Positions 1-64,000 of a stretch of 64,000 nucleotides of DNA are shown in pieces. The stretch covers positions 1 to 64,000 of the forward strand of contig JBCCEW010000023.1 in assembly GCA_039030075.1 (NCBI GenBank). The letters run 5' to 3'. The number at the start of each line of letters is the position of its first letter. Position 1 is the first letter of the stretch. A program made the position numbers and the translations under genes. The notes under the pieces were generated by a model. It was not told the origin of the DNA and searched no databases. It was given only the letters and a program-made list of their open reading frames with translations. This stretch comes from Myxococcota bacterium (GTDB taxonomy: Bacteria > Myxococcota_A > UBA9160 > SMWR01).

Positions 1-200
1 AGCCCAGCCCGCTGAACCCGAGCCCAGCCCGCTGAACCCGAGCCCAGCCCGCTGAACCCGAGCCCAGCCCGCTGAACCCGAGCCCAGCCCGCTGAACCCG
101 AGCCCAGCCCGCTGAACCTCAGCCCAGCCCGCTGAACCTGAGCCCAGCCCGCTGAACCTGAGCCCAGCCCGCTGAACCTGAGCCCAGCCTGCTGAACCTC
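1..200. repeat. 20-bp tandem repeat array, 10 copies, open at left edge
   Basis: Ten head-to-tail copies of a 20-bp unit (agcccagcccgctgaacccg) fill the first 200 bases and run off the left edge, so the true copy number is unknown. The first five copies are identical. The later ones differ only at the last two bases (tc, tg, tg, tg, tc), and the tenth has one internal c-to-t change. The array starts exactly at the 3' end of the minus-strand acyl-CoA dehydrogenase gene, whose TGA stop (199-201) overlaps the last copy. There are no spacers, so it is not a CRISPR array. It looks like a minisatellite (VNTR). Confidence 0.95.
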
Positions 201-1434
201 AGCCCTTCAGCGAGAGGCCGGCCTTCTCGGCCTGCGCCTTGAGCTCCAGCCGCGCGATGGTGCGGCGGTGGACCTCGTCGGGGCCGTCGGCGAGTCGCAA
301 CGTGCGCAGCTGGGCGTAGGCGTAGGCCAGACCGAAGTCGTCGCTGACGCCCCCGCCGCCGTGGGCCTGGATGGCGTCGTCGATGATCTGCTGAGCCGCG
401 ATGGGCGCCTTCACCTTGATCATCGCAATCTCCGAGCGGGCCACCTTGTTCCCGACCGTGTCCATCATGTGCGCCGCCTTCAGCGTCAACAGCCGCGAGC
501 ACTCGATGTCGATGCGAGCGTCGGCGATGCGCTCTTCCCAGACCGAGTGCTGGAAGATCTTCTTGCCGAAGGCTTCGCGGGTCATCAGGCGCTGGCACAT
601 CTTCTCGAGGCAGCGCTCGGCCACCCCGATCACGCGCATGCAGTGGTGGATGCGGCCGGGCCCGAGGCGTCCCTGGGCGATCTCGAAGCCGCGTCCCTCG
701 CCGAGCAGCATCTGGTCGGCCGGAACGCGCACGTTCTCGAAGAGCACCTCGCCGTGGCCGTGGGGCGCATCGTCGTAGCCGAACACCGGCAGGTGACGCT
801 TCACGGTGACGCCCGGGGCGCTCTTCTCGCAGAGGATCATGCTCTGCTGCTTGTGGGCGGGACCGTCGGGGTCGCTCTTGCCCATCACGATCATGATCTC
901 GCAGCGCGGGTCGAGGATGCCCGACGTCCACCACTTGCGGCCGTTGATGACGTAGTGGTCGCCGTCGCGTTCGATCCGCGTGCAGATGTTGGTGGCGTCG
1001 CTCGATGCCACGTCGGGTTCCGTCATGGCGAACGCCGAGCGCATCTTCCCTTCGAGCAGCGGCTTCAGCCAGCGCTCCTTGTGGGACTCGTTGCCGTAGC
1101 GCTCGAGGACTTCCATGTTGCCGGTGTCGGGCGCGGCGCAGTTGAACACCTCGGGCGCGAAGCCGACGCGGCCCATCACTTCACAGAGCGGCGCGTACTC
1201 GAGGTTCGTGAAGCCGGCGCCCAGTTCGCTCTCGGGCAGGAAGATGTTCCACAGGCCTGCAGCCCGCGCCTTCTCCTTGAGCTCTTCGATGATCGGCGGG
1301 ATCTGCCAGCGATCGGTTCCGAAGCTCTTCATCTGCTCGTGGTAGGTCACTTCGTTCGGATAGACGTGCTCGTCCATGAACGCGTTGAGCTTGTCGAGCG
1401 CGAACTTGGTCTTGTCGCTGTATTCGAAATCCAC
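199..1434 (-). CDS. Acyl-CoA dehydrogenase, ACAD10/11-like
   Basis: FAD-dependent acyl-CoA dehydrogenase of 411 residues, a normal length for the family. The first signature is at residues 135-140 (FAMTEP) followed by DVASSDATN. The C-terminal region carries [12 protein letters not shown] and ADGPDEVH, a pattern I associate with the ACAD10/ACAD11 branch rather than short-chain enzymes. The start is GTG at 1434, preceded by AAAGGAG at good spacing. It should oxidise an acyl-CoA or act on a phosphorylated hydroxyacyl-CoA in the cytoplasm. An ACAD-type kinase homologue lies at 5185-6234. The exact substrate cannot be read from the sequence. Confidence 0.9.
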
Positions 1435-1779
1435 CGGGGGCTCCTTTGGGCAGGCCCCGGGGCACCAGAGCCCGGGGCCCGCACACGCTACCGGCTGGGC
1501 CGATGGCCTGCGAGCGAAGTCGATTTTCCAAACTGCGTTCTGGGCCCCTCATGGGGATTTGCCCATTTTTTGGCCTTTTTATCGCCTGCAGGAGCTTTTC
1601 TAAATCCCTGTTTTTCATTAGTTTTCCGACCGCGGGCCAGGTCTGCGCAGGGCGCCCTTCGGGCTTGTGATGCGCGCCACAGAATGGATGGACGGTCTGG
1701 CCGTTTATCCCGTTGCGATCGCTGGAAGGCGTTGGGGGGAACCACGCTTCCAGGGGTCACGATCGGAGGTCGTTCCGCG
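1435..1779. other. Intergenic region with an AT-rich block between divergent genes
   Basis: These 345 bases separate the minus-strand acyl-CoA dehydrogenase from the plus-strand lipoprotein, so they must hold two divergent promoters. Positions about 1555-1630 are strikingly AT-rich for this DNA, with several T runs and a taaat/attag stretch. A small stem (cccc/gggg at 1545-1556) followed by a T run at 1565-1571 looks like a weak terminator on the plus strand. A GGAGG at about 1765 serves the downstream ATG. I see no convincing open reading frame here. Confidence 0.5.
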
Positions 1780-3129
1780 ATGCGGAGCCCGTACACCCAG
1801 CAGAAGTTCACGTTGCAGGCGCTCACCCTCTGGGCTTGCGCAACCTTCCTCGTCGCATGCGGCGGGGGTGGGGGCGGTGGCGGAGGCGGTGCGCCCGTCA
1901 CGTCCGCAGCGACCGGCGCCTCGGCCGTCAGCCTCGCGTGGGACGACGCCAGCGGTCCGGTGGCCGGCTACTCGGTTCTCGTCGAGCGCGACGCGTCCGG
2001 TATCTTTCATCACGAGGCCGACGTCCCGTCGGCCGCGGTGACTTTGAACGGCGATCCCGGCCAGCAGGCGCGCATCGTCGTGATTCCCTTCGACTCGGGC
2101 GGAACGCGCGGGCCGGGCTCGCTGGCGTCCGATCCGTTCCAGTTCCCCGACGACGATCCCGACGCGATGGCTGCGGCGGTGGCGAGCATGCCGACTCCGC
2201 CGCCGCCGGCGACCGTCGCCGCGCCCGTGGCGGCCCCGGCTGCACAGGAACCTTCGACCGAAGCGACCGACGGTGGCCTCCTGCAGGCGACCGACCTGGT
2301 GGGTCGCCTCGTGTGGGAGGGCGGCGATGCCATGCGCGTCACCGATGCCTCCCTCGACACCCTGCTGCTCTTCGCTCGCCCGACGCCGGACCACAACCTC
2401 GTGGCGCTGTCGGACTTCGATGGGGACGGCGTGGGTGATCTCTTGTGGGCGAACGGCGACGGAGAGGTCGCTTTCACCCCGGCCTCGGCGCTCGCCGAGG
2501 ATCCTTCGGAGACGCCGCTGGTGTCCCTCGGCACGCTCGACGCCGGTCAAACGGTCGCCGGGGCGGATGACTTCGACGGCGATGGCCTGGGCGACGTGCT
2601 CCTGACGAGCACCGACGGCAACGCTTCGCTGTGGCTGACCGACGCGGGGGGCGCGGTCGAAACCGTGGCCGCGGGCACGGTCGGCGACGCCACGTTGGCG
2701 GGTACCGGCGACTTCGATGGCAACGGGACCGCCGACGTCGCTTGGCGCAGCAGCGCCGGTGCGCTGGTCTTCTGGCTGATGGACAGTGGTGCGCCGAACG
2801 GCAGCTTCACCATCGAGCTCGAGGCTGGCTTCGATGTCGCCTCGACCGGTGACTTCGATGGCAACGGCACGGCCGAGGTCGCCGTGCGGGACGCTTCGGG
2901 CGCGGTGTCGATCCTCTACCCGCTGGCGACCCCGGTGGCCGTGGAGGGCACCGATGTCGTGGGTGCGGACGGCCTGGCGCCGGCCGGCGCCTCGGACATC
3001 GACGGCGACGGCACCCAGGACCTCGTCTGGGTGAGCAACAGCGAGGTCCGTACGGCCTACCTGCCGGGTCAGGATCTGGCACCGCTCGATCCCGAGTCGC
3101 CCTGGCAGCTCGTCGCACTGATCCCGTAG
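1780..3129 (+). CDS. FG-GAP/VCBS-repeat lipoprotein
   Basis: Exported lipoprotein of 449 residues. The signal peptide ends in a lipobox (FLVAC, Cys27) followed directly by ten glycines. Residues about 40-110 look like a fibronectin-III-type domain, then comes a Pro/Ala-rich linker. Residues about 210-420 hold five aspartate-rich calcium-binding-type repeats (DFDGDGVGD, DFDGDGLGD, DFDGNGTAD, DFDGNGTAE, DIDGDGTQD) spaced about 50 residues apart, as in FG-GAP beta-propellers. ATG at 1780 was chosen because it begins the signal peptide and has GGAGG upstream; the open frame extends further 5' without coding character. Probable surface binding or adhesion role; ligand unknown. Confidence 0.85.
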   Translation: MRSPYTQQKFTLQALTLWACATFLVACGGGGGGGGGGAPVTSAATGASAVSLAWDDASGPVAGYSVLVERDASGIFHHEADVPSAAVTLNGDPGQQARIVVIPFDSGGTRGPGSLASDPFQFPDDDPDAMAAAVASMPTPPPPATVAAPVAAPAAQEPSTEATDGGLLQATDLVGRLVWEGGDAMRVTDASLDTLLLFARPTPDHNLVALSDFDGDGVGDLLWANGDGEVAFTPASALAEDPSETPLVSLGTLDAGQTVAGADDFDGDGLGDVLLTSTDGNASLWLTDAGGAVETVAAGTVGDATLAGTGDFDGNGTADVAWRSSAGALVFWLMDSGAPNGSFTIELEAGFDVASTGDFDGNGTAEVAVRDASGAVSILYPLATPVAVEGTDVVGADGLAPAGASDIDGDGTQDLVWVSNSEVRTAYLPGQDLAPLDPESPWQLVALIP

Positions 3130-3137
3130 CGGCGACC

Positions 3138-3156
3138 GCCGCCTCCGGGAGGCGGC
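3138..3156. terminator. Hairpin between convergent genes
   Basis: A perfect 8-bp stem (gccgcctc/gaggcggc) with a 3-base loop lies just after the FG-GAP lipoprotein stop and before the 3' end of the convergent P450 gene. There is no T run, so it would be a GC-rich bidirectional terminator or RNA 3'-end stabiliser. Confidence 0.5.
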
Positions 3157-3214
3157 ACCGCTCTGATTGGAAGCGCGCCCGCGGTCGTCCCTCGACGTCC
3201 GCGGGCGTGGCGTT

Positions 3215-4462
3215 TCAGCTCGTCGCCGGCTTCAGCTTGTAGCGGATGGGCAGGTGCTTCACGCCGCCCACCAGCTGCGAGTGCAGGCGCGACACCGGAC
3301 CGGCCAGCTCGATCTCCTCGAGCCGCGGCAGCAGGTGCTTGTAGGCGATCTGGAGCTCGAGACGCGCCACGTGCGAGCCCAGGCAGAAGTGCTCACCCAC
3401 ACCGAAGCCGATGTGGGGGTTCGGCACGCGATCGATCCGGAACTCGAAGGGGTCGTCGAAGACGTCCTCGTCGCGATTCGCGGAGGGGTAGAAGAGGCCC
3501 ACCGCCTGACCTTCCTCGATCTTCTTACCCCGCATGACGACGTCGCGGGTGGCCGTGCGCGAGAAGTGGATGATGGGGCTCGTCCAGCGCACCACCTCTT
3601 CCACCGCGGGCACCAGGAGGTCCGGGTTCTCCTGGAAGCGACGCAGCTCGTGCTGGTGCTCGATGAACGCGAGCAGGCCGCCGCTGGTGGCGTTGCGGGT
3701 CGTCTCGTTGCCGGCGATCACGATGATGAAGCACCAGGCGATCACGTCGATCGGCGGGAGCGGCTTGCCTTCGAACTCGAGCTGGGAAAACAGGGTGACG
3801 AGGTCGTCGGCCGGGTTCTTGCGCTTTTCCTCGATCAGGTTCGTGAAGTAGCTGAAGAGCTCGACCTGGGCCTGCTGGGCCGTGGCCATGCGGTCGCCGC
3901 CTTCCACCTGGTACTCGGGGTCGCCGGCGCCGATCGTGCGGTTCGTCCAGTCGAAGAGCAGGCGCCAGTCTTCGCGCGGGACGCCGAGCATCCAGGCGAT
4001 GACGGCGATCGGGAGCGGCGCGGACACCTTCTCGACGAAGTCGCATTCGCCCTCGGGCCCCTCCGCCATCAGATCGTCGACGATCTCCTTGCCGATCTGT
4101 TCGATGTCTTCGTGCATGCGCTTCAGGTACCGCGGGGTGAAGCGCTTGCTGACCATCTGGCGGTACTGGCCGTGCTTCGGCGGGTCGAGCTGGATCAGCG
4201 TGTCCGGGAAGGGATTGTCCTGCTCGGGCTCGTGCTGGATCACCAGTCGCGGATTGCTGATGAAGTTCTCCGGCTGCTTGCTGATCTCGACGATGTCCGA
4301 GTGCTTCGTGATCGCCCAGAAGTGGACGCCTTCGGTCTCGGTCCACCAGGAGATCGGTTCTTCGGCGCGCAGTCGCGTCCAGATGTCGTGGGGATAGCCT
4401 CGCTCCACGTACTCCAGGGGGTGAACGATGTTGCGCGGGCGTGCGGCGCTGGCTTCGGCCAT
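3215..4462 (-). CDS. Cytochrome P450
   Basis: Soluble bacterial cytochrome P450 of 415 residues. The I-helix oxygen-activation motif is AGNETT at 250-255, the K-helix ExxR is at E289-R292, and the heme-binding loop FGVGEHFCLG has the axial ligand Cys360. The start is ATG at 4462 with GAGGAG six bases upstream. Its overall pattern resembles bacterial P450s that hydroxylate sterols, terpenoids or fatty acids, but the substrate cannot be fixed. It needs separate ferredoxin and reductase partners, which are not encoded nearby. A second, different P450 is at 57916-59091. Confidence 0.93.
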   Translation of the reverse strand: MAEASAARPRNIVHPLEYVERGYPHDIWTRLRAEEPISWWTETEGVHFWAITKHSDIVEISKQPENFISNPRLVIQHEPEQDNPFPDTLIQLDPPKHGQYRQMVSKRFTPRYLKRMHEDIEQIGKEIVDDLMAEGPEGECDFVEKVSAPLPIAVIAWMLGVPREDWRLLFDWTNRTIGAGDPEYQVEGGDRMATAQQAQVELFSYFTNLIEEKRKNPADDLVTLFSQLEFEGKPLPPIDVIAWCFIIVIAGNETTRNATSGGLLAFIEHQHELRRFQENPDLLVPAVEEVVRWTSPIIHFSRTATRDVVMRGKKIEEGQAVGLFYPSANRDEDVFDDPFEFRIDRVPNPHIGFGVGEHFCLGSHVARLELQIAYKHLLPRLEEIELAGPVSRLHSQLVGGVKHLPIRYKLKPATS

Positions 4463-4619
4463 GACAGTCTCCTCGGCAAGGCCGCCAGTGTATCGGCGCT
4501 CTCACCCACGCGCAGGAGCCGGCAGGCGCTCACAGAGGAGTCGACAGGAGGTCAGGCGAGCAGAACCAGCTGGGAGCGCGCCGCTCCGGGAGGATCGCTG
4601 CGCGAACTCCCGGCTGGAG

Positions 4620-5078
4620 TCAGCCGTAGTGCCAGGACCGCTCGGGAGCGTGACCATCGGCCCACTCCATGCACTGCACGTCGAACCAGAGAGGCAGCAG
4701 GAAGCGCACATAGAAGGCGTGCACGGTGACCGCGCCCTGATCGAGGTCGTCGTACTCCTTGGTCTCGACCCGGATGTCGCGCTCCTGCCAGCGCTTCACC
4801 GCCTCGAAGGCCCGGTCGACCTCGACGCGGGTGTCGAGCAGCAGACCCAGATGGTCGAACCCGGGCACCCGCACGGGGCGCCGGCTCTCGACCACGAGCA
4901 CGAACTGGCTGGTCTCGGGATCCGTCCGGAGCAGCAGGCCCTCCTGGCCCAGGATCGGCACGTCGAGCGTCTCCCAGCCGAAGACCTCGCCGTAGAACTG
5001 GCCGATCTCGGCGCGAGTCTTCGCGTCGAGGGTGCCGCGGGGCACGGTCAGCTCCATGTGGTTGAAGCGAAGGGTCAT
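4620..5078 (-). CDS. VOC-superfamily (glyoxalase/dioxygenase-like) protein
   Basis: Protein of 152 residues beginning FNHMELTVP, with the paired beta-alpha-beta-beta-beta pattern of the vicinal oxygen chelate fold (GQFYGEVFGWE in the first half, PGFDHLGLLLDT in the second). His and Glu residues that could bind metal are present (HMELTV, FDHLGL), but the set is not diagnostic. It may be a ring-cleaving or isomerase-type enzyme linked to nearby lipid or aromatic catabolism. It is followed by the divergent phosphotransferase gene. Function unassigned beyond the fold. Confidence 0.7.
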   Translation of the reverse strand: MTLRFNHMELTVPRGTLDAKTRAEIGQFYGEVFGWETLDVPILGQEGLLLRTDPETSQFVLVVESRRPVRVPGFDHLGLLLDTRVEVDRAFEAVKRWQERDIRVETKEYDDLDQGAVTVHAFYVRFLLPLWFDVQCMEWADGHAPERSWHYG

Positions 5079-5184
5079 GCGGGCGCTCTCCTCGCCGCCA
5101 TCCTAGCCCGGCCCGGGTCGCCGGCGAAGCGATCTTTCCCGGGCCGATTGCCCCGGGGCCGGGGGGGTGAGAAGATCCCCGCCC

Positions 5185-6234
5185 ATGATCGGAGACCCGG
5201 AACTCACGCCCGTTCGAGACGCCCACCGCTTCGACGAGGGGGCCCTGGCGACCTACCTCGACGGGCTCCTGGGAGGCACCCAGTCCCTCGCGATCCGCCA
5301 GTTCGAGGGCGGCCAGTCGAACCCCACCTACCTCGTGGAGCGGGGCGGCGAGCAGTTCGTCCTGCGCAAGAAGCCGCCGGGGAAGCTCTTGCCCTCGGCC
5401 CATCAGGTCGACCGCGAGTACCGGGTGATGACGGCGCTTCGCGAGACCGACGTGCCGGTGCCCGAGACGCTGGTGCTCTGCGAAGACGACGCGGTGATCG
5501 GCACCTCCTTCTTCTTGATGCGCTTCGTGCCCGGGCGTGTGATCGCCGACATGGTGCTGCCCGGTTTCGAGACAGCCGAGCGCAGCGCGCTCTACGAGGA
5601 TCTCGCGCGGGTGATGGCCGCGCTCCACACGGTCGACCCGGAGACGGTGGGGCTCGGCGACTTCGGCCGCCCGGGCAACTACTACGCGCGCCAGATCTCG
5701 CGCTGGAGTCGCCAGTACGAAGACTCGAAGACGGGAGCGCTCCCGTCGATGGACGCCCTCATCGACTGGCTGCCGAAGCACATTCCCGAGTCGGACGAGA
5801 CGCGCATCGCTCACGGCGATTTCCGGGTCGGCAACTGCATCCTGCACCCGACCGAGCCGCGCGTGATGGCCGTGCTCGACTGGGAGCTCTGCACCCTCGG
5901 TCACCCGCTCGCCGACCTCGCCTATTTCTGTCAGGCCTACCACACCGAGGCCGTGCCCGGTGCGACGCTGATGGACTCGGACCTCGGGGCGCTCGGGATC
6001 CCCGAGGAGTCGGCGTTCCTCGATCGCTACTGCGCCCTTGCCGGGCGCGGTCCGATCGACGACTGGGCGTTCTATCTGGTGTTCGTGATGTTCCGCTCGG
6101 CGGCGATCGTCCAGGGCGTCTACAAGCGCGGCCTCGACGGCAACGCGAGCTCCGAGCGCGCGCACATCTACGGGGACATCGCACGCTCGACCGCCGACCG
6201 CGCCTGGAAGCTCGTCGAGACGTCGGGCGGCTGA
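5185..6234 (+). CDS. APH-fold phosphotransferase, ACAD10/11 kinase-domain type
   Basis: Kinase-fold enzyme of 349 residues with the aminoglycoside-phosphotransferase signature. The catalytic loop HGDFRVGN starts at residue 210, and the metal-binding DWE is at 232-234 within VLDWELCTLGHPLADLAYF. This extended pattern is typical of homologues of the N-terminal kinase domain of ACAD10/ACAD11, which phosphorylate 4-hydroxyacyl-CoAs, rather than antibiotic-resistance kinases. The start MIGDPEL was preferred over GTG/ATG codons 18 bases upstream because homology begins there. It lies about 3.8 kb from an ACAD11-like dehydrogenase. Confidence 0.85.
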   Translation: MIGDPELTPVRDAHRFDEGALATYLDGLLGGTQSLAIRQFEGGQSNPTYLVERGGEQFVLRKKPPGKLLPSAHQVDREYRVMTALRETDVPVPETLVLCEDDAVIGTSFFLMRFVPGRVIADMVLPGFETAERSALYEDLARVMAALHTVDPETVGLGDFGRPGNYYARQISRWSRQYEDSKTGALPSMDALIDWLPKHIPESDETRIAHGDFRVGNCILHPTEPRVMAVLDWELCTLGHPLADLAYFCQAYHTEAVPGATLMDSDLGALGIPEESAFLDRYCALAGRGPIDDWAFYLVFVMFRSAAIVQGVYKRGLDGNASSERAHIYGDIARSTADRAWKLVETSGG

Positions 6235-6286
6235 CGGCGACCGCTCTCTCCCCGGGTCGTATACTCCCCGCAACCCTGGAGGAGTC

Positions 6287-6754
6287 ATGGCCCCGCTTTC
6301 CCCGCAAGAACTCTCGGACCGCATCGAGATCGACGACGTCCTGACCCGCTACGCCACGGGGGTCGACCGCAAGGACTGGGATCTCTGGGAGACCTGCTTC
6401 ACCCCCGACGCCCACATCGACTACACGGCGTTCGGTGGGGCGAAGGGCAGCGTGAAGGAGATCCGGGAGTGGCTCGAGAAGACGATGGTCCTGTTCTCGA
6501 TGAGCCAGCACCTGGTGATCAACCGCGAGGTGCAGCTCGACGGCGACCGGGCCACCGCGCGATCCGCCTTCTACAACCCGATGATCTGGTCGAAGGGGCC
6601 GAACGCACCCTTCATCACCGTCGACGGCGGCTACTACTGCGATCAGTTCGTGCGCACCCCCGACGGCTGGAAGATCGCCGAGCGCGTCGAGGAGTTCAGT
6701 TACTCCACGCGCACGCTGCCGGTCGCCGCCCCGTTCGGAGGGGGAGGCGACTAG
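6287..6754 (+). CDS. SnoaL/NTF2-like protein
   Basis: Protein of 155 residues with the cone-shaped NTF2-like fold pattern: IEIDDVLTRYATGVDRKDWDLWETCFTPDAHIDY at the N-terminus (helix, then the conserved Asp-rich turn), and a C-terminal sheet including GYYCDQFVRTPDGWKI. Members act as small isomerases, dehydratases or binding proteins on polyketides and steroids. GGAGG precedes the ATG. The stop codon overlaps the GTG of the following protease by one base (TAGTG), so the two are probably co-translated. Substrate unknown. Confidence 0.8.
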   Translation: MAPLSPQELSDRIEIDDVLTRYATGVDRKDWDLWETCFTPDAHIDYTAFGGAKGSVKEIREWLEKTMVLFSMSQHLVINREVQLDGDRATARSAFYNPMIWSKGPNAPFITVDGGYYCDQFVRTPDGWKIAERVEEFSYSTRTLPVAAPFGGGGD

Positions 6755-7554
6755 TGCGCTGGCTCGGTGCCATCGCCTCTGCGTTGCTGTTCGCCGCCTG
6801 CGCAACGTCGCCGCTCGGCCGATCCCAGCTCATGCTGGTCTCGGACGCACAGATGGATCAGATGGGCGTCCAGGCCTTCGAGCAATTGAAGGCGGAGCAG
6901 AAGGTCTCGACGGATCCCGCTCAGAACCGCTACGTGGTCTGCGTCGCCAGGGCGATCCTCACGGCGCTGCCCGCCGGGCAGGGGCAGGGCGCCTGGGAAG
7001 TCCGCGTCTTCGATGACGACTCGGCGAACGCCTTCGCGCTCCCCGGCAAGAAGATCGGGGTGCACACGGGCCTCTTGAAGGTCGCGAGGAACCAGCACCA
7101 GCTCGCGACGGTGATCGGCCACGAGGTGGCACACGTGCTCGGACGCCACAGCGGAGAGCGGGTATCGGCAGAGATGCTGAAGCAGGGCATCGCGCAAGGC
7201 GCCTCGACTCTCGTCGGGGCGGCAGGAGATCCCTCGAGTCCGCTGCATGGTGCGGCGATGCAGGCGCTCGGGATCGGCGTCAACCTCGGAGGACTCGCCT
7301 ATGGGCGCGGCCATGAGAGCGAGGCCGATGAGTACGGTTTGAGGCTCATGGCTGAAGCTGGCTTCGACCCGCGCGAGAGCGTGCCGCTCTGGCGCAACAT
7401 GGACGCCGCGAATCAGGGCCAGCGCCCGCCCGAGTTCCTATCGACGCACCCTTCGCCAGAGACGCGTATCGCGGATCTCTCTCGGCAGATCCCCAAAGAG
7501 CTGCCCAAGATGCAGCGTGCGCGCGCGTCGGGTCGCAACCCGCGCTGCGGCTGA
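6754..7554 (+). CDS. M48-family metalloprotease lipoprotein
   Basis: Zinc metallopeptidase of 266 residues. The signal peptide ends in a lipobox (LLFAAC), so it should be a lipoprotein anchored in the periplasm. The zinc motif HEVAH is at 123-127 (HEVAHVLGRH), with the third-ligand region HESEADEYG from 187. This is the arrangement of the LoiP/YcaL/BepA-like group of envelope quality-control proteases. The GTG start overlaps the stop of the preceding gene by one base, pointing to translational coupling. It probably degrades or helps fold outer-membrane proteins. Confidence 0.9.
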   Translation: MRWLGAIASALLFAACATSPLGRSQLMLVSDAQMDQMGVQAFEQLKAEQKVSTDPAQNRYVVCVARAILTALPAGQGQGAWEVRVFDDDSANAFALPGKKIGVHTGLLKVARNQHQLATVIGHEVAHVLGRHSGERVSAEMLKQGIAQGASTLVGAAGDPSSPLHGAAMQALGIGVNLGGLAYGRGHESEADEYGLRLMAEAGFDPRESVPLWRNMDAANQGQRPPEFLSTHPSPETRIADLSRQIPKELPKMQRARASGRNPRCG

Positions 7555-7640
7555 TCGCCCCGGTTTCCCCGGAAAGCGGCTCGCCCGCGCGCTACCGTCC
7601 ACGCGAACCCCCCGTTCCCGTCCTCCGTCGGAAATCCGAC

Positions 7641-8396
7641 GTGAGCCGCATCTACGACCTGTTGGCGCGTGTCTACGACACGCCCGATCACCTCGAAGTC
7701 ACCCACGCGTTCGACGCTGCGGTGCGACCGTTCGTGCAGGCGCGTCCCCGCGGCAGCTGGGTCCTCGACGTGGCGTGTGGCACCGGCGTGTTGGCCGAGC
7801 GCCTGGGGCGCGCACGTGTGCCCGTCGTCGGTGTCGACGGATCGAAGGCGATGCTCGCGATCGCGAGACGCCGCTGTCGCGGGCTCGGCGGTCGCGTGCG
7901 CTTCCGCCGCGCGGACCTCGCCCGCTTCCAGGTGCGCGAATCCTGCAGCGTGGCCACCGCCAGCGGAGACGTCTTCAACCACATGCTCACGCGGGGGCCC
8001 TTGGTGCGCTGCTTGAGGCAGGTGGGGCGCAATCTCCAACCCGGGGGCCTGCTGATCTTCGATGCATTGAACCGCTTCTGCTACGAGCAGTACTGGGACG
8101 GACACGACTACTTCATGGAAGGCGAGGGCGGCGACATCGCGATGACCTGCGAGTGGGACGGCGCGAAGCGCCTCGCGACCGTGCGTATGGTCGGCTACGC
8201 GAAAGCCGGACGCGGTCGCTACGAGAAGTTCGAAACCACCCTCGTCGAGCGCAACCATACCGACGCCGAGTTCCGAGAGGCCTTGCAGGCCGCCGGGTTC
8301 GAGCGCATCCGGCGCACCCCGTGGAGCCCCTGGTCCGACCAACACCTGGAGCCCGCCCTCGACCGCAACCTCTGGACGGCGACGGTTCCCGCGTGA
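7641..8396 (+). CDS. SAM-dependent class I methyltransferase
   Basis: Methyltransferase of 251 residues. Motif I is VLDVACGTG at 41-49, the acidic end of strand 2 is VVGVDGSKAM, and motif II-like residues follow near GDVFNHMLTRG. The start is GTG at 7641, opening MSRIYDLLARVYD, a typical beginning for this family. It overlaps the next gene by four bases (GTGA), so it forms a translationally coupled pair with an ATP-grasp ligase. The methyl acceptor is unknown; the pairing suggests modification of a small amino-acid or peptide product. Confidence 0.85.
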   Translation: MSRIYDLLARVYDTPDHLEVTHAFDAAVRPFVQARPRGSWVLDVACGTGVLAERLGRARVPVVGVDGSKAMLAIARRRCRGLGGRVRFRRADLARFQVRESCSVATASGDVFNHMLTRGPLVRCLRQVGRNLQPGGLLIFDALNRFCYEQYWDGHDYFMEGEGGDIAMTCEWDGAKRLATVRMVGYAKAGRGRYEKFETTLVERNHTDAEFREALQAAGFERIRRTPWSPWSDQHLEPALDRNLWTATVPA

Positions 8397-9478
8397 CCGG
8401 GGCGGCCGGGACGGCGCCCCGAAGCCGGCGCGGTGCCCGCACACGCGCCGCGCGCCGTCGCTTGCGGGTGCTCGTGCTGACCCATAGCGAGCTCTACGCG
8501 CGGGCTTCGATCCAGGGACGCAGCGAACGCGAGGTGCTGCCCTGGCGCACCGAGTACCACGTGGCGCGCGGTCTCGAAGCGCTCGGCCACGAGGTCGAGC
8601 AGCTCGGTCTCGACGACAGCCTGGCGCCGCTCCACGCGGCCCTCGATCGCTTCCAGCCCCACATCGTCTTCAACCTGTTGATCGAGCTGCGCGACTCGGG
8701 CGGCTTCGAGCCCCACGTGGTCGCCGCGCTCGAGGCGCGCGGCATTCCCTACACGGGCTGCAACTCGGAGGCACTCGTCTTCACCCGCGACAAGGTGGTC
8801 ACGAAGACCCTGCTCGCGGCCCAGGGCATTCCGATGCCCCGGTTCTTTGGCGTGCGGCGGGGGGAGCGCGTGCGGGTGCCGGCAGAGTTCGCGTTCCCGG
8901 CGATCGTGAAACCCGCCGACGAGGGCGGCTCCTATGCCATCGCCCAGGGCTCGGTGGTGCGCGGCATCGCCGGTGTGGAGCGGCGCGTAGGTTGGCTCCA
9001 CGCCCAGTGCGAATGCGATGCCCTGGTCGAGCAGTTCATCGAGGGACGCGAAATCACCGTCGGGCTGTTGGGCAACCGTCGGCCCCGCTGCCTCCCGCCC
9101 TGGGAGACCTTCTTCGATGGACTCCCGTCGGGCACGCCGCGTGTGTACACCGAGCGGCTGAAGTGGAACCCGGACCACCGCCGCGCCAGCGGCGTCGAAA
9201 CCGGGCTGGCCCGCCGACTGCCACGCGGAGTGCGCGCCGCCCTGGAGCGCATCTCGCGCTCGTGTTGGAGCGTGCTGCGTCTATCGGGGTTCGCGCGCAT
9301 CGACTTCCGCCTCGATGCGACCGGCGCGCCCTACGTGATCGACGTGAACGCGAACCCGGACGTGGACTTCCACGAGGACTTCGCGCGCGCGGCGGCGCGC
9401 GACGGGTTGCCGCCCCGCGCGCTCCTGCAGCGTCTGCTCGACCTGGGGCTCCGCTACCGCCCCCACTGGGTTCGCTAG
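8393..9478 (+). CDS. D-alanine-D-alanine ligase-like ATP-grasp enzyme
   Basis: ATP-grasp ligase of 361 residues, starting at a GTG that overlaps the upstream methyltransferase stop. Ddl-like features are NLLIELRDSGG near the N-terminus, YTGCNSEALVFTRDK (substrate-lid region), PAIVKPADEGGSYAI (ATP-binding lysine), VEQFIEGREITVGLLG, and the metal-binding end FARIDFRLD with IDVNANPDVD. The general architecture matches D-Ala-D-Ala ligase, but the flanking sequences diverge enough that another carboxylate-amine ligation is likely. With its methyltransferase partner it may form a small biosynthetic unit. Confidence 0.82.
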   Translation: MTGAAGTAPRSRRGARTRAARRRLRVLVLTHSELYARASIQGRSEREVLPWRTEYHVARGLEALGHEVEQLGLDDSLAPLHAALDRFQPHIVFNLLIELRDSGGFEPHVVAALEARGIPYTGCNSEALVFTRDKVVTKTLLAAQGIPMPRFFGVRRGERVRVPAEFAFPAIVKPADEGGSYAIAQGSVVRGIAGVERRVGWLHAQCECDALVEQFIEGREITVGLLGNRRPRCLPPWETFFDGLPSGTPRVYTERLKWNPDHRRASGVETGLARRLPRGVRAALERISRSCWSVLRLSGFARIDFRLDATGAPYVIDVNANPDVDFHEDFARAAARDGLPPRALLQRLLDLGLRYRPHWVR

Positions 9479-9485
9479 CCGCGGG

Positions 9486-11114
9486 CTAGGCCTCGCTCAC
9501 GACGTTGTAGGTGCGGACCGCGATCAGTCCCAGACCCACCAGGAACGCCACGAACCCGACCGGGGGTCCGAGGAACGGAACCATCGCGACGGCGAGGAGC
9601 AGGAGTAGCCCCAGGGCAAACGACTTGCCGAAGTCGAAGAAGCCGTCTCCGGCCGGCGGGAAGAGCCAGCGCCCCAGCCACGCGCCGATCACGACGTCGG
9701 CCGTGTAGATCGCGGCGATGTAGAGGAAGAGGCCCGCGATCGCGAGGGGCAAGCCGATGATCGTCAGGCCCACCGCCAGCAGTGCGATCGGGATCACGAC
9801 CATCGCGGCAAACCCGATTCCGATGTGTCGCAGCAGGTCCCCGCCCGTGACCAGGCGGTTCTCGAAGACCCCCGGGACGAGGCGGTACAGCACCAGTCCG
9901 AACACGAAGGACGCGGCGAAGCCGAGCAGGTGTAAGCCGTAGAAGCGCCAGCTGCGGTACGCGTCGAGGTAGTGCTCCTTCATCCCCTCGACGGGAGTCA
10001 CGTCCACCTCGCCCGCGATCTCGGCGCCCGCAGACTGCTCGAAGACGTCTTCGACATCCCCTTCGACCCGCGCACGGAAATCGCCGCCGACGCGGGCGCC
10101 GTCCCGCAACCGCAGGTTCTCCGCCCAGTAGGCGCGGACGTTGCGTTCGACGGTTCCGCGCAGGTCGACATCCTCGCTGAGCAGCGCGAGGTCGCGCCCT
10201 ACCGTGCCGGCGATCACGACTTCCTCGACGAAGAGCGCCATGTCGCCCCCCGCATTGCCATTGCTCGCGAGGGTCAGGTCCTCGGCGCCCACGTAGACCG
10301 AACCCGCCACGGAGCCCTCGATGCGGATGTTCTCCACCACGCCGAGCACCGCGCCCGCGACGTTGCCGCTGATGTCGAGATCGCGACAGAAGGCGTAGAT
10401 CGAGCCCCGGATTTCCCCGCGGATCGTGATGCGCTCGGCGGCGACGATCAGGTCCCCTTCGACGACTCCGTCGATGTCGACGCGGTCACCGCCGCGGGCG
10501 ACCAGCGTCGACGGGATCCGCTCTCCGCTCGCGACCAGGACGTCGACGTCGCGGTGGACCTCGAAGGCGTCGGCGGGAGCCGCCGCGGCGAGACAGAACC
10601 CGAGCACCACCAGCAGCGAGGCGCCGCCGTCGAACACGCGCTTCGAGAACGAGGAGACGAAGAAGCTCAGCAGCGCCGAGACGCTGGCGACGACACCGAC
10701 GGCGAAACCCAGTTCGAGCAGGCCCGGCGCGTTTTCGCGCACCAGAAAGACGAGGTCGAAGGCCATTTCGTAGGCTCCTTTGAGGCGGCGCGGGTGCAGG
10801 AGGTCGAGGGATCCGGGAAGACGGGATTCGAGGAGTTCGCCGGTCGCTGCGAGCGCCATGGCGACCCCTCCGATGGCGAGCGGCACGCCGATCGCGACGC
10901 TGGGCTCCGGGGCTTCGGAAACTTCGGGCGGGGCCTCTCGACGCCGTTCGTGCATGACCGCCGTGAGCAGCCGGCTCTCCTCGCGCAGGGCCACGATGCG
11001 CTCGCGGCAGTCCCGGCAGGTCACGAGGTGAACCTCGAAGGCGTGCAGGGCCTCGCTGTCGAGCTCTTCGTCGACGTAGCGGAGGCTGGTGATCTCGTCG
11101 GGGCAGGTGCTCAT
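9486..11114 (-). CDS. Anti-sigma factor fused to a bactofilin-like multi-pass membrane protein
   Basis: Protein of 542 residues. Residues 1-45 are a zinc-finger anti-sigma domain: Cys4, then His29, Cys33 and Cys36 in the HxxxCxxC pattern. After a linker come hydrophobic segments at about 75-95 and 140-180. A periplasm-facing region of short repeats (DGVVEGDLIVAAERITIRGE and similar) follows, as in bactofilin or polymer-forming beta-helices. The C-terminal about 150 residues form four or more transmembrane helices. The ATG overlaps the sigma gene stop by four bases, so the two make a coupled sigma/anti-sigma operon. Such a fusion could pass an envelope-polymer signal directly to the sigma factor. 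It is convergent with the ATP-grasp gene, seven bases away. Confidence 0.8.
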   Translation of the reverse strand: MSTCPDEITSLRYVDEELDSEALHAFEVHLVTCRDCRERIVALREESRLLTAVMHERRREAPPEVSEAPEPSVAIGVPLAIGGVAMALAATGELLESRLPGSLDLLHPRRLKGAYEMAFDLVFLVRENAPGLLELGFAVGVVASVSALLSFFVSSFSKRVFDGGASLLVVLGFCLAAAAPADAFEVHRDVDVLVASGERIPSTLVARGGDRVDIDGVVEGDLIVAAERITIRGEIRGSIYAFCRDLDISGNVAGAVLGVVENIRIEGSVAGSVYVGAEDLTLASNGNAGGDMALFVEEVVIAGTVGRDLALLSEDVDLRGTVERNVRAYWAENLRLRDGARVGGDFRARVEGDVEDVFEQSAGAEIAGEVDVTPVEGMKEHYLDAYRSWRFYGLHLLGFAASFVFGLVLYRLVPGVFENRLVTGGDLLRHIGIGFAAMVVIPIALLAVGLTIIGLPLAIAGLFLYIAAIYTADVVIGAWLGRWLFPPAGDGFFDFGKSFALGLLLLLAVAMVPFLGPPVGFVAFLVGLGLIAVRTYNVVSEA

Positions 11115-11812
11115 CGGGCCCTCACCAGCGCGTCGCGCAGCCGTGCGCGACCGCGATGCAGCAGCGTCGCGACCTGGTTCGTCGACACCGACAGGACCTC
11201 GGCGATCGCGGCGTAGTCGAGGTCGGCGTAGTAGCGGAGCACCAGTGCCGATCGATAGTGATCGGGCTGGGCGGCGATGGCTTCGAGGAGCTGTGCGCGG
11301 GTGTCGGCGTCGATCCCGTATTGGAGCGGAGAACGGGTCGCACTTTCGATGGTTTCCGGATCGAGGGCTTCGCGCTCGAAGAGGCGCGCCTCGCGGCGCC
11401 GCCGTCGCAGGGCATCGATGGCCCGGTGGGCCGCGATCGAGAGCAGCCAGCGGCGGAACGGACGCGATACATCGTAGGACGCCAACGCACCCTGAGCCCG
11501 CAGGAAACTCTCCTGGGCGACGTCCTCGGCCTCTTCCCGAGATCCGAGTAGACGCCGACACAGACGCGCGACGTCGGCTTCGTAGTGCCGGACCACGCGA
11601 CCCCAGGCGGTGTCATCGCCGCCGCAGGCCTCCTTGATCCAGGCCTGGACCTCCGGCGATTCCTCGGCCGGCGTCTTGGCGGTGCTACTCCGATTCGAGA
11701 TGACCGCACTCCCCCGGGCCCATCGCATGGCGCGCCCGCTGCGCGCCGGCATTATCGCCGGCAGCCACACGCCAGGCACGCGTGCCGTCCACAGGCCGCG
11801 ACTCTCGGACAC
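11111..11812 (-). CDS. ECF-type RNA polymerase sigma factor
   Basis: Sigma-70 family factor of 233 residues with region 2 (YEADVARLCRRLLGSREEAE through DVSRPFRRWLLSIAAHRAID) and region 4 (LVLRYYADLDYAAIAEVLSV followed by TNQVATLLHRGRARL). The GTG start at 11812 has AGGAG six bases upstream and gives an N-terminal extension of about 50 residues before region 2; shorter starts at 11752 and 11728 lack a ribosome-binding site. It overlaps the anti-sigma fusion gene by four bases. It probably drives an envelope-stress or surface-polymer regulon and its own operon. Confidence 0.92.
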   Translation of the reverse strand: MSESRGLWTARVPGVWLPAIMPARSGRAMRWARGSAVISNRSSTAKTPAEESPEVQAWIKEACGGDDTAWGRVVRHYEADVARLCRRLLGSREEAEDVAQESFLRAQGALASYDVSRPFRRWLLSIAAHRAIDALRRRRREARLFEREALDPETIESATRSPLQYGIDADTRAQLLEAIAAQPDHYRSALVLRYYADLDYAAIAEVLSVSTNQVATLLHRGRARLRDALVRAR

Positions 11813-11974
11813 ACTCGACTCCTCTCCCGGGGCCGCGCAAGGACTCGTCTCCCGAGGCCGCCGGGCGCGGCGGCGCTCTCTCGGTTCTACGTCCGGGCCG
11901 GCGGGATCTTGCAGCGGGCCGCCGGAATCTCGGCCACGCGCTGCCTCGGGAGCCGGTTTCCGCTGTCTTGGCAG

Positions 11975-12286
11975 CTATTTACGCCGGGAGCCGCGCGGTG
12001 TCGCGGCGGGCCGGTTGTCCTCGACCAGCAGGTCGTCGAGGCGCACGCCCTGGGCCCGCAGATCTTCCACCCAGCGCGGCTGGGGGCCGCGGCCGGACCA
12101 GGTCTCGGAGGGGTTGTCCGGATTGCGGTAGCGGGGAGCCTCTCCCTCGAGGAGCCCGCCCCGGGCCCGCTCGCCGTGCTGTCGCAGCCGGAAGCGACGC
12201 TGCAATTCGGCGTCGATCGCGTCTCGCAGGGCCTGCAAGTCGGCGTCGGGGAGCTTTGAGAAGTCGGACGCGCGTCGATGGCTCAA
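11975..12286 (-). CDS. H-NS-family nucleoid protein
   Basis: Small basic protein of 103 residues. The N-terminal half is a helix with coiled-coil character (LQALRDAIDAELQRRFRLRQ), suitable for oligomerisation. The C-terminal half has the H-NS DNA-binding signature, YRNPDNPSETWSGRGPQPRW, whose Gly-Arg-Gly inserts into the minor groove of AT-rich DNA. There is no ATG; the only plausible start is TTG at 12286, with a weak ribosome-binding site, so expression may be low. The product could silence horizontally acquired DNA. Confidence 0.82.
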   Translation of the reverse strand: MSHRRASDFSKLPDADLQALRDAIDAELQRRFRLRQHGERARGGLLEGEAPRYRNPDNPSETWSGRGPQPRWVEDLRAQGVRLDDLLVEDNRPAATPRGSRRK

Positions 12287-12374
12287 GGGGGATCTACCGC
12301 CTGCGTCCTCTCTTCGCTCGACGGCGGCGCAGCCGTGTGATCAGGGTCACCCCCGCTCCGGTCTGCGCGCGGCG

Positions 12375-13616
12375 TCAGGCGTAGCGCGCCTCCAGGTCCG
12401 CAGCGTCCTCCGAGCCGGCACGCACCCGATCGACGGCATCGCGCAGGTCGTCCAGGTAGTCGCCGGCCACCTGGGCGTGGGCCGGGGAGAGCATCAGGTG
12501 GATGCCCCGCGGCTGGGTCGTCAGGCCGGTGAACCAGCCCTTCTCGGCCAGGTGCTTCCAAACCGCAAAGATGTCGAGGTCGTTCGAGCCATAGCTGAGC
12601 AGCCCGAGGCGCGGGTCGCCCCAGACGTGGAGGCCGAGCTCTTCGATACCCGCGATCAGTCGCTCTCGGGTGTCGGCCACCGTGCGCGCCTTCTCCCGGT
12701 AGCCCTCGACGCCGAGGTAGCGGAGCACGGCGAACGCACTGGCGATCGCGCCGCCGGGGCGCGTGCCGGCTGCCGTGGGCGTGCGCATCCCGCCCGCCGG
12801 CCACTGGTCGAAGGTGAACACCTGGTGTTCACGCTGGTCTTCGGTGCGGTGGAAGATCGTGGACGCTCCCTTTGCCGCGTACCCGTACTTGTGGAGGTCG
12901 GCCGAGATCGAGCGCACCGCGGGGACGCGGAAGTCGAAGTCGGGCAGGGCTTCGCCGTTCATCCGCGCGAAGGGGGCGAAGTAGCCCCCGACGCAGGCGT
13001 CGACGTGGAGCCAGGTGTTCGTCTCGGTGGCGAGGGCGCCGAGCTCGCTGATCGGATCGATCAGTCCGTAGGGGAAACAGGGCGCCGAGCCGACGATCAT
13101 CAGGGTCTCGGCGTCGATGGCATCGCGCATCGCCCCGACGTCCGCGCGCAGGTTCGCCGCGACCGGCACGCGTTTCACCGACAGATCGAGCACCGAGGCC
13201 GCCTTGTCGAACGCGGGATGGGCGGAGATCGGAAGCACGAGGTTGCCGCCGCGCTTCACCCGGCCTTCAGCTCGCGCCTGGTTCCGGCAGGCCTTCACCG
13301 CGAGGAAGATGCTCTCGGAGCCGCCGGAGGTGATGTCGCCGCAGGCGCCGTCGGGAGCCTCGAGGAGCGACAGCCCCATCTCGACGACCTGGCGTTCCAT
13401 CTCGCGCAGGCTCGGGAACGCGGCCGGACCGAGTGCGTTCTCGGATTGGTAGAGCGCGTAGGCTTCCTTCGCGACAGACAGGACGTCCTCGCCCGCGTTG
13501 AAGACGTAGACGGCGGTGCGCGCGCTGCGCCAGTCGACGTCGTGCTTCCCGAACTCGACGAGTTCGTTCTTCAGGGTGGTCCAATCGGTTCCGCGCTTCG
13601 GAAGCTCTGTTCGCAT
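12375..13616 (-). CDS. PLP-dependent decarboxylase-fold enzyme, sphingosine-1-phosphate lyase-like
   Basis: Fold-type I PLP enzyme of 413 residues. It carries GDITSGGSESIFLAVKACR (phosphate and substrate region), WLHVDAC at 202-208 (the Asp that pairs with the PLP ring nitrogen) and SADLHKYGYAAKG, where Lys243 should hold PLP. This HxK context and the SGGSESI element are characteristic of the S1P lyase/glutamate decarboxylase group. In bacteria such enzymes cleave phosphorylated long-chain bases or decarboxylate amino acids. No transmembrane anchor is present, unlike the eukaryotic lyase. It is divergent from the next lipoprotein gene. Confidence 0.85.
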   Translation of the reverse strand: MRTELPKRGTDWTTLKNELVEFGKHDVDWRSARTAVYVFNAGEDVLSVAKEAYALYQSENALGPAAFPSLREMERQVVEMGLSLLEAPDGACGDITSGGSESIFLAVKACRNQARAEGRVKRGGNLVLPISAHPAFDKAASVLDLSVKRVPVAANLRADVGAMRDAIDAETLMIVGSAPCFPYGLIDPISELGALATETNTWLHVDACVGGYFAPFARMNGEALPDFDFRVPAVRSISADLHKYGYAAKGASTIFHRTEDQREHQVFTFDQWPAGGMRTPTAAGTRPGGAIASAFAVLRYLGVEGYREKARTVADTRERLIAGIEELGLHVWGDPRLGLLSYGSNDLDIFAVWKHLAEKGWFTGLTTQPRGIHLMLSPAHAQVAGDYLDDLRDAVDRVRAGSEDAADLEARYA

Positions 13617-13680
13617 CCGGGAAGTCTATCAGCCGTCGCCGGCTTTGCGGCGTCGCGCGGGCAGCGTCAAGCTCGGCCCT

Positions 13681-14268
13681 GTGACCCCCGTTCGCGCCAC
13701 GCCGCTGTGCCTCGGCCTGGGCCTGGCCTGCCTGTTCGCGTGTGCGGGCGCGCCAAAGCTCCCGCCGTGCGGACTCGACCCGGCGCGCTTCCCGGGGCGA
13801 GTGGGCGAGGTCCGGGTGACGCGGGTCGACAGCCTCGCCGGCGAGCGGGGAGAGCGGGCCCGGGCCCGAGTGGAGCAGGCCGCGCGCGACTGGCTCGAAC
13901 ACTGGGAGCGCTGGGACCCGGCCAGCGAGGTGACGGTGGCCGTCGAGCTCCGAGATCTCCGCCTGCGCGGATCCCTCACGACCTGGCTGTTCTCGGCGGT
14001 CGCCCCGCCGGATCGACTTCGGGCCGGGGTCGAGACGAGCGAAGGCGGCAACCGGGAGCGCTGGCCCGAGCTCACCGTCGAGAGCGGGCTCTCCGGCTTC
14101 TCCTGGCGGGACCCGGAAGCCCGGTCGGAACGTCTGGCCCGCCGTCTCGGACGGCGCGTCGCCGAACTGTCGCTTGCCGGTGCAGGAACCGGCAGCCCGC
14201 CCCCGCAAACGGGGTCGCTGCCGCGGACTTCGGGGGCTGGCGAAACGGCCGCCGGGGGGTGCCTCTAG
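13681..14268 (+). CDS. Putative lipoprotein of unknown function
   Basis: Predicted lipoprotein of 195 residues. The start GTG at 13681 opens a short signal sequence ending in LFAC, the lipobox cysteine. The mature part has an alternating beta pattern (EVRVTRVDSL, EVTVAVELRDLRLRGSLTTW) resembling small conserved lipoproteins of DUF4410 type, but I cannot name a family with confidence. The last 25 residues are Gly/Pro/Thr-rich and probably disordered. It lies 49 bases upstream of the FHA-domain gene in the same direction. Confidence 0.65.
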   Translation: MTPVRATPLCLGLGLACLFACAGAPKLPPCGLDPARFPGRVGEVRVTRVDSLAGERGERARARVEQAARDWLEHWERWDPASEVTVAVELRDLRLRGSLTTWLFSAVAPPDRLRAGVETSEGGNRERWPELTVESGLSGFSWRDPEARSERLARRLGRRVAELSLAGAGTGSPPPQTGSLPRTSGAGETAAGGCL

Positions 14269-14317
14269 CTCGGGCACCGGCCCGCCGATACGTCCTCGAG
14301 CAGCGGAGGATGCGGCG

Positions 14318-15082
14318 ATGGCCGAGCAGCCCGAACGCAAACACGCGATCTTCAAGGTCAAGGCCGAGGGAAAGACGCGACTGGTGGTCTTCGACACCCA
14401 GGATCTGTCGCTGGGGCGCGCCCCGGAGAACGACCTGGCGATCGACGACATCGAGATGTCGCGGAAGCACGCCCTGTTCGTGCGCGAAGCCCAGGAAACG
14501 CGGGTGCGCGATCTCGGAACCTCGAACGGAACCGAAGTGAACGGCACGACGGTGCCGGAAGCCGCACTGCAGCACGGCGACACGATTCGGATCGGCGAAG
14601 TCGAGATCACCTATGCCGAGACGGCGCGCAACCCGGCGACGCTCGGCACGGCGCTCGAGTACGCATCCCAGCTGAAGGGCTTCTCGAACCCGATGGCGGG
14701 CGGCGACGGCGAGGCGACGATGCTGGGCCTCGGCGGTGGGGGCGAGGGCGAAGACCTCGACATCCGGCCGGCCGGAGACTTCGAATACGACCTCCACGAC
14801 ATGAGCGCCCCCGGCGACGCGCCGCGCGATCTCGACGCGGATCTCGCGAGCCTCGGGGACAGCCTCGAGTTCGATGGACCCGCGGCCCAGCCGGCCGCCG
14901 ACGAGGTCTGGGACCTCGATGACGACGTTCCGGCGAAGCCGGCACCCACGGGAACGACGACGCTGACCCTCGAGATCGACGGCCTCGACGGCGACCTGCG
15001 TCGCGTGGTCGAGGGTTTGGCTGGGAAGGTGCTGTCGCTGCCGCAGCTGCGGATCCGCATCAAGAGCGACGACCTCGACTAG
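14318..15082 (+). CDS. FHA-domain protein
   Basis: Cytoplasmic protein of 254 residues with an N-terminal forkhead-associated domain at about 10-95. The phosphothreonine-binding residues are all visible: Gly33-Arg34 (LSLGR), Ser48 in MSRKH, and Asn70 in TSNGTEVNG. The rest is acidic, rich in Asp and Gly, and ends in a short basic-hydrophobic segment (VVEGLAGKVLSLPQLRIRIK). GGAGGA precedes the ATG. It should bind a phosphothreonine partner of a Ser/Thr kinase pathway. No kinase is encoded here, but a histidine kinase is convergent next door. Confidence 0.9.
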   Translation: MAEQPERKHAIFKVKAEGKTRLVVFDTQDLSLGRAPENDLAIDDIEMSRKHALFVREAQETRVRDLGTSNGTEVNGTTVPEAALQHGDTIRIGEVEITYAETARNPATLGTALEYASQLKGFSNPMAGGDGEATMLGLGGGGEGEDLDIRPAGDFEYDLHDMSAPGDAPRDLDADLASLGDSLEFDGPAAQPAADEVWDLDDDVPAKPAPTGTTTLTLEIDGLDGDLRRVVEGLAGKVLSLPQLRIRIKSDDLD

Positions 15083-15149
15083 TCACGCGGCGCAGCGGTC
15101 GGTCGCGATGTCGCCGACCGGCGCGATCCCGATCTGAACCGCGATCGCG

Positions 15150-17381
<2,232 letters not shown>

Positions 17382-17496
17382 GGGTGCCTTCCGGTTCGCG
17401 TGGGACAGGGACCCTCCGTTCCCCTTGGAACGCCGGGCGCTTCCCCTGCTGTTTCGACCCTCCCGACCCGCGCCTTGACCCGAGTGGGCCAGGTCT

Positions 17497-17529
17497 GGCC
17501 GGGGGCCTCGCGCGGTGAGACCCCCGGCC
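17497..17529. terminator. GC-rich hairpin downstream of the outer-membrane gene
   Basis: A perfect 9-bp stem (ggccggggg/cccccggcc) with a 15-base loop lies in the gap between the barrel gene stop and the start of the histidine kinase gene, both on the minus strand. There is no clear T run. Confidence 0.45.
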
Positions 17530-17532
17530 CTG

Positions 17533-17558
17533 GGCCGTCCGGGTTTCCCTGGACGGCC
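17533..17558. terminator. Hairpin abutting the stop codon of the outer-membrane gene
   Basis: A perfect 8-bp stem (ggccgtcc/ggacggcc) with a 10-base loop touches the TAG of the minus-strand barrel gene. With the 9-bp hairpin at 17497-17529 it forms a tandem structure likely to end or stabilise that transcript. Confidence 0.5.
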
Positions 17559-18643
17559 TAGAGCGCTGGCAACCCCTTGAACGCCTTCTGCCAGCCCACC
17601 GTGATGGACCAGTCGGTCTCGAGCTGGGGCCCGTTCAGCCACTCGTAGGCGGGGAACCCGCCCTCGACGGCGAAACGATGGGTGCCGAGCGGACCGAGCG
17701 GGATGGCGAGGTTGACGCCGGCGAAGAGCTCGAGGCGTCGCCCACCGCGCCGGTTCGGGTCGGCCGTCGGTACCAGGTTGGGGTTCAACAGATCGTCGCG
17801 ACCCACGACGTTCCCGAACGCCGAGTAGCCGACGCGCGCCGACGTCGAGAACCAGTCCGTCCACGGGACCGCCGCCCAGGCGGTGCCGTCGATCCGGTTG
17901 CCGAGCCGGTAGCCGAGCGAGTTGCGCCCGGTCCGGATGGTGGCGATCCCCTGCAGCCCCCAGGACAGCCACGACACCCTGCCGGTGTAGGTCGCGCCCG
18001 GCATGAGGTCCCAGGTGCCCGACCCGATCTGCATCGGGTAGGGCAGGCGGCCCCGGTTGAGCGGCGCGGGCAGCGTGTCCTTCCGGCGGATGTTGCCCGT
18101 CGGGATCGAGACCCCGGCGTTCAGGTGCAGGTGGTGCATCTCGTCGTCGAAGAGGGTGATCAAGGCCCCTGCGCGGACGTCTCCGATGCGCTCGTTGTTC
18201 GTGCGGAAGCGACGACCGTCCCGGCGCAGGTGATCCATCGACAGGCGCACGAAGGGCAGCATGCCCATCAGCGTGATGCGGTCGTGGGGCGCGTACATCG
18301 CCCCCACCATGTGCATCTCCATGTCCATGTCGGTCGGCACCACCAGGAACCGGCCGGGACGACCCGGCGTCCCGATCACGCTCGGGATGCTGTCGTGGCG
18401 CGTGCTGGAGCGGTTGCCGTCCATGCGCATCCGCATCCAGCGGTAGGAGAACATCACCTCGCCCGCAGCGTGGGTGTGGTCGCCCATCACGCCGATCGGT
18501 GCGTGGCCATCGGGGCGCGTGTGGTTGTTCGTGTGGTCTTCGCTCGCCAGGGCGGGCCACCCGATCGCGGTGAAGCCCAGGAAGAGCGCGAGCCAGCGGC
18601 CCGCGGACGCACGTCGGGTGCGTCTTTCGATTCGTTCGTGCAT
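17558..18643 (-). CDS. Outer-membrane beta-barrel protein, His/Met-rich
   Basis: Exported protein of 361 residues. A signal peptide (ALFLGFTAIGWPALA) precedes a mature N-terminus unusually rich in His and Met (EDHTNNHTRPDGHAPIGV, MGDHTHAAG, MFSYRWMRMRMDGN, MDMEMHMVGAMYAP). The rest alternates amphipathic strands like the MetA-type transporter barrels (phenol degradation family). ATG at 18643 is preferred over an upstream GTG at 18673 because GAGGAG lies about 10 bases upstream and no ribosome-binding site serves the GTG. The His/Met clusters suggest copper or another soft metal. Next to it are a His-rich protein and HupE. Confidence 0.75.
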   Translation of the reverse strand: MHERIERRTRRASAGRWLALFLGFTAIGWPALASEDHTNNHTRPDGHAPIGVMGDHTHAAGEVMFSYRWMRMRMDGNRSSTRHDSIPSVIGTPGRPGRFLVVPTDMDMEMHMVGAMYAPHDRITLMGMLPFVRLSMDHLRRDGRRFRTNNERIGDVRAGALITLFDDEMHHLHLNAGVSIPTGNIRRKDTLPAPLNRGRLPYPMQIGSGTWDLMPGATYTGRVSWLSWGLQGIATIRTGRNSLGYRLGNRIDGTAWAAVPWTDWFSTSARVGYSAFGNVVGRDDLLNPNLVPTADPNRRGGRRLELFAGVNLAIPLGPLGTHRFAVEGGFPAYEWLNGPQLETDWSITVGWQKAFKGLPAL

Positions 18644-18803
18644 CGAAAAGAATGCTCCTCGCGTTCCCGGCACGCGGGAACGCGCAGGCGTCCGCGCGCG
18701 CGCGAACGCAATCCGTCTTTCGCAGGCGCGTCGCGCCTGTCCTGCTGCGTGTCTGCCGGTGCGCGCCCCCGGGTTCGGGAGAGCACCGGGGGTCGCCGGC
18801 GGG

Positions 18804-19307
18804 CTAGATCGGGACCGGGTCCGGAGCCAGGAAGACGGCGGGTGCGACGGCCGGCAGCGGCGTCGCTCCAGAGGGCGGAACCGCAGCCGCTACGCGGTCG
18901 AGACCCGGACTGGGCAGCGCAGGGCCGAGTCGTGCGGCAAAGCCGCCGGGCGCGGGCCCGGTTCCGCAGCCGCAGCCGCAGCGCGCGACGACCCGGTGGG
19001 GCGGTTCGTCGGTGTCGCGGACCTCGGGCGTTTCAGGGGGGTCCGCGGGAGCGGCGTGGGCGTGGTGCGCAGCGTGATCGTGGGGCTCGCCGTGGCCGTG
19101 CTTCGCGGCCGGGGGCGGTGTCGACTTCGCGGGCGCGTGTCCGTGGTGTCCGCCGTGCGCCGCGTGGTGGGCCGTCGGGTGCGGATGTTCGCCCGATGCG
19201 CTCGCAGCCGGCGGCGACGCGGGCGTGTCCGGGCTCGGGCAGGGCAGCGCCGCCGCGCTCGTGTGCACGAGCACCAGGAAGAGGGCGAGGCCTGCGCGGG
19301 GGGTCAT
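18804..19307 (-). CDS. Histidine-rich exported protein with CGCGCG motif
   Basis: Predicted exported protein of 167 residues. A signal-like N-terminus (MTPRAGLALFLVLVHTSAAA) is followed by a region packed with His, Ala and Pro (HPHPTAHHAAHGGHHGHAP, HGHGEPHDHAAHHAHAAP) and then a CGCGCG cluster at VVARCGCGCGTGP. This composition is expected of a periplasmic metal-binding or buffering protein, for example for Ni, Co, Cu or Zn. The start is ATG at 19307, or the GTG just before it; neither has a clear ribosome-binding site. It is divergent from HupE, 81 bases away. I do not recognise a named family. Confidence 0.65.
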   Translation of the reverse strand: MTPRAGLALFLVLVHTSAAALPCPSPDTPASPPAASASGEHPHPTAHHAAHGGHHGHAPAKSTPPPAAKHGHGEPHDHAAHHAHAAPADPPETPEVRDTDEPPHRVVARCGCGCGTGPAPGGFAARLGPALPSPGLDRVAAAVPPSGATPLPAVAPAVFLAPDPVPI

Positions 19308-19388
19308 CACGGACGGGGCGCAGCGTAGGGGAGGGGCGGGAGCCGGACCAGCGCCCCCCGGGTCGGGCTTCGCTAGCGTCTGGACCCC

Positions 19389-20435
19389 GTGTCGACTCCC
19401 CCTCGGCAGATCCGGCGCCGCGCCCGAACCGCCACGCGCTGCGTCCTTCTCCTCCTGGTCGCCAGCACCGGGTGGGTGCTCCCGGCCCAGGCCCATCGGC
19501 TGGCGCCGAGCTTGTTGACCCTCGAGTCGGCAGGGGAAGGCCAGTACGACGTCCTCTTCAAGACGCCGAGCCAGCGTCCCACCGGTGTCGAGATCGTCCC
19601 CGCGCTGCCGGACCACTGTGCGCCGCTCTCCCAGCCCGAGTTCTCCACCGAGGCGACGGGCATCGTGTTGCGCTGGCGTGTCGACTGCGGCACGTCCGGG
19701 CTGGTTGGCAGCACCCTCGCGGTGCGCGGTCTGGCCGAGTCGGGCACCAACGCGCTGATCCGCGTGGTGTTGCCCCAAGGGCGCCGCGTGCAGGCCGTGT
19801 TGCATGCCGACGCCGACGAGCTCGTCGTGCCCGAGCGACCGTCGGCCTGGCGCGTGTTCCAGGACTACCTGTGGCTCGGCGCGGAGCACATTGCCGGCGG
19901 CTTCGATCATCTGCTCTTCGTGTTCGGTCTGCTGCTGCTCGCGAACGGGGCGCGCAGCCTGGTGGCGACGGTCACCGCGTTCACATTGGGGCACAGCGTC
20001 ACCCTGTCGCTCGCCGCCCTCGGGTTCGTGCGGTTCCCGAGCGCTCCGATCGAGGTGATCATCGCGCTGACGATCCTGGTGCTGGCCCTCGAACTCGCTC
20101 GCACCCCGCCGAAGGACGATGCGCTGCTGCGCCAACGGCCCTGGGCGGTGTCGTTCGGTTTCGGCCTGCTCCACGGGTTCGGCTTCGCCGGCGCCCTCTC
20201 CGAGGTCGGCCTGCCCGAGGCCGAGATCCCGATGGCGCTCTTCTCGTTCAACGTCGGCATCGAAATCGGCCAGCTGGTGTTCGTGGGCGTCGTGCTTACG
20301 CTCGGTTGGCTGTTCGCGCGGGTCTGGAAGGAATGGCCACCCTGGCTGCTGCGGGTACCGGTGATGGCGATGGGTGGGTTGGCGTTCTATTGGTGTCTCG
20401 ACCGAGGCCTGGGGCTCTTTGCCGGCGGTTTCTGA
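19389..20435 (+). CDS. HupE/UreJ-type membrane protein
   Basis: Protein of 348 residues. A signal peptide (CVLLLLVASTGWVLPAQA) leads to a periplasmic domain of about 130 residues, then a C-terminal membrane half. The membrane half holds the family motif HIAGGFDHLLFVFGLLL and FTLGHSVTLSLA, followed by LLHGFGFAGAL and FNVGIEIGQL. The conserved His and Asp residues (H in AEHIAGGFDH, D in the same element) are the probable metal ligands of this nickel/cobalt permease-like family. GTG start at 19389. The adjacent His-rich protein supports metal handling. Confidence 0.85.
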   Translation: MSTPPRQIRRRARTATRCVLLLLVASTGWVLPAQAHRLAPSLLTLESAGEGQYDVLFKTPSQRPTGVEIVPALPDHCAPLSQPEFSTEATGIVLRWRVDCGTSGLVGSTLAVRGLAESGTNALIRVVLPQGRRVQAVLHADADELVVPERPSAWRVFQDYLWLGAEHIAGGFDHLLFVFGLLLLANGARSLVATVTAFTLGHSVTLSLAALGFVRFPSAPIEVIIALTILVLALELARTPPKDDALLRQRPWAVSFGFGLLHGFGFAGALSEVGLPEAEIPMALFSFNVGIEIGQLVFVGVVLTLGWLFARVWKEWPPWLLRVPVMAMGGLAFYWCLDRGLGLFAGGF

Positions 20436-20486
20436 AGCCGCCGTTCCGGGTTCCGGGGCGCGTCGGCGCGACGACAGGAGGATCGG

Positions 20487-20891
20487 ATGAGCGATCGCGT
20501 AGAGAAGTCGGATGCGGAGTGGCGGGAGCAACTCAGTGCCGATCAGTACGAGGTGTGTCGTCGCAAGGGCACCGAACGTCCCTTCACGGGCAAGTATTGG
20601 GACTGTCACGACGACGGTGTGTATCGCTGTGCTTGTTGCGGCGCCGAGCTCTTCGATGCGGGGACCAAGTTCGACTCGGGGACGGGCTGGCCCAGCTTCT
20701 GGGAGCCGATCGCGGAGGGGCGCATCCGCACGGAGGAGGACCGCTCGCTCGGCATGCTGCGCATCGAGGTGCTCTGCGCGCGCTGCGACGCCCACCTCGG
20801 CCACGTGTTCCCCGACGGTCCGAAGCCCACGGGGGACCGCTACTGCATGAACTCGGCGGCCCTCGACCTCGCCCAGCGCGAGACGAAATGA
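20487..20891 (+). CDS. msrB: Peptide-methionine (R)-S-oxide reductase
   Basis: MsrB of 134 residues, the normal single-domain length. It reduces the R epimer of methionine sulfoxide in proteins. The structural zinc site is complete (Cys48/Cys51 and Cys97/Cys100), and the catalytic Cys120 sits in RYCMNS. The substrate-binding GTGWPSF and HLGHVF are intact. A Cys rather than selenocysteine is used. AGGAGG lies just before the ATG. The stop overlaps the start of the transglutaminase gene (ATGA). There is no signal peptide, so it acts in the cytoplasm. Confidence 0.96.
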
Positions 20892-21934
20892 CCGCGGCAC
20901 GACTCCGTGGGGCCCGGCTCGGTCTCGGTGCCCTGGTGCTCGTGTTGGCGATCGCAGCGGAAGGGCGGGCCGCCGGCTTCGACCCCTTCGCCGATGCGGC
21001 GCGCTACGAGTTTCGGTACCAGGTCGATCTCTCGAAGATCGAGTCGGAAGCCGACGAAGAGATCCGTCTCTGGCTGCCGCTTCCGGCGAAGACGCCCGAC
21101 CAGCAGGTTCTCGAGGAGGAACTCGCTTCCTCGATCCCCTACACCGAGACGGTCGACGCGCTGGGCAACCGCATGGTGCACCTCCGCTGGACCGGGCGTG
21201 CCGCGGAAGGCGCGCGCTTCGAGTTGCGGACCGTCGTGTCGCGGCGCCCGTCGCGCGGTCTCGCGCGTGATGCCGCCAAGCCGGGGAGTCCCGACGATCC
21301 CGCGCGCCACCTGGCGCCGACCCGCAAGATTCCCCTCGACGGTTTGATCGCCCAGCTCGGGGCGCAGGAGAGCCGAGGCCTCGACACGGACCGGGCGCGG
21401 ATCCGGTCGTTCTACGACTACGTCGTGCGCAACCTGCGCTACGCGAAACACGGCGATGGCTGGGGTCAGGGCGACGCGATCTGGGCGTGCACCGAGAAGT
21501 ACGGCAACTGCACCGACTTCCACTCGCTCTTCCTGGGGATGGCGCGGAGCCAGGGCATCTCGGCGCGCTTCCATATCGGATTTCCGATCCCCGCGAACCA
21601 GATGGCGGGCGAGATCGGCGGCTACCACTGCTGGGCCGATGCCTGGGACCCCGCCTACGGCTGGCTGCCCTTCGATGCCAGCGAGGCCTGGAAGGCGAAG
21701 CGCTTCGACGCCTACTTCGGAACCCTGCCGAGCGATCGCATCGGGTTCACGACGGGTCGCGATCTCGTGCTCGAACCCGCCCAGGCCGGTCCCCCGCTCA
21801 ACTATTTCGTCTACCCGTACGCCGAACGCAGCGGCGTCCCCGTCGAGAAGGTGTCGGCGCACTTTTCGTTCCAGCGGCTCGGCGTCGCGTCCGCGCGTGG
21901 GCCCGCGGCCACCGACGCCCGCCCAACGCCCTGA
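20888..21934 (+). CDS. Transglutaminase-like exported protein
   Basis: Exported protein of 348 residues. The signal peptide is about [18 protein letters not shown]. An N-terminal beta domain ([20 protein letters not shown]) leads to a transglutaminase/protease-like core: catalytic Cys208 in [10 protein letters not shown], His247 in [10 protein letters not shown], and an Asp in the same stretch. The C-terminal ~60 residues are another beta region. It begins inside the msrB stop (ATGA overlap), so the two are coupled. Members of this superfamily act as periplasmic cysteine proteases or amidases; the substrate is unknown. Confidence 0.85.
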
Positions 21935-21960
21935 CTTCCTCCTTCGCTCCGGCTCCCCGA

Positions 21961-22014
21961 CTTTCCTGACTTCCCGGATTCTCCAGACATCCCGGAACTT
22001 CCAGACATCTTCCT
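21961..22014. repeat. Degenerate 9-bp tandem repeat
   Basis: Six imperfect 9-bp units follow each other between the transglutaminase stop and the next gene: ctttcctga, cttcccgga, ttctccaga, catcccgga, acttccaga, catcttcct. The phase is constant and units 3 and 5 share tccaga. It is probably a slippage-derived spacer in the 112-base gap, with no clear promoter role. Confidence 0.6.
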
Positions 22015-22046
22015 GACGCGCCCGCTACGCCCGAGAGGAGACTCCC

Positions 22047-22466
22047 GTGATCCCCGACCGTCGTCTTCGTCCGTTCCTGACGCTGCTGGTCGCCGCCGCC
22101 CTGGGTTCCTTCGGCTGCGGCGGGCCCTTTCTGCTCTTTCCCGGAGGTGCGCTCTCGGGCGAGGTCGTCGAGGAGCCGGTCGAGAGCTGGGAATTCGTCG
22201 ACACGACCTTCATCGACATCGAGACACGACCCGAGGATCCCTACTCGGTCACGCTCAACTACACCCAGCAGGACGGCCAGCTCTACATCGATCCGGCCGA
22301 GGGGCGCGAGTGGCTGAACCACATCCGCGAGGATCCGGCGCTGCGCGTACGCGTCGGGGATCGCTTGTATCCGGTGCGCGCGGTACTCGTCGCGGAGCCG
22401 GGTCACACGCTCGAAGGCTTCGACACGACGCGGTTCATCTACCGCCTCGAGTCACGGACGCCCTGA
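22047..22466 (+). CDS. Small lipoprotein of unknown function
   Basis: Predicted lipoprotein of 139 residues starting at GTG 22047 with GAGAGGAG upstream. The signal peptide ends in SFGC (lipobox). The mature protein has a strand-rich pattern (ESWEFVDTTFIDIETRPEDP, YSVTLNYTQQDGQLYIDPAE, RVRVGDRLYPVRAVLV) that superficially resembles small split-barrel domains, but I cannot assign a family. Only six bases separate it from pdxH, so the two are probably co-transcribed. The periplasmic location makes a direct link to PLP metabolism uncertain. Confidence 0.7.
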   Translation: MIPDRRLRPFLTLLVAAALGSFGCGGPFLLFPGGALSGEVVEEPVESWEFVDTTFIDIETRPEDPYSVTLNYTQQDGQLYIDPAEGREWLNHIREDPALRVRVGDRLYPVRAVLVAEPGHTLEGFDTTRFIYRLESRTP

Positions 22467-22472
22467 CACCCG

Positions 22473-23123
22473 GTGGGTTTCGAGGCGGTTCCTACGGACG
22501 ACTCCCTCGTCGATCCGCTGCCGGTCGAGCCGCTCGCGCTCGTGGCACGCTGGTTCGCCGAGGCGCGTGAACGGTCGGGCCAGCAGAACCCTGATGCGAT
22601 GACGATCGCGACCGTCGACGACGACGGGTCGCCCCAGGCGCGGGTGGTCTTGTGCCGCGGTTTCGACGCCGAAGCCGGGGTCTTCACGTTCTACACGAAC
22701 CGACAGAGCGCGAAGGGTCGGGAGCTCGCGGGACAGCCCCGTGCCACGGCCGTCTTCTATTGGGACTCCCTGTCCCGACAGCTGCGGGTGTCGGGAGCGA
22801 TTGGCCTCGCGGCGGACGAGGTCTCCGACGCCTACTTCGCCGGGCGTCCGCGCGCTTCGCAGATCGCGGCCTGGGCCAGTCAGCAGAGCGCGCCGGTGGC
22901 ATCGCGGGACGCCTTGCTGCATGCGCTCGACGAAACGGCGGCTCGCTTTGGCGGGCTCGAAGGCGAGACCCCGGTGCCGCGACCGCCGCATTGGGGCGGC
23001 TACTGCCTCCACGCCGAGCGCGTCGAGTGCTGGGTGGGATCCCGGGGGCGTGCGCACGATCGTGCGCGCTGGCAGCGTGAACCGGACGGGACGTCCTGGT
23101 CCGTCGAACGTCTCCAGCCCTGA
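22473..23123 (+). CDS. pdxH: Pyridoxamine/pyridoxine 5'-phosphate oxidase
   Basis: FMN-dependent PdxH of 216 residues, the usual size. It makes pyridoxal 5'-phosphate from pyridoxine or pyridoxamine phosphate in the salvage and de novo pathways. Recognisable elements are NPDAMTIATVDDDGSPQARV and VVLCRGFD, the FMN-binding FYTNRQSAKGREL, and WDSLSRQLRVSG. The C-terminal HWGGYCLHAERVECWVG is followed by a divergent end (SWSVERLQP), where RLxP matches the canonical RLAP substrate motif. The start is GTG at 22473. Several PLP enzymes are encoded nearby. Confidence 0.93.
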   Translation: MGFEAVPTDDSLVDPLPVEPLALVARWFAEARERSGQQNPDAMTIATVDDDGSPQARVVLCRGFDAEAGVFTFYTNRQSAKGRELAGQPRATAVFYWDSLSRQLRVSGAIGLAADEVSDAYFAGRPRASQIAAWASQQSAPVASRDALLHALDETAARFGGLEGETPVPRPPHWGGYCLHAERVECWVGSRGRAHDRARWQREPDGTSWSVERLQP

Positions 23124-23157
23124 ACCCCATGGTAGGCTCGCCGCGGGAGGTCTGTTC

Positions 23158-23982
23158 GTGAGCGCACGCGCGATCGATTGCTGGGTGAACACGAGCATTG
23201 GGGGTGGCGAGAACGCGCCCCCCGAGTTCTTGCAGCGGGTCAACGACGACTACTTCAAGCGCGACGACGACGACTTCTTCCGGACCTATGGCCTCGACGA
23301 ACTCATCGAGACGATGGACCGGGCCGGGGTGGAGAAGGCGATTCTCACGACGTCGGCCGCCTCACCGGAGGGGTTCGCCACCCGCTACGCAAAAGAGCGA
23401 CCGGACCGTTTCGCGCTCTCGTGCATGCTCGACCCGAGCCAGCCAATGGAGGCGGTGCGGCACCTCGAGCGCTGCGTCGGCGAGTACGGGGCGATCCTGG
23501 CGCGAATCGTCCCGTTCGGAATCGACGTTCCGCCGGGAGATCGGATCTACTACCCGGTCTACACACGCTGCATCGATCTCGGGATTCCGATCAGCATCAA
23601 CACCGGCATTCCAGGGCCGCCGGCGCCCGGCGAATGTCAGCGGCCGATGCACCTCGACCACGTGTGTCTCCATTTCCCGGAGCTGGTGCTGATCATGGCC
23701 CACGGGGCCGATCCCTGGTGGGGCGAGGCCTGCCGGCTGATGCTCAAGTATCCGAACCTCTACCTGATGACGTCGGCCTACTTGCCGCGCTACTTCCCGC
23801 CCGAGTTCCTGCATTTCATGAATACCCGCGGCAAGCACAAGGTGATGTACGCCTCGGACCACCCGGCGATCGCGATGGATCGCTGTCTCGAATCGGCGCG
23901 CGAGCTCGACCTGCGGCCTGGCGTTCTCGAGCGCTACCTCTACGACAACGCCAACGACGTGCTCTTCCAGGGGAAGGGGTGA
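23158..23982 (+). CDS. Amidohydrolase-family (ACMSD-like) enzyme
   Basis: TIM-barrel hydrolase of 274 residues. It has the layout of the amidohydrolase-2/ACMSD group: IDCWVNTSIGG in place of the usual metal-binding HxH, a mid-barrel INTGIPGP, a His in MAHGADPWWG, and an Asp in MYASDHPAI at the C-terminal metal site. Members decarboxylate or hydrolyse aromatic and heterocyclic acids. The missing first His pair makes metal dependence uncertain. GTG at 23158 has GGGAGG upstream. The stop overlaps the GTG of the kinase gene that follows. Confidence 0.82.
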   Translation: MSARAIDCWVNTSIGGGENAPPEFLQRVNDDYFKRDDDDFFRTYGLDELIETMDRAGVEKAILTTSAASPEGFATRYAKERPDRFALSCMLDPSQPMEAVRHLERCVGEYGAILARIVPFGIDVPPGDRIYYPVYTRCIDLGIPISINTGIPGPPAPGECQRPMHLDHVCLHFPELVLIMAHGADPWWGEACRLMLKYPNLYLMTSAYLPRYFPPEFLHFMNTRGKHKVMYASDHPAIAMDRCLESARELDLRPGVLERYLYDNANDVLFQGKG

Positions 23983-24356
23983 GCGACCTCTCGCCGGGGG
24001 CACGCGTCGCCAGCTTCGGTCACGCGCTGCGCGGCATCGCGACCCTGATCGTCGGCGAGCCCCATGCCTGGTTCCACGCTGTCGCCACGGTCGCGGTGGT
24101 CGGCGTGGGCGTCTGGTTCGACGTTTCGTCGGGGGAGTGGGCCTGGCTCGCGCTGGCGATCGGACTGGTGTGGGTGGCCGAGGCGTTCAACACGGCCCTC
24201 GAGGCCCTGGCGGACGTGCTCCACCCGGGACACCACGACGGGGTCGGCCGCGCGAAGGACCTGGCGGCAGGGGCCGTGCTCCTGGCGGCGTTCACGTCGG
24301 TCGCGATCGCGGGCTTCGTGTTCGTTCCGCGGGTGCTCGATCTCTGGTGGCGCTAG
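23979..24356 (+). CDS. dgkA: Diacylglycerol kinase (prokaryotic DgkA type)
   Basis: Integral membrane kinase of 125 residues, a normal DgkA length, with three transmembrane helices. The conserved catalytic element is EAFNTALEALADVLHP, followed by RAKDLAAGAVLLAA; the Glu and Asn of ExxNT and the Lys-Asp pair are intact. It phosphorylates diacylglycerol or undecaprenol at the inner membrane. The GTG start overlaps the amidohydrolase stop by four bases (GTGA), so it is translationally coupled, although the two activities are not obviously related. Confidence 0.92.
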   Translation: MSDLSPGARVASFGHALRGIATLIVGEPHAWFHAVATVAVVGVGVWFDVSSGEWAWLALAIGLVWVAEAFNTALEALADVLHPGHHDGVGRAKDLAAGAVLLAAFTSVAIAGFVFVPRVLDLWWR

Positions 24357-24455
24357 TCGCCTGAGGTCTCCTCGAACCCCCGGTCGCGCGGCGGTTCGGT
24401 GTACGCTGGGCGTGCGCGTTGCGCGCGCGTCTCGCACGCAGCTGGAGGGGAACGC

Positions 24456-25922
24456 ATGGGACTCGTCGTCGCTCTCGCCTGGGCCCTCACTCTGCTCCTC
24501 GCCTTCGCCGGGTTGGGAGCGACCCTCGGCACGCTGATCGAGGGGCTCGATCGCTCCCAGATCTCCTGGGCCCCGATCCTCGCCACTGCAGCCTCGTTGC
24601 TCGTGGCGTTGGCGCTCACCGTGCACTGGGTGCGAACGCGTGACGCCGGTGGCGGCACCTCTCGGCCGTCGGGGCGGCGGCGCTTCCTGCTCGGCGCGCT
24701 CGCCGGAGGCGGTGGCGTGGCGGCCACCGGGCTCGCCGTCTTCGCACGCAATTTCGACTGGTTCGACACGACCATCAAGAATCTCTTCGTCGCCATTCCG
24801 CCCAAGAAGTCGCCGGTCTACGACGACCGCTGGGCCGGCGCCGAGGTGCAGTCCTATCGAAGGCTCGGGCGCACCGAGGCCATGGTGAGCGACATCTCGC
24901 TGGGTTCGGGAAGCTCGACGGGGGGCCGCCAGGGGTGGGAGGTGGCCCGTGAAGCGATCGACCGCGGCATCAACTACTTCGACACGGCGCCCGACTACTC
25001 GGGATCGGGCTCCGAGCTCGCGCTCGGCAAGGCGATGCAGGGCGTGCGTGACAAGATGTTCCTGGCGACGAAGTTCTGCCGACCGACGGGGCATCTCCCG
25101 GTCGGCTCGAGCGTCGACGCGTACATCGAGGCGGTGAACGGCAGCCTGCAACGGCTCCAGACCGACTACGTCGACCTCATCCACGTCCACTCGTGCAACA
25201 GCGTCGAGCGCTTGATGGACGAGAACGCCCACGAGGCCTTCGATCGCCTGCGCGAGCAGGGGAAGGCGCGCTTCCTCGGCGTGTCGACCCACACGCCGCG
25301 TCTCGAGACCGTCGCCAACGCCGCGATCGACAGCGGGCGCTTCGACGTCCTGATGCTCGCCTACCACCACGGTGCCTGGCCCGGGCTCGAGGCCGTGATC
25401 GACCGCGCCGCGCGCGAAGACGTGGGCGTCGTCGCGATGAAGACGCTGCGCGGTGGGAAGCACCAGGGGCTCCTGTGGTCACGCGACGAGCGGGACTCGT
25501 TCACCCAGGCGTCCTTCAAGTGGGTGCTCTCGAACCCCAGCGTGTCGTGCCTGGTGATCTCGCTCTGGGAGACGCGCCAGCTCGACGAGTTCCTGACCGC
25601 GTCGGGGACGTCCCTCCGGCCCCAGGATCTCGCGGTGCTCGAGCGCTACGCCGAGCTGATCGCGGGCACCCAGTGTCGCCCGCACTGCGACGTGTGCCTC
25701 TCCTCCTGCCCCGAGCAGCGGCCGATCGACGACATCCTGCGCTACCGGATGTACTTCGAGAACTTCGGCGCTGAGAAGGAAGCGATGCGCTTGTACGCCG
25801 GGCTCGAACGCCAGGCCGACGCGTGCGCGGGCTGCGCGGCTCCCTGCCTGGGGAGCTGCCCCGACGGTATCGACATCGCCGATCGCATGCGCGGGGCTCA
25901 CGAGCTGCTGCGGCTCGCCTGA
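24456..25922 (+). CDS. Membrane-anchored aldo/keto reductase with two Fe-S cluster motifs
   Basis: Protein of 488 residues. Two N-terminal hydrophobic helices (about 3-28 and 40-58) are followed by a twin-arginine-like stretch SGRRRFLLG with Arg74-Arg76 and a third hydrophobic segment. An aldo/keto reductase barrel spans about 135-395: Asp176 (NYFDTAPDYSG), Tyr181, Lys206 and the His in DLIHVHS form the catalytic tetrad. The C-terminus holds two cysteine sets, C407/C411/C414/C418 and C457/C460/C464/C468, as in ferredoxin-type [4Fe-4S] sites. GGAGGGG precedes the ATG. The barrel may be exported folded, or anchored facing the cytoplasm. Confidence 0.85.
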   Translation: MGLVVALAWALTLLLAFAGLGATLGTLIEGLDRSQISWAPILATAASLLVALALTVHWVRTRDAGGGTSRPSGRRRFLLGALAGGGGVAATGLAVFARNFDWFDTTIKNLFVAIPPKKSPVYDDRWAGAEVQSYRRLGRTEAMVSDISLGSGSSTGGRQGWEVAREAIDRGINYFDTAPDYSGSGSELALGKAMQGVRDKMFLATKFCRPTGHLPVGSSVDAYIEAVNGSLQRLQTDYVDLIHVHSCNSVERLMDENAHEAFDRLREQGKARFLGVSTHTPRLETVANAAIDSGRFDVLMLAYHHGAWPGLEAVIDRAAREDVGVVAMKTLRGGKHQGLLWSRDERDSFTQASFKWVLSNPSVSCLVISLWETRQLDEFLTASGTSLRPQDLAVLERYAELIAGTQCRPHCDVCLSSCPEQRPIDDILRYRMYFENFGAEKEAMRLYAGLERQADACAGCAAPCLGSCPDGIDIADRMRGAHELLRLA

Positions 25923-25962
25923 GGGAGCCGGCGACCTCGGCGGTCGTCACGAACTCCGTGTC

Positions 25963-25998
25963 GGGACCTGAGTGGTCATCGGGACTTCAGTGGTCATC
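25963..25998. repeat. 18-bp direct duplication at a gene 3' end
   Basis: Two adjacent 18-bp copies (gggacctgagtggtcatc and gggacttcagtggtcatc, two mismatches) lie at the 3' end of the minus-strand gene 25987-26382. The copy nearest the gene includes its last three codons and stop, so the duplication adds an unused out-of-gene copy of the stop region. Confidence 0.7.
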
Positions 25999-26382
25999 GA
26001 CCCCGAACATCGTCTTCTCGTAGCGGTCGGCCGTTTCGGCGAGATAGCGCAAGCACGCGCGGATCTCGGGTGCGTCGGCCTCGGCCGCACGCAGCGTGTC
26101 GACGATCACGAGTTCATTGTCGTGGAGGGCCATGGCGCCATGGGGCAGCTTGAAGCTGAGGCGCAGTCCGTCGGTGAGTCGCACCGGGTCGATGTGTTTC
26201 GCCGGCCCGATCACCGAGAACACCCGCAACATCTCGGTCTGGTCGAAGCGGAACTCCTGCACCCGGACGAGCTGTCGACGCCCATCCTCGAACTTCAGCT
26301 CCACCTGATCCGCAGAGAGTCCCCATCCCTCGCTCTGGCAGACCTCGGCGAGAAGGGCGCGGAAGGATTCGTAACTCGACAT
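25987..26382 (-). CDS. Conserved small protein of unknown function
   Basis: Cytoplasmic protein of 131 residues with no signal or membrane segment. It has an alpha/beta pattern: an N-terminal helix (SYESFRALLAEVCQSEGW), then strands (QVELKFEDGRRQLVRVQEFR, LRLSFKLPHGAMALHDNELV), then a C-terminal helix (EIRACLRYLAETADRYEKTM). This is reminiscent of the CesT/YbjN-type chaperone-like fold, but no motif confirms it. ATG at 26382 has AGGAG seven bases upstream. It lies 46 bases upstream of nothing co-directed with a known role, so context gives no clear function. Confidence 0.65.
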   Translation of the reverse strand: MSSYESFRALLAEVCQSEGWGLSADQVELKFEDGRRQLVRVQEFRFDQTEMLRVFSVIGPAKHIDPVRLTDGLRLSFKLPHGAMALHDNELVIVDTLRAAEADAPEIRACLRYLAETADRYEKTMFGVDDH

Positions 26383-26428
26383 GCAGCGTCTCCTGTTGGG
26401 TGCAGGCGCGAGGGTAACGAAAGCCGCG

Positions 26429-27154
26429 TCAGCGTCTGCCGAGGATCCAGTCTTCCAGGGTATGGCGCTCGAGCCCCTGGGTCGGGCTCTCGGTGACCAG
26501 CCGGCCTCCGCGCATTACGAGGACCCGTTCGGCCAGGGCGAGTACCCGGGTGAGATCGTGGCTCACCACGAGGACGGACACGCCGTCGTCCGACACACGT
26601 CGGACCCAGCCGTTGACCCGTTCGCTTTCGCCCGGGCCGAGCGCGGCGGTCGGTTCGTCCAGGATCAAGCACTTCGCGTCGAGTCGGAGCGCGCGCGCCA
26701 TGGCGACGAGCTGGCGTTGACCGCCCGAGAGGCGATGCACCGGCACGCCGTAGCCGTCGAAGCCGGGTTGCAGGCGATCGAGGAGGCTGCGGGTTTCGCT
26801 GCGCATCGCGAGCTCGTCGAGCAGGCCGAAGCGGCGAACCTCGTGACCCAGAAAGACGTTCGCCACGACGTCGAGGTGATCGGCGAGCGCGAGCTCCTGA
26901 TGCAGGGTGACGATGCCGGCGGCCTCGGCGTCGCGCGGGGACCGGAACCGGACGCGTGTGCCGCTGACGTGCAGGGCCCCGGCATCGGGGGGCTGCACCC
27001 CCGACAAGAGCTCGACCAGGGTCGTCTTCCCCGCGCCATTGTGACCGACCAGGGCCACGACTTCGCCGGCGGCGATCTCGAAGGAGACGTCGTCGACCGC
27101 GGCCACGCCGCCGAAACGCTTCGCGAGTCCGTGCGCGCTGGTGACGCTACTCAT
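26429..27154 (-). CDS. Sugar ABC transporter ATP-binding protein, single-domain
   Basis: ABC ATPase of 241 residues. The Walker A is GHNGAGKT at 37-44, the signature VHRLSGGQRQLVAMARAL is complete, Walker B is CLILDEPTAAL, and the H-loop His is in VVSHDLTRVL. Unlike the two-domain RbsA/XylG ATPases (about 500 residues) it has one nucleotide-binding domain, as in the Frc-type importers. It overlaps the permease gene by four bases (27151-27154), and the substrate-binding gene lies upstream, so the three form one operon. Confidence 0.92.
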   Translation of the reverse strand: MSSVTSAHGLAKRFGGVAAVDDVSFEIAAGEVVALVGHNGAGKTTLVELLSGVQPPDAGALHVSGTRVRFRSPRDAEAAGIVTLHQELALADHLDVVANVFLGHEVRRFGLLDELAMRSETRSLLDRLQPGFDGYGVPVHRLSGGQRQLVAMARALRLDAKCLILDEPTAALGPGESERVNGWVRRVSDDGVSVLVVSHDLTRVLALAERVLVMRGGRLVTESPTQGLERHTLEDWILGRR

Positions 27155-28338
27155 GCGGTTCCCCGCCAGCGCACGTCGAGGGCGACCGCCAGGAGCAGCG
27201 TCAAGCCGATCACCACCTGCCGTAGAGCGCTGGTGACGTCGAGGAGCAGCAACCCGTTGTCCAGGCTCTGCATCCACAGCGCGCCGAGCACCGCGCCCGC
27301 CACGCTGCCCGTCCCACCGGCGAGTGAGGTGCCCCCGAGCACGGCTGCGGCGATCACGGCGAGTTCGCTGAGGGTGCCCATCGAGTTCGTGGCGGCGCCG
27401 AGGCGCGCGGTGGTGAGCACGGCGGCGAGGCCGGCGAGGACGCCCATCAAGATGAAGGCTCGCAGCGTGACGCCGCGGACATCGATGCCCGCGAGCTCCG
27501 CGGCGCGCGGCTGCCCGCCCATCGCGAAGAGATGGCGTCCGAACCGGGTGTGCACCGCCAGGACGTGAAGCGCCACGCCGACGGCGCCGAGGAGGAGCAC
27601 CGGGTAGGGCACTCCCGCCACTGCGTCGCCGCGCACGGGCACGGCGCCCGCGAGGGCGACGAAGCCGAGCAGGGCACCGCATCCCGCGATCGCGATGCCG
27701 ACTTCCCAGGCCAGGGGAAGCGCGGCCTCGCCGAGCGCCAGGGTGCGCCGGCGCCGCGTCGACCGCACGGCGACCCAGACCGCACCTGCGACGGCGGCCA
27801 CGAAGAAGCTGACGCCGAGCGGCAGGACGCCGTGCAGGCCTCCCCCGATGCGGGTGTAGGGCTCGGGCAGCGGGGCCAGGGTCTGGCCGTCGCTCACGAG
27901 CCAGGCGGCGCCCCGGAAGACGAGCAGCCCGGCCAGCGTGACCACGAACGCCGGGAGCCCGAGGTGGGCGACCCACCAGCCGTGCCATGCCCCGATCGCG
28001 CCGGCGAGGCCGATCCCGAGGAGCAGCGCGAGGGGCCAGGGAAGGGGATCGCCGCCCCAGCTGCCGAGCTGCAGCGCACCGATCGTCATCCCCACGAAGC
28101 CGACGATCGACCCGACGGAGAGATCGATGTGGCGGCTCGCGATCACGAAGACCATGCCCATCGCCATTACGCCGACCGCGCTCGTCTGCACCGCGAGATT
28201 CACGAGGTTGCGCGGCGAGAGGAAGATCCCGTCGCTGGCCCAATCGAAGCCCCACCACAGCGCGACCAGGCTCGCGAGCATGGCGAAGCGTCGATCCCGC
28301 CACGGCGCGGGCGACGTTGCCGGGGTCGCCGCGGTCAT
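27151..28338 (-). CDS. Sugar ABC transporter permease, XylH-like
   Basis: Inner-membrane permease of 395 residues with about ten hydrophobic segments. Family elements are NLVNLAVQTSAVGVMAMG, FVIASRHIDLSVGSIVGFVG near the N-terminus and GTLSELAVIAAAVLGGTSLA with TGSVAGAVLG near the C-terminus, matching the branched carbohydrate permeases (RbsC/XylH). A central insertion of about 40 residues (RRRRTLALGEAALPLAW) fits XylH-type length. It lies between the ATPase and the binding-protein genes in one operon. Confidence 0.9.
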   Translation of the reverse strand: MTAATPATSPAPWRDRRFAMLASLVALWWGFDWASDGIFLSPRNLVNLAVQTSAVGVMAMGMVFVIASRHIDLSVGSIVGFVGMTIGALQLGSWGGDPLPWPLALLLGIGLAGAIGAWHGWWVAHLGLPAFVVTLAGLLVFRGAAWLVSDGQTLAPLPEPYTRIGGGLHGVLPLGVSFFVAAVAGAVWVAVRSTRRRRTLALGEAALPLAWEVGIAIAGCGALLGFVALAGAVPVRGDAVAGVPYPVLLLGAVGVALHVLAVHTRFGRHLFAMGGQPRAAELAGIDVRGVTLRAFILMGVLAGLAAVLTTARLGAATNSMGTLSELAVIAAAVLGGTSLAGGTGSVAGAVLGALWMQSLDNGLLLLDVTSALRQVVIGLTLLLAVALDVRWRGTA

Positions 28339-28351
28339 CGGACGACGTCCC

Positions 28352-29443
28352 TCAACGCACGCAGGCCGGCGGACCCTCGCCCGCCTCCGAGACGCCGCGG
28401 CACACTTCGGCCCGGGTGACCCAGCCGGCTTCGATCACCCGGTCGAGGTTGTCGCGCGTGATCGGCAGGGGCTCGAGCAACAGCGCAGAGACCTGGCGCC
28501 CGGAGGGCGTGGTGTAGGCGGCGGCGCCCTCGATGCGATCGGGAGAGACGCCTCGCGCGAGGGCGCGGCTGACCTCGGCGGCTCTGCGGCCCAGTTCGCG
28601 CGAGTCCTTCCAGACGCTCACGGTCTGCAGCCCCTTCGCGATGCGGTTGAGCGCGGCGCGGTCGCCATCCTGTCCGGAGACGGGGATGCCGGGGAGGCCC
28701 TGCGCCGCGAGCGCGGCGGAGACGCCGCCGGCCATCGCATCGTTGCTACACACGACAGCGTCTACCTCGCCGCGGTTGCGGACCAGGAGCTGTTCCATCA
28801 CGCGCTGGGCCACCTCGGGCAGCCAACCCTCGACGTACTGATCCCCGACGATCTCGACCCGGCCGGCCGCGATCGCCTCCGCGAGGGCGTCGCGCTGCCC
28901 GGCATGGACGAACTCGGTGTTCGGGTCCTGGGGAGAACCCTTGATGTAGACGAAGCGCCCGCGCGGCTGGACGGCCAGGATCTGTTCCGCCTGGAGTCGC
29001 CCCACCCGACGGTTGTCGAAGGAGAGGTAGAAGACGTCCGGCGCGTCGATCAAGCGGTCGTAGGCCAGGACCGGAACCCCGGCCGCGCGCGCGGCCGCGA
29101 GACCCGGACCGATGGCGGCCGCGTCGTGAGCCACCACCACCAGCACGTCGACGCCGCGCGCGAGCAGGTTCTCGAGGTCGCTGAGCTGCTTCTCCGTCGA
29201 ACTCTGGGCGTCCGTCGAGAGGATCTCGGCTCCGTGCGCCTCGAGGCCGGCTTCGAGCGCGGCTTCGTCGATCTTCCAGCGCTCTTCCTGGAAGTTCGAC
29301 CACGAGACCCCGACCCGCAGTGGCTCGGTCTCGCACCACGCGGGGGCCCCGGACAGGAGCAGCGCCAGAACCGAGAGCGCTGCCGCGCGGCGCGCGTTCC
29401 GCAAAGGCGACGCGAGAACGCGTGCAGAACGACGGTGGCACAA
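28352..29443 (-). CDS. Sugar ABC transporter substrate-binding protein, XylF-like
   Basis: Periplasmic binding protein of 363 residues. A signal peptide (AALSVLALLLSGAPAWC) precedes RVGVSWSNFQEERWKIDEAA, close to the start of D-xylose-binding XylF. DVLVVVAHDAAAIGPGLAAA, PVLAYDRLIDAPDVFYLSFD and NDAMAGGVSAALAA are typical type-I binding-protein elements. The start is a TTG at 29443 with AAGGAG nine bases upstream. The gene leads the importer operon. The likely ligand is a pentose such as xylose. Confidence 0.9.
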   Translation of the reverse strand: MCHRRSARVLASPLRNARRAAALSVLALLLSGAPAWCETEPLRVGVSWSNFQEERWKIDEAALEAGLEAHGAEILSTDAQSSTEKQLSDLENLLARGVDVLVVVAHDAAAIGPGLAAARAAGVPVLAYDRLIDAPDVFYLSFDNRRVGRLQAEQILAVQPRGRFVYIKGSPQDPNTEFVHAGQRDALAEAIAAGRVEIVGDQYVEGWLPEVAQRVMEQLLVRNRGEVDAVVCSNDAMAGGVSAALAAQGLPGIPVSGQDGDRAALNRIAKGLQTVSVWKDSRELGRRAAEVSRALARGVSPDRIEGAAAYTTPSGRQVSALLLEPLPITRDNLDRVIEAGWVTRAEVCRGVSEAGEGPPACVR

Positions 29444-29562
29444 GCGCGTGGGCTCCTTCGCGAGACGCTGCAGGCTAACACAGCTACTCTGCCCGTCGGA
29501 GACACCGGTGGGGCCGCTTCCGCTTCGAGGCCGCCGGCAGACTCCGTCGCGGGAGAGCGGAC

Positions 29563-30153
29563 GTGGACGACGCAGCAGGCGAGCGCATCGAGAAGCTCCT
29601 CGAGAAGCTGGTGGCTCAGCAGTCGGAGCTTTCCCTGCGCATCGCTCGTCTCGAATCCGAGGGGGACGATGCGAGCGTCGAAGAAAGCCGCGCGGGGCGC
29701 GAACGCGTGCTGCGCTTCCTCGATGAGTTCCGCGCCGGCGAGGCGCTCGGCGAACTCTCGCTCGGGGCCTGGATCGCGGTGTGCACCGACCCGCGCCTTC
29801 GCGGCGAGCTGCGCACGGTCGCGGCGCGAGAGGGCAGCCACGCCCGATTGTTGCGCGAGCGCATGCGCGAGCTCGGTGGTGCGCCCCGCTACGAGGTTCC
29901 CGAGGACACCTACGCCCAGGTCCTCGCGAGTTCGTCGAGCACCGAGCGCAGCGATGCCGAGAAGGTGCGTGACTTCACGCGGCGCTTTCCCGACCCCGAC
30001 GCCGCGCTGGCGCCGATCCTGCGCTTCGCCGACAGCCTTGGCGACGATCCCGAGACCCAGTCGCTCTTGCGCAGCATCGCCCAGGACGAACGTGCGACCC
30101 TCGAGCTCTTCTACGCCGCCGAAGCGCGCTTCGCCGGGGGCGAAGGCGGCTAG
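29563..30153 (+). CDS. Helical protein, possible ferritin-like fold
   Basis: Cytoplasmic protein of 196 residues, almost wholly helical. The first 35 residues look like a coiled coil (IEKLLEKLVAQQSELSLRI). Two later helix pairs carry acidic and His residues in positions that recall ferritin-like carboxylate sites: FRAGEALGELSLG and AREGSHARLLRER in the first half (ExxH), and SIAQDERATLELFYAAEARF in the second. This is a pattern-based guess only. GTG start at 29563, divergent from the sugar-importer operon, 119 bases away. Confidence 0.6.
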   Translation: MDDAAGERIEKLLEKLVAQQSELSLRIARLESEGDDASVEESRAGRERVLRFLDEFRAGEALGELSLGAWIAVCTDPRLRGELRTVAAREGSHARLLRERMRELGGAPRYEVPEDTYAQVLASSSSTERSDAEKVRDFTRRFPDPDAALAPILRFADSLGDDPETQSLLRSIAQDERATLELFYAAEARFAGGEGG

Positions 30154-30160
30154 GCGTCGC

Positions 30161-30964
30161 TCAGTCCTCGAAGCGGGGCGGCCGCCCTTCCTTGCGGGCG
30201 CGAGTGGCCTCTTCGAAGTTCTGCGTCGTCATGCGCACGAAGAGCTGGGTGTGGCTCTCGAGCTCCACGGCCGCCGACAGGCTGCCCGTCTCGAGCCCCG
30301 ACCAGATCATGCGCTTCGTCAGCTGGACGCCCTGGGTGCTCCAGCCGTTGATCTGATCGGCGAGATCGAGGGCTGCGTCGACGAGTCGATCGTCGGGCAC
30401 CGTCTTCGACACCAGGCCGATCTCGGCCGCCTCCTGCGCCGAGACGTCGCGGCCGGAGAGCATGATCTCGAAGGCGCGCGAGGAGCCGATCGCCCGCGGC
30501 AGTAGGAACGAGAGGCCCAGCTCGGTCGCGGTCAGTCCGTTGTTGATGCCGGCGGCCCGGAAGTAGGCGGATTCACCCGCGATGCGGATGTCGGCGCCGA
30601 GGGACAGACACATGCCTCCGCCGATGGCGGCGCCGTTGATCGCGGCGATCACGGGCTGGGGCATGCGGCGCATCGCCGGCACCAGGTCGGCCAGGATCGA
30701 CATCGCGCGCGTCGCGATCCGGGTGAGGGTGAGTCCGGCGATGTTCGGCGGCGGCTCCGAGTGTTGGGTGTCGGCGCCCGAACAGAAGCCGCGACCGGTG
30801 CCGGTGAGCACGACGCACCAGCAGTCGTTGTCGGCGCCGACCTCCTCGAAGGCCTCGTGGAGTGGCGTCATCTGCTCGAAGGACATCGAGTTCATCCGCT
30901 CGGGCCGGTCGAGCACGATCACGCTGGTGTGGGGTCGCGGCTTCTCGATTCGCACGTAGGACAT
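30161..30964 (-). CDS. Enoyl-CoA hydratase/isomerase (crotonase family)
   Basis: Crotonase-fold enzyme of 267 residues. The oxyanion-hole and CoA elements are GRGFCSGADTQHS and IAAINGAAIGGGMCLSLGAD, with a candidate catalytic Glu in TATELGLSFLLPRAIG. The N-terminal HTSVIVLDRPERMNSMS is typical. Members hydrate enoyl-CoA or isomerise double bonds in fatty-acid, sterol or branched-chain breakdown. It lies immediately downstream of the HelD-like ATPase gene (two-base gap) in the same direction, probably by chance. Confidence 0.9.
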   Translation of the reverse strand: MSYVRIEKPRPHTSVIVLDRPERMNSMSFEQMTPLHEAFEEVGADNDCWCVVLTGTGRGFCSGADTQHSEPPPNIAGLTLTRIATRAMSILADLVPAMRRMPQPVIAAINGAAIGGGMCLSLGADIRIAGESAYFRAAGINNGLTATELGLSFLLPRAIGSSRAFEIMLSGRDVSAQEAAEIGLVSKTVPDDRLVDAALDLADQINGWSTQGVQLTKRMIWSGLETGSLSAAVELESHTQLFVRMTTQNFEEATRARKEGRPPRFED

Positions 30965-30966
30965 GA

Positions 30967-33039
30967 CTACTCCTCGAGATCTCCAAGCAGCGGCGACGGC
31001 GTCCCGACGCTGGTGATCCACAGCTGGTGCACGGCCCGGGTGGCGCCGACGTGGAGGCGCCGGCGTGCCTCGGGGGTGTCGGCGTAGTGATCGGCGCTGG
31101 CGTCGGCGAGCACGACGTAGTCGAACTCGAGGCCCTTTGCCTGTTCGACCTCGGTGATCTCGACGCCGGGCGCGAAGCTGAAGTCCTGACGCTCGACGCG
31201 GCGCAGGCTCGGCAGGTCGCTCTTCTCGAGGCCGTCGAAGTAGGCCGCGCTCGTCTCGGCCGACGGTGTGAGCACCGCGACGGACGCCAGCGGTTCGGTG
31301 CGCACGAGTTCGCGCAGGGCGTCGGCGAGGAAGGCCACGCAGGCGCCGCGGTCGGTGAAGCGGAAGAGCTCGACCGGCGGGCCCGAGCGGGTGGCCTCGG
31401 GGGGCTCGTCCTCTTCGCGAATCGGTCCCAGGACGCCGTGCGCGAAGGTCGCGATCTCCTGCGATGAGCGGTAGCTGATGCGCAGGGTCTCGAGCGCGGC
31501 CCCCTCTACGCCCAACTCGGCGAGGAACGCACTCCACGAGGTGAAGCCCGTATGGGAGAGGACGTGCTGCTGGGTGTCGCCGGCGAGCGTGAGGCTGCGC
31601 TTCTCGTCGAGACAGCCGAGCAGCACCTGCACCTCGATCGCCGAAAAGTCCTGCACTTCGTCGATCGCGACGTGCCGGTAGCGCAGCGGAGCCTGCTTCT
31701 TCGCGCGCAGCGGACCCACCCGCAGCTGGAAGGCGCGCAGCAAGAGCGCGTCGTCCTCGGGTTCGAGGGCGGCGTCCACGTCGCCGTCGCCCTCGAGGAA
31801 GGCGAAGAGTTCTTCGTTGCGGCGTCGGCAGTGGTCGGCGAACTGGTCGAAGACCGAGGCGCGCACGGCGCCTGGCGCTCGACGCTCGGCGCACTCGCGT
31901 AACAGGGCCGGCCGGGTGAGGACGCTGGCCCAGTCGTCGAGGGCCTGGCGGGCGTTGCGCGGGCCGGGGTGCTCGGCGACGTGGCGCTCGAGGGCGTCGA
32001 GCAGGGCCGGGTCGAGCTTCAGGCGCTGTACGAAGGCGGGCGCGTCGGCGCGGGTCTCGTTCGGAAGCTCGGGGAAGTGGCGGCGTCGCTGTTCCTTCGC
32101 CCAGTCCTTGTAGGTGACGATGCGCACGTTGCCGACCCCGAGCGAGGGCAGCACCGTCGCGACGTAGTCGCGCAGCGCGGGGGAGAACACCACGAACAGG
32201 GTGCGGTCCGAGTCGATGCGCGGGTCGTCGTAGGCGAGGTAGGCGATCCGGTGCAGGGCCACGGTCGTCTTTCCGGAGCCCGCGTTGCCGCGGATCGCGA
32301 GGTAGCCACCGGCGCGCGTGATCAGGGAGAACTGGGTGGGGTCGATCAGCCCGGTGATCTCGGGGAGCCGCTTGTCGGCGCGACGCCGGCTTCCGTCGAG
32401 GTCGGTGCCCAGCCGGCGCAGGGTCGCGTCGTCCTCGTCGTAGGCGCGCAGCGCCGAACGCGCACCGCCCGCGAGCCGCGGCCGCTCGCGCGGCGCCTCG
32501 CGCCACCCGTCGGCGTCGGCCAGGTAGACCCCCTCCGGTGCCTCGATGCGGTCGAGCGCGCCGTCGCGGATCCGGACCGTGCGGCGCGCGACGACCTCGC
32601 CGGCGCGGGTCTGCCCGCCGAACTCCTCTTCGTACTCCTCGCCCTGCTGGTAGCGGTAGAACACCCGCGACACGGGCGCGTGTCGCCAATCGACGATGCG
32701 GACCCCCTTCTCGACGCAGGTGGCGCGACCCAGGCAGAGATCGCGTTCCTTGCCGTTCTCGCGCAGGCGCAGGTGTGCGAAGTACGGCGAGAGCGGATCG
32801 ACTTCTGGGCCGGAGCGTGAGCGGCGTAGCTGGGAGAGCAGGGCGGTCTGGCGGTTCCACTGCTCGGTGAGCGCGAACTCGTCCTTCCGCTCGCGCCCGG
32901 AGACGAGTTGCTCGCGCAGGCTCTCGAGATCTCGCTCGAGGGCGCGTTCGTCGTCGCGGCTCGGCTCGGTACGCTGCGACAGGTGCTTGCGCACCCGCTC
33001 GTAGAGCTCGACCTCTTCGTCGACGATCCGGTCCGACAA
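30967..33039 (-). CDS. HelD-like superfamily 1 ATPase (UvrD/Rep-type)
   Basis: Protein of 690 residues. A coiled-coil N-terminal arm (ELYERVRKHLSQ to ESLREQLVSGRER) leads to an SF1 motor: Q-motif DPTQF near 234-238, Walker A GNAGSGKT at 251-258, Walker B AIDEVQDFS, and a C-terminal RecA domain with EVEQAKGLEFDYVVL and HVGATRAVHQLW. The long N-terminal arm before the Q-motif is the layout of HelD, which releases stalled RNA polymerase, rather than of a plain UvrD helicase. TTG start at 33039 with GAGGA five to six bases upstream. Confidence 0.85.
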   Translation of the reverse strand: MSDRIVDEEVELYERVRKHLSQRTEPSRDDERALERDLESLREQLVSGRERKDEFALTEQWNRQTALLSQLRRSRSGPEVDPLSPYFAHLRLRENGKERDLCLGRATCVEKGVRIVDWRHAPVSRVFYRYQQGEEYEEEFGGQTRAGEVVARRTVRIRDGALDRIEAPEGVYLADADGWREAPRERPRLAGGARSALRAYDEDDATLRRLGTDLDGSRRRADKRLPEITGLIDPTQFSLITRAGGYLAIRGNAGSGKTTVALHRIAYLAYDDPRIDSDRTLFVVFSPALRDYVATVLPSLGVGNVRIVTYKDWAKEQRRRHFPELPNETRADAPAFVQRLKLDPALLDALERHVAEHPGPRNARQALDDWASVLTRPALLRECAERRAPGAVRASVFDQFADHCRRRNEELFAFLEGDGDVDAALEPEDDALLLRAFQLRVGPLRAKKQAPLRYRHVAIDEVQDFSAIEVQVLLGCLDEKRSLTLAGDTQQHVLSHTGFTSWSAFLAELGVEGAALETLRISYRSSQEIATFAHGVLGPIREEDEPPEATRSGPPVELFRFTDRGACVAFLADALRELVRTEPLASVAVLTPSAETSAAYFDGLEKSDLPSLRRVERQDFSFAPGVEITEVEQAKGLEFDYVVLADASADHYADTPEARRRLHVGATRAVHQLWITSVGTPSPLLGDLEE

Positions 33040-33107
33040 CGGGTTCCTCGAATTCGGGAGCCCGAGAGAGTAGGGACTCGTTGCCGGGGGCGCTTGCGCA
33101 CCCGGGA

Positions 33108-33764
33108 TCAGCCGGTCGGGGAAGCTCCGTCCAGATCGCGCGCGAGGTCATGCGGAAACGGCGTTTCGCTCGGAAGGCGCGCATCGGCTTCCGGCGTCCC
33201 CGCGGTCAGGCGCAGGGGCACCACGCCCGCCCAGTGGGGCAGCGCGTAGTCGGCTTCGTCGTCGATGGGCGGCCCCTGGCGCACCTTCGCCGAGGCCTCC
33301 TCCAGCGGGAGGCGCAGCACCTGGGTGGTGCGGATCTCGGTCTCGTTCGGCGGGCGGCAGTGGGCGCTGCGGCCGCGCATCGTCTTCTCGACGAAGGCCG
33401 CGAAAGCCGCCTGCTTCTCGTTCACGTTGGTCACCTCGCGCGCCTGCCCGAGCACGACCACCGAGCGGTAGTTCATCGAGTGGTGGAAGGCCGAGCGCGC
33501 CAGCACCAGCCCGTCGACGAGCGTGACCGTCAGGCAGCACGGAGCACCGGCCCGGAGGGCGCCCAACGCCCGATTCGCGACGGCGCCGTGGACGTAGAGG
33601 ACGTCGTTCACGCGCGCGTGGATCGTGGGGATCACGAAGGGCTGGTCGTCCAGGGCGAACCCCAGGTGGCACACCAGCGCCTCGTCGAGGATCGCGTGGA
33701 CGGTTTCGGCGTCATAGGCGCCGCGGTCGCGTTGGCGTTTCAGGGTCGTGCGAGCGGTTTGCAT
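33108..33764 (-). CDS. Pyridoxamine 5'-phosphate oxidase-related flavin split-barrel protein
   Basis: Split-barrel protein of 218 residues. The core runs from AILDEALVCHLGFALDDQPF through VVLGQAREVTNVNEKQAAF, with a flavin or heme pocket suggested by HARVNDVLYVHGAVANRAL and a conserved Tyr-Arg in HHSMNYRSVVV. This resembles the putative flavin-nucleotide-binding proteins of the PNPOx superfamily, not PdxH itself. It is divergent from a MocR regulator 80 bases away that shares an inverted repeat, so it is probably the regulator's target. Confidence 0.85.
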   Translation of the reverse strand: MQTARTTLKRQRDRGAYDAETVHAILDEALVCHLGFALDDQPFVIPTIHARVNDVLYVHGAVANRALGALRAGAPCCLTVTLVDGLVLARSAFHHSMNYRSVVVLGQAREVTNVNEKQAAFAAFVEKTMRGRSAHCRPPNETEIRTTQVLRLPLEEASAKVRQGPPIDDEADYALPHWAGVVPLRLTAGTPEADARLPSETPFPHDLARDLDGASPTG

Positions 33765-33787
33765 GGCAGGTAGGCTGTCGTTCTTCT

Positions 33788-33828
33788 GGTCTGTCGAAAA
33801 GGTCCAATTCGAAGAATCTGGACAGACC
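33788..33828. promoter_or_regulatory. Inverted repeat in the MocR/split-barrel divergent promoter
   Basis: ggtctgtc (33788-33795) and gacagacc (33821-33828) are perfect 8-bp inverted arms separated by 25 bases in the 80-base gap between divergent genes. The spacer is AT-richer than its surroundings and could hold both -10 regions. MocR regulators often bind divergent promoters of this kind, so this is the likely operator. Confidence 0.65.
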
Positions 33829-33844
33829 GGTTGAGCGCGCCAGC

Positions 33845-35323
33845 GTGGAGGACCTCCGCATGGTCTGGACCCCCGACTTCAGCCTCGCCGTCAGCCGCGA
33901 GGGCAAGCGCCCCCTCTTCGAACGCGTGGGCGCGGCCCTCACCGACGCGATTCGCGCCGGCCGCCTGGCGCCGGGCGACCGCCTCCCGAGCACGCGCCGC
34001 CTCGCCGAGCGCCTGGGGATCCACCGCAACACGGCGATCGCGGCCTACGAGTCGCTCGCCGCCCAGGGATGGATCCAGACGGCCCGGGGGCGCGGCACTT
34101 TCGTCTCCCGTGCGCTCCCCGAGGTGGCGCCGCGCGCGTTCGCCGAACACCCCGAGCGGATGCCCACGCGCACGGGCTTCCCCCTGGCGCCGGCGCCCCG
34201 CAGTGCTCCGCCGCTCGTGTGGCCGCCACCGAAGGGAGTCCTGTCGCTGGCGGGCGCAGTGCCGGACGTGCGCGAGACCCCGGTGGCCGACCTCGCCCGC
34301 GCCTACCGACGCGCGGTTCTACGCCAACCGCGGCAGGCCCTCGACTACGGAGACGAAGCCGGGCATCCCGCGCTGCGCGACGCCCTCGCCCACATGCTGG
34401 CCTCCCTGCGCGGGCTCCCGGTGGGGCGCGACGACGTCTTCGTCACCCGCGGCAGCCAGCAGGCGCTCTATCTGGCGGCGCGCACGATCTGTCGGCCGGG
34501 CGACGTGGTCGCGGTGGAGTCGCTCGGATATGCGCCCGCCTGGGAGGCGTTTCGCGCCGCCGGGGCGACACTGGTGGGTGTTCCCGTCGACGACCGCGGG
34601 GTGCGGGTGGACCGCTTGGCAGCGCTCACCGAACGGCAGCCGCTTCGCGCGGTGTATCTCACGCCGCACCACCAGTACCCGACGCTGGCGGTGCTGGCGC
34701 CGGAACGGCGCATCGCGTTGCTGGAGCTGGCGCGGCGCAAGCGCTTCGCCGTCGTCGAGGACGACTACGACTACGAGATGCACTACGAAGGTCAGCCGCT
34801 CCTGCCGCTGGCGAGCGCGGATCGAGCGGGCGTGGTGGTCTACGTCGGGACTCTCTCGAAGATCCTCGCGCCGGGCGTGCGCGTCGGGTACGCCGTGGCA
34901 CCCCGTCCGCTCCTCGAGCGCTTCGCGCTACACCGGCGTCCGATCGATCGGCAGGGCGACGCGGCCGTCGAAGCCGCCGTAGCCGAGCTGCTGTCCGAGG
35001 GGATCGTCGAACGGCACGCGCGCCGCATGCGGCGGATCTACCGGGCGCGTCGCGACCATCTCGCCAGCGAGGTGCGGGACTCCCTCGGAGATGCACTCGA
35101 CTTCCACCTTCCGCCCGGCGGCATGGCGCTCTGGCTTCGCGCGCGAAGTGGTCTGGACGTCGATGCCTGGGCCCAGCGCAGCGAGGACGCCGGCGTGCAC
35201 TTCCTCACCGCGAAGCGCTTCGCCTTCGACGGTCGTGCGCGGTCGGCGCTGCGGCTCGGCTACGCCTATCTCCAGGAGGCGGAGCTCAGCGATGCAATCG
35301 GGCGGATGCGCCGCGTGCTCTAG
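33845..35323 (+). CDS. MocR/PdxR-type transcription regulator (GntR DNA-binding plus aminotransferase domain)
   Basis: Regulator of 492 residues. The N-terminus is a GntR winged helix (PLFERVGAALTDAIRAGRLA, LPSTRRLAERLGIHRNTAIA). The rest is a fold-type I aminotransferase-like domain with EDDYDYEMHYEG and Lys339 in GTLSKILAPGVRVGY as the PLP-binding lysine. MocR proteins sense PLP or amino compounds. ATG at 33845 is 81 bases from the divergent split-barrel gene, its likely target, which matches the PdxR/PNPOx arrangement. Confidence 0.93.
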   Translation: MEDLRMVWTPDFSLAVSREGKRPLFERVGAALTDAIRAGRLAPGDRLPSTRRLAERLGIHRNTAIAAYESLAAQGWIQTARGRGTFVSRALPEVAPRAFAEHPERMPTRTGFPLAPAPRSAPPLVWPPPKGVLSLAGAVPDVRETPVADLARAYRRAVLRQPRQALDYGDEAGHPALRDALAHMLASLRGLPVGRDDVFVTRGSQQALYLAARTICRPGDVVAVESLGYAPAWEAFRAAGATLVGVPVDDRGVRVDRLAALTERQPLRAVYLTPHHQYPTLAVLAPERRIALLELARRKRFAVVEDDYDYEMHYEGQPLLPLASADRAGVVVYVGTLSKILAPGVRVGYAVAPRPLLERFALHRRPIDRQGDAAVEAAVAELLSEGIVERHARRMRRIYRARRDHLASEVRDSLGDALDFHLPPGGMALWLRARSGLDVDAWAQRSEDAGVHFLTAKRFAFDGRARSALRLGYAYLQEAELSDAIGRMRRVL

Positions 35324-35350
35324 CCCGGACGCTCCCCTGAGCGCCGAGCG

Positions 35351-36739
35351 CTAGAAGCTCCACTTCGCGCGGAAGATCAGCCGATCGTTGTCGCCGTAGA
35401 TGTTGAGGGGTGCGCTCACGCCCTGCTGGTAGAGCAGCAGGCCGACGCCGACCACGAGGGCGTCGGCGACGTCGTAGTCGATGTCGACGCGGATGATCGA
35501 GCCCTCCCGGGTGTCCAGGCCGAGAATGATGCCCACGCCCTGCACGTGGAGCGTGTCGTTCCAGAAGTTCCGTCGGAGCCGCAGCGACAGGGCCGGCGAG
35601 TGGCGGCGTACACCGTCGGGTGCGCGGCCGATCTGGCTCTCGTAGTTGAAGAGGAACCGGTCCAGGATCTCGACGACGAAGGTCGTGTCGGTCAGGCCGT
35701 AGTACTCGATGCCGAAGAGGCCGTCGACGCGGCTCTTGCGTCCCGCGTTGAAGAAGCCGATGCCATGCAGGTAGGCGACCTCACCCTTGAACAGGAAGCT
35801 CCCCACCGTGTAGTTGCCGCCGGCGCCGACCAGCCAGAACCGGTCGTGCACCAGCCGCGCGGGAAACCCAGGGACCTGTCGCCGTTCGAAGCGGGGCGTG
35901 TCGTTCCAGAGCCAGGCGCCGTGGAAGGAGATGTCCCAGCCGCTGAAGATGCCGGTCAGGGAACCGGCGTACTCCGTGTCTTCGAAGTGGCGCGGCCGCT
36001 CCTGAGGGAACTCCATCGTGCCGGGGTAGAAGTCGCTGCCGACTTCGGGGATGAGATCGAAGCGGAGCTCGGGGATCGCGATCGCCGAGAGCGTCCACTC
36101 CTCCCAGTGGGCGTCGACGCGCGCCATGGCGACCGTGCGGCGCAGATCCTCGATGTCGGCACGGGCGGGCTCGCGCTGGTCGAGCGGGTTCAGGATGTCG
36201 AGCACACGCAGGGCTTCCGAGCGGCCCCAGGCGACCACCTGGCGCCCCAGCTTGATGTCGAGCCAGTCGGTGAGCTCGCCGCGGATCCAGGCGTCGCCGG
36301 TATCGAAGAAGAGCTCGTTGTCCGAGAGGACGTCCGAGGTGTAGTCGTCCCGGCCGTTGATCAGGTAGGCAGGATCGTAGAAGCCGTGGCCCTCGAAGCT
36401 CGCGTCCCACTCGAAGGGCAGCTCGAGGTCGAGCTTCAGGTTCAGACGATTGCGCAGGCGCGAGAGCCCGTGATAGTCCGCGCCCGTGTCCGAGCGGTGG
36501 TCGATGTAGTTGACCGAGCCGGAGACCTCGACGCTGCCCGAGAGGTCCCAGAAGCGCTCCTCTTCCTCTTCGATGTCCTCACGGTCGACCTCGAAATCGG
36601 GTTCCTCGGAGTCGAAGCCACCGAGGATGTCGTCGAGGTCGTCTTGACCACGGGCTTCCGGCGCCCCGAGGACGCCGAGGCAGAGGAGGACCCCCGCGAG
36701 CGCACCGCGCACGCGATCCGTCCGAGGGCGCGCTCGCAT
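35351..36739 (-). CDS. DUF1302-type outer-membrane protein
   Basis: Exported protein of 462 residues. After a signal peptide (LAGVLLCLGVLGAPEARG) comes an acidic linker (DDLDDILGGFDSEEPDFEVD), then a long run of amphipathic strands ending in RAKWSF, the terminal Phe expected of a barrel recognised by the Bam machinery. Motifs KLGRQVVAWGRSEALRVLDI and NPLDQREPARADIEDLRRTV match DUF1302-type proteins. It is the last gene of a minus-strand operon after an RND transporter and a LolA-like protein, the usual set for exporting lipids or hydrophobic compounds. Confidence 0.88.
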   Translation of the reverse strand: MRARPRTDRVRGALAGVLLCLGVLGAPEARGQDDLDDILGGFDSEEPDFEVDREDIEEEEERFWDLSGSVEVSGSVNYIDHRSDTGADYHGLSRLRNRLNLKLDLELPFEWDASFEGHGFYDPAYLINGRDDYTSDVLSDNELFFDTGDAWIRGELTDWLDIKLGRQVVAWGRSEALRVLDILNPLDQREPARADIEDLRRTVAMARVDAHWEEWTLSAIAIPELRFDLIPEVGSDFYPGTMEFPQERPRHFEDTEYAGSLTGIFSGWDISFHGAWLWNDTPRFERRQVPGFPARLVHDRFWLVGAGGNYTVGSFLFKGEVAYLHGIGFFNAGRKSRVDGLFGIEYYGLTDTTFVVEILDRFLFNYESQIGRAPDGVRRHSPALSLRLRRNFWNDTLHVQGVGIILGLDTREGSIIRVDIDYDVADALVVGVGLLLYQQGVSAPLNIYGDNDRLIFRAKWSF

Positions 36740-36745
36740 CTTCCG

Positions 36746-37546
36746 CTAGGGACCCTTCTCGAGTTGGCGGACGGTGAAAAGCTCTTCGTCGAGGGGCTGG
36801 TTGAACTTCACGTCGCGCGAGTAGAGCACCGTCTTGTGCAGCGTGCTCTCCCCCTTGCGCGTCGACATGTGCATCTCGGTCGGCACCCAGATGCCGTCGA
36901 TCTGCTCGAGCTGCTTCACGTCGAAGTACTTGAGTCGCTTTCCCTTCTTCACCCAGTACACGGCCCGCACCACCACGAAGTTGTCCTGGCGCACGAACAC
37001 GATGGCCTTCGTGTAGCCCGTCTCGTCCTTCTCGCGGTCGGTCGTGGGCACCGCCTGGATCTGCCAGGCCTTGTGACCCTCGACCTCGGTCTCGCGCATC
37101 AGCGTGTAGTCGTAGTGGTCGGTGGGCCGATCGGTCATGTCGGCGTAGGTGAAGTCCGAGCCCATGAAGCTGCCGCTCTTGTCCGAAGAGGCGATGCGCT
37201 TCGTGCGCGACAGGGCGGGCAGGTAGAGCCACTGGTCGTCGTCGCGCTCGGGTTCGTCGTAGTCGTAGGTGAGGAAGCCCGTATCCTCGACGTCCGCGGG
37301 CGACAGGAAGAACATGATCGACTGATCGTCCTCGCCGACATCGCGCCCGTACGACTGGAGCTTGCGCACGCGCTGGTTCCCGCGCTTGTCGATCAACACC
37401 ATCTCGAGTTCACGCGAACTCTTGTCACCGTCGTCGCGCGCGTCCACGGCTTCCATGATCTCGCGGGCGCTGAGCTCGGCGCTGGCGGGCAGGGCGAGGA
37501 AACCGCCGACCGCGCAGGCGGCGACGATTCGAAGGGTGCGGTTCAT
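36746..37546 (-). CDS. Outer-membrane lipoprotein-sorting-like (LolA-fold) protein
   Basis: Periplasmic protein of 266 residues. A signal peptide (ACAVGGFLALPASA) leads to a LolA/LppX-like half-barrel: SAREIMEAVDARDDGDKSSR, LEMVLIDKRGNQRVRKLQSY, and a characteristic DDQWLYLPALSRTKRIASSD followed by GSFMGSDFTYADM. This DUF4292/LolA-like group is nearly always beside MMPL/RND transporters and probably carries a hydrophobic substrate between membranes. It overlaps the transporter gene by four bases. Confidence 0.9.
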   Translation of the reverse strand: MNRTLRIVAACAVGGFLALPASAELSAREIMEAVDARDDGDKSSRELEMVLIDKRGNQRVRKLQSYGRDVGEDDQSIMFFLSPADVEDTGFLTYDYDEPERDDDQWLYLPALSRTKRIASSDKSGSFMGSDFTYADMTDRPTDHYDYTLMRETEVEGHKAWQIQAVPTTDREKDETGYTKAIVFVRQDNFVVVRAVYWVKKGKRLKYFDVKQLEQIDGIWVPTEMHMSTRKGESTLHKTVLYSRDVKFNQPLDEELFTVRQLEKGP

Positions 37547-39978
37547 GCGGCCTCCTTGAGCATCGAGGGCGTCTGGGTTCGTTCCCCCTCGGGGCCGAAC
37601 GGATGGAAGGTAAGGACGAGTGCGGGCATCAACAAGAAGTCCGCGATCAGGGCGACGATGATCGTAGCGGCCAGGACGAGGCCATGGATCGCTTCGCTGT
37701 CGAGTACCGAGAGCAACAGCACCAGGAATCCGCACACCAGCGCGGTCGAGGTGATGACGAGCGCACGACCCACATCCAGGAGTGCGTCGCGCAGAGCCTG
37801 CTCGTAGTTTCCTGATTCCTGAAACTCGTGGCGGAAGCGCGAAACCAGGTGGATCGTGTCGTCGACGGCGATGCCGATCGCGACGGCGGCGATCGAGATC
37901 TTCGCGTAGTCGAGGTAGACCCCGAACCAGCCCATGCCGCCGAGAGCCACCAGCACCGGCGCCAGGTTGGGCACCATCGAGATCAAGCCGGTCTTCATGG
38001 AGCGGAAGGCGGCGATCATCATGAGCGAGATCGCGGTGAAGGCGAGCAGGAAGCCCTGGATCTGGCTGGAGACGATGTAGTCCATCAGCTTCAGCCAGAG
38101 CGCCCCGATGCCGGTGAGCTCGATCGTGCTCGCCTCGACCGGGTTGGCTTCCAGCTCTTTCGCGATCGCGGCTTCGAGGTCGTAGGTCTCGCTGGTCGGG
38201 CCGAGGGCGAGGCGCAGCTCGAGGCTGGCTCGGCGGTAGTCGCTGGAGACGAGCTTCTCGGCTTCCTCGCCGCCCGAGGTCTCGTAGAGCAGGAGGTACT
38301 GGGCCACCAGCTCGCGCGACTCGGGGATCTTGTAGTAGGCCGGGTCGCCGCCGTGGAACGCCTGGTTCAGGTCCTTCAGGATCTCGACCAGCGAGTAGGC
38401 CTTGCGGACGTTCGGGAACTCGGCGAGCGCGAACTGCTCCACCCGCTCGATCTCGCGCAGGACCGCCGGGTCCTTGATGCCGTCCTCTTCGCCCGCGTCG
38501 AAGAGGTAGATGAGGTTGGTTGTGCCGCCCATCACCGAGTCGACCCGTTCGGTGACGGCCTTCAGTGGCACGTCGTCGGAGAAGTCGTCGAGCCAGTTCG
38601 AATCGACGATGAGCTGGGTCATCCCGACGGCGCATGCCACGAAGAGCAGGGCCGCGCCGGCGAGGATCGGCACGCGGTGGCGAATGTCGAAATCGGCCAC
38701 GCGCTGCAGGAACGGCTTGAGGACCTCGCGCGGGGCGGTGGAGCGCGGCTGGGGGCGTTCGCGCCCGAAGGACAAGAGCGCCATCAGGAGCGTCAGCGAC
38801 AACACGAAGGCGACGAGCACACCGAAGGCGCTGTACGCGCCCATGTGGGCGATGCTCTTGATCGGCACGAAGCTCATCGCCCCGAAGCCCACGGCGGTGG
38901 TCACGCTGGTCAAGAGACACGGTGTGCCGACCAGGCGGATCGTCTCGACGAGGGCGGCGCGTCGTTCGCCCAGCTCGTCGAGCTTCCCCCGGAACTCGGA
39001 GAGGATGTGGACCGCGTGGGCGACGCCGATCGCCGTGAGCAGCGTGGGCGCCGAGGCGAAGCTCATGTCGAGCTTCCAGCCGATGACGACCATCATCGCC
39101 ACCACGCACAGCACCGAGAGCTGAACGACCACGATCGGGGCCAGCGTGCCGACGACCGAGCGGAAGCAGATCAGCAGGATCAACGCGATCACGCCGGCGG
39201 TGATCGCGTTCAGGACCGGCGTCTCCTGCTCGATCAGCCGGCCGTAGATCGCGTTCAGCGGGACGTCACCCGAGTGGTAGAAGCGGATTCCCGCGTACTC
39301 GGGCCGGGCGAGGATCTCTTCGATGATGCGATCGGTGACGTAGGGGTAGAGGTTCTCGGTCGCGTCGCCGAGCTCGGGATCGGCGCGCAGGATGTCGAGA
39401 GGGTCGGTGCTGGACCGATCCATCTCGATGATCAGGGCGCCGTGGCCCGCGTCTTCGCTGAGGAGCCCGCCGACGATGGTGGCCTTCGCCAGGTAGCGCT
39501 CCCGCAGCGCGAGCAACGCTTCCTGGGTCGCGGGAAAGTCCTCTTCGAGATCGCGGATCTCGATGCCGTCGGGAACGCCCTCGATGAGCTCGGCGTTCAC
39601 GAGGCTCTTCACGTCGTAGACGAAGGGCACCTCGTCGATCAGGGCGTCGGTGAGCTGGGCGATCTTGCCCATCACCTCGAGGTTCCACGGCCCGTGCTCG
39701 TAGTCGGGTGCGTCGTAGAGGACGTAGGAGATTTCGTCGGAGCCGAAGTCCTCGCGGTACTGCTCGTAGGCGCGATAGGTCGTATCCGACGGGTCGAAGT
39801 ACGCCTCGTAGCTGTTGTCGATCTGGGCGCGGCCCGCGAGGGTGAGCGCGCCGGCGATGACGGCGAGGGTCATGCCGAGCACGATCCAGCGGTGGTCGTA
39901 GGACCAGCCGGCGATCGTGGCGAAACGGCGGTTCAGGGCTTCGACGAGGTCCGCGGAGCGAGGCGACGACGGGGGCAT
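37543..39978 (-). CDS. RND/MMPL-family exporter
   Basis: Inner-membrane transporter of 811 residues with two repeats, each one transmembrane helix, a large periplasmic domain and five more helices. The sterol-sensing/MMPL motifs are TAGVIALILLICFRSVVGTL and TAIGVAHAVHILSEFRGK in the first repeat, FGAMSFVPIKSIAHMGAYSA, and AIGIAVDDTIHLVSRFRHEF in the second, with the proton-relay Asp pair in VDDT. The length fits HpnN/MmpL-like exporters that move lipids or hopanoids. It starts the three-gene operon with the LolA-like and DUF1302 proteins. Confidence 0.9.
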   Translation of the reverse strand: MPPSSPRSADLVEALNRRFATIAGWSYDHRWIVLGMTLAVIAGALTLAGRAQIDNSYEAYFDPSDTTYRAYEQYREDFGSDEISYVLYDAPDYEHGPWNLEVMGKIAQLTDALIDEVPFVYDVKSLVNAELIEGVPDGIEIRDLEEDFPATQEALLALRERYLAKATIVGGLLSEDAGHGALIIEMDRSSTDPLDILRADPELGDATENLYPYVTDRIIEEILARPEYAGIRFYHSGDVPLNAIYGRLIEQETPVLNAITAGVIALILLICFRSVVGTLAPIVVVQLSVLCVVAMMVVIGWKLDMSFASAPTLLTAIGVAHAVHILSEFRGKLDELGERRAALVETIRLVGTPCLLTSVTTAVGFGAMSFVPIKSIAHMGAYSAFGVLVAFVLSLTLLMALLSFGRERPQPRSTAPREVLKPFLQRVADFDIRHRVPILAGAALLFVACAVGMTQLIVDSNWLDDFSDDVPLKAVTERVDSVMGGTTNLIYLFDAGEEDGIKDPAVLREIERVEQFALAEFPNVRKAYSLVEILKDLNQAFHGGDPAYYKIPESRELVAQYLLLYETSGGEEAEKLVSSDYRRASLELRLALGPTSETYDLEAAIAKELEANPVEASTIELTGIGALWLKLMDYIVSSQIQGFLLAFTAISLMMIAAFRSMKTGLISMVPNLAPVLVALGGMGWFGVYLDYAKISIAAVAIGIAVDDTIHLVSRFRHEFQESGNYEQALRDALLDVGRALVITSTALVCGFLVLLLSVLDSEAIHGLVLAATIIVALIADFLLMPALVLTFHPFGPEGERTQTPSMLKEAA

Positions 39979-40086
39979 GAGCCACGGGACGATAGGCGAC
40001 CGGGTCCCTTCGGGGCCAGGCTCTGGCGTGCCCGATGGACCCGTGAGAACGGCGGTCGTCGCGCCTCGGCAGCGCCGGAGTGCGGC

Positions 40087-41094
40087 CTAGACGGCCTGCA
40101 GCTCCCGGAGCCGCTCGCCTTCCTGGGCGCTTCCCGGCAGGACGCCGCCGAGCATGCGATCGAAGACGCCGCCGTAGCGGGTGCCGACCTTGCCCGCGAT
40201 CTCCTCGGGGGACCCGACGATCGCGAAGGCCGAGAGGATGTCGTCGTCGATGCGGCGGCCCATCTCGTCCCACTGGCCCGCCTTCGACAGGCGGTTGAGC
40301 TCGGGCTGGAGGTCGCCGTGGCCGATCGACTCGAGGACGCCCTTGTAGGCTGGCGTCGAGCCGTAGAAGGCGATCTGCTTGCAGGTGGCGTCGCGGTTGG
40401 CGGTGAAGCTCGCGTCGTCCTCGCCGGTGACGACGAAGACCGGGCAGGTGATCGAGAAGTCCGCGCGCGACTTTCCGGCGCGCTCGAGGCCCCGCTCGAT
40501 CGCGGGGAGCGTCACCTCGCGCACGTAGTTCTCGGTGGTGAAGGCGTGGGCGATCAGGCCGTCGGCCACCTCGCCGGCCACTTCCGTCATGCGCGGGCCG
40601 ACCGCCGCCAGGAACACCCGAGGGGCGCCGTACTCGGTGTTGGTCGGCGTGAACATCGGCGTCATCAGCGAATGCGTGTAGAACTCGCCGCGGAAGTCGA
40701 GAGGCTTCCCCTGGTACCAGCAGTCCCAGATCGCGCGCATCGCGAGGATGAACTCCCGCATCCGAGCTGCGGGCTTGCCCCAGGGCATGCTGAAGCGCTT
40801 CTGGATGTGCGGGCGGATCTGGGATCCGAGCCCGAGAATCAGACGCCCCTTCGAGAACGCGTTCAGGTCGTGGCCGAGGTTCGCAAAGAGCATCGGGTTG
40901 CGCGCGAACGCGACCGCGATCGACGTCATCAGCTCGAGACGCTCGGTGTGTTCGGCCGCGAGCGTGAGCGGGAGGAACGGGTCGCTCGCGATCTCGGCGG
41001 TCACGGCGCCGTCGTAGCCCGCGGCTTCGAGCGCCTTGGCGCGCGCCGGTACCTGGGCCAGGTCATTCGTCATCAATCCGCCGTCGATCTTCAT
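40087..41094 (-). CDS. LLM-class (luciferase-like) flavin/F420-dependent oxidoreductase
   Basis: TIM-barrel oxidoreductase of 335 residues. Typical elements are YDGAVTAEIASDPFLPLTLA, LMTSIAVAFARNPMLFANLG, the cofactor-binding KGRLILGLGSQIRPHIQKRF, and FLAAVGPRMTEVAGEVADGL. These resemble the TIGR03617-type LLM family found in actinobacteria and related lineages. The start MKIDGG at 41094 has GGAGGA eight bases upstream; a longer frame to 41133 has none. Whether it uses F420 or FMN cannot be told. Probable role in oxidation of lipids or secondary compounds. Confidence 0.88.
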   Translation of the reverse strand: MKIDGGLMTNDLAQVPARAKALEAAGYDGAVTAEIASDPFLPLTLAAEHTERLELMTSIAVAFARNPMLFANLGHDLNAFSKGRLILGLGSQIRPHIQKRFSMPWGKPAARMREFILAMRAIWDCWYQGKPLDFRGEFYTHSLMTPMFTPTNTEYGAPRVFLAAVGPRMTEVAGEVADGLIAHAFTTENYVREVTLPAIERGLERAGKSRADFSITCPVFVVTGEDDASFTANRDATCKQIAFYGSTPAYKGVLESIGHGDLQPELNRLSKAGQWDEMGRRIDDDILSAFAIVGSPEEIAGKVGTRYGGVFDRMLGGVLPGSAQEGERLRELQAV

Positions 41095-41379
41095 TGGGGG
41101 GATCCTCCATCGGTGGGGGACGCCGCGCGTCACCCGAGACGACTCAACCTAGCTGGATCCGCGAACACCGCCCACGCCTGCGTGTGTTCCGTTCCCCGTC
41201 GGAGGACCTGGGTGATAGACTGCCGCTCCGCGACGACGGTCGGGCTGTTCCGGAGACGCGGGATGGGGAACGCTGGGGAGAACGGCGCGCCGAGCTGGCC
41301 GCACGTCCCGCACCGGTGACGTCTCCGCGTGCTCCATCCGGTTCCACCGCTGCACCTGCAGTTTCGGTTGGGAGGGGAC

Positions 41380-42066
41380 GTGTCCGATCCGGTCTTCTCG
41401 TCTGCGCTGTTTCGGTTCCTGCGCGAGCTTCGCAAGAACAACGACCGCGACTGGTTCCAGGACCAGAAGGAACGTTACGAGCGCGATGCGCGCGATCCGG
41501 CGCTCGCCTTCGTCGCCGGCTTCGCGAAACCGCTGCGCCGCATCAGTCCGCATCTGGTCGCCGATCCGCGCCCGGTCGGGGGATCTCTGTTCCGGATCTA
41601 TCGCGACGTGCGCTTCTCGAAGGACAAGCGTCCCTACAAGACCCACGTCGGCATCCACTTCCGGCACGAGGCCGCGAAGGACGCCCATGCGCCCGGCCTC
41701 TACCTCCATCTCGAGCCCGGCGACGTGTTCGCTGCCGTGGGCATCTGGCAGCCCGACGGCGCGACCCTCTCGGAGATTCGCGATGCGATCGTCGACGACC
41801 CGACCGCCTGGAAGCGCAGCATCGGCGGCAAGGCCTTCCGCACCACCTGGGCGCTCTCGGGCGAGTCGCTGAAGCGCGCTCCGCGTGGCTATGACCCGGA
41901 ACACCCCCTGGTCGAAGATCTGAAGCGCAAGGATTTCGCCGCGATCACCGGTTTCACCGAACGCGACGCCTGCGCCGCCGACTTCCCGAAGCGCCTCGAA
42001 GGGGTGTGGCGGTCGGCTTCTCCGTATCTGCGGTTCCTGACCCGGGCGCTCGACCTGCCCTGGTAG
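41380..42066 (+). CDS. DUF2461 family protein
   Basis: Cytoplasmic protein of 228 residues. It opens FRFLRELRKNNDRDWFQDQK, the signature of DUF2461/TIGR02453, followed by SLFRIYRDVRFSKDKRPYKT, where the Arg and Lys residues are highly conserved, and LYLHLEPGDVFAAVGIWQPD. GTG at 41380 has GGGAGGGG just upstream, preferred over an ATG 51 bases earlier. The biochemical function of the family is unknown; members are widespread in bacteria and fungi. Confidence 0.88.
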   Translation: MSDPVFSSALFRFLRELRKNNDRDWFQDQKERYERDARDPALAFVAGFAKPLRRISPHLVADPRPVGGSLFRIYRDVRFSKDKRPYKTHVGIHFRHEAAKDAHAPGLYLHLEPGDVFAAVGIWQPDGATLSEIRDAIVDDPTAWKRSIGGKAFRTTWALSGESLKRAPRGYDPEHPLVEDLKRKDFAAITGFTERDACAADFPKRLEGVWRSASPYLRFLTRALDLPW

Positions 42067-42136
42067 GGCGGCGCGGCGCCAAAGCGCTGGCGCCGGCCGA
42101 CCGGTTCGAAGGACACTGGCGGCGGAGGAGTCCGCC

Positions 42137-43150
42137 ATGGCATCCGCGAGTCAGAGTCTCCAGAACTGGGGCGAGATCATCCGCACCCAGAACCTGTCGC
42201 CGGATGCGGCGATGGACGGCGTGTCGCGCTGGCTGTTGATCACCCGCGCCAGCGTGTTCCCCATGACCGTCCTCTCGGCGGGGATCGGTGGGCTTCTGGC
42301 GGCGGGACACCCGGACGCCCACTGGGGCTACTGCGCGCTCGTGCTCCTCGGGTTGACCGCCGCCCACGCCGCGAACAACATGATCAACGACTACTTCGAT
42401 CTGGCCGGTGGCGTCGACAGCCAGGGGTACGTCCGCACCCAATATGCGCCGCACCCGGTGCTCTCGGGCTTGATCTCGACGCGCGGGCTGTTGACGGCGA
42501 TCGCCGTCGCCAACCTGATCGACCTCGCCATCCTCCTGTACCTGATCGACGTGCGTGGCGTGCACGTGGCGACCTTCGCGTTGCTCGGCCTCTTCATCAG
42601 CGTCTTCTACGTGGCACCCCCGCTCAAGCTGAAGCACCGGGGCCTCGGCGAACCCGGCGTGTTCGTGGTGTGGGGCCCGCTCATGATCGGCGGCACCTAC
42701 TACGTCACGACGGGCCAGGTGGAGCCTTGGGTCTTCGCCGCCAGCGTGCCCTACGCGCTGCTCGTCACGGCGGTGCTGATGGGGAAGCACGTCGACAAGC
42801 TCGAGGCCGACAGCGCGAAGCGGATCCGCACCCTGCCCGTGATCCTCGGCCGCGAGCGCGCGCTCACCGTCACCCGCGCCATGATGATCGGCTTCTTCGT
42901 CGCGGTCGCCGTCTGCGTTCTCGCAGACGTGCTGACCCCGTGGGCCCTACTCACCGGGCTCGCGATCCCGCGCCTTCGCAGCGTACTCGCCACCTACGAC
43001 GCGCCGAAACCCGACGCGCCGCCGGCGGGCTACCCGCTCTGGCCGCTCTGGTACGTCGCCTGGGCGTTCCTGCTGACGCGCACTGCCGGCAGCTGGTTCG
43101 TCGCCGCACTGCTTCTCGAAGCCGTGTGGCCCTTCCCCTGGCGTTTCTAG
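42137..43150 (+). CDS. UbiA-family prenyltransferase
   Basis: Integral membrane prenyltransferase of 337 residues with about nine helices. The first aspartate motif is NDYFD at 84-88 (NNMINDYFDLAGGVD) and the second is DKLEADSAKRIRTLPV, both needed to bind the Mg-pyrophosphate of a prenyl donor. The arrangement is like MenA or related enzymes. It should attach a prenyl chain to an aromatic or lipid acceptor. It is convergent with the ArsM-like gene, and no quinone gene is adjacent, so the acceptor is open. Confidence 0.85.
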   Translation: MASASQSLQNWGEIIRTQNLSPDAAMDGVSRWLLITRASVFPMTVLSAGIGGLLAAGHPDAHWGYCALVLLGLTAAHAANNMINDYFDLAGGVDSQGYVRTQYAPHPVLSGLISTRGLLTAIAVANLIDLAILLYLIDVRGVHVATFALLGLFISVFYVAPPLKLKHRGLGEPGVFVVWGPLMIGGTYYVTTGQVEPWVFAASVPYALLVTAVLMGKHVDKLEADSAKRIRTLPVILGRERALTVTRAMMIGFFVAVAVCVLADVLTPWALLTGLAIPRLRSVLATYDAPKPDAPPAGYPLWPLWYVAWAFLLTRTAGSWFVAALLLEAVWPFPWRF

Positions 43151-43157
43151 CGCGGGG

Positions 43158-44363
43158 CTAGCAGCAGCTCTCGGAGCCTGCGTCCGGAGCGCAGCAATCC
43201 GACTCCTCGGTGGTCGCCGAGTAGTCCAGCCCCTTCGTCTCGCGCGGGTGTCGGGCGACCGTGCGCGAGCAGTCGAACTCCGCGCGCTCGGCTTCCGGGA
43301 TCGGCGTGTACGGCTCGACCGGAATCAGCTGGTCGCCGGTCGGGCCCTTCGTGAGCAGGTCGAAGGTCTTCGCGCACACCGCGACGCGCTCACCGCGGCG
43401 CAGGACGTGCCCATCGTCGTCTTCGACCTGGCGCCAGGGCCCGCGGTAGATCACCGCCTGGTTGGCCTCGTAGCAGGGGCCTTCCTTGCCCTTCTCCGCG
43501 GTGATGGTGACCGACCGGAAGACGATCCCGTCGACGACGCGGAAGGGTTCATCGCTCCAGGCGTCGATTGCGATGGCGTGGAAGCCCGCGTCCTCGAGCG
43601 CCTGCAGGAGCTCCTGCTCGTGGAACGCGCCGGAGATGCAGCCGCTCCAGAGCTCGGGGTCGTTGCGCAGCTCCTCGGGCACGACCTCGTCGGAGACGAT
43701 GTCCGAGATCGCGATGCGACCTCCGCGGCGCAGCACGCGGTAGATCTCGCGGATCAGCTGGGTCTTGTCCTCCTGCCGGACGAGGTTCAGCACGCAGTTG
43801 GAGACGACGAGGTCCACGCTGTCGTCGGCGACCAGCGGCTGTTCGCGACGCAGGCGGTCCGACTCGAGGTCGAGGGCCTCGATGTCGCTGCTGTGTTTCA
43901 CCGGGTGGGCGGCCAGCCAGTCGTCGAGCGCGTCGACGGGGAGGGCGAGGTCCTGGATGCGACCGCGCAGGAACTCCACGTTCGAGAAGCCCGTGCGCTC
44001 GGCCACGACCGGCGCCGAGCGCCGCGCCAGGTCGAGCATGTCGTCGTTCATGTCGACGCCGAGGATCCGGCCGTCCTTGCCGGCGATCTGGGAGGCGATG
44101 AAGCAGATCTTCCCGCCGCCGCTGCCCAGGTCGAGCACCGTGTCGCCTGGGCGCACGTAGCGCGACGGATCGCCGCAGCCGTAGTCGCGGTCGATCACTT
44201 CCTCGGGGATCACCTCGAGGTACTTCGGGTCGTAGTCGATGGGGCAGCAGAGAGCGGCCTCCTGCTCCTGGGCGGCGGCGCCGTAGCGCTCGCGCACGGC
44301 CTCTTCGACGTTCAGCGCGACGTTCAGAGTTTCGACCTTCGACGGGGTCGAGGCATCGGACAT
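43158..44363 (-). CDS. arsM: ArsM-like arsenite methyltransferase with long C-terminal domain
   Basis: SAM methyltransferase of 401 residues. It starts RERYGAAAQEQEAALCCPID and DYGCGDPSRYV, the arsenosugar-type ArsM beginning; motif I is VLDLGSGGGKICFIA at 76-90. Cys63, Cys190 (VSNCVLNL) and Cys242 fall where ArsM binds As(III). After the ~270-residue core comes a C-terminal domain of about 130 residues ending SCC, with another Cys pair (DCCAPD). CAGGAGA precedes the ATG. It should methylate arsenic, or start arsenosugar synthesis, in the cytoplasm. No ArsR or ArsB lies nearby. Confidence 0.82.
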   Translation of the reverse strand: MSDASTPSKVETLNVALNVEEAVRERYGAAAQEQEAALCCPIDYDPKYLEVIPEEVIDRDYGCGDPSRYVRPGDTVLDLGSGGGKICFIASQIAGKDGRILGVDMNDDMLDLARRSAPVVAERTGFSNVEFLRGRIQDLALPVDALDDWLAAHPVKHSSDIEALDLESDRLRREQPLVADDSVDLVVSNCVLNLVRQEDKTQLIREIYRVLRRGGRIAISDIVSDEVVPEELRNDPELWSGCISGAFHEQELLQALEDAGFHAIAIDAWSDEPFRVVDGIVFRSVTITAEKGKEGPCYEANQAVIYRGPWRQVEDDDGHVLRRGERVAVCAKTFDLLTKGPTGDQLIPVEPYTPIPEAERAEFDCSRTVARHPRETKGLDYSATTEESDCCAPDAGSESCC

Positions 44364-44542
44364 CGGGGTAGGTCTCCTGTGGACTGGGCGCGCCCGTCGT
44401 CATCTGTGTGGCGATCTGGCGACGTTTCGAAGGATCCGGGCTCGCGCCGTGGGGTGCAACCCTCGGATCGGCGCTTGGATGCATTCCTTCCCGTTACGTT
44501 TCGACGCCGGGAATGGTTTCACGGCCCACGGGCGGCGGGGCC

Positions 44543-44830
44543 TCAGCCGGTCAGCGTCTCCATCGTCGCCGCCAGGTCGAGGTCCGCCTGGGAGATGCCC
44601 CCGGCGTCGTGGGTGGTGAGGTCGACGATCACGCGACCGTAGACGTTGAACCACTCGGGGTGGTGGTTGCGGGCTTCGGCGATCAGCGCGACCGCACTCA
44701 TGAAGCGGAAGGCGTGGACGAAGTCGGGGAAGGCGTACTCGCGGTGCAGCTTGCCGTCGACGACCTGCCAGTCGGGCAGCTCGGCGAGGGCCGTGTCGAT
44801 TGCAGCTCGGTCCAGGGCGACGGGGCTCAT
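44543..44830 (-). CDS. phhB: 4a-hydroxytetrahydrobiopterin dehydratase (PCD/DCoH)
   Basis: Small pterin-4a-carbinolamine dehydratase of 95 residues, the usual length. It carries LPDWQVVDGKLHREYAFPDF and the active-site block NHHPEWFNVYGRVIVDLTTH with the catalytic His pair. It recycles the pterin of aromatic amino-acid hydroxylases, or serves as a molybdopterin-related protein. It overlaps the CoA-transferase gene by four bases (44827-44830), so it is co-translated with it; no phenylalanine hydroxylase is visible. Confidence 0.93.
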   Translation of the reverse strand: MSPVALDRAAIDTALAELPDWQVVDGKLHREYAFPDFVHAFRFMSAVALIAEARNHHPEWFNVYGRVIVDLTTHDAGGISQADLDLAATMETLTG

Positions 44831-46080
44831 GCGGATTCTCCGGGCGCCGAGATCACGCCGGCCTCGGCCAGCGCGTCCAGCTCTTCGCGTTCGAGACCGA
44901 GGGTGTCCTGCAACACCTGCTCGGTGTGCTCCCCCAGACTGGGATAGCGCGTGATCGGGCCGTCGCTCGCGGCCGAGAGCTTGACCGGGTTGCCCACCAC
45001 CAGCATCGGCCGATCCGCGTCGGGGCGTGGCACCTCGACGAGCATGTCGCGGTTCGCGACGTGGGGGTCGCGGACCAGGTCTTCGGCGACGTTGCTGGGA
45101 CCCGCCGGGATGTCGATGCCGCACAGGGTCGCGCACACCTCGAGCTTGCCGCGCTCGGACGCCCAGGCTTCGAGGGCAGGGCGCACGACGGACTCGCGGT
45201 ATTCGGCCCAGCCTTCGCGCGTCGCGAAGCGCGGGTCGTCCAGCCAACCCTCGTGGCCGAGCAGGCGCGCCAGGGCTTCGAACTGGTGCTCGCGGAAGAT
45301 CGCCATCACGAAGTAGCCGTCGGCGGCGCGGAACGCGCCGACGATGCCGGTACGTCCGGCCGTGGCGGCGCTCGGGGGTTCTCCGACCGACCACATGAAG
45401 GGCACCATGTCGGTCATCGCGACCATCGCGTCGAACATCGCGATGTCGACGTGTTGACCGCGTCCCGTGACGTCGCGCTGGCGCAGGGCAGCCAGGGTGC
45501 CGATCGCCGCGTAGAGCGCGCTGGCGTTGTCGCCGAGGGCCCCCGCCACCACCACCGGCGGCGGTTCGCCGGGCTTGCGGTTGGGTTCGTAGAGCCCGGC
45601 CATCGCCTCGACGATCGGCGCGTAGGCCGGCCAGTCGGCATAGGGCGTCGGGCCGTGGCCGAAACCCGAGATGGAGACGTAGACCAGGCGCGGGTGTGCT
45701 TCGGAGAGTGCTGCGTAGCCGAGACCCAGCCGCTCCATCGTGTCGGCCTTGAAGTTCTCGGCCAGCACGTCGAAGTGCGGCAGTAGGCGCTTCACCAGCG
45801 CGACGCCCTCGGGATGCTTCAGGTCGATGCCGAGGCTCTGCTTCGAGAGGTTGTTGCGCAGGTAGGTGGCCCCGACGCGCCGACCGTCCCGGTCGGTGAT
45901 CTGGGGGCGCGATCCCCGGCCCGACTCGCCGTGGACGGGGTGCTCGATCTTCACCACCTCGGCGCCCAGAAAGGCGAGGAGCTGTGTGGCGAAGGGCAGG
46001 GCCTGCATCTGCTCGATCGCGAGCACGCGGACCCCGTCGAGGGGCCTCCCGATGCCGGGTCGCGACGCGTCGAGCTGCAA
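44827..46080 (-). CDS. CaiB/BaiF family III CoA-transferase
   Basis: Formyl-CoA/carnitine-CoA transferase family enzyme of 417 residues. It opens GRPLDGVRVLAIEQMQALPF, then FLGAEVVKIEHP, TYLRNNLSKQSLGIDLKHPE, LVYVSISGFGHGPTPYADWP and the interlocked-dimer C-terminal region. It moves CoA between carboxylates, for example in lipid, bile-acid or aromatic catabolism. The TTG at 46080 has GGAGG six bases upstream and begins where homology starts; a longer frame to 46197 lacks a ribosome-binding site. Confidence 0.9.
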   Translation of the reverse strand: MQLDASRPGIGRPLDGVRVLAIEQMQALPFATQLLAFLGAEVVKIEHPVHGESGRGSRPQITDRDGRRVGATYLRNNLSKQSLGIDLKHPEGVALVKRLLPHFDVLAENFKADTMERLGLGYAALSEAHPRLVYVSISGFGHGPTPYADWPAYAPIVEAMAGLYEPNRKPGEPPPVVVAGALGDNASALYAAIGTLAALRQRDVTGRGQHVDIAMFDAMVAMTDMVPFMWSVGEPPSAATAGRTGIVGAFRAADGYFVMAIFREHQFEALARLLGHEGWLDDPRFATREGWAEYRESVVRPALEAWASERGKLEVCATLCGIDIPAGPSNVAEDLVRDPHVANRDMLVEVPRPDADRPMLVVGNPVKLSAASDGPITRYPSLGEHTEQVLQDTLGLEREELDALAEAGVISAPGESA

Positions 46081-46325
46081 GGGGCCCCTCCGGGGGAAAG
46101 CGAGAACGCCAGGCGCGCCAGTACACCGAATTTCCGGGGCGCCGGAAAGCGCGGGCCGCGCAACGGGTTGGGAGCGTGCCTGCGAGCGCATGGGCACGCG
46201 CCGGTCGATTTCACGCGGATGTCACGACCTTTCGGGGGTTTGGGAGCAACTCACTCACAGCCCCCGGGAAGGGGAGCAGCGCGGGACCCGTGTGGCCGGC
46301 GCTGTCTCCAGGAAGGCCTTCCCGC

Positions 46326-47045
46326 ATGCTCCGCTCCCTCGCGTTCCTCGGCTCTGCGCTCCTCGCCGTTCCGGCCGCCGCGCTCACCATCGATTTCGAG
46401 ACCTTCAGCCACGGCGACATCGTGGCGAACGGCAGCACGGCCCAGTCCGGCTACACGCTCGAAGTCGACCACGCGTCGCGCAACTTCGACCTCGCGGTCG
46501 CCTTCGACACCAACATCGCGCCGTCCCAGACCTCGGACGACGACCTGCTCAGCGACGGCGGGTGGAGCGGGGGCAACCTCGCGTCCGACACGGACCTCGG
46601 CAGCATCCTGATCCTGCAGGAGAACGACAACTGCTCGGCCTCCAACTGCTCGGACCCCGACGACGAGGGGCGCCGCCCGGCCGGCACGTTCACCTTCCTG
46701 CTCGACCAGACCTATTCCCTGTTCGCCTTCGATCTCGTCGACGTCGAGGACTCCACCGCGGAAGCCGGAGAGATCTCCTTCTTCCTGGGCGGTACGAACG
46801 GCACGTCGGTGGCCAGCTTCACCTTCGAGGATCTCCTGATGCTCGGTCAGGGCATCGCCTACGGCGACAACTCGGCGAACCGCGTCGACCTCGGCCTGGT
46901 GGGCGACTACGACACCGTGCGCGTCCGTCTGGGCGGCTCGGGTGGCTTCGACAACCTGATCCTGGCCGTCCCCGAGCCCGGCACCGCGGCCCTGCTGGGG
47001 ATGGGCCTGGCCGGACTCGCCGCCGCGGGCCGCCGGCGCCGCTAG
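46326..47045 (+). CDS. PEP-CTERM-sorted exported protein
   Basis: Secreted protein of 239 residues. A signal peptide (SLAFLGSALLAVPAAA) starts the chain; the C-terminus is the PEP-CTERM signal: VPEPGTAALLG at about 215-225, a short hydrophobic segment (MGLAGLAAAG) and RRRR. The EpsH/XrtA exosortase would cut at Pro-Glu-Pro and anchor or release it with exopolysaccharide. The body is strand-rich and acidic with two Cys (DNCSASNCSD). ATG at 46326 is preceded by AGGAAGG. No exosortase is in the window, so it is expected elsewhere in the genome. Confidence 0.9.
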   Translation: MLRSLAFLGSALLAVPAAALTIDFETFSHGDIVANGSTAQSGYTLEVDHASRNFDLAVAFDTNIAPSQTSDDDLLSDGGWSGGNLASDTDLGSILILQENDNCSASNCSDPDDEGRRPAGTFTFLLDQTYSLFAFDLVDVEDSTAEAGEISFFLGGTNGTSVASFTFEDLLMLGQGIAYGDNSANRVDLGLVGDYDTVRVRLGGSGGFDNLILAVPEPGTAALLGMGLAGLAAAGRRRR

Positions 47046-47068
47046 GCGCGGCGTTCGCACCGTGCCCG

Positions 47069-47084
47069 GGGCCGATTCCGGCCC
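47069..47084. terminator. Hairpin after the PEP-CTERM gene
   Basis: A 6-bp stem (gggccg/cggccc) with loop attc lies 24 bases after the stop of the PEP-CTERM gene and about 110 bases before the MoxR gene. It is short and has no T run, so it is only a possible terminator. Confidence 0.4.
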
Positions 47085-47194
47085 AGGAGCACAGCGGCGT
47101 GGTGCGCGTTCGGGGCCCGTGTTTGCGAGGCCCCGGCCCACCCTGTAGAACCTCCGTGCCCCCGCCCTCCGTGGGGTGTCCAGCGAGGTTCCCC

Positions 47195-48085
<891 letters not shown>

Positions 48086-48088
48086 CCC

Positions 48089-49279
48089 GTGTTCCTCGAG
48101 CTCTTCTACGGCCTGCGCGACGAGGGCGTACCCGTCGCCATCCAGGAGTGGATGATGCTCATGCGTGCGCTCGCGATGGGGCAGCACGGCGCATCGCTCG
48201 ATGGCTTCTACCACGTCTCGCGCGCGTGCCTGGTGAAGAGCGAGACCTACTTCGATGCCTTCGACCGCGTGTTCGCCCGGGTCTACAAGGGCGTCGAGGG
48301 AGAGCTTTCGGTCACTGACGAGCTGCTCGAGTGGCTCAAGGACCCGAAGAACTTCGAAGAGCTCACCGACGAAGAGCGCGCCATGCTCGAAGAGCTCTCG
48401 CGCGACGAACTGATGCGGCGCTTCCTCGAGACCCTCGAGCAGCAGACCGAACGCCACGATGGCGGCGGGCGCTGGATCGGTACCGGCGGTCGTTCGCCCT
48501 TCGGCCACGGCGGCGAGCACCCGACCGGCATCCGGGTCGGCGGCGAGGGGAAGCGGAAGTCGGCGATGAAGGTCGCCGAGGAGCGGCGCTTCAAGGACTA
48601 CCGCACCGACGAGACCCTCGATCTGCGCGCGACCAAGGTCGCGCTCAAGCGCCTGCGCCAGCTCACCCGCCAGGGGCGTCCCGACGAGCTCGACCTCGAA
48701 GAGACCGTCGACGAGACCTGCCGCCAGGCCGGCGAGATCGAGCTCGTGTTCCGCGCCGAGCGCAAGAACAACGTGCGGCTGCTCCTGTTGATGGACGTCG
48801 GCGGCTCGATGGACCCGTACTACAAGCCCGTCAGCCGGCTCCTGACCGCGCTCCACGAGACGAAGGGGCTGCGCGAGTTCCGCGCCTACTACTTCCACAA
48901 CACGCCCTACGAGTTCGTGTACTCGGACGCGCGGCTGCTGCGCGACTCGGCGGTGCCCACCGGTGACCTCTTCCGTCAGCTCGACGAGCGCTGGAAGGTG
49001 GTGATCGTCGGCGACGCGGCGATGCATCCCCACGAGCTGATGACGCCCTTCGGCAACATCGACCCGCGGAAGGAAGCCGAGACCACCGGCATCCATTGGC
49101 TGCAGCGGATCGCCGATCACTTCGATCGCAGCGTCTGGCTCAACCCCGACCCCGAGCGCGCGTGGCAGCACACCCGCACGACGAAGGTGATCGCGAGCCT
49201 GTTCCCCATGTTCCATTTGTCCGTCGACGGCCTCGAGCAGGCCGTGGCGGCGCTCATCGGTGCGCGCAAGGTCGCCTAG
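48089..49279 (+). CDS. VWA-domain protein, CoxE-like
   Basis: Protein of 396 residues, three bases after the MoxR ATPase and probably co-translated. The N-terminal ~200 residues are helical (FLELFYGLRDEGVPVAIQEW is typical of this CoxE/YehP group). The C-terminal half is a von Willebrand A domain with a modified metal site, MDVGGSMD, in place of DxSGSM, where the first Ser is replaced by Gly. It should be the adaptor that the ATPase remodels. GTG start at 48089. No molybdenum hydroxylase genes lie here. Confidence 0.9.
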   Translation: MFLELFYGLRDEGVPVAIQEWMMLMRALAMGQHGASLDGFYHVSRACLVKSETYFDAFDRVFARVYKGVEGELSVTDELLEWLKDPKNFEELTDEERAMLEELSRDELMRRFLETLEQQTERHDGGGRWIGTGGRSPFGHGGEHPTGIRVGGEGKRKSAMKVAEERRFKDYRTDETLDLRATKVALKRLRQLTRQGRPDELDLEETVDETCRQAGEIELVFRAERKNNVRLLLLMDVGGSMDPYYKPVSRLLTALHETKGLREFRAYYFHNTPYEFVYSDARLLRDSAVPTGDLFRQLDERWKVVIVGDAAMHPHELMTPFGNIDPRKEAETTGIHWLQRIADHFDRSVWLNPDPERAWQHTRTTKVIASLFPMFHLSVDGLEQAVAALIGARKVA

Positions 49280-49320
49280 CGACCGCGTTCACCCCCAACC
49301 CGCAGGAGAGGACTCCCCCC

Positions 49321-49803
49321 ATGCCCATCGAAGTCGGTGCGAAGGTTCCGGACGTGAAGATCAAGACCATGGCCGATGGCGGCATGCAGGACGTCTCGAC
49401 GGCCGAGCTCTTCGCCGGGAAGAAGGCCGTGCTCTTCGCGGTGCCCGGCGCGTTCACGCCCACCTGCTCCATGCAGCACCTGCCCGGGTTCATCGAGAAG
49501 GCCGGGGAGATCAAGGCGAAGGGCGTCGACCTGATCGCGTGCGTGTCGGTGAACGACGCCTTCGTGATGGACAGCTGGGGCAAGGACAAGGGCGCGGGCG
49601 AATCCGTGATGATGCTGGCCGACGGCAACGGCGACTTCGCGAAGGCGATGGGCCTCGACTTCGACGGCTCGGGGATCGGCTTCGGTCTGCGCTCCCAGCG
49701 CTACGCCGCGATCATCGAGGACGGAGTCGTCTCGGCGCTCCACGTCGAAGCGCCGATGAAGTTCGAGGTGAGCAGCGCCGACGCGATCCTGGCCGCGCTC
49801 TAG
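49321..49803 (+). CDS. Peroxiredoxin, Prx5 type
   Basis: Peroxiredoxin of 160 residues, typical of the Prx5/AhpE-like group. The peroxidatic Cys49 is in PGAFTPTCSMQHLPGF, the standard Prx5 active-site loop. The catalytic Arg is in FGLRSQRYAAII. It reduces peroxides using thiols from glutathione or thioredoxin in the cytoplasm. AGGAGAGG lies upstream of ATG at 49321. It is the last gene of the MoxR/VWA group in the same direction, 41 bases away. Confidence 0.95.
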   Translation: MPIEVGAKVPDVKIKTMADGGMQDVSTAELFAGKKAVLFAVPGAFTPTCSMQHLPGFIEKAGEIKAKGVDLIACVSVNDAFVMDSWGKDKGAGESVMMLADGNGDFAKAMGLDFDGSGIGFGLRSQRYAAIIEDGVVSALHVEAPMKFEVSSADAILAAL

Positions 49804-49815
49804 CGCGCGACCGCG

Positions 49816-50628
49816 CTAGGTGCGCACCCGCCGGGGGTAGCCCTCGGTCGGGCGCGCCCCGTTCTCGTCGCGAACGTCGAACTCCTCGGCCACGTCTTCG
49901 ACCCACTGGATCGTCCCGGTGCGTTCCATCAGGTCGTCGCTCGCGAGCAAGGCGTTCACGCAGCGTCCCACCAGGAGCGGACTCTGGGCCTGGGAGAGGT
50001 CCATCCCGGTGTGCTTCGCGGTGTCGACGATGAACTCGGTCGAGACGACGCCCGGATAGATCACGACAGCGGGCACGCCCTTGGGCTGGAGCTCCTGCGC
50101 CATGTCCTTCGTCAGCCGATCGAGGCCCGCCTTCCCCGCGCCGTAGGACGCGCTGAAGTGGTAGCTCTCGCCGCCGGGAGAGGAGATGTTGAAGACGGCG
50201 GCGCGCTCGGAGGCGAACAGCAGGGGGGCCGCGTGCCAGCTGGCGACGTAGTGGGCGCGCAGTCCGATGCCCACCTGATCGTCCCAGATCTCGACCGGGT
50301 GCTCCCAGAAGCCGCCTCCCCAGGCCGGCTTGTCGGGAACCTTGTAGACGTTGTTGACGAGCACGTCGAGCCGACCCGCTTCGTCCTTCACACGTGCGAA
50401 GAGCGCGGTGATGTCGGCGTCGTTGCCGTGATCGCAGCGAACGGCGCGACCCTCGCCGCCCCGCTGAGTGACTTCCTTGGCGGCGGCGTCGATGGAGCGG
50501 TCGCCGTCGACCGTGCGGCCGCTCACGTAGACCGTGGCGCCCTGTTCACCCAGGGCCATCGCCACCCCGCGGCCGATGCCGCGCGTGGCGCCGGTGACGA
50601 CGGCGATGCGTCCGGACAGAGTGCTCAT
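49816..50628 (-). CDS. Short-chain dehydrogenase/reductase
   Basis: NAD(P)-dependent SDR of 270 residues. The dinucleotide motif is TGATRGIGRG at 12-21, the NNVYK element is present, and the active-site Tyr-Lys is in SYGAGKAGLDRL, with the preceding Ser in FNISSPGG. ATG at 50628 is preferred to a GTG 21 bases upstream because it fits the family start. It ends the gene group following the selenoprotein gene, 38 bases away, on the same strand, so it may be part of the same pathway. Substrate unknown. Confidence 0.88.
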   Translation of the reverse strand: MSTLSGRIAVVTGATRGIGRGVAMALGEQGATVYVSGRTVDGDRSIDAAAKEVTQRGGEGRAVRCDHGNDADITALFARVKDEAGRLDVLVNNVYKVPDKPAWGGGFWEHPVEIWDDQVGIGLRAHYVASWHAAPLLFASERAAVFNISSPGGESYHFSASYGAGKAGLDRLTKDMAQELQPKGVPAVVIYPGVVSTEFIVDTAKHTGMDLSQAQSPLLVGRCVNALLASDDLMERTGTIQWVEDVAEEFDVRDENGARPTEGYPRRVRT

Positions 50629-50666
50629 CGAACCTCGCTCGCGAGTCACGCTTCCGGCCTTCGCGC

Positions 50667-51833
50667 CTAGAAGAGCGACTCCTCGGTTTGGGACGCCGGG
50701 ATGACGTAGTAGAGGCCGGGGAAAGCGGGTTCGGCCTCCTTCACTGCAGCGTAGTAGCGACGCACGAGATCGCCCATCGCTGTCTTCTGGTAGTACCAGG
50801 TCTCGCTCGCGCGGGCGGCCGGGACGTGGTCCGACAAGCCGAGTGCCGCCTCTTCGTAGTAGGCCCGGATGTCCATCAGGAGCGTGGTGGCGTTGCCGCC
50901 GGCGTAGTCGACCTCGTTCCAGGCAGCACCTTCGGCCACCTCGACGAACGCTCGGATCGCCTCGGGGATCGCGTCGGCGTCGACGACCCGCCCGACCTGA
51001 CTGTGCCCGATGCGCGCGACTCCGCGGTCATAGGCGCCGCGCAGGCCGCGGGCCTCGCCCACCGGTGCGGGCTCGTGCGCGTCCAGGCGCGGCGGGATCG
51101 GGCAGACGAGGGGTGCGTCGACCTCGTCTTCGATCACCGTGTCGAAGCCCTCGATCGTCGCGGTGCGGCGCGGGAGCAGCCCGAAGGCTGCGTCGAGCAC
51201 GCGACGCTGGAACGCCGCGTCGAGCGGGTGCCCCAGCGGGCGTCCGAGCGGGAACTCGCAGTAGAGACCGCGGGGCGGTCCGATGCGCTCGGCCGCCGCG
51301 CGGTTCGCGAGCAGGGATACGGTGGCGAGGCCCGACGCTTCGAGCGCCCGCGCGAGCGTACTCACGGTACGCGTGCACATCGGTCAGACGGGGGTCAGCA
51401 GGGCGACGTCGACACCGTCGCCGCGCAGCTCGGCGGCGAGGCGCGGCCCCGTGTCGAGCAGGAAGGTCTGCAGCTCGAAGGTCGAACCCTGAAACGAGGC
51501 ATGGCGCGGGGCGACGCGACCGAGCACGCCTTCCCGCTCCATTTCGGCCAGGCGGTCGATCGGGAACACCACGTTGCGGTCGAGGGCGAAGCCCGAGCGA
51601 TCCAGGTTGGTGCTGTTGTGCGCCATGATCAGACCCGACGCGTCCCGGTCGAAGAGGCGGTACTCGTGGGTCTGGTCGGCCCAGGGCTCGCCGGGGTGCG
51701 CGAGTGCGGCGGTGGTCACGACCGCGACCGTGGCCTCGCCGAGGGCCGGTGCGGAGACCAGCTCCACCGGCGGGAACTCGATCCCGGGCGGAATGCGGCC
51801 CATCGCCTCGCGCATCGCATCATCGGCGCCCAT
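50667..51833 (-). CDS. Selenoprotein of the glycine/sarcosine/betaine reductase B family (in-frame TGA)
   Basis: One gene of 388 codons containing a single in-frame TGA (51384-51386). Without recoding it would give 149- and ~237-residue fragments. Around the TGA the frame reads ALLTPV-U-PMCTRTVSTLAR, so Sec150 and Cys153 form a UxxC redox motif just where this family has TPVUPxC or TPVCPxC. Flanking sequence continues without a break (EFPPVELVSAPALGEATVAV before, LARALEASGLATVSLLANRA after). The ATG at 51833 has GGGAGGAG. A SECIS-like hairpin follows the TGA. This family reduces C-N or related bonds or handles peroxides; the reaction here is unknown. No Sec machinery genes are in the window. 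Confidence 0.85.
51351..51377 (-). promoter_or_regulatory. SECIS-like hairpin downstream of the Sec codon
   Basis: Reading the mRNA, a 6-bp perfect stem (GCGUAC/GUACGC) with loop CGUGA starts 12 nt after the UGA. Below it, a 2x2 internal loop and three further pairs extend it. The apical loop begins 17 nt after the UGA and has a G as its second base. Bacterial SECIS consensus asks for a G in the first two loop bases and a 16-37 nt spacing, so all visible rules are met. Coding sequence also constrains this stretch. Confidence 0.6.
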
Positions 51834-51952
51834 CGCGCTCCTCCCGTTCGAGGCGGGCAGCATACGCGATCGCAGCGGCGGGCCGGTGGATCCAAAGCGC
51901 GCGTGTTCGGCGGGTCCATCGAGTATGCTGTGCGCGTAAAATGGAGGACAGC

Positions 51953-52747
51953 ATGGGTCGACTCGACGGTCGCGTTTCCTTGATCACCGGTGCCGCAAGC
52001 GGCATTGGTCTCGCAACGGCCATCCGCTTCGCACAGGAAGGCTCGATCGTGGTCGGTCTCGACCTCCAGGAGTCGCCCGAGTGGAAGCAGGTCGAAGACG
52101 CTGCGCCGGCGTCCGCCTTCCACGTCGTCGACGTGCGCGACGGCGAGGCCCAGAACGCCGCCGCCCAGGCCACCGTCGACGCCCACGGCGGGATCGACGT
52201 GTGCGTGACCGCGGCGGGCATTGCGAGCGGCGGGCCGGTTCACTTGATCACGCCCGAGGAGTGGCAGCGCGTCCAGGACGTGAACCTGACCGGCACCTTC
52301 CTGTCGGCAAAGGCCGTTTTGCCTTCGATGCTCGAGCGTCGACGCGGCAGCATCATCACCGTGGCCAGCGTCGAGGGCATGGAGGGCGCCGAGGGCGGCA
52401 GTACCTACAACGCCTCGAAGGGCGGTGTGATCCTGCTGACGAAGAACATGGCGCTCGACTACGGTCGCATGGGCATCCGCGTGAACTGCTTGTGTCCCGG
52501 GTTCATCGACACACCGCTCTTCCGCTCGGTCGTGGGCAACGACAGCTTTCCCGAGGTGTATCGCGAGCGGATTCGCGAGCAGCACAAGCTCGGTCGCTTC
52601 GGCAAGCCCGAGGAGTTGGCGGGCGCGGCCCTGTTCCTGGCTTCGGACGATGCATCCTTCGTCCACGGCGTCGCGTTGCCGGTGGATGGCGGGTTCACGG
52701 CCGGCCACCACGTCGGCGTGGTCGAGATGATGGGGCTGGCCGGCTAG
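51953..52747 (+). CDS. Short-chain dehydrogenase/reductase, FabG-like
   Basis: SDR of 264 residues with TGAASGIG at 13-20, NAAAQATVDAHGG region and TAAGIAS, and the active-site block SVEGMEGAEGGSTYNASKGG (Ser, Tyr-x3-Lys). The C-terminal VNCLCPGFIDTPLF and LPVDGGFTAGHH are the usual substrate-loop and end motifs. ATG at 51953 has GGAGGA four bases upstream; an in-frame ATG at 51941 precedes it. A TAAAAT at 51937-51942 may be its -10 box. It is divergent from the selenoprotein gene, so the two share one regulatory gap. Confidence 0.92.
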   Translation: MGRLDGRVSLITGAASGIGLATAIRFAQEGSIVVGLDLQESPEWKQVEDAAPASAFHVVDVRDGEAQNAAAQATVDAHGGIDVCVTAAGIASGGPVHLITPEEWQRVQDVNLTGTFLSAKAVLPSMLERRRGSIITVASVEGMEGAEGGSTYNASKGGVILLTKNMALDYGRMGIRVNCLCPGFIDTPLFRSVVGNDSFPEVYRERIREQHKLGRFGKPEELAGAALFLASDDASFVHGVALPVDGGFTAGHHVGVVEMMGLAG

Positions 52748-52767
52748 CGCGCCGACGCCCCCGTCGA

Positions 52768-53604
52768 TCAGAGCCGGGCGAGGATCCGTTCGATCGCCTG
52801 GATCGCACCGCCTTCGGCGTTGCTGTTCACCACCGTGTCGGCCACGGCCTGAACGTGCTCGCCGGCGTTGCCCATTGCGATGCCGAGACCGGCTTCGCGG
52901 ATCATCTCTGCGTCGTTCGTGTCGTCGCCGACGGCGGCGATCTCGGACGGGCCGATCCCCCACGAGGCGGCCAGCCGCTCGAGGGCCGTCCACTTCCCCG
53001 CGTCGGGCGAGAGGAACTCCAGGATGCTCCCCTGGTAGTTCTTGTTGATGATCGAGTGGGTCTGGACCCGTGCGCCGAAGCGTTCGAGGGCGCCTTCGCG
53101 GAGCTGTTCGAGGGTCGGCTCGTCGGCCATCGTGCTGATCATGATCACGCCCTCGCCATCGCGCTTCCCGAGGTCGTCGACGATCTGGAGGAACTCGCTG
53201 GTGTCGTCGACGTACTCGCGCTGGAAGGCGTGCATCGCGTCGATTCGCTCGCTGAGGATGTCGGTGCCGTCATGGTAGGTGTCGATGTACACGAGCGGCG
53301 GCGCATGCTGCCGCAGATGTTCGAGCACGCCGCCATAGAGGTGGGGGTCGAGGAAGGCGTGCTGGAGGGTGCGTCCCGACGCGATGTCCTTCACGAGGAC
53401 CCCGTTGTTCACGATGATCTCGCCGTCGAGGCCGAGGTCGCGCGCGTGGGGGAGGGCGGTCCGGAAGCGACGCCCGGTGCACACGACCACGCGGACGCCC
53501 CGCCGCGAGAGCGTCTCGACGGCGCTGCGCACCTTCGGCGTGAGCTTCGCGAAGGGGTCGAGGAGCGTTCCGTCGAGGTCGAGGGCGGCGAGGCGGATCG
53601 TCAT
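52768..53604 (-). CDS. HAD-superfamily Cof-type phosphatase
   Basis: Phosphatase of 278 residues. Motif I is AALDLDGTLLD (Asp9 nucleophile, Asp11), motif II lies around VVVCTGRRF, and the C-terminal motif is AAVGDDTNDAEMIREAGLGI with Asp-Asp metal ligands. The large type-IIB cap covers about residues 85-190. Cof enzymes dephosphorylate sugar phosphates and cofactors such as PLP. It overlaps the MATE gene by four bases on the same strand. Confidence 0.93.
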   Translation of the reverse strand: MTIRLAALDLDGTLLDPFAKLTPKVRSAVETLSRRGVRVVVCTGRRFRTALPHARDLGLDGEIIVNNGVLVKDIASGRTLQHAFLDPHLYGGVLEHLRQHAPPLVYIDTYHDGTDILSERIDAMHAFQREYVDDTSEFLQIVDDLGKRDGEGVIMISTMADEPTLEQLREGALERFGARVQTHSIINKNYQGSILEFLSPDAGKWTALERLAASWGIGPSEIAAVGDDTNDAEMIREAGLGIAMGNAGEHVQAVADTVVNSNAEGGAIQAIERILARL

Positions 53605-55022
53605 GGGCGCGCCGAGTGTGCCCGGCCTCGGGTCCAGCGGCCAGTGAGGAGCCAGGCGCTCGTGGTCACCGTCACGAAGATCGCTCCGATGAACTGGGCC
53701 ATGGCGACGCCCTCGGCGCCGTAGCCGGCGCGTTCGGCCAACAGGAACCCGAGGGGGATCGTGACCACGAAGGCGTTCGAGAGGGTGAGGAGCATGGGGA
53801 CGCCGAAGTCGCCAGCCCCCTGCAACGACCGCAACACGATGAAATAGACGGCGAAGAGGAAGAACGAGGCGGCCGCGTACCAGAGGAAGTCTGCACCCAC
53901 CCGGATCACCTCCGGGTCGTCGCTCAAGAGCTCGAGGATCTCGACGCGGTAGGCGAGGATGACGGCGGCGATGCTCCACATGAGTGTGCCGTGGACGAGC
54001 AGGCCGATGCCGATCGCGCGCCAGGCCCGCGGGACGTCTCCGGCGCCGAGCGCCTGCCCCACCAGGGTCGAGCATGCACCGGCCAGGGGGAAGCACACCA
54101 TCGGCAGGATCATCCCGACGCGCAGTGAGATCGCGAAGGCGGTTTGCACTTCCTCCCCGTAGCTCCCGGTGAGCCGGACGAAGGCGAAGCTGGTGGCGAC
54201 CCCGCCACACATCTGGAGGGTGGGGAGCCAGGCGATCTTCGCGATCGACGCCATCGCGCCCGGATCGGGTCGGAGATGTCGCCGGCGCAGGTGCACGCGG
54301 GCCTTGCCGCGAAACAGCACCCACATCCCGAGTGCCATCGCGGCGAACTGACCACTCACGATCCCGAACGCGGCACCGCGGACGCCGAGCTCGGGCGCGC
54401 CCCAGTGCCCGAAGATCAACACCCATTCGGCCAGGATCGCGACGCCGAACTGGACGAGCTGGACGAAGAGCGGCGTCGTGGTGTCGCCCGCGCCGCCGAG
54501 GATGCTCGAGAAGAGCATCGTGCCGAGCACGCCGAAGTTCAGCACGTAGATCCAGCGCAGGTAGGGCACGCCGTATTCCGCAAAGCTCGGGTCGGGACCG
54601 GGCAGGGCGAAGAGGGGCTCGGCGAAGAACCAGCCGACGGCCGCGACCCCGAGCGAAACCAGTCCGGCGAGGGCGAAGGCCTGACCCGCGATGTGTTCGG
54701 CGCCCTCGAGGTCGCCGGCGCCGACGGCGCGGGAAACGAGGGACTGGGTGGCGAAGCCAAGACCCATCGCGATCAGGAAGAAGACCTGACGCAGGGTCTG
54801 GTTCGCGATGATGACCGCGGCGAGCGGGGCCTCGCCGAGGCGCGACACGAAGCTCAGGTCCGCGATCTGGAATACCACGCCGCCGAGTACACCGCTCGCG
54901 ACGAGCGGCAGCGCGAGCACGAAGAGGGACGACGCCAGGCTTCCCTGGGTGTGATCGCGATTGCGCCAGCCGGCGCCGCGGGACCGGGCGTCGGGTGTCT
55001 CGCTCCCCGAAGCTTCGCTCAC
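53601..55022 (-). CDS. MATE-family multidrug efflux protein
   Basis: Membrane transporter of 473 residues with 12 predicted helices in two related halves. [20 protein letters not shown] with [20 protein letters not shown] in the first half, [20 protein letters not shown] and [20 protein letters not shown] in the second are MATE hallmarks. It should extrude cationic compounds using a Na+ or H+ gradient. The GTG start overlaps the Fpg stop (GTGA), and its end overlaps the HAD gene, giving a three-gene coupled operon. Confidence 0.92.
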
Positions 55023-55921
55023 CCGCTCTGTTTCCGGGCTTCGAGCTCCTCCAGGGAGCGGGGCCAGTCCTTCTTCAGGAGCTGGGAGAGGGCGCGGTCG
55101 GCGAGTAGCTTGCCCCCGGTCTGGCAGGGCGCGCAGTAGTTCGTCTCGTTCGACGCATAGACGATGCGCTGCACCTTGGCGCCGCAGTCCGGACAGGGCT
55201 CGCCGTAGCGACCGTGGACCGCCATCTCGGGCCGGAACGCGGTGACCTTCTCGGGGAACCCGTCGCCCACCTGCGCGCGCAGACGCTCGGTCCACTCCTC
55301 GAGAACGATCCGGATGGCCTCGTAGAGACGCTCCCAGTCGTCGTCCGAGAGTCGGGTCGTCCAGGTCACCGGGGAGAGTCGGGCCCGATGGAGGATCTCG
55401 TCGGAGTAGGCGTTGCCGATGCCGCTCAAGAGGCGCGGGTCGGTGAGCGCGCGCTTCAAGGTGCGGTTCTCGGAGAGCAGGCGTTCCTCGAACTGGCTGC
55501 GCGTCGCCTCGAGCACCTCGAGGCCGCCGCGGTCGTGTTCGGCCAGTGCTTCGGCGCCGCGCGCCACATGCAGCGTCGCGCGCTTCTGGCTGCTGGCTTC
55601 GGTGAGGAGCAGCGTGCCTTCGGGAAAGTCGAAGGCGGCGAGGCCCATCTTGCGCGACGGCTTCGCGCCGCGGGGTCGCCAGCGAAAGCGTCCCGCGATC
55701 ATCAGATGGAAGACGAGGTAGAGCTCGTCTTCGAAACCGATCACGATGCGCTTGCCGAGTCGCCGCACGTCCTGGACACGTTTCCCCTCCACGGCAGAGA
55801 CCGGAGGGTCGACGCTGCGCAGGAGCGAGATGCCTGTGATCCGCGCCTTTTCGAGCGGCTGGCCCACGCAGTACGCGGACAGGCGCTCGCAGTAGACGGT
55901 CACGTCGGGGAGCTCGGGCAC
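55019..55921 (-). CDS. mutM: Formamidopyrimidine-DNA glycosylase
   Basis: Fpg/MutM of 300 residues. It excises oxidised purines and nicks the DNA backbone. The true start is the GTG at 55921, because removal of fMet then exposes Pro2, the nucleophile, in [13 protein letters not shown] with Glu3; a frame starting 18 bases upstream would not give a free N-terminal proline. The helix-two-turn-helix is near [16 protein letters not shown], and the C-terminal zinc finger has Cys pairs in PCPDCG and NYCAPCQTG. It leads the operon with the MATE and HAD genes. Confidence 0.93.
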
Positions 55922-55977
55922 CGGGCAAGCCTGCCGCATCCCCCGTCGGGGCGCCCGTGTGGGTTACGCTTCGGCGC

Positions 55978-56865
55978 GTGCGCAACGGCTTCTTCAAGGG
56001 ACACGGCCTCGGCAACGATTACCTGGTGGTCGACCCCGACGAACTCGACTTCCGGCTCACGCCCGCGCGGATCCGCACGCTCTGCGATCGCCACCTGGGC
56101 GTCGGCAGCGATGGACTGCTGGTGCTGGTGCCCTCGAAACGCGCCGACTTCGGGCTGCGCATCTACAACCCGGACGGCAGCGAGGCCGAGAAGTCGGGGA
56201 ACGGGCTGCGCATCTTCGCGCGCTTCCTGGACGCGACGGGCCGCACGCGACGGCGCCGCTATCGGGTCGAGACGCCGGGGGGGGTGGTGACCGTGTCGCT
56301 CACGCCCGACCGCTACGGCGACGCGTCGGACGTGACGATCGGGATGGGGACTGCGCGCTTCGATCCTGCCGCGCTTCCCTGCAACCTCGATGTCCCCGAG
56401 CTCGTGGACCAGCGGATCCGTGTGGGTTCGCGCAGTCTGCGCTTCACCGGCGTGTCGGTCGGCAACCCCCACTGCGTGGTCTTCCTGCCGAAGGGGAAGG
56501 ACGTGTCGTCTCGCGAGCTCCACACGCTGGGTCCCGCGCTCGAGACCCACCCGATCTTCCCGCGCTTCACCAACGTCCAGCTGGTCGTGCCGCGCTCGCG
56601 CCAGCGTCTGGCCGCCTGGGTGTGGGAACGCGGCGCCGGCGCCACCGAGGCCTCGGGGTCGTCGGCGTGTGCGGTCGCGGCCGCCGCGGTACGACGCGGG
56701 GTCGCGAAGAGTCCCGTCTCCATCGTGATGCCCGGGGGCGTCCTCGAGGTCGACGTCGACGCGGACTACGCGGTGACGCTGCGCGGACCCGTCGAAGAAG
56801 TCGCGCGCGGGCGTCTCGCGCCGTCGTTCGTGCGATCGCTGTCCGGGAAAGCGCGGCGGAGCTAG
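55978..56865 (+). CDS. Diaminopimelate epimerase-like protein lacking both catalytic cysteines
   Basis: Protein of 295 residues with the two-domain DapF fold. It has FFKGHGLGNDYLVVDPDEL, NPDGSEAEKSGNGLRIFARF, GNPHCVVFLP and AWVWERGAGATEASGSSACA. In DapF the two active-site cysteines lie in xCGNGxR and xACGTGA; here both are Ser (KSGNGLR and EASGSSA). The codons are unambiguous TCG. A classical thiol-based racemase cannot work, so another substrate or chemistry is likely. GTG at 55978 fits the family start; an upstream GTG exists at 55957. Divergent from mutM. Confidence 0.85.
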   Translation: MRNGFFKGHGLGNDYLVVDPDELDFRLTPARIRTLCDRHLGVGSDGLLVLVPSKRADFGLRIYNPDGSEAEKSGNGLRIFARFLDATGRTRRRRYRVETPGGVVTVSLTPDRYGDASDVTIGMGTARFDPAALPCNLDVPELVDQRIRVGSRSLRFTGVSVGNPHCVVFLPKGKDVSSRELHTLGPALETHPIFPRFTNVQLVVPRSRQRLAAWVWERGAGATEASGSSACAVAAAAVRRGVAKSPVSIVMPGGVLEVDVDADYAVTLRGPVEEVARGRLAPSFVRSLSGKARRS

Positions 56866-56866
56866 C

Positions 56867-57259
56867 TCAGCGCGGTTCGGGATCCTGGGCCAGCTCGATC
56901 AGGTAGCCGTCCGGATCACGCAGGTAGGCCGTGCGCTGGCCCCAGGGACGGGTCGTCGGTTCGATCACCGACGGCACGCCGGCTTCGACGAGCTCGTCGT
57001 AGGCGGCGTCGACGTCTTCCACTTTGAAGCCGAGTTCGAAGCTGGGCGCGTCCGGGTCGGGCGCAGAAAGCGGCCGTCCCAGGGTCTCGGCCATGGCTTC
57101 GCGCTGGTAGAGCGCGATGCGGGTGCGCCCGGTGGCGAGCTGGGCATAGGCGTCGACGCGGTGGTTGAGTTGCAAGCCGAGCCGCCCGGTGTAGAAGGCG
57201 AGACTCCGGTCGAGATCGTTGACGATCAACACGACGTAGTCGGCGGCGAAGAATTCCAT
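56867..57259 (-). CDS. VOC-family glyoxalase/dioxygenase-like protein
   Basis: Protein of 130 residues with the glyoxalase-type repeat: VVLIVNDLDRSLAFYTGRLG at the N-terminus and PWGQRTAYLRDPDGYLIELAQ at the C-terminus, where the terminal Glu is the usual metal ligand. It is a short, single-module VOC protein. The gene is immediately downstream of the TetR gene (TAG then ATG with no gap) in the same operon, so it is probably controlled by that regulator. Confidence 0.88.
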   Translation of the reverse strand: MEFFAADYVVLIVNDLDRSLAFYTGRLGLQLNHRVDAYAQLATGRTRIALYQREAMAETLGRPLSAPDPDAPSFELGFKVEDVDAAYDELVEAGVPSVIEPTTRPWGQRTAYLRDPDGYLIELAQDPEPR

Positions 57260-57853
57260 CTAGTCCTGCATCTCGCGGAGGAGGGTGCGCTTCAGGAGGT
57301 CGAGTTCGGCACGCGTCACGTCCGTCGTCCGGCCGAGCATGTCCAGTGACGCCATGCCCGTCAGCACCGCGATGGTATGGGTCTGCAGCGCCACCTGCCT
57401 GCGCCGGGGCAGCGCCGCGTCCGCGAAGAACTGGCTCCAGACCCGGTCCCAGCTGCGGAACATGTGGGCGTGCCAGGGCGGCGGATCCGCGTCGGCGAGA
57501 CCGCGCGCGTGGTTGGCGAGGATCTCGAAGGTCGAGCGGTACTCGGCGCTCCCGAAGTGTTCCCAGGCCCGATCGACGAAGTGGGCGACGCGCGCTTCGA
57601 GGGGCGTGTCGGCTCCGGGGAAATCTCCGAGACGCGCTTCGAAGCGCTCGAAGGACGCCTCGATCACCGCGTCGAGGATGCCCTCCTTGTCGCCGAAGTG
57701 GTGCTGGACCGCGCCCCAGGTGACGCCCGCGCGCCGGGTGATCTCGTTGGCGGTGGTTCGCTGATAGCCGACCTGGGCGAGACTCTCGACGGCGGCGCGC
57801 AGGATCCGGCCGCGGGTGCTGGCCGTGCGTTCGGCTTGGGTGCGTCGGGTCAC
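57260..57853 (-). CDS. TetR/AcrR-family regulator
   Basis: Repressor of 197 residues. The N-terminal helix-turn-helix reads ILRAAVESLAQVGYQRTTAN followed by EITRRAGVTWGAVQHHFGDK, a standard TetR DNA-binding domain. The remainder is a helical ligand-binding domain. GTG start at 57853. The gene is divergent from the P450 gene at 57916, with a near-perfect 32-bp palindrome in the 62-base gap, so it should repress the P450 and its own operon (with the VOC gene). The inducer is probably the P450 substrate or a related hydrophobic compound. Confidence 0.92.
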   Translation of the reverse strand: MTRRTQAERTASTRGRILRAAVESLAQVGYQRTTANEITRRAGVTWGAVQHHFGDKEGILDAVIEASFERFEARLGDFPGADTPLEARVAHFVDRAWEHFGSAEYRSTFEILANHARGLADADPPPWHAHMFRSWDRVWSQFFADAALPRRRQVALQTHTIAVLTGMASLDMLGRTTDVTRAELDLLKRTLLREMQD

Positions 57854-57866
57854 ATTCCGAGCCTAG

Positions 57867-57898
57867 GCAACTTCCATTGCGTCCACAATGTAAGTTGC
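57867..57898. promoter_or_regulatory. Palindromic operator between TetR and P450 genes
   Basis: A 32-bp palindrome: gcaacttccattg and caatgtaagttgc, arms of 13 bases with one mismatch and a 6-base centre (cgtcca). It sits in the divergent promoter region 14 bases from the TetR start and 18 bases before the P450 ATG. The AT-rich arms contrast with the surrounding DNA. It is the expected form of a TetR-family operator. Confidence 0.85.
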
Positions 57899-57915
57899 AT
57901 AGCCTTCCGGGGCGG

Positions 57916-59091
57916 ATGTCGCTCTTCAATCCCTACGCCTACGAGGTCCACGAGGACCCGTACCCGTTCTACGCGCGGCTGCGGGAAGAGGCGCCGGTCT
58001 ACCGCAACGAGGAGTTCGACTTCTGCGCGCTGTCGCGCCACGCCGACGTCCTCGCCGCCTTCAAGGACACGGCGCTCTACTCGAACGACCACGGGGTCTC
58101 GCTCGATCCGGCCTCCTGGGGGCCGCAGGCAGCGTTAGGCACCTCGTTCCTCGGTCTCGACCCGCCCCGACACACCCGCCTGCGGAAGCTGGTGTCGAAG
58201 GCGTTCACGCCGCGCCGGGTCGGCGCGCTCGAGCCGCGCATTCGCGCGATGAGCGTCGACTACCTCGACCCGCTGGTGGGCTCGGGCGGCTTCGACATGA
58301 TCGCCGAGCTCGCGGGCAAGGTGCCGATGGACGTGATCAGCGAGATGCTGGGCGTTCCCGAGGCGGATCGCGCCGAGCTGCGCCGCCGGGCCGACCTGCT
58401 CGTCCACCGCGAAGAGGGGATCCACGATCTGCCGCCCGAGGGAGTCGCTGCCTTCGCCTGGATCCGCGACTACTTCCGCCGGCTGATTGCAGACCGCCGC
58501 AAGCGGCCGGGCGAAGACATGCTGTCGGCGCTCCTCGAAGTCGAGGTCGACGGCGAGCGCCTCGTCGAGGACGACCTGCTCTCGTTCGCGAACCTGATGA
58601 TCGTGGCGGGCAACGAGACCACCACGAAGCTGCTCGCCAGCGCGCTCTATTGGCTGTGGCGGACGCCCAGCGAGCGCGCGCGCGTCGCCAGCGATCCCGA
58701 CGCCTGGATCCCGGCGTGGGTGGAAGAGACCCTGCGCTTCGACAACTCCACCCAGATGCTCGCGCGTCGGGTGACCCGCGAACACACGCTGCACGGCGAG
58801 ACCCTGCGACCGGGCGATCGCGCGCTGCTGCTGGTGGGCTCGGCGAACCGCGACGAGCGCGCCTTCGAGCGGCCCGACGCCTACGACCTCGGTCGCGATA
58901 CCACCGCGAGCCTGTCCTTCGGGCGCGGCGTGCACTTCTGTCTGGGCGCGGCGCTGGCACGCCTCGAGGGGCGCGTCGTCCTCGAGGAGTGGTGGAAGCG
59001 CTTCCCCGACTATGAGGTCGACCCGAGCGGCGCGGTGCGCGTGCACTCGGTGAACGTGCGCGGCTTCGCCGTGCTGCCCGTGAAACTCTGA
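57916..59091 (+). CDS. Cytochrome P450, TetR-linked
   Basis: Soluble P450 of 391 residues. The I-helix motif is VAGNETTTKLLAS, the ExxR is EETLR, and the heme loop is SFGRGVHFCLGAALARLEG with the axial Cys. The N-terminus FNPYAYEVHEDPYPFYARLR is common in bacterial CYP107/CYP125-like enzymes. The start ATG at 57916 lies just downstream of the operator, so its transcription is likely repressed by TetR until the inducer is present. It differs from the P450 at 3215-4462. No ferredoxin partner is nearby. Confidence 0.93.
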   Translation: MSLFNPYAYEVHEDPYPFYARLREEAPVYRNEEFDFCALSRHADVLAAFKDTALYSNDHGVSLDPASWGPQAALGTSFLGLDPPRHTRLRKLVSKAFTPRRVGALEPRIRAMSVDYLDPLVGSGGFDMIAELAGKVPMDVISEMLGVPEADRAELRRRADLLVHREEGIHDLPPEGVAAFAWIRDYFRRLIADRRKRPGEDMLSALLEVEVDGERLVEDDLLSFANLMIVAGNETTTKLLASALYWLWRTPSERARVASDPDAWIPAWVEETLRFDNSTQMLARRVTREHTLHGETLRPGDRALLLVGSANRDERAFERPDAYDLGRDTTASLSFGRGVHFCLGAALARLEGRVVLEEWWKRFPDYEVDPSGAVRVHSVNVRGFAVLPVKL

Positions 59092-59134
59092 CCCGCGCTC
59101 CGCAACTGGCGCGCACTCTGGGAGAGGCATCGAC

Positions 59135-59512
59135 ATGAGCAGTGAACGTCGCCAGCGCGGCGAGGAGATGATCAAGAAGGTCTACGCCGGAGACGTCGTG
59201 GTGCCGCCCGAGGGCACGAACGCCTTCACCGACCTGATGCTCGAACAGCTGTTCGCCGAAGTCTGGACGCGAGAGGGGCTGGCGGTCCGCGACCGACGGC
59301 TGATCATCATCGGGATCATCGCGGCCCTCGGCGAGTCGATGACCTTCGGCATCCAGGTGAAGGCGGCGCTGAAGAACGGCGAGCTCACGCCCGAGGAGGT
59401 GCGCGAGATCCTGATCCAGATCGCCCAATACGCCGGCTATCCGCGCGCGGCGGGTCTGATCGGCCCGGCCGAGCAGGCGATCGCCGCCGTCGAAAAGGAG
59501 AAGGCGGGCTAG
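59135..59512 (+). CDS. Carboxymuconolactone decarboxylase family protein
   Basis: Protein of 125 residues. It has the CMD helical fold seen in RRLIIIGIIAALGESMTFGI and EVREILIQIAQYAGYPRAAG, the latter being a strong family signature. The CxxC redox pair found in AhpD-like members is absent, so it looks like the gamma-carboxymuconolactone decarboxylase type, and its true reaction is unknown. It follows the P450 by 43 bases in the same direction and may belong to the same TetR-controlled unit. Confidence 0.88.
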   Translation: MSSERRQRGEEMIKKVYAGDVVVPPEGTNAFTDLMLEQLFAEVWTREGLAVRDRRLIIIGIIAALGESMTFGIQVKAALKNGELTPEEVREILIQIAQYAGYPRAAGLIGPAEQAIAAVEKEKAG

Positions 59513-59529
59513 TCGCCGTCCCGCTGCTT

Positions 59530-60153
59530 CTACCGCCAGGCGAAGACGGGCTGGTCGAAGTGGGCCACGCGCGTGTGTTCGCCGCAGAGGGCGACCTCGC
59601 GCAGCTGATACAGGATCGCCGCCGTCGGGGCGTGGATGTGGGTGCCGAGGAGCGGCACGGAGATCACCGGCCGATCGCTCTCGGGGATGCTGCGGAGCTG
59701 GGGGACGTCGGGCCGCAACAGCTCGGAGAGCGGCACGTGGTAGAGCTTCGCGACCTCGTCCGGGTTCGGCGCGAGCTCGGCGTGCGCGCCGCCCCAGACC
59801 ACGACCGGTGTCATGCAGTAGCCGGAACGGGTCGGGTAGTCATCGAGGAGCCCGAGGACGGCGTCTTCGCCGAGGCTCAGGCCCACCTCCTCGTCGAGCT
59901 CGCGGAGGGCCGCCTGCACCGGGGTCTCGCCGGCGTCGAGTCGTCCACCCGGCAGCGCCCACTGGCCCTTGTGGGCGTTGAGGCGCGGGGCGCGACGGGT
60001 GATCAGGAAGCTCGGAAAGCCGCCCTCGTCCGCCACCAGTACCAGCGCCACGGCGGCGGGCCGCAGAGCGTCGTCTTCGTGGGGGCGCCGCGAGAACCCG
60101 TTCAGGTGCGCGCGCACCCGCTCTCGCAGGCCCTCGTCGTAGCGGTCGACCAT
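59530..60153 (-). CDS. NUDIX hydrolase, CoA pyrophosphatase-like
   Basis: NUDIX enzyme of 207 residues. The box is complete: GGRLDAGETPVQAALRELDE followed by EVGL, giving G-x5-E-x7-REUxEExGU. The region SFLITRRAPRLNAHKGQWAL just before it resembles the UPF0035/CoA-pyrophosphatase group, which hydrolyses CoA or its derivatives. Convergent with the CMD gene. It is divergent from the alpha/beta hydrolase gene on the other side. Confidence 0.9.
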   Translation of the reverse strand: MVDRYDEGLRERVRAHLNGFSRRPHEDDALRPAAVALVLVADEGGFPSFLITRRAPRLNAHKGQWALPGGRLDAGETPVQAALRELDEEVGLSLGEDAVLGLLDDYPTRSGYCMTPVVVWGGAHAELAPNPDEVAKLYHVPLSELLRPDVPQLRSIPESDRPVISVPLLGTHIHAPTAAILYQLREVALCGEHTRVAHFDQPVFAWR

Positions 60154-60260
60154 GGGGTCGCAGCATAGCGGGCGCTCCGACGGGGCCGGCCGGGTCTGCG
60201 GGGGCGGTCTCGGACCGGCGGGGTGGCGGCGCGCGCGATGTCCCGCGATTATCCGCCGCC

Positions 60261-61148
60261 GTGCTGGATGGTGTGAAACGCAGAACGCTCCGTTTGCCCG
60301 AGCGCGGAATGGAAACGGCGCTCCTCGACTGGGGCGGCGACGGGCCGCCCGTGCTGATGCACCACGCGAATGGCTTCTGCGCCGCCACGCTCCACCTGGT
60401 GGCCCAGCCGCTCACGGAGCGCTTCCACGTCTTCGGGATGGACGGTCGCGGCCACGGCGACTCGACGACGCCGGGCGGCGAGAATCCCTTCGACTGGCGG
60501 GAGTTCGGTGCCGACATCGCCGCGGTCGCGCGACAGCTGGTCGACGAGTGCGGTCAGCCGCTGGCCCTCGGCTTTGGTCACTCCTTCGGGGGGACCTGCA
60601 CCTTGATGGCTGCGGCCGAAGAGCCGGGACTCTTCGAGAGGCTCTTCTTCGTCGATCCCGTGTTGCCGCTGCCCCCGCACTTCCCGACCGTTGCCGACCC
60701 GGAGCGCGGTGCGCGCGGCAGCGATCTGATCGCGAAGGCGACGAAGCGCCGGGCGGTGTTCCCCGACCGCGCCACCGCCGGCGCGAACTGGTCGCCGAAG
60801 CCGCTCTTCGCGAACTGGGACGCGCGGGCCTTCCAGCTCTACCTGGACGAGGCCCTGCGCGACACGCCTGAGGGCGAGGTCGAGCTCAAGTGCGCGCCTA
60901 CCACCGAGGCCGCGATCTTCAGCCAGGGCATGACCCACGACGTCTGGAGCTTGTTGCCCAAGGCCACCATGCCGACGCGCATCCTGTGGGCCGAGCACGG
61001 CGATTTCCCCGAAGTGCTCCACGCGGCATACGCGGAGGGGTTGCCCCACGGCTCGATCGAAACGATCGACGCGGGCCACCTCGCGCCGATGGAAACGCCC
61101 GATGCGGTCGTCGCGGCGGTCTTCGCCTACCTCGACGAGGTCGACTAG
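60261..61148 (+). CDS. Alpha/beta hydrolase
   Basis: Hydrolase of 295 residues with the standard fold: MHHANGFCAATLHLVAQPL (oxyanion-hole region), VFGMDGRGHGDS, the nucleophile elbow GHSFGG with Ser108, an acid near TRILWAEHGDF, and the catalytic His in DAGHLAPME near the C-terminus. The start is GTG at 60261. Its stop codon overlaps that of the convergent rhodanese gene within ctag. Substrate unknown; it resembles esterase/epoxide-hydrolase-type enzymes. No signal peptide. Confidence 0.9.
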   Translation: MLDGVKRRTLRLPERGMETALLDWGGDGPPVLMHHANGFCAATLHLVAQPLTERFHVFGMDGRGHGDSTTPGGENPFDWREFGADIAAVARQLVDECGQPLALGFGHSFGGTCTLMAAAEEPGLFERLFFVDPVLPLPPHFPTVADPERGARGSDLIAKATKRRAVFPDRATAGANWSPKPLFANWDARAFQLYLDEALRDTPEGEVELKCAPTTEAAIFSQGMTHDVWSLLPKATMPTRILWAEHGDFPEVLHAAYAEGLPHGSIETIDAGHLAPMETPDAVVAAVFAYLDEVD

Positions 61149-61546
61149 CGCTCGACCGGGAAGCCGCGCTCGGTCCAGCCGGTCCAGCCTTCGGCCAGCG
61201 ACACGACCCGGGTGAAGCCCATCTGCACCAGGGTGTACGCCGCGAGTGCGCTGCGGTGGCCGCCACCGCAATAGAGCACGAGCGGGCGATCCCGGTCTTC
61301 GAACCAGGCGTCGCGCTTGTAGTGCTCGAGGTCGGCGCGCACTTCGAGGAAGCCCCGCGGAGAGCTCCGCGCGCGCGGCAGGTGTCCTTCGGCGTACTCG
61401 TCGGGCTCCCGCACGTCGACGAAGTGCCAGCCTTCCTGGTCCGGTGCCTCGAGGCGACGGCGTCCCTCTTCGGGCGTGATCTCTTCGACGTGGCGGAGCG
61501 CTTCGGCGACGAAGTCGGCGAGGGCGCGGCGCGGCGGGTCGGGCAT
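61145..61546 (-). CDS. Rhodanese-like sulfurtransferase domain protein
   Basis: Single rhodanese domain of 133 residues. WHFVDVREPDEYAEGHLPRA is the CH2A-type motif, and Cys93 in LYCGGGHRSA is the catalytic residue that carries sulfane sulfur. The N-terminal 25 residues form an extra helix. It may deliver sulfur or act in cyanide or thiosulfate detoxification. The start is ATG at 61546; it overlaps the end of the convergent alpha/beta hydrolase gene by four bases. Confidence 0.93.
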   Translation of the reverse strand: MPDPPRRALADFVAEALRHVEEITPEEGRRRLEAPDQEGWHFVDVREPDEYAEGHLPRARSSPRGFLEVRADLEHYKRDAWFEDRDRPLVLYCGGGHRSALAAYTLVQMGFTRVVSLAEGWTGWTERGFPVER

Positions 61547-61627
61547 GGGCGCAGGGTACACGCTCGGCCCACGGCGGCTCGGGCCCGGCGGCGGTAGCAT
61601 GCGGATCCGCGCCCCAGGAGACCCCGG

Positions 61628-62236
61628 ATGACGACGCTCTACACGGCCGATACGCCGAACGGCAAGAAGATCTCGATCGCGCTCGAAGAACTCGAGGTGC
61701 CCTACACCGTCGAGCGCGTCGACCTCAGCGCGCCGGAACACCCGACACCCGAGTTCCTCGCTCTCACGCCCAATCACAAGATTCCGGTGCTGGAGGACGA
61801 CGGGCTCGTGATCTGGGAGTCGGGGGCGATCCTGCTCCACCTCGCCGAGAAGCACGGGAAGCTGCTGCCCGCCGACCCGGCCGGCCGGATCGCAGCGATC
61901 CAGTATGCCTTCTTCCAGACCGGCGGAATCGGCCCCAACATCGGGCGTCTCGCCGAGCAGGTGCGCAAGCCTGAGGGCGAGCCGAAGAACGCCGAATGGA
62001 TCGAGCGCTTCTCGGCCGAGGTCGATCGCCTGCTGGGCGTGATCGATCGCATCCTCGCCGACGGACGTCCCTACCTCGCAGGCGAGTTCTCGATCGGCGA
62101 CATCATGCACCACCCCTGGCTGGCCCCGCTCCACGGCCTGAAGGCGCCGCCGCTGATGGGACGCGAGCGCGTGCTCGCCTGGCACGAGCGGATCGCCGAG
62201 CGGCCCGCCGTGGTCCGGGGAATGGCGATTCCCTGA
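61628..62236 (+). CDS. Glutathione S-transferase, GstB/YfcG-like
   Basis: GST of 202 residues. The N-terminal thioredoxin-like domain has TLYTADTPNGKKISIALEEL, LTPNHKIPVLEDDG (cis-Pro) and WESGAILLHLAEKHGKLLP, the usual glutathione-binding positions. The C-terminal domain is helical, with SIGDIMHHPWLAPL. This pattern matches the YfcG/YghU group that reduces disulfides rather than conjugating. AGGAG precedes the ATG. It lies upstream of sucA in the same direction. Confidence 0.92.
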   Translation: MTTLYTADTPNGKKISIALEELEVPYTVERVDLSAPEHPTPEFLALTPNHKIPVLEDDGLVIWESGAILLHLAEKHGKLLPADPAGRIAAIQYAFFQTGGIGPNIGRLAEQVRKPEGEPKNAEWIERFSAEVDRLLGVIDRILADGRPYLAGEFSIGDIMHHPWLAPLHGLKAPPLMGRERVLAWHERIAERPAVVRGMAIP

Positions 62237-62368
62237 GCGGCGGAAGGCACGCCCGGGCCGTTTTCGGGTTGAGGTAGGGTGGATGCCTGCCGATCCGTGG
62301 ATAGAATCGCGGGTGACGGTACGCGTCCGGCCACGACGGTGCGGACGCTGCAGGGAGCGCAAGCAGGT

Positions 62369-64000
62369 ATGGCGCGGGACGAAGCCCCTCCTTCCGTGGG
62401 TCCGGAACCCGCACCGGGCGACGCGCAGCCGTCCGACGACCTGGACGTCTTCGGTGTCAACGCCGGTCTCGTCGACGAGATCCGCCAGCGCTACGACGTC
62501 GACCCGAACTCGGTCCACTCGAGCTGGGCCTCGCTCTTCGAAGAGCATGCGGTCGAGCCCGCCGCCCCGACGCCGCCCCCCGCGGAGAACGGGGCACCGG
62601 CCCCTGCCGCACCGGCGCCCTCGTCTGGCGCCGAGCCCGCCACCCTCGCCGAGAAGCACGCCCAGCTCGCGGACAAGCACGCCCGCGTCCTGCGCCTGAT
62701 TCACTCCTACCGCGCGCGCGGCCATCGCATCGCGGAGACCGATCCGCTCGGCGGCGACGAGGACTACTTCCCCGAACTCGATCCGGCCCACTACGGCTTC
62801 GGCGACGACGATCTCGATCACTCCTACATCGCGGGCGATCTGCCCGGCGGCCCGGTCCAGACCCTGCGCCAGATCCTCGAGCGGCTGCGCTCGACGTACT
62901 GCCAGCGGGTAGGTGTGGAGTTCACCCACATGCAGGACCCGGGACACAAGACCTGGATCCGCACGCGCCTCGAAGAGACCCAGAACACCACGCCGCTGTC
63001 GGCCGCCGAGAACCTGCGAATCCTCGAGAAGATCGCGGCGGCCGAGCTCTTCGAGCGCTTCCTCCACACGAAGTTCCTGGGGCAGAAGCGCTTCTCCCTG
63101 GAAGGCGCCGAAAGCCTGATCCCGCTGCTCGACACGCTCGTCGAGGACGCCCCCGAACACGAGGTGCGCGAGGTGGTGATCGGCATGGCCCACCGCGGCC
63201 GGCTGAACGTGCTCTCGAACATCCTCGGGAAGTCGCTCGAGTCGATCTTCTCCGAGTTCGAAGACAGCCCGTTGATCGACAGCCCCTTCGGTTCGGGCGA
63301 CGTGAAGTACCACAAGGGCTACTCGAACGACCGCACCACGCGCTCGGGCGCCGTCGTGCATCTGTCGTTGACGGCGAACCCGTCGCACCTCGAGGCCGTC
63401 GATCCCGTCGTGGAAGGCCGCGTGCGCGCGAAGCAGATGCGCCAGGACGACACCCAGGGTGAGACGATCATCCCGGTGCTGGTCCACGGCGATGCGGCCT
63501 TCGCGGGCCAGGGCATCGTCGCCGAGACCCTCAATCTGTCGAAGCTCGCGGGCTACTCCACCGGCGGCACCATCCACGTGGTGGTGAACAACCAGATCGG
63601 CTTTACCACCACGCCCGCCGAAGCGCGCTCGACGCTCTATTGCACCGACGTCGCGAAGATGATCCAGGCGCCGATCTTCCACGTGAACGGCGACGACCCC
63701 GAGGCCGTCGTGCACTGCGTGAAGTTTGCGATGGCCTATCGCGACCGCTTCCACGAAGACGTCGTGATCGACCTCGTCTGCTACCGGCGCCACGGCCACA
63801 ACGAGGGCGACGAGCCTTCCTTCACTCAGCCGCGCCTCTATCAGAAGATCCGCAGCCGCGAGTCGGTGCGGAAGCTCTACACCGACTCGCTGCTCGGTCG
63901 GGGCATCCTGCAGGGCGAAGACGTCCAGCGCATCGAGGCCGACCTCGGTGGCCAGCTCACCCGCGCCCTCGAAGTCATCGAGTCCCGGCCGCCGGGCCCG
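62369..64000 (+). CDS. sucA: 2-oxoglutarate dehydrogenase E1 component (5' part)
   Basis: The first 544 residues of SucA are present; the window ends inside the gene without a stop. SucA decarboxylates 2-oxoglutarate in the TCA cycle, using thiamine diphosphate, with SucB and Lpd. After an N-terminal E2-binding segment and a Pro/Ala-rich linker (EPAAPTPPPAENGAPAPAAP) come LEGAESLIPLLDTLVEDAP, GMAHRGRLNVLSNILGK, LSLTANPSHLEAVDPVVEG, VHGDAAFAGQGIVAETLNLS and VVVNNQIGFTTTPAEARST, all hallmark E1 elements. The start ATG at 62369 has a modest GGGAG upstream. The rest of the operon should lie to the right. Confidence 0.95.
   Translation, partial: MARDEAPPSVGPEPAPGDAQPSDDLDVFGVNAGLVDEIRQRYDVDPNSVHSSWASLFEEHAVEPAAPTPPPAENGAPAPAAPAPSSGAEPATLAEKHAQLADKHARVLRLIHSYRARGHRIAETDPLGGDEDYFPELDPAHYGFGDDDLDHSYIAGDLPGGPVQTLRQILERLRSTYCQRVGVEFTHMQDPGHKTWIRTRLEETQNTTPLSAAENLRILEKIAAAELFERFLHTKFLGQKRFSLEGAESLIPLLDTLVEDAPEHEVREVVIGMAHRGRLNVLSNILGKSLESIFSEFEDSPLIDSPFGSGDVKYHKGYSNDRTTRSGAVVHLSLTANPSHLEAVDPVVEGRVRAKQMRQDDTQGETIIPVLVHGDAAFAGQGIVAETLNLSKLAGYSTGGTIHVVVNNQIGFTTTPAEARSTLYCTDVAKMIQAPIFHVNGDDPEAVVHCVKFAMAYRDRFHEDVVIDLVCYRRHGHNEGDEPSFTQPRLYQKIRSRESVRKLYTDSLLGRGILQGEDVQRIEADLGGQLTRALEVIESRPPGP

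What the first reader, a model, noticed from the sequence alone, without database searches (positions are those of the whole stretch)
50667..51833. Hidden selenoprotein: in-frame TGA in a UxxC motif of a GrdB-family gene
Seen directly: two minus-strand frames, the second beginning only two codons after the TGA that ends the first, are in the same frame. The junction reads TPV-TGA-PMCTRTVSTLAR, and the first frame has a strong ribosome-binding site. Known: the stand-alone selenoprotein B-like family (glycine/betaine/sarcosine reductase superfamily) carries TPVUPxC or TPVCPxC at this point. Inference: the TGA is selenocysteine 150. Standard annotation would split this into two unknown proteins, the second from a false ATG.
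Basis: partly seen in the sequence, partly recalled or inferred. Interest (0 to 1): 0.92.

Follow-up and report, generated by a model that had tools for sequence, protein, structure and literature searches.

The report
PrdB/GrdB-like selenoprotein with helical extension
A stop codon in the middle of this bacterial gene is read as the rare amino acid selenocysteine, giving one 388-residue enzyme-like protein of a known marine and soil selenoprotein kind (related to proline and glycine reductase) with an extra conserved domain and an unknown substrate.

Summary
The finding holds. On the minus strand one frame runs from ATG 51833 to stop 50669-50667, interrupted only by TGA 51386-51384 (codon 150; TPV-U-PMC). 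The genome carries SelA, SelB, SelD and a tRNA-Sec with anticodon TCA. Over 100 homologue stretches in related genomes keep a TGA at this place. dN/dS is as low after the TGA as before it. A hairpin just after the TGA, as in a bacterial SECIS, is conserved by compensatory changes and exceeds what synonymous codon choice gives. Two alphaproteobacterial homologues have Cys at this site, and the TGA of clostridial PrdB aligns to it. AlphaFold2 models the read-through protein as one confident structure (pLDDT 89). The protein is PrdB/GrdB-like but scores below the PrdB, GrdB and Pfam GRDB cut-offs; the genome has no detectable pyruvoyl partner (PrdA/GrdE) and no GrdA. It belongs to a well-supported long-form clade with a helical C-terminal extension and an extra invariant Cys. 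Stand-alone Sec PrdB-like proteins were already abundant in Sargasso Sea and GOS data, so this is a variant of a known kind. The reaction is inferred (Sec attack on carbon, release by Cys153); the substrate is unknown.

The parts
50667..51833 (-). Selenoprotein gene: 388 codons plus stop, ATG at 51833, TAG at 50669-50667; PrdB/GrdB-like long form
51384..51386 (-). In-frame TGA read as selenocysteine (residue 150), first residue of the UPMC (UxxC) motif
   Evidence: TGA inside nearly all homologue stretches, in the PVUP/PAUP context in the 33 loci read; TGC in Roseomonas and Haematobacter homologues
51356..51372 (-). Bacterial SECIS-like hairpin GCGUAC-CGUGA-GUACGC: six base pairs, five-base loop; apical loop starts 18 nt after the TGA
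51838..51845 (-). Ribosome-binding site GGGAGGAG upstream of ATG 51833
   Evidence: sequence
50670..51100 (-). C-terminal extension, largely helical, absent from PrdB and short paralogues; begins at about the invariant Cys244 (Cys254 in the numbering of P0002) and holds a D-x-x-x-x-Y-x-E motif
49819..50649 (-). Short-chain dehydrogenase just downstream on the same strand; possible co-transcription, not conserved as a neighbour in relatives

Best explanation
The gene encodes a stand-alone selenoprotein of the PrdB/GrdB superfamily. The ribosome reads the UGA as selenocysteine with SelB, tRNA-Sec and the hairpin just downstream of the codon. Well supported by sequence evidence: the decoding, the UxxC motif between a beta-strand and a helix, and the single predicted fold spanning the UGA. 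Inferred: the Sec selenolate attacks an activated carbon (or another electrophile) of a small substrate, as proposed for D-proline and glycine reductases; Cys153 (or the long-form Cys244) then frees the selenium as a selenenyl-sulfide, which cellular thiols or thioredoxin reduce. The substrate is unknown. The usual pyruvoyl-bearing partner was not found, so the C-terminal extension may supply substrate binding. My confidence is about 0.97 for the selenoprotein and about 0.4 for reductive cleavage chemistry.
For: Sec machinery in the same genome: tRNA-Sec, SelB, SelA, SelD, all above cut-off. Homologues in 44 of 61 relatives, 65 of 91 genomes of the class and 54 of 284 sampled from the phylum; almost every stretch spanning the site has a TGA, in PVUPxC or PAUPLD context in the 33 loci read. 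dN/dS 0.13-0.16 downstream of the TGA versus 0.10-0.16 upstream between the window gene and its three closest orthologues. SECIS stem 98.7% paired, four of six pairs changed on both sides, 0/500 shuffles reach the covariation score; full stem in 29 of 31 sequences versus about 2 expected (maximum 8) under synonymous recoding. Cys (TGC) homologues and the TGA of Peptoclostridium PrdB align to the site. All 31 aligned members match Pfam GRDB at E<=0.01. AlphaFold2 pLDDT 89.3, pTM 0.89 across the TGA. UxxC PrdB-type selenoproteins are known from the Sargasso Sea and GOS (PMC1088965, PMC2398784). The Sec-carbon mechanism of the relatives is reviewed in PMC10298544.
Against: No direct protein evidence. 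Folding the window's 50 nt from the TGA alone favours a different, larger pairing (z = 0.18), and Rfam finds no SECIS, so the hairpin rests on comparison. The protein fails the PrdB, GrdB and Pfam cut-offs, and no solved structure resembles it, so the chemistry is extrapolated from distant relatives. Neighbouring genes are not conserved and give no substrate hint.
Confidence: 0.9

Rival explanations
1. Same selenoprotein, but a redox enzyme: Sec150 and Cys153 act like a thioredoxin-type UxxC pair, reducing peroxides, disulfides or other oxidised thiols.
For: UxxC motif at a strand-helix junction; a peroxiredoxin gene lies nearby at 49321-49803, though not shown to be linked.
Against: The sequence kin with known function break C-N bonds rather than handle disulfides; the fold search found no thioredoxin-like match among the hits shown; some paralogues keep Sec but have UPLD, without the second Cys.
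Confidence: 0.3
2. Two separate proteins: the TGA is a true stop, and the second begins at ATG 51380 or another internal start.
For: The standard code gives a 159-codon ORF (ATG 51863; 149 codons from ATG 51833) and a 237-codon ORF.
Against: TGA kept in over 100 homologue stretches; Cys codon in Roseomonas and Haematobacter within one continuous gene; one fold across the site; SECIS covariation.
Confidence: 0.02
3. Pseudogene or sequencing error at the TGA.
For: None beyond the stop itself.
Against: TGA present in separately assembled genomes whose proteins are 46-81% identical to this one; low dN/dS on both sides.
Confidence: 0.01
4. It is a genuine D-proline or glycine-type reductase subunit working with a pyruvoyl partner encoded elsewhere.
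For: Best NCBIfam match is PrdB, 94.6 bits.
Against: Cut-off 300 not reached; no PF09338 partner (PrdA/GrdE family) and no GrdA in the 95% complete genome while the positive control record rings for both; no PrdC above cut-off.
Confidence: 0.04

Closest known systems
D-proline reductase subunit PrdB (TIGR04483)
   Same: Homologous over residues 38-226 (P0002 numbering); UxxC site with TGA aligns
   Different: 94.6 bits against cut-off 300; about 160 extra C-terminal residues; no PrdA-family partner, and no PrdC above cut-off; VUPxC context instead of GUGTC
Glycine/sarcosine/betaine reductase selenoprotein B (GrdB/F/H; PF07355, TIGR01918)
   Same: Homologous around the Sec site; UxxC
   Different: Lacks the GrdB N-terminal part; below every cut-off; no GrdA or GrdE family match in the genome
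Sec-containing PrdB-type proteins of Sargasso Sea and GOS metagenomes (PMC1088965, PMC2398784)
   Same: Abundant UxxC selenoproteins named PrdB, mostly Sec; very probably the same kind
   Different: Published sets were not compared sequence by sequence; no long form is mentioned in the passages read
RefSeq 'glycine/sarcosine/betaine reductase selenoprotein B family protein' of Alphaproteobacteria (WP_207415257, WP_035710215)
   Same: Single continuous gene, not next to other reductase subunits in the stretch seen; site aligned
   Different: Cys instead of Sec, about 300 residues, no long-form C-terminal region

Membership tests
Bacterial selenoproteins (UGA decoded as Sec) | In-frame UGA with conserved coding sequence on both sides | tested here: met
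Bacterial selenoproteins (UGA decoded as Sec) | SelA, SelB, SelD and tRNA-Sec in the genome | tested here: met
Bacterial selenoproteins (UGA decoded as Sec) | bSECIS hairpin just downstream of the UGA with a G early in the apical loop | tested here: met
   loop CGUGA; by comparison only, no Rfam hit and not the preferred fold of the window sequence alone
Bacterial selenoproteins (UGA decoded as Sec) | Cys homologues at the Sec position | tested here: met
Bacterial selenoproteins (UGA decoded as Sec) | Selenium in the protein | not testable with these tools
   needs mass spectrometry or 75Se labelling
PrdB of D-proline reductase | Score above TIGR04483 cut-off | tested here: not met
   94.6 versus 300 bits
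PrdB of D-proline reductase | Pyruvoyl partner PrdA (PF09338 family) in the genome | tested here: not met
   positive control rings
PrdB of D-proline reductase | PrdC electron carrier | tested here: inconclusive
   no match above cut-off in G000, but the PrdB-bearing control record has none either
GrdB of glycine reductase | Score above TIGR01917/TIGR01918/PF07355 cut-offs | tested here: not met
GrdB of glycine reductase | GrdA and GrdE in the genome | tested here: not met
   with positive control
PrdB/GrdB superfamily (broad) | Significant homology around the UxxC/CxxC site | tested here: met

The most novel reading that the evidence does not exclude
The long form is a self-contained selenium-dependent reductase that breaks a C-N, C-halogen or C-S bond without a pyruvoyl partner, using its C-terminal helical region (invariant Cys244, DxxxxYxE) for substrate binding: a new single-protein enzyme in uncultured Myxococcota.
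Probability: 0.25. Interest if true: 0.7.

Novelty: new variant of a known kind. Interest (0 to 1): 0.42.

Why it matters
Standard gene calling would cut this protein and its relatives into two unknown pieces. Joined correctly, they show that many genomes of one Myxococcota class carry one to several PrdB-like selenoproteins, almost always with Sec rather than Cys, and (tested in the window's genome) without the partners that known PrdB/GrdB enzymes need. What these widespread selenoproteins do is open; the long form, predicted with high confidence, is a testable single-protein case.

Tried and rejected
Rfam scan for a SECIS: no hit at gathering or permissive thresholds. Single-sequence folding of the 50 nt: not better than shuffles and a different pairing preferred. 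PDB sequence and fold searches and the viral fold search: no credible match; the fold hits shown have TM-scores of 0.38 or less. A first AlphaFold2 run on six sequences was weak (pLDDT 64.6); with 31 sequences it rose to 89.3 (67). Gene neighbourhood across 17 loci: no conserved partner; an MFS transporter follows the gene in two orthologues only. Papers on Myxococcota selenoproteins or a PrdB structure: none held that contain the terms searched. The two-protein and pseudogene readings were rejected on conservation.

Full report
Observation. On the minus strand, translation with TGA=U gives a single frame from ATG 51833 (a Met aligns at this site in all six sequences of the closest-homologue alignment; GGGAGGAG precedes it) to TAG 50669-50667: 388 codons, TGA at codon 150 (51386-51384), context LLTPV-U-PMC. 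Some outputs use an upstream ATG at 51863, which adds ten residues (P0002, Sec160). Because the DNA is GC-rich, with long antisense ORFs over the same stretch, open frames alone prove little; the argument rests on comparison.

Machinery. The window lies in a 5.76 Mb, 95% complete genome (G000). It has a tRNA-Sec above the Rfam score that ARAGORN also calls with anticodon TCA, SelB at 322.6 bits, SelA at 517 and SelD at 271, all above cut-off. The nearest records are titled Deltaproteobacteria or Myxococcota MAGs, and the tree module assigns two of them to Myxococcota.

Conservation. Searching relatives with the joined protein found homologues in 44 of 61 genomes; profile searches found them in 65 of 91 genomes of the class and 54 of 284 sampled from the phylum. 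Nearly every stretch that spans the site carries a TGA inside, and in the 33 loci read the TGA sits in a PVUP or PAUP context. Between the window gene and its three closest orthologues, dN/dS is 0.13-0.16 after the TGA and 0.10-0.16 before it. In two alphaproteobacterial plasmid genes the codon is TGC inside one continuous annotated gene, and in Peptoclostridium acidaminophilum PrdB it is TGA.

SECIS. Eleven nucleotides after the TGA begins GCGUAC-CGUGA-GUACGC (51372-51356), with the apical loop starting 18 nt after the TGA; from general knowledge this suits a bacterial SECIS. Across 26 distinct homologues the six pairs form in 98.7% of cells, four pairs have changes on both sides, the covariation score of 0.709 is reached in none of 500 shuffles, and slid controls fall to 9-41% pairing. 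Since the region is coding, I also recoded each sequence at random with synonymous codons: 29 of 31 real sequences have the full stem, against a mean of 2.0 and a maximum of 8 in 2000 trials; for the window sequence the chance is 0.0025. Folding the window segment alone does not prefer this hairpin and Rfam gives no hit, so the support is comparative.

Family. Pfam GRDB matches just below cut-off (20.2 vs 22 bits) and PrdB at 94.6 bits vs 300. All 31 members of a family alignment match GRDB at E<=0.01. The genome has no PF09338 partner and no GrdA, while the clostridial control record rings for both. PrdC gives only sub-threshold matches, and the control record has none above cut-off either, so that test is inconclusive. 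It is therefore a stand-alone superfamily member, neither PrdB nor GrdB proper.

Long form. The window protein and 15 relatives form one group in the tree (support 98/97), and those read to the end have a C-terminal extension that PrdB and the short paralogues lack. In the 14 long forms with enough of the extension, the Sec, Cys153 and Cys244 are invariant, as are Asp, Tyr and Glu of a DxxxxYxE motif and a Thr (there in P0002 numbering). AlphaFold2 on 31 sequences gives pLDDT 89.3 and pTM 0.89: an alpha/beta core with the Sec between a strand and a helix, followed by helices. No solved structure matches convincingly.

Mechanism. Supported by sequence: decoding signals, single fold, UxxC. Inferred: nucleophilic Sec, resolution by Cys153 or Cys244, reduction by thiols. 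In D-proline and glycine reductase the Sec is proposed to attack a carbon of a carbonyl-bound substrate and a Se-C bond is then cleaved (PMC10298544); a GrdB-like/GrdE-like pair is implicated in fluoroacetate reduction (PMC10838667). Without a partner, the extension may do the binding; that is a hypothesis.

Known or new. PrdB was already the third most abundant known selenoprotein family in the Sargasso Sea (42 Sec, 1 Cys; PMC1088965) and had 235 Sec and 110 Cys sequences in GOS (PMC2398784); reviews list UxxC PrdB/GrdB. The kind is therefore known. I found no description of the C-terminally extended clade in what I read, but I did not compare the deposited sequences.

Noticed in passing
L043, L045, L046, L047: Short paralogues keep the Sec in PAUPLDHQTVGL but have Asp where the second Cys of UxxC should be, so the Sec there has no resolving Cys in the motif.
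   Followed up: partly
G064 and other genomes: Up to seven PrdB-like matches per genome, in several subfamilies and nearly all with an internal TGA, while the window's genome has one.
   Followed up: partly
window 43158-44363: ArsM-like methyltransferase with a Cys-rich C-terminus (ESDCCAPDAGSESCC); best NCBIfam match is arsinothricin ArsM at 352 bits, below its cut-off of 500. Several related NCBIfam models are selenoproteins; this one has Cys only.
   Followed up: partly
window 49321-49803: Peroxiredoxin-like gene (Cys form) on the plus strand, about 0.9 kb beyond the selenoprotein's end.
   Followed up: partly
Pfam PF07355 versus P0002 41-157: The GRDB profile (347 positions) ends just before the Sec site, as if built from sequences cut at the TGA, which may explain the sub-threshold score.
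   Followed up: no
L101: In Roseomonas the Cys homologue lies next to a SelO gene.
   Followed up: no
G085:C43, G085:C26, G003:C72: PrdC-like matches of 183-188 bits, below cut-off, in two relatives that carry the long form; the window's genome has only a 36.7-bit match.
   Followed up: no
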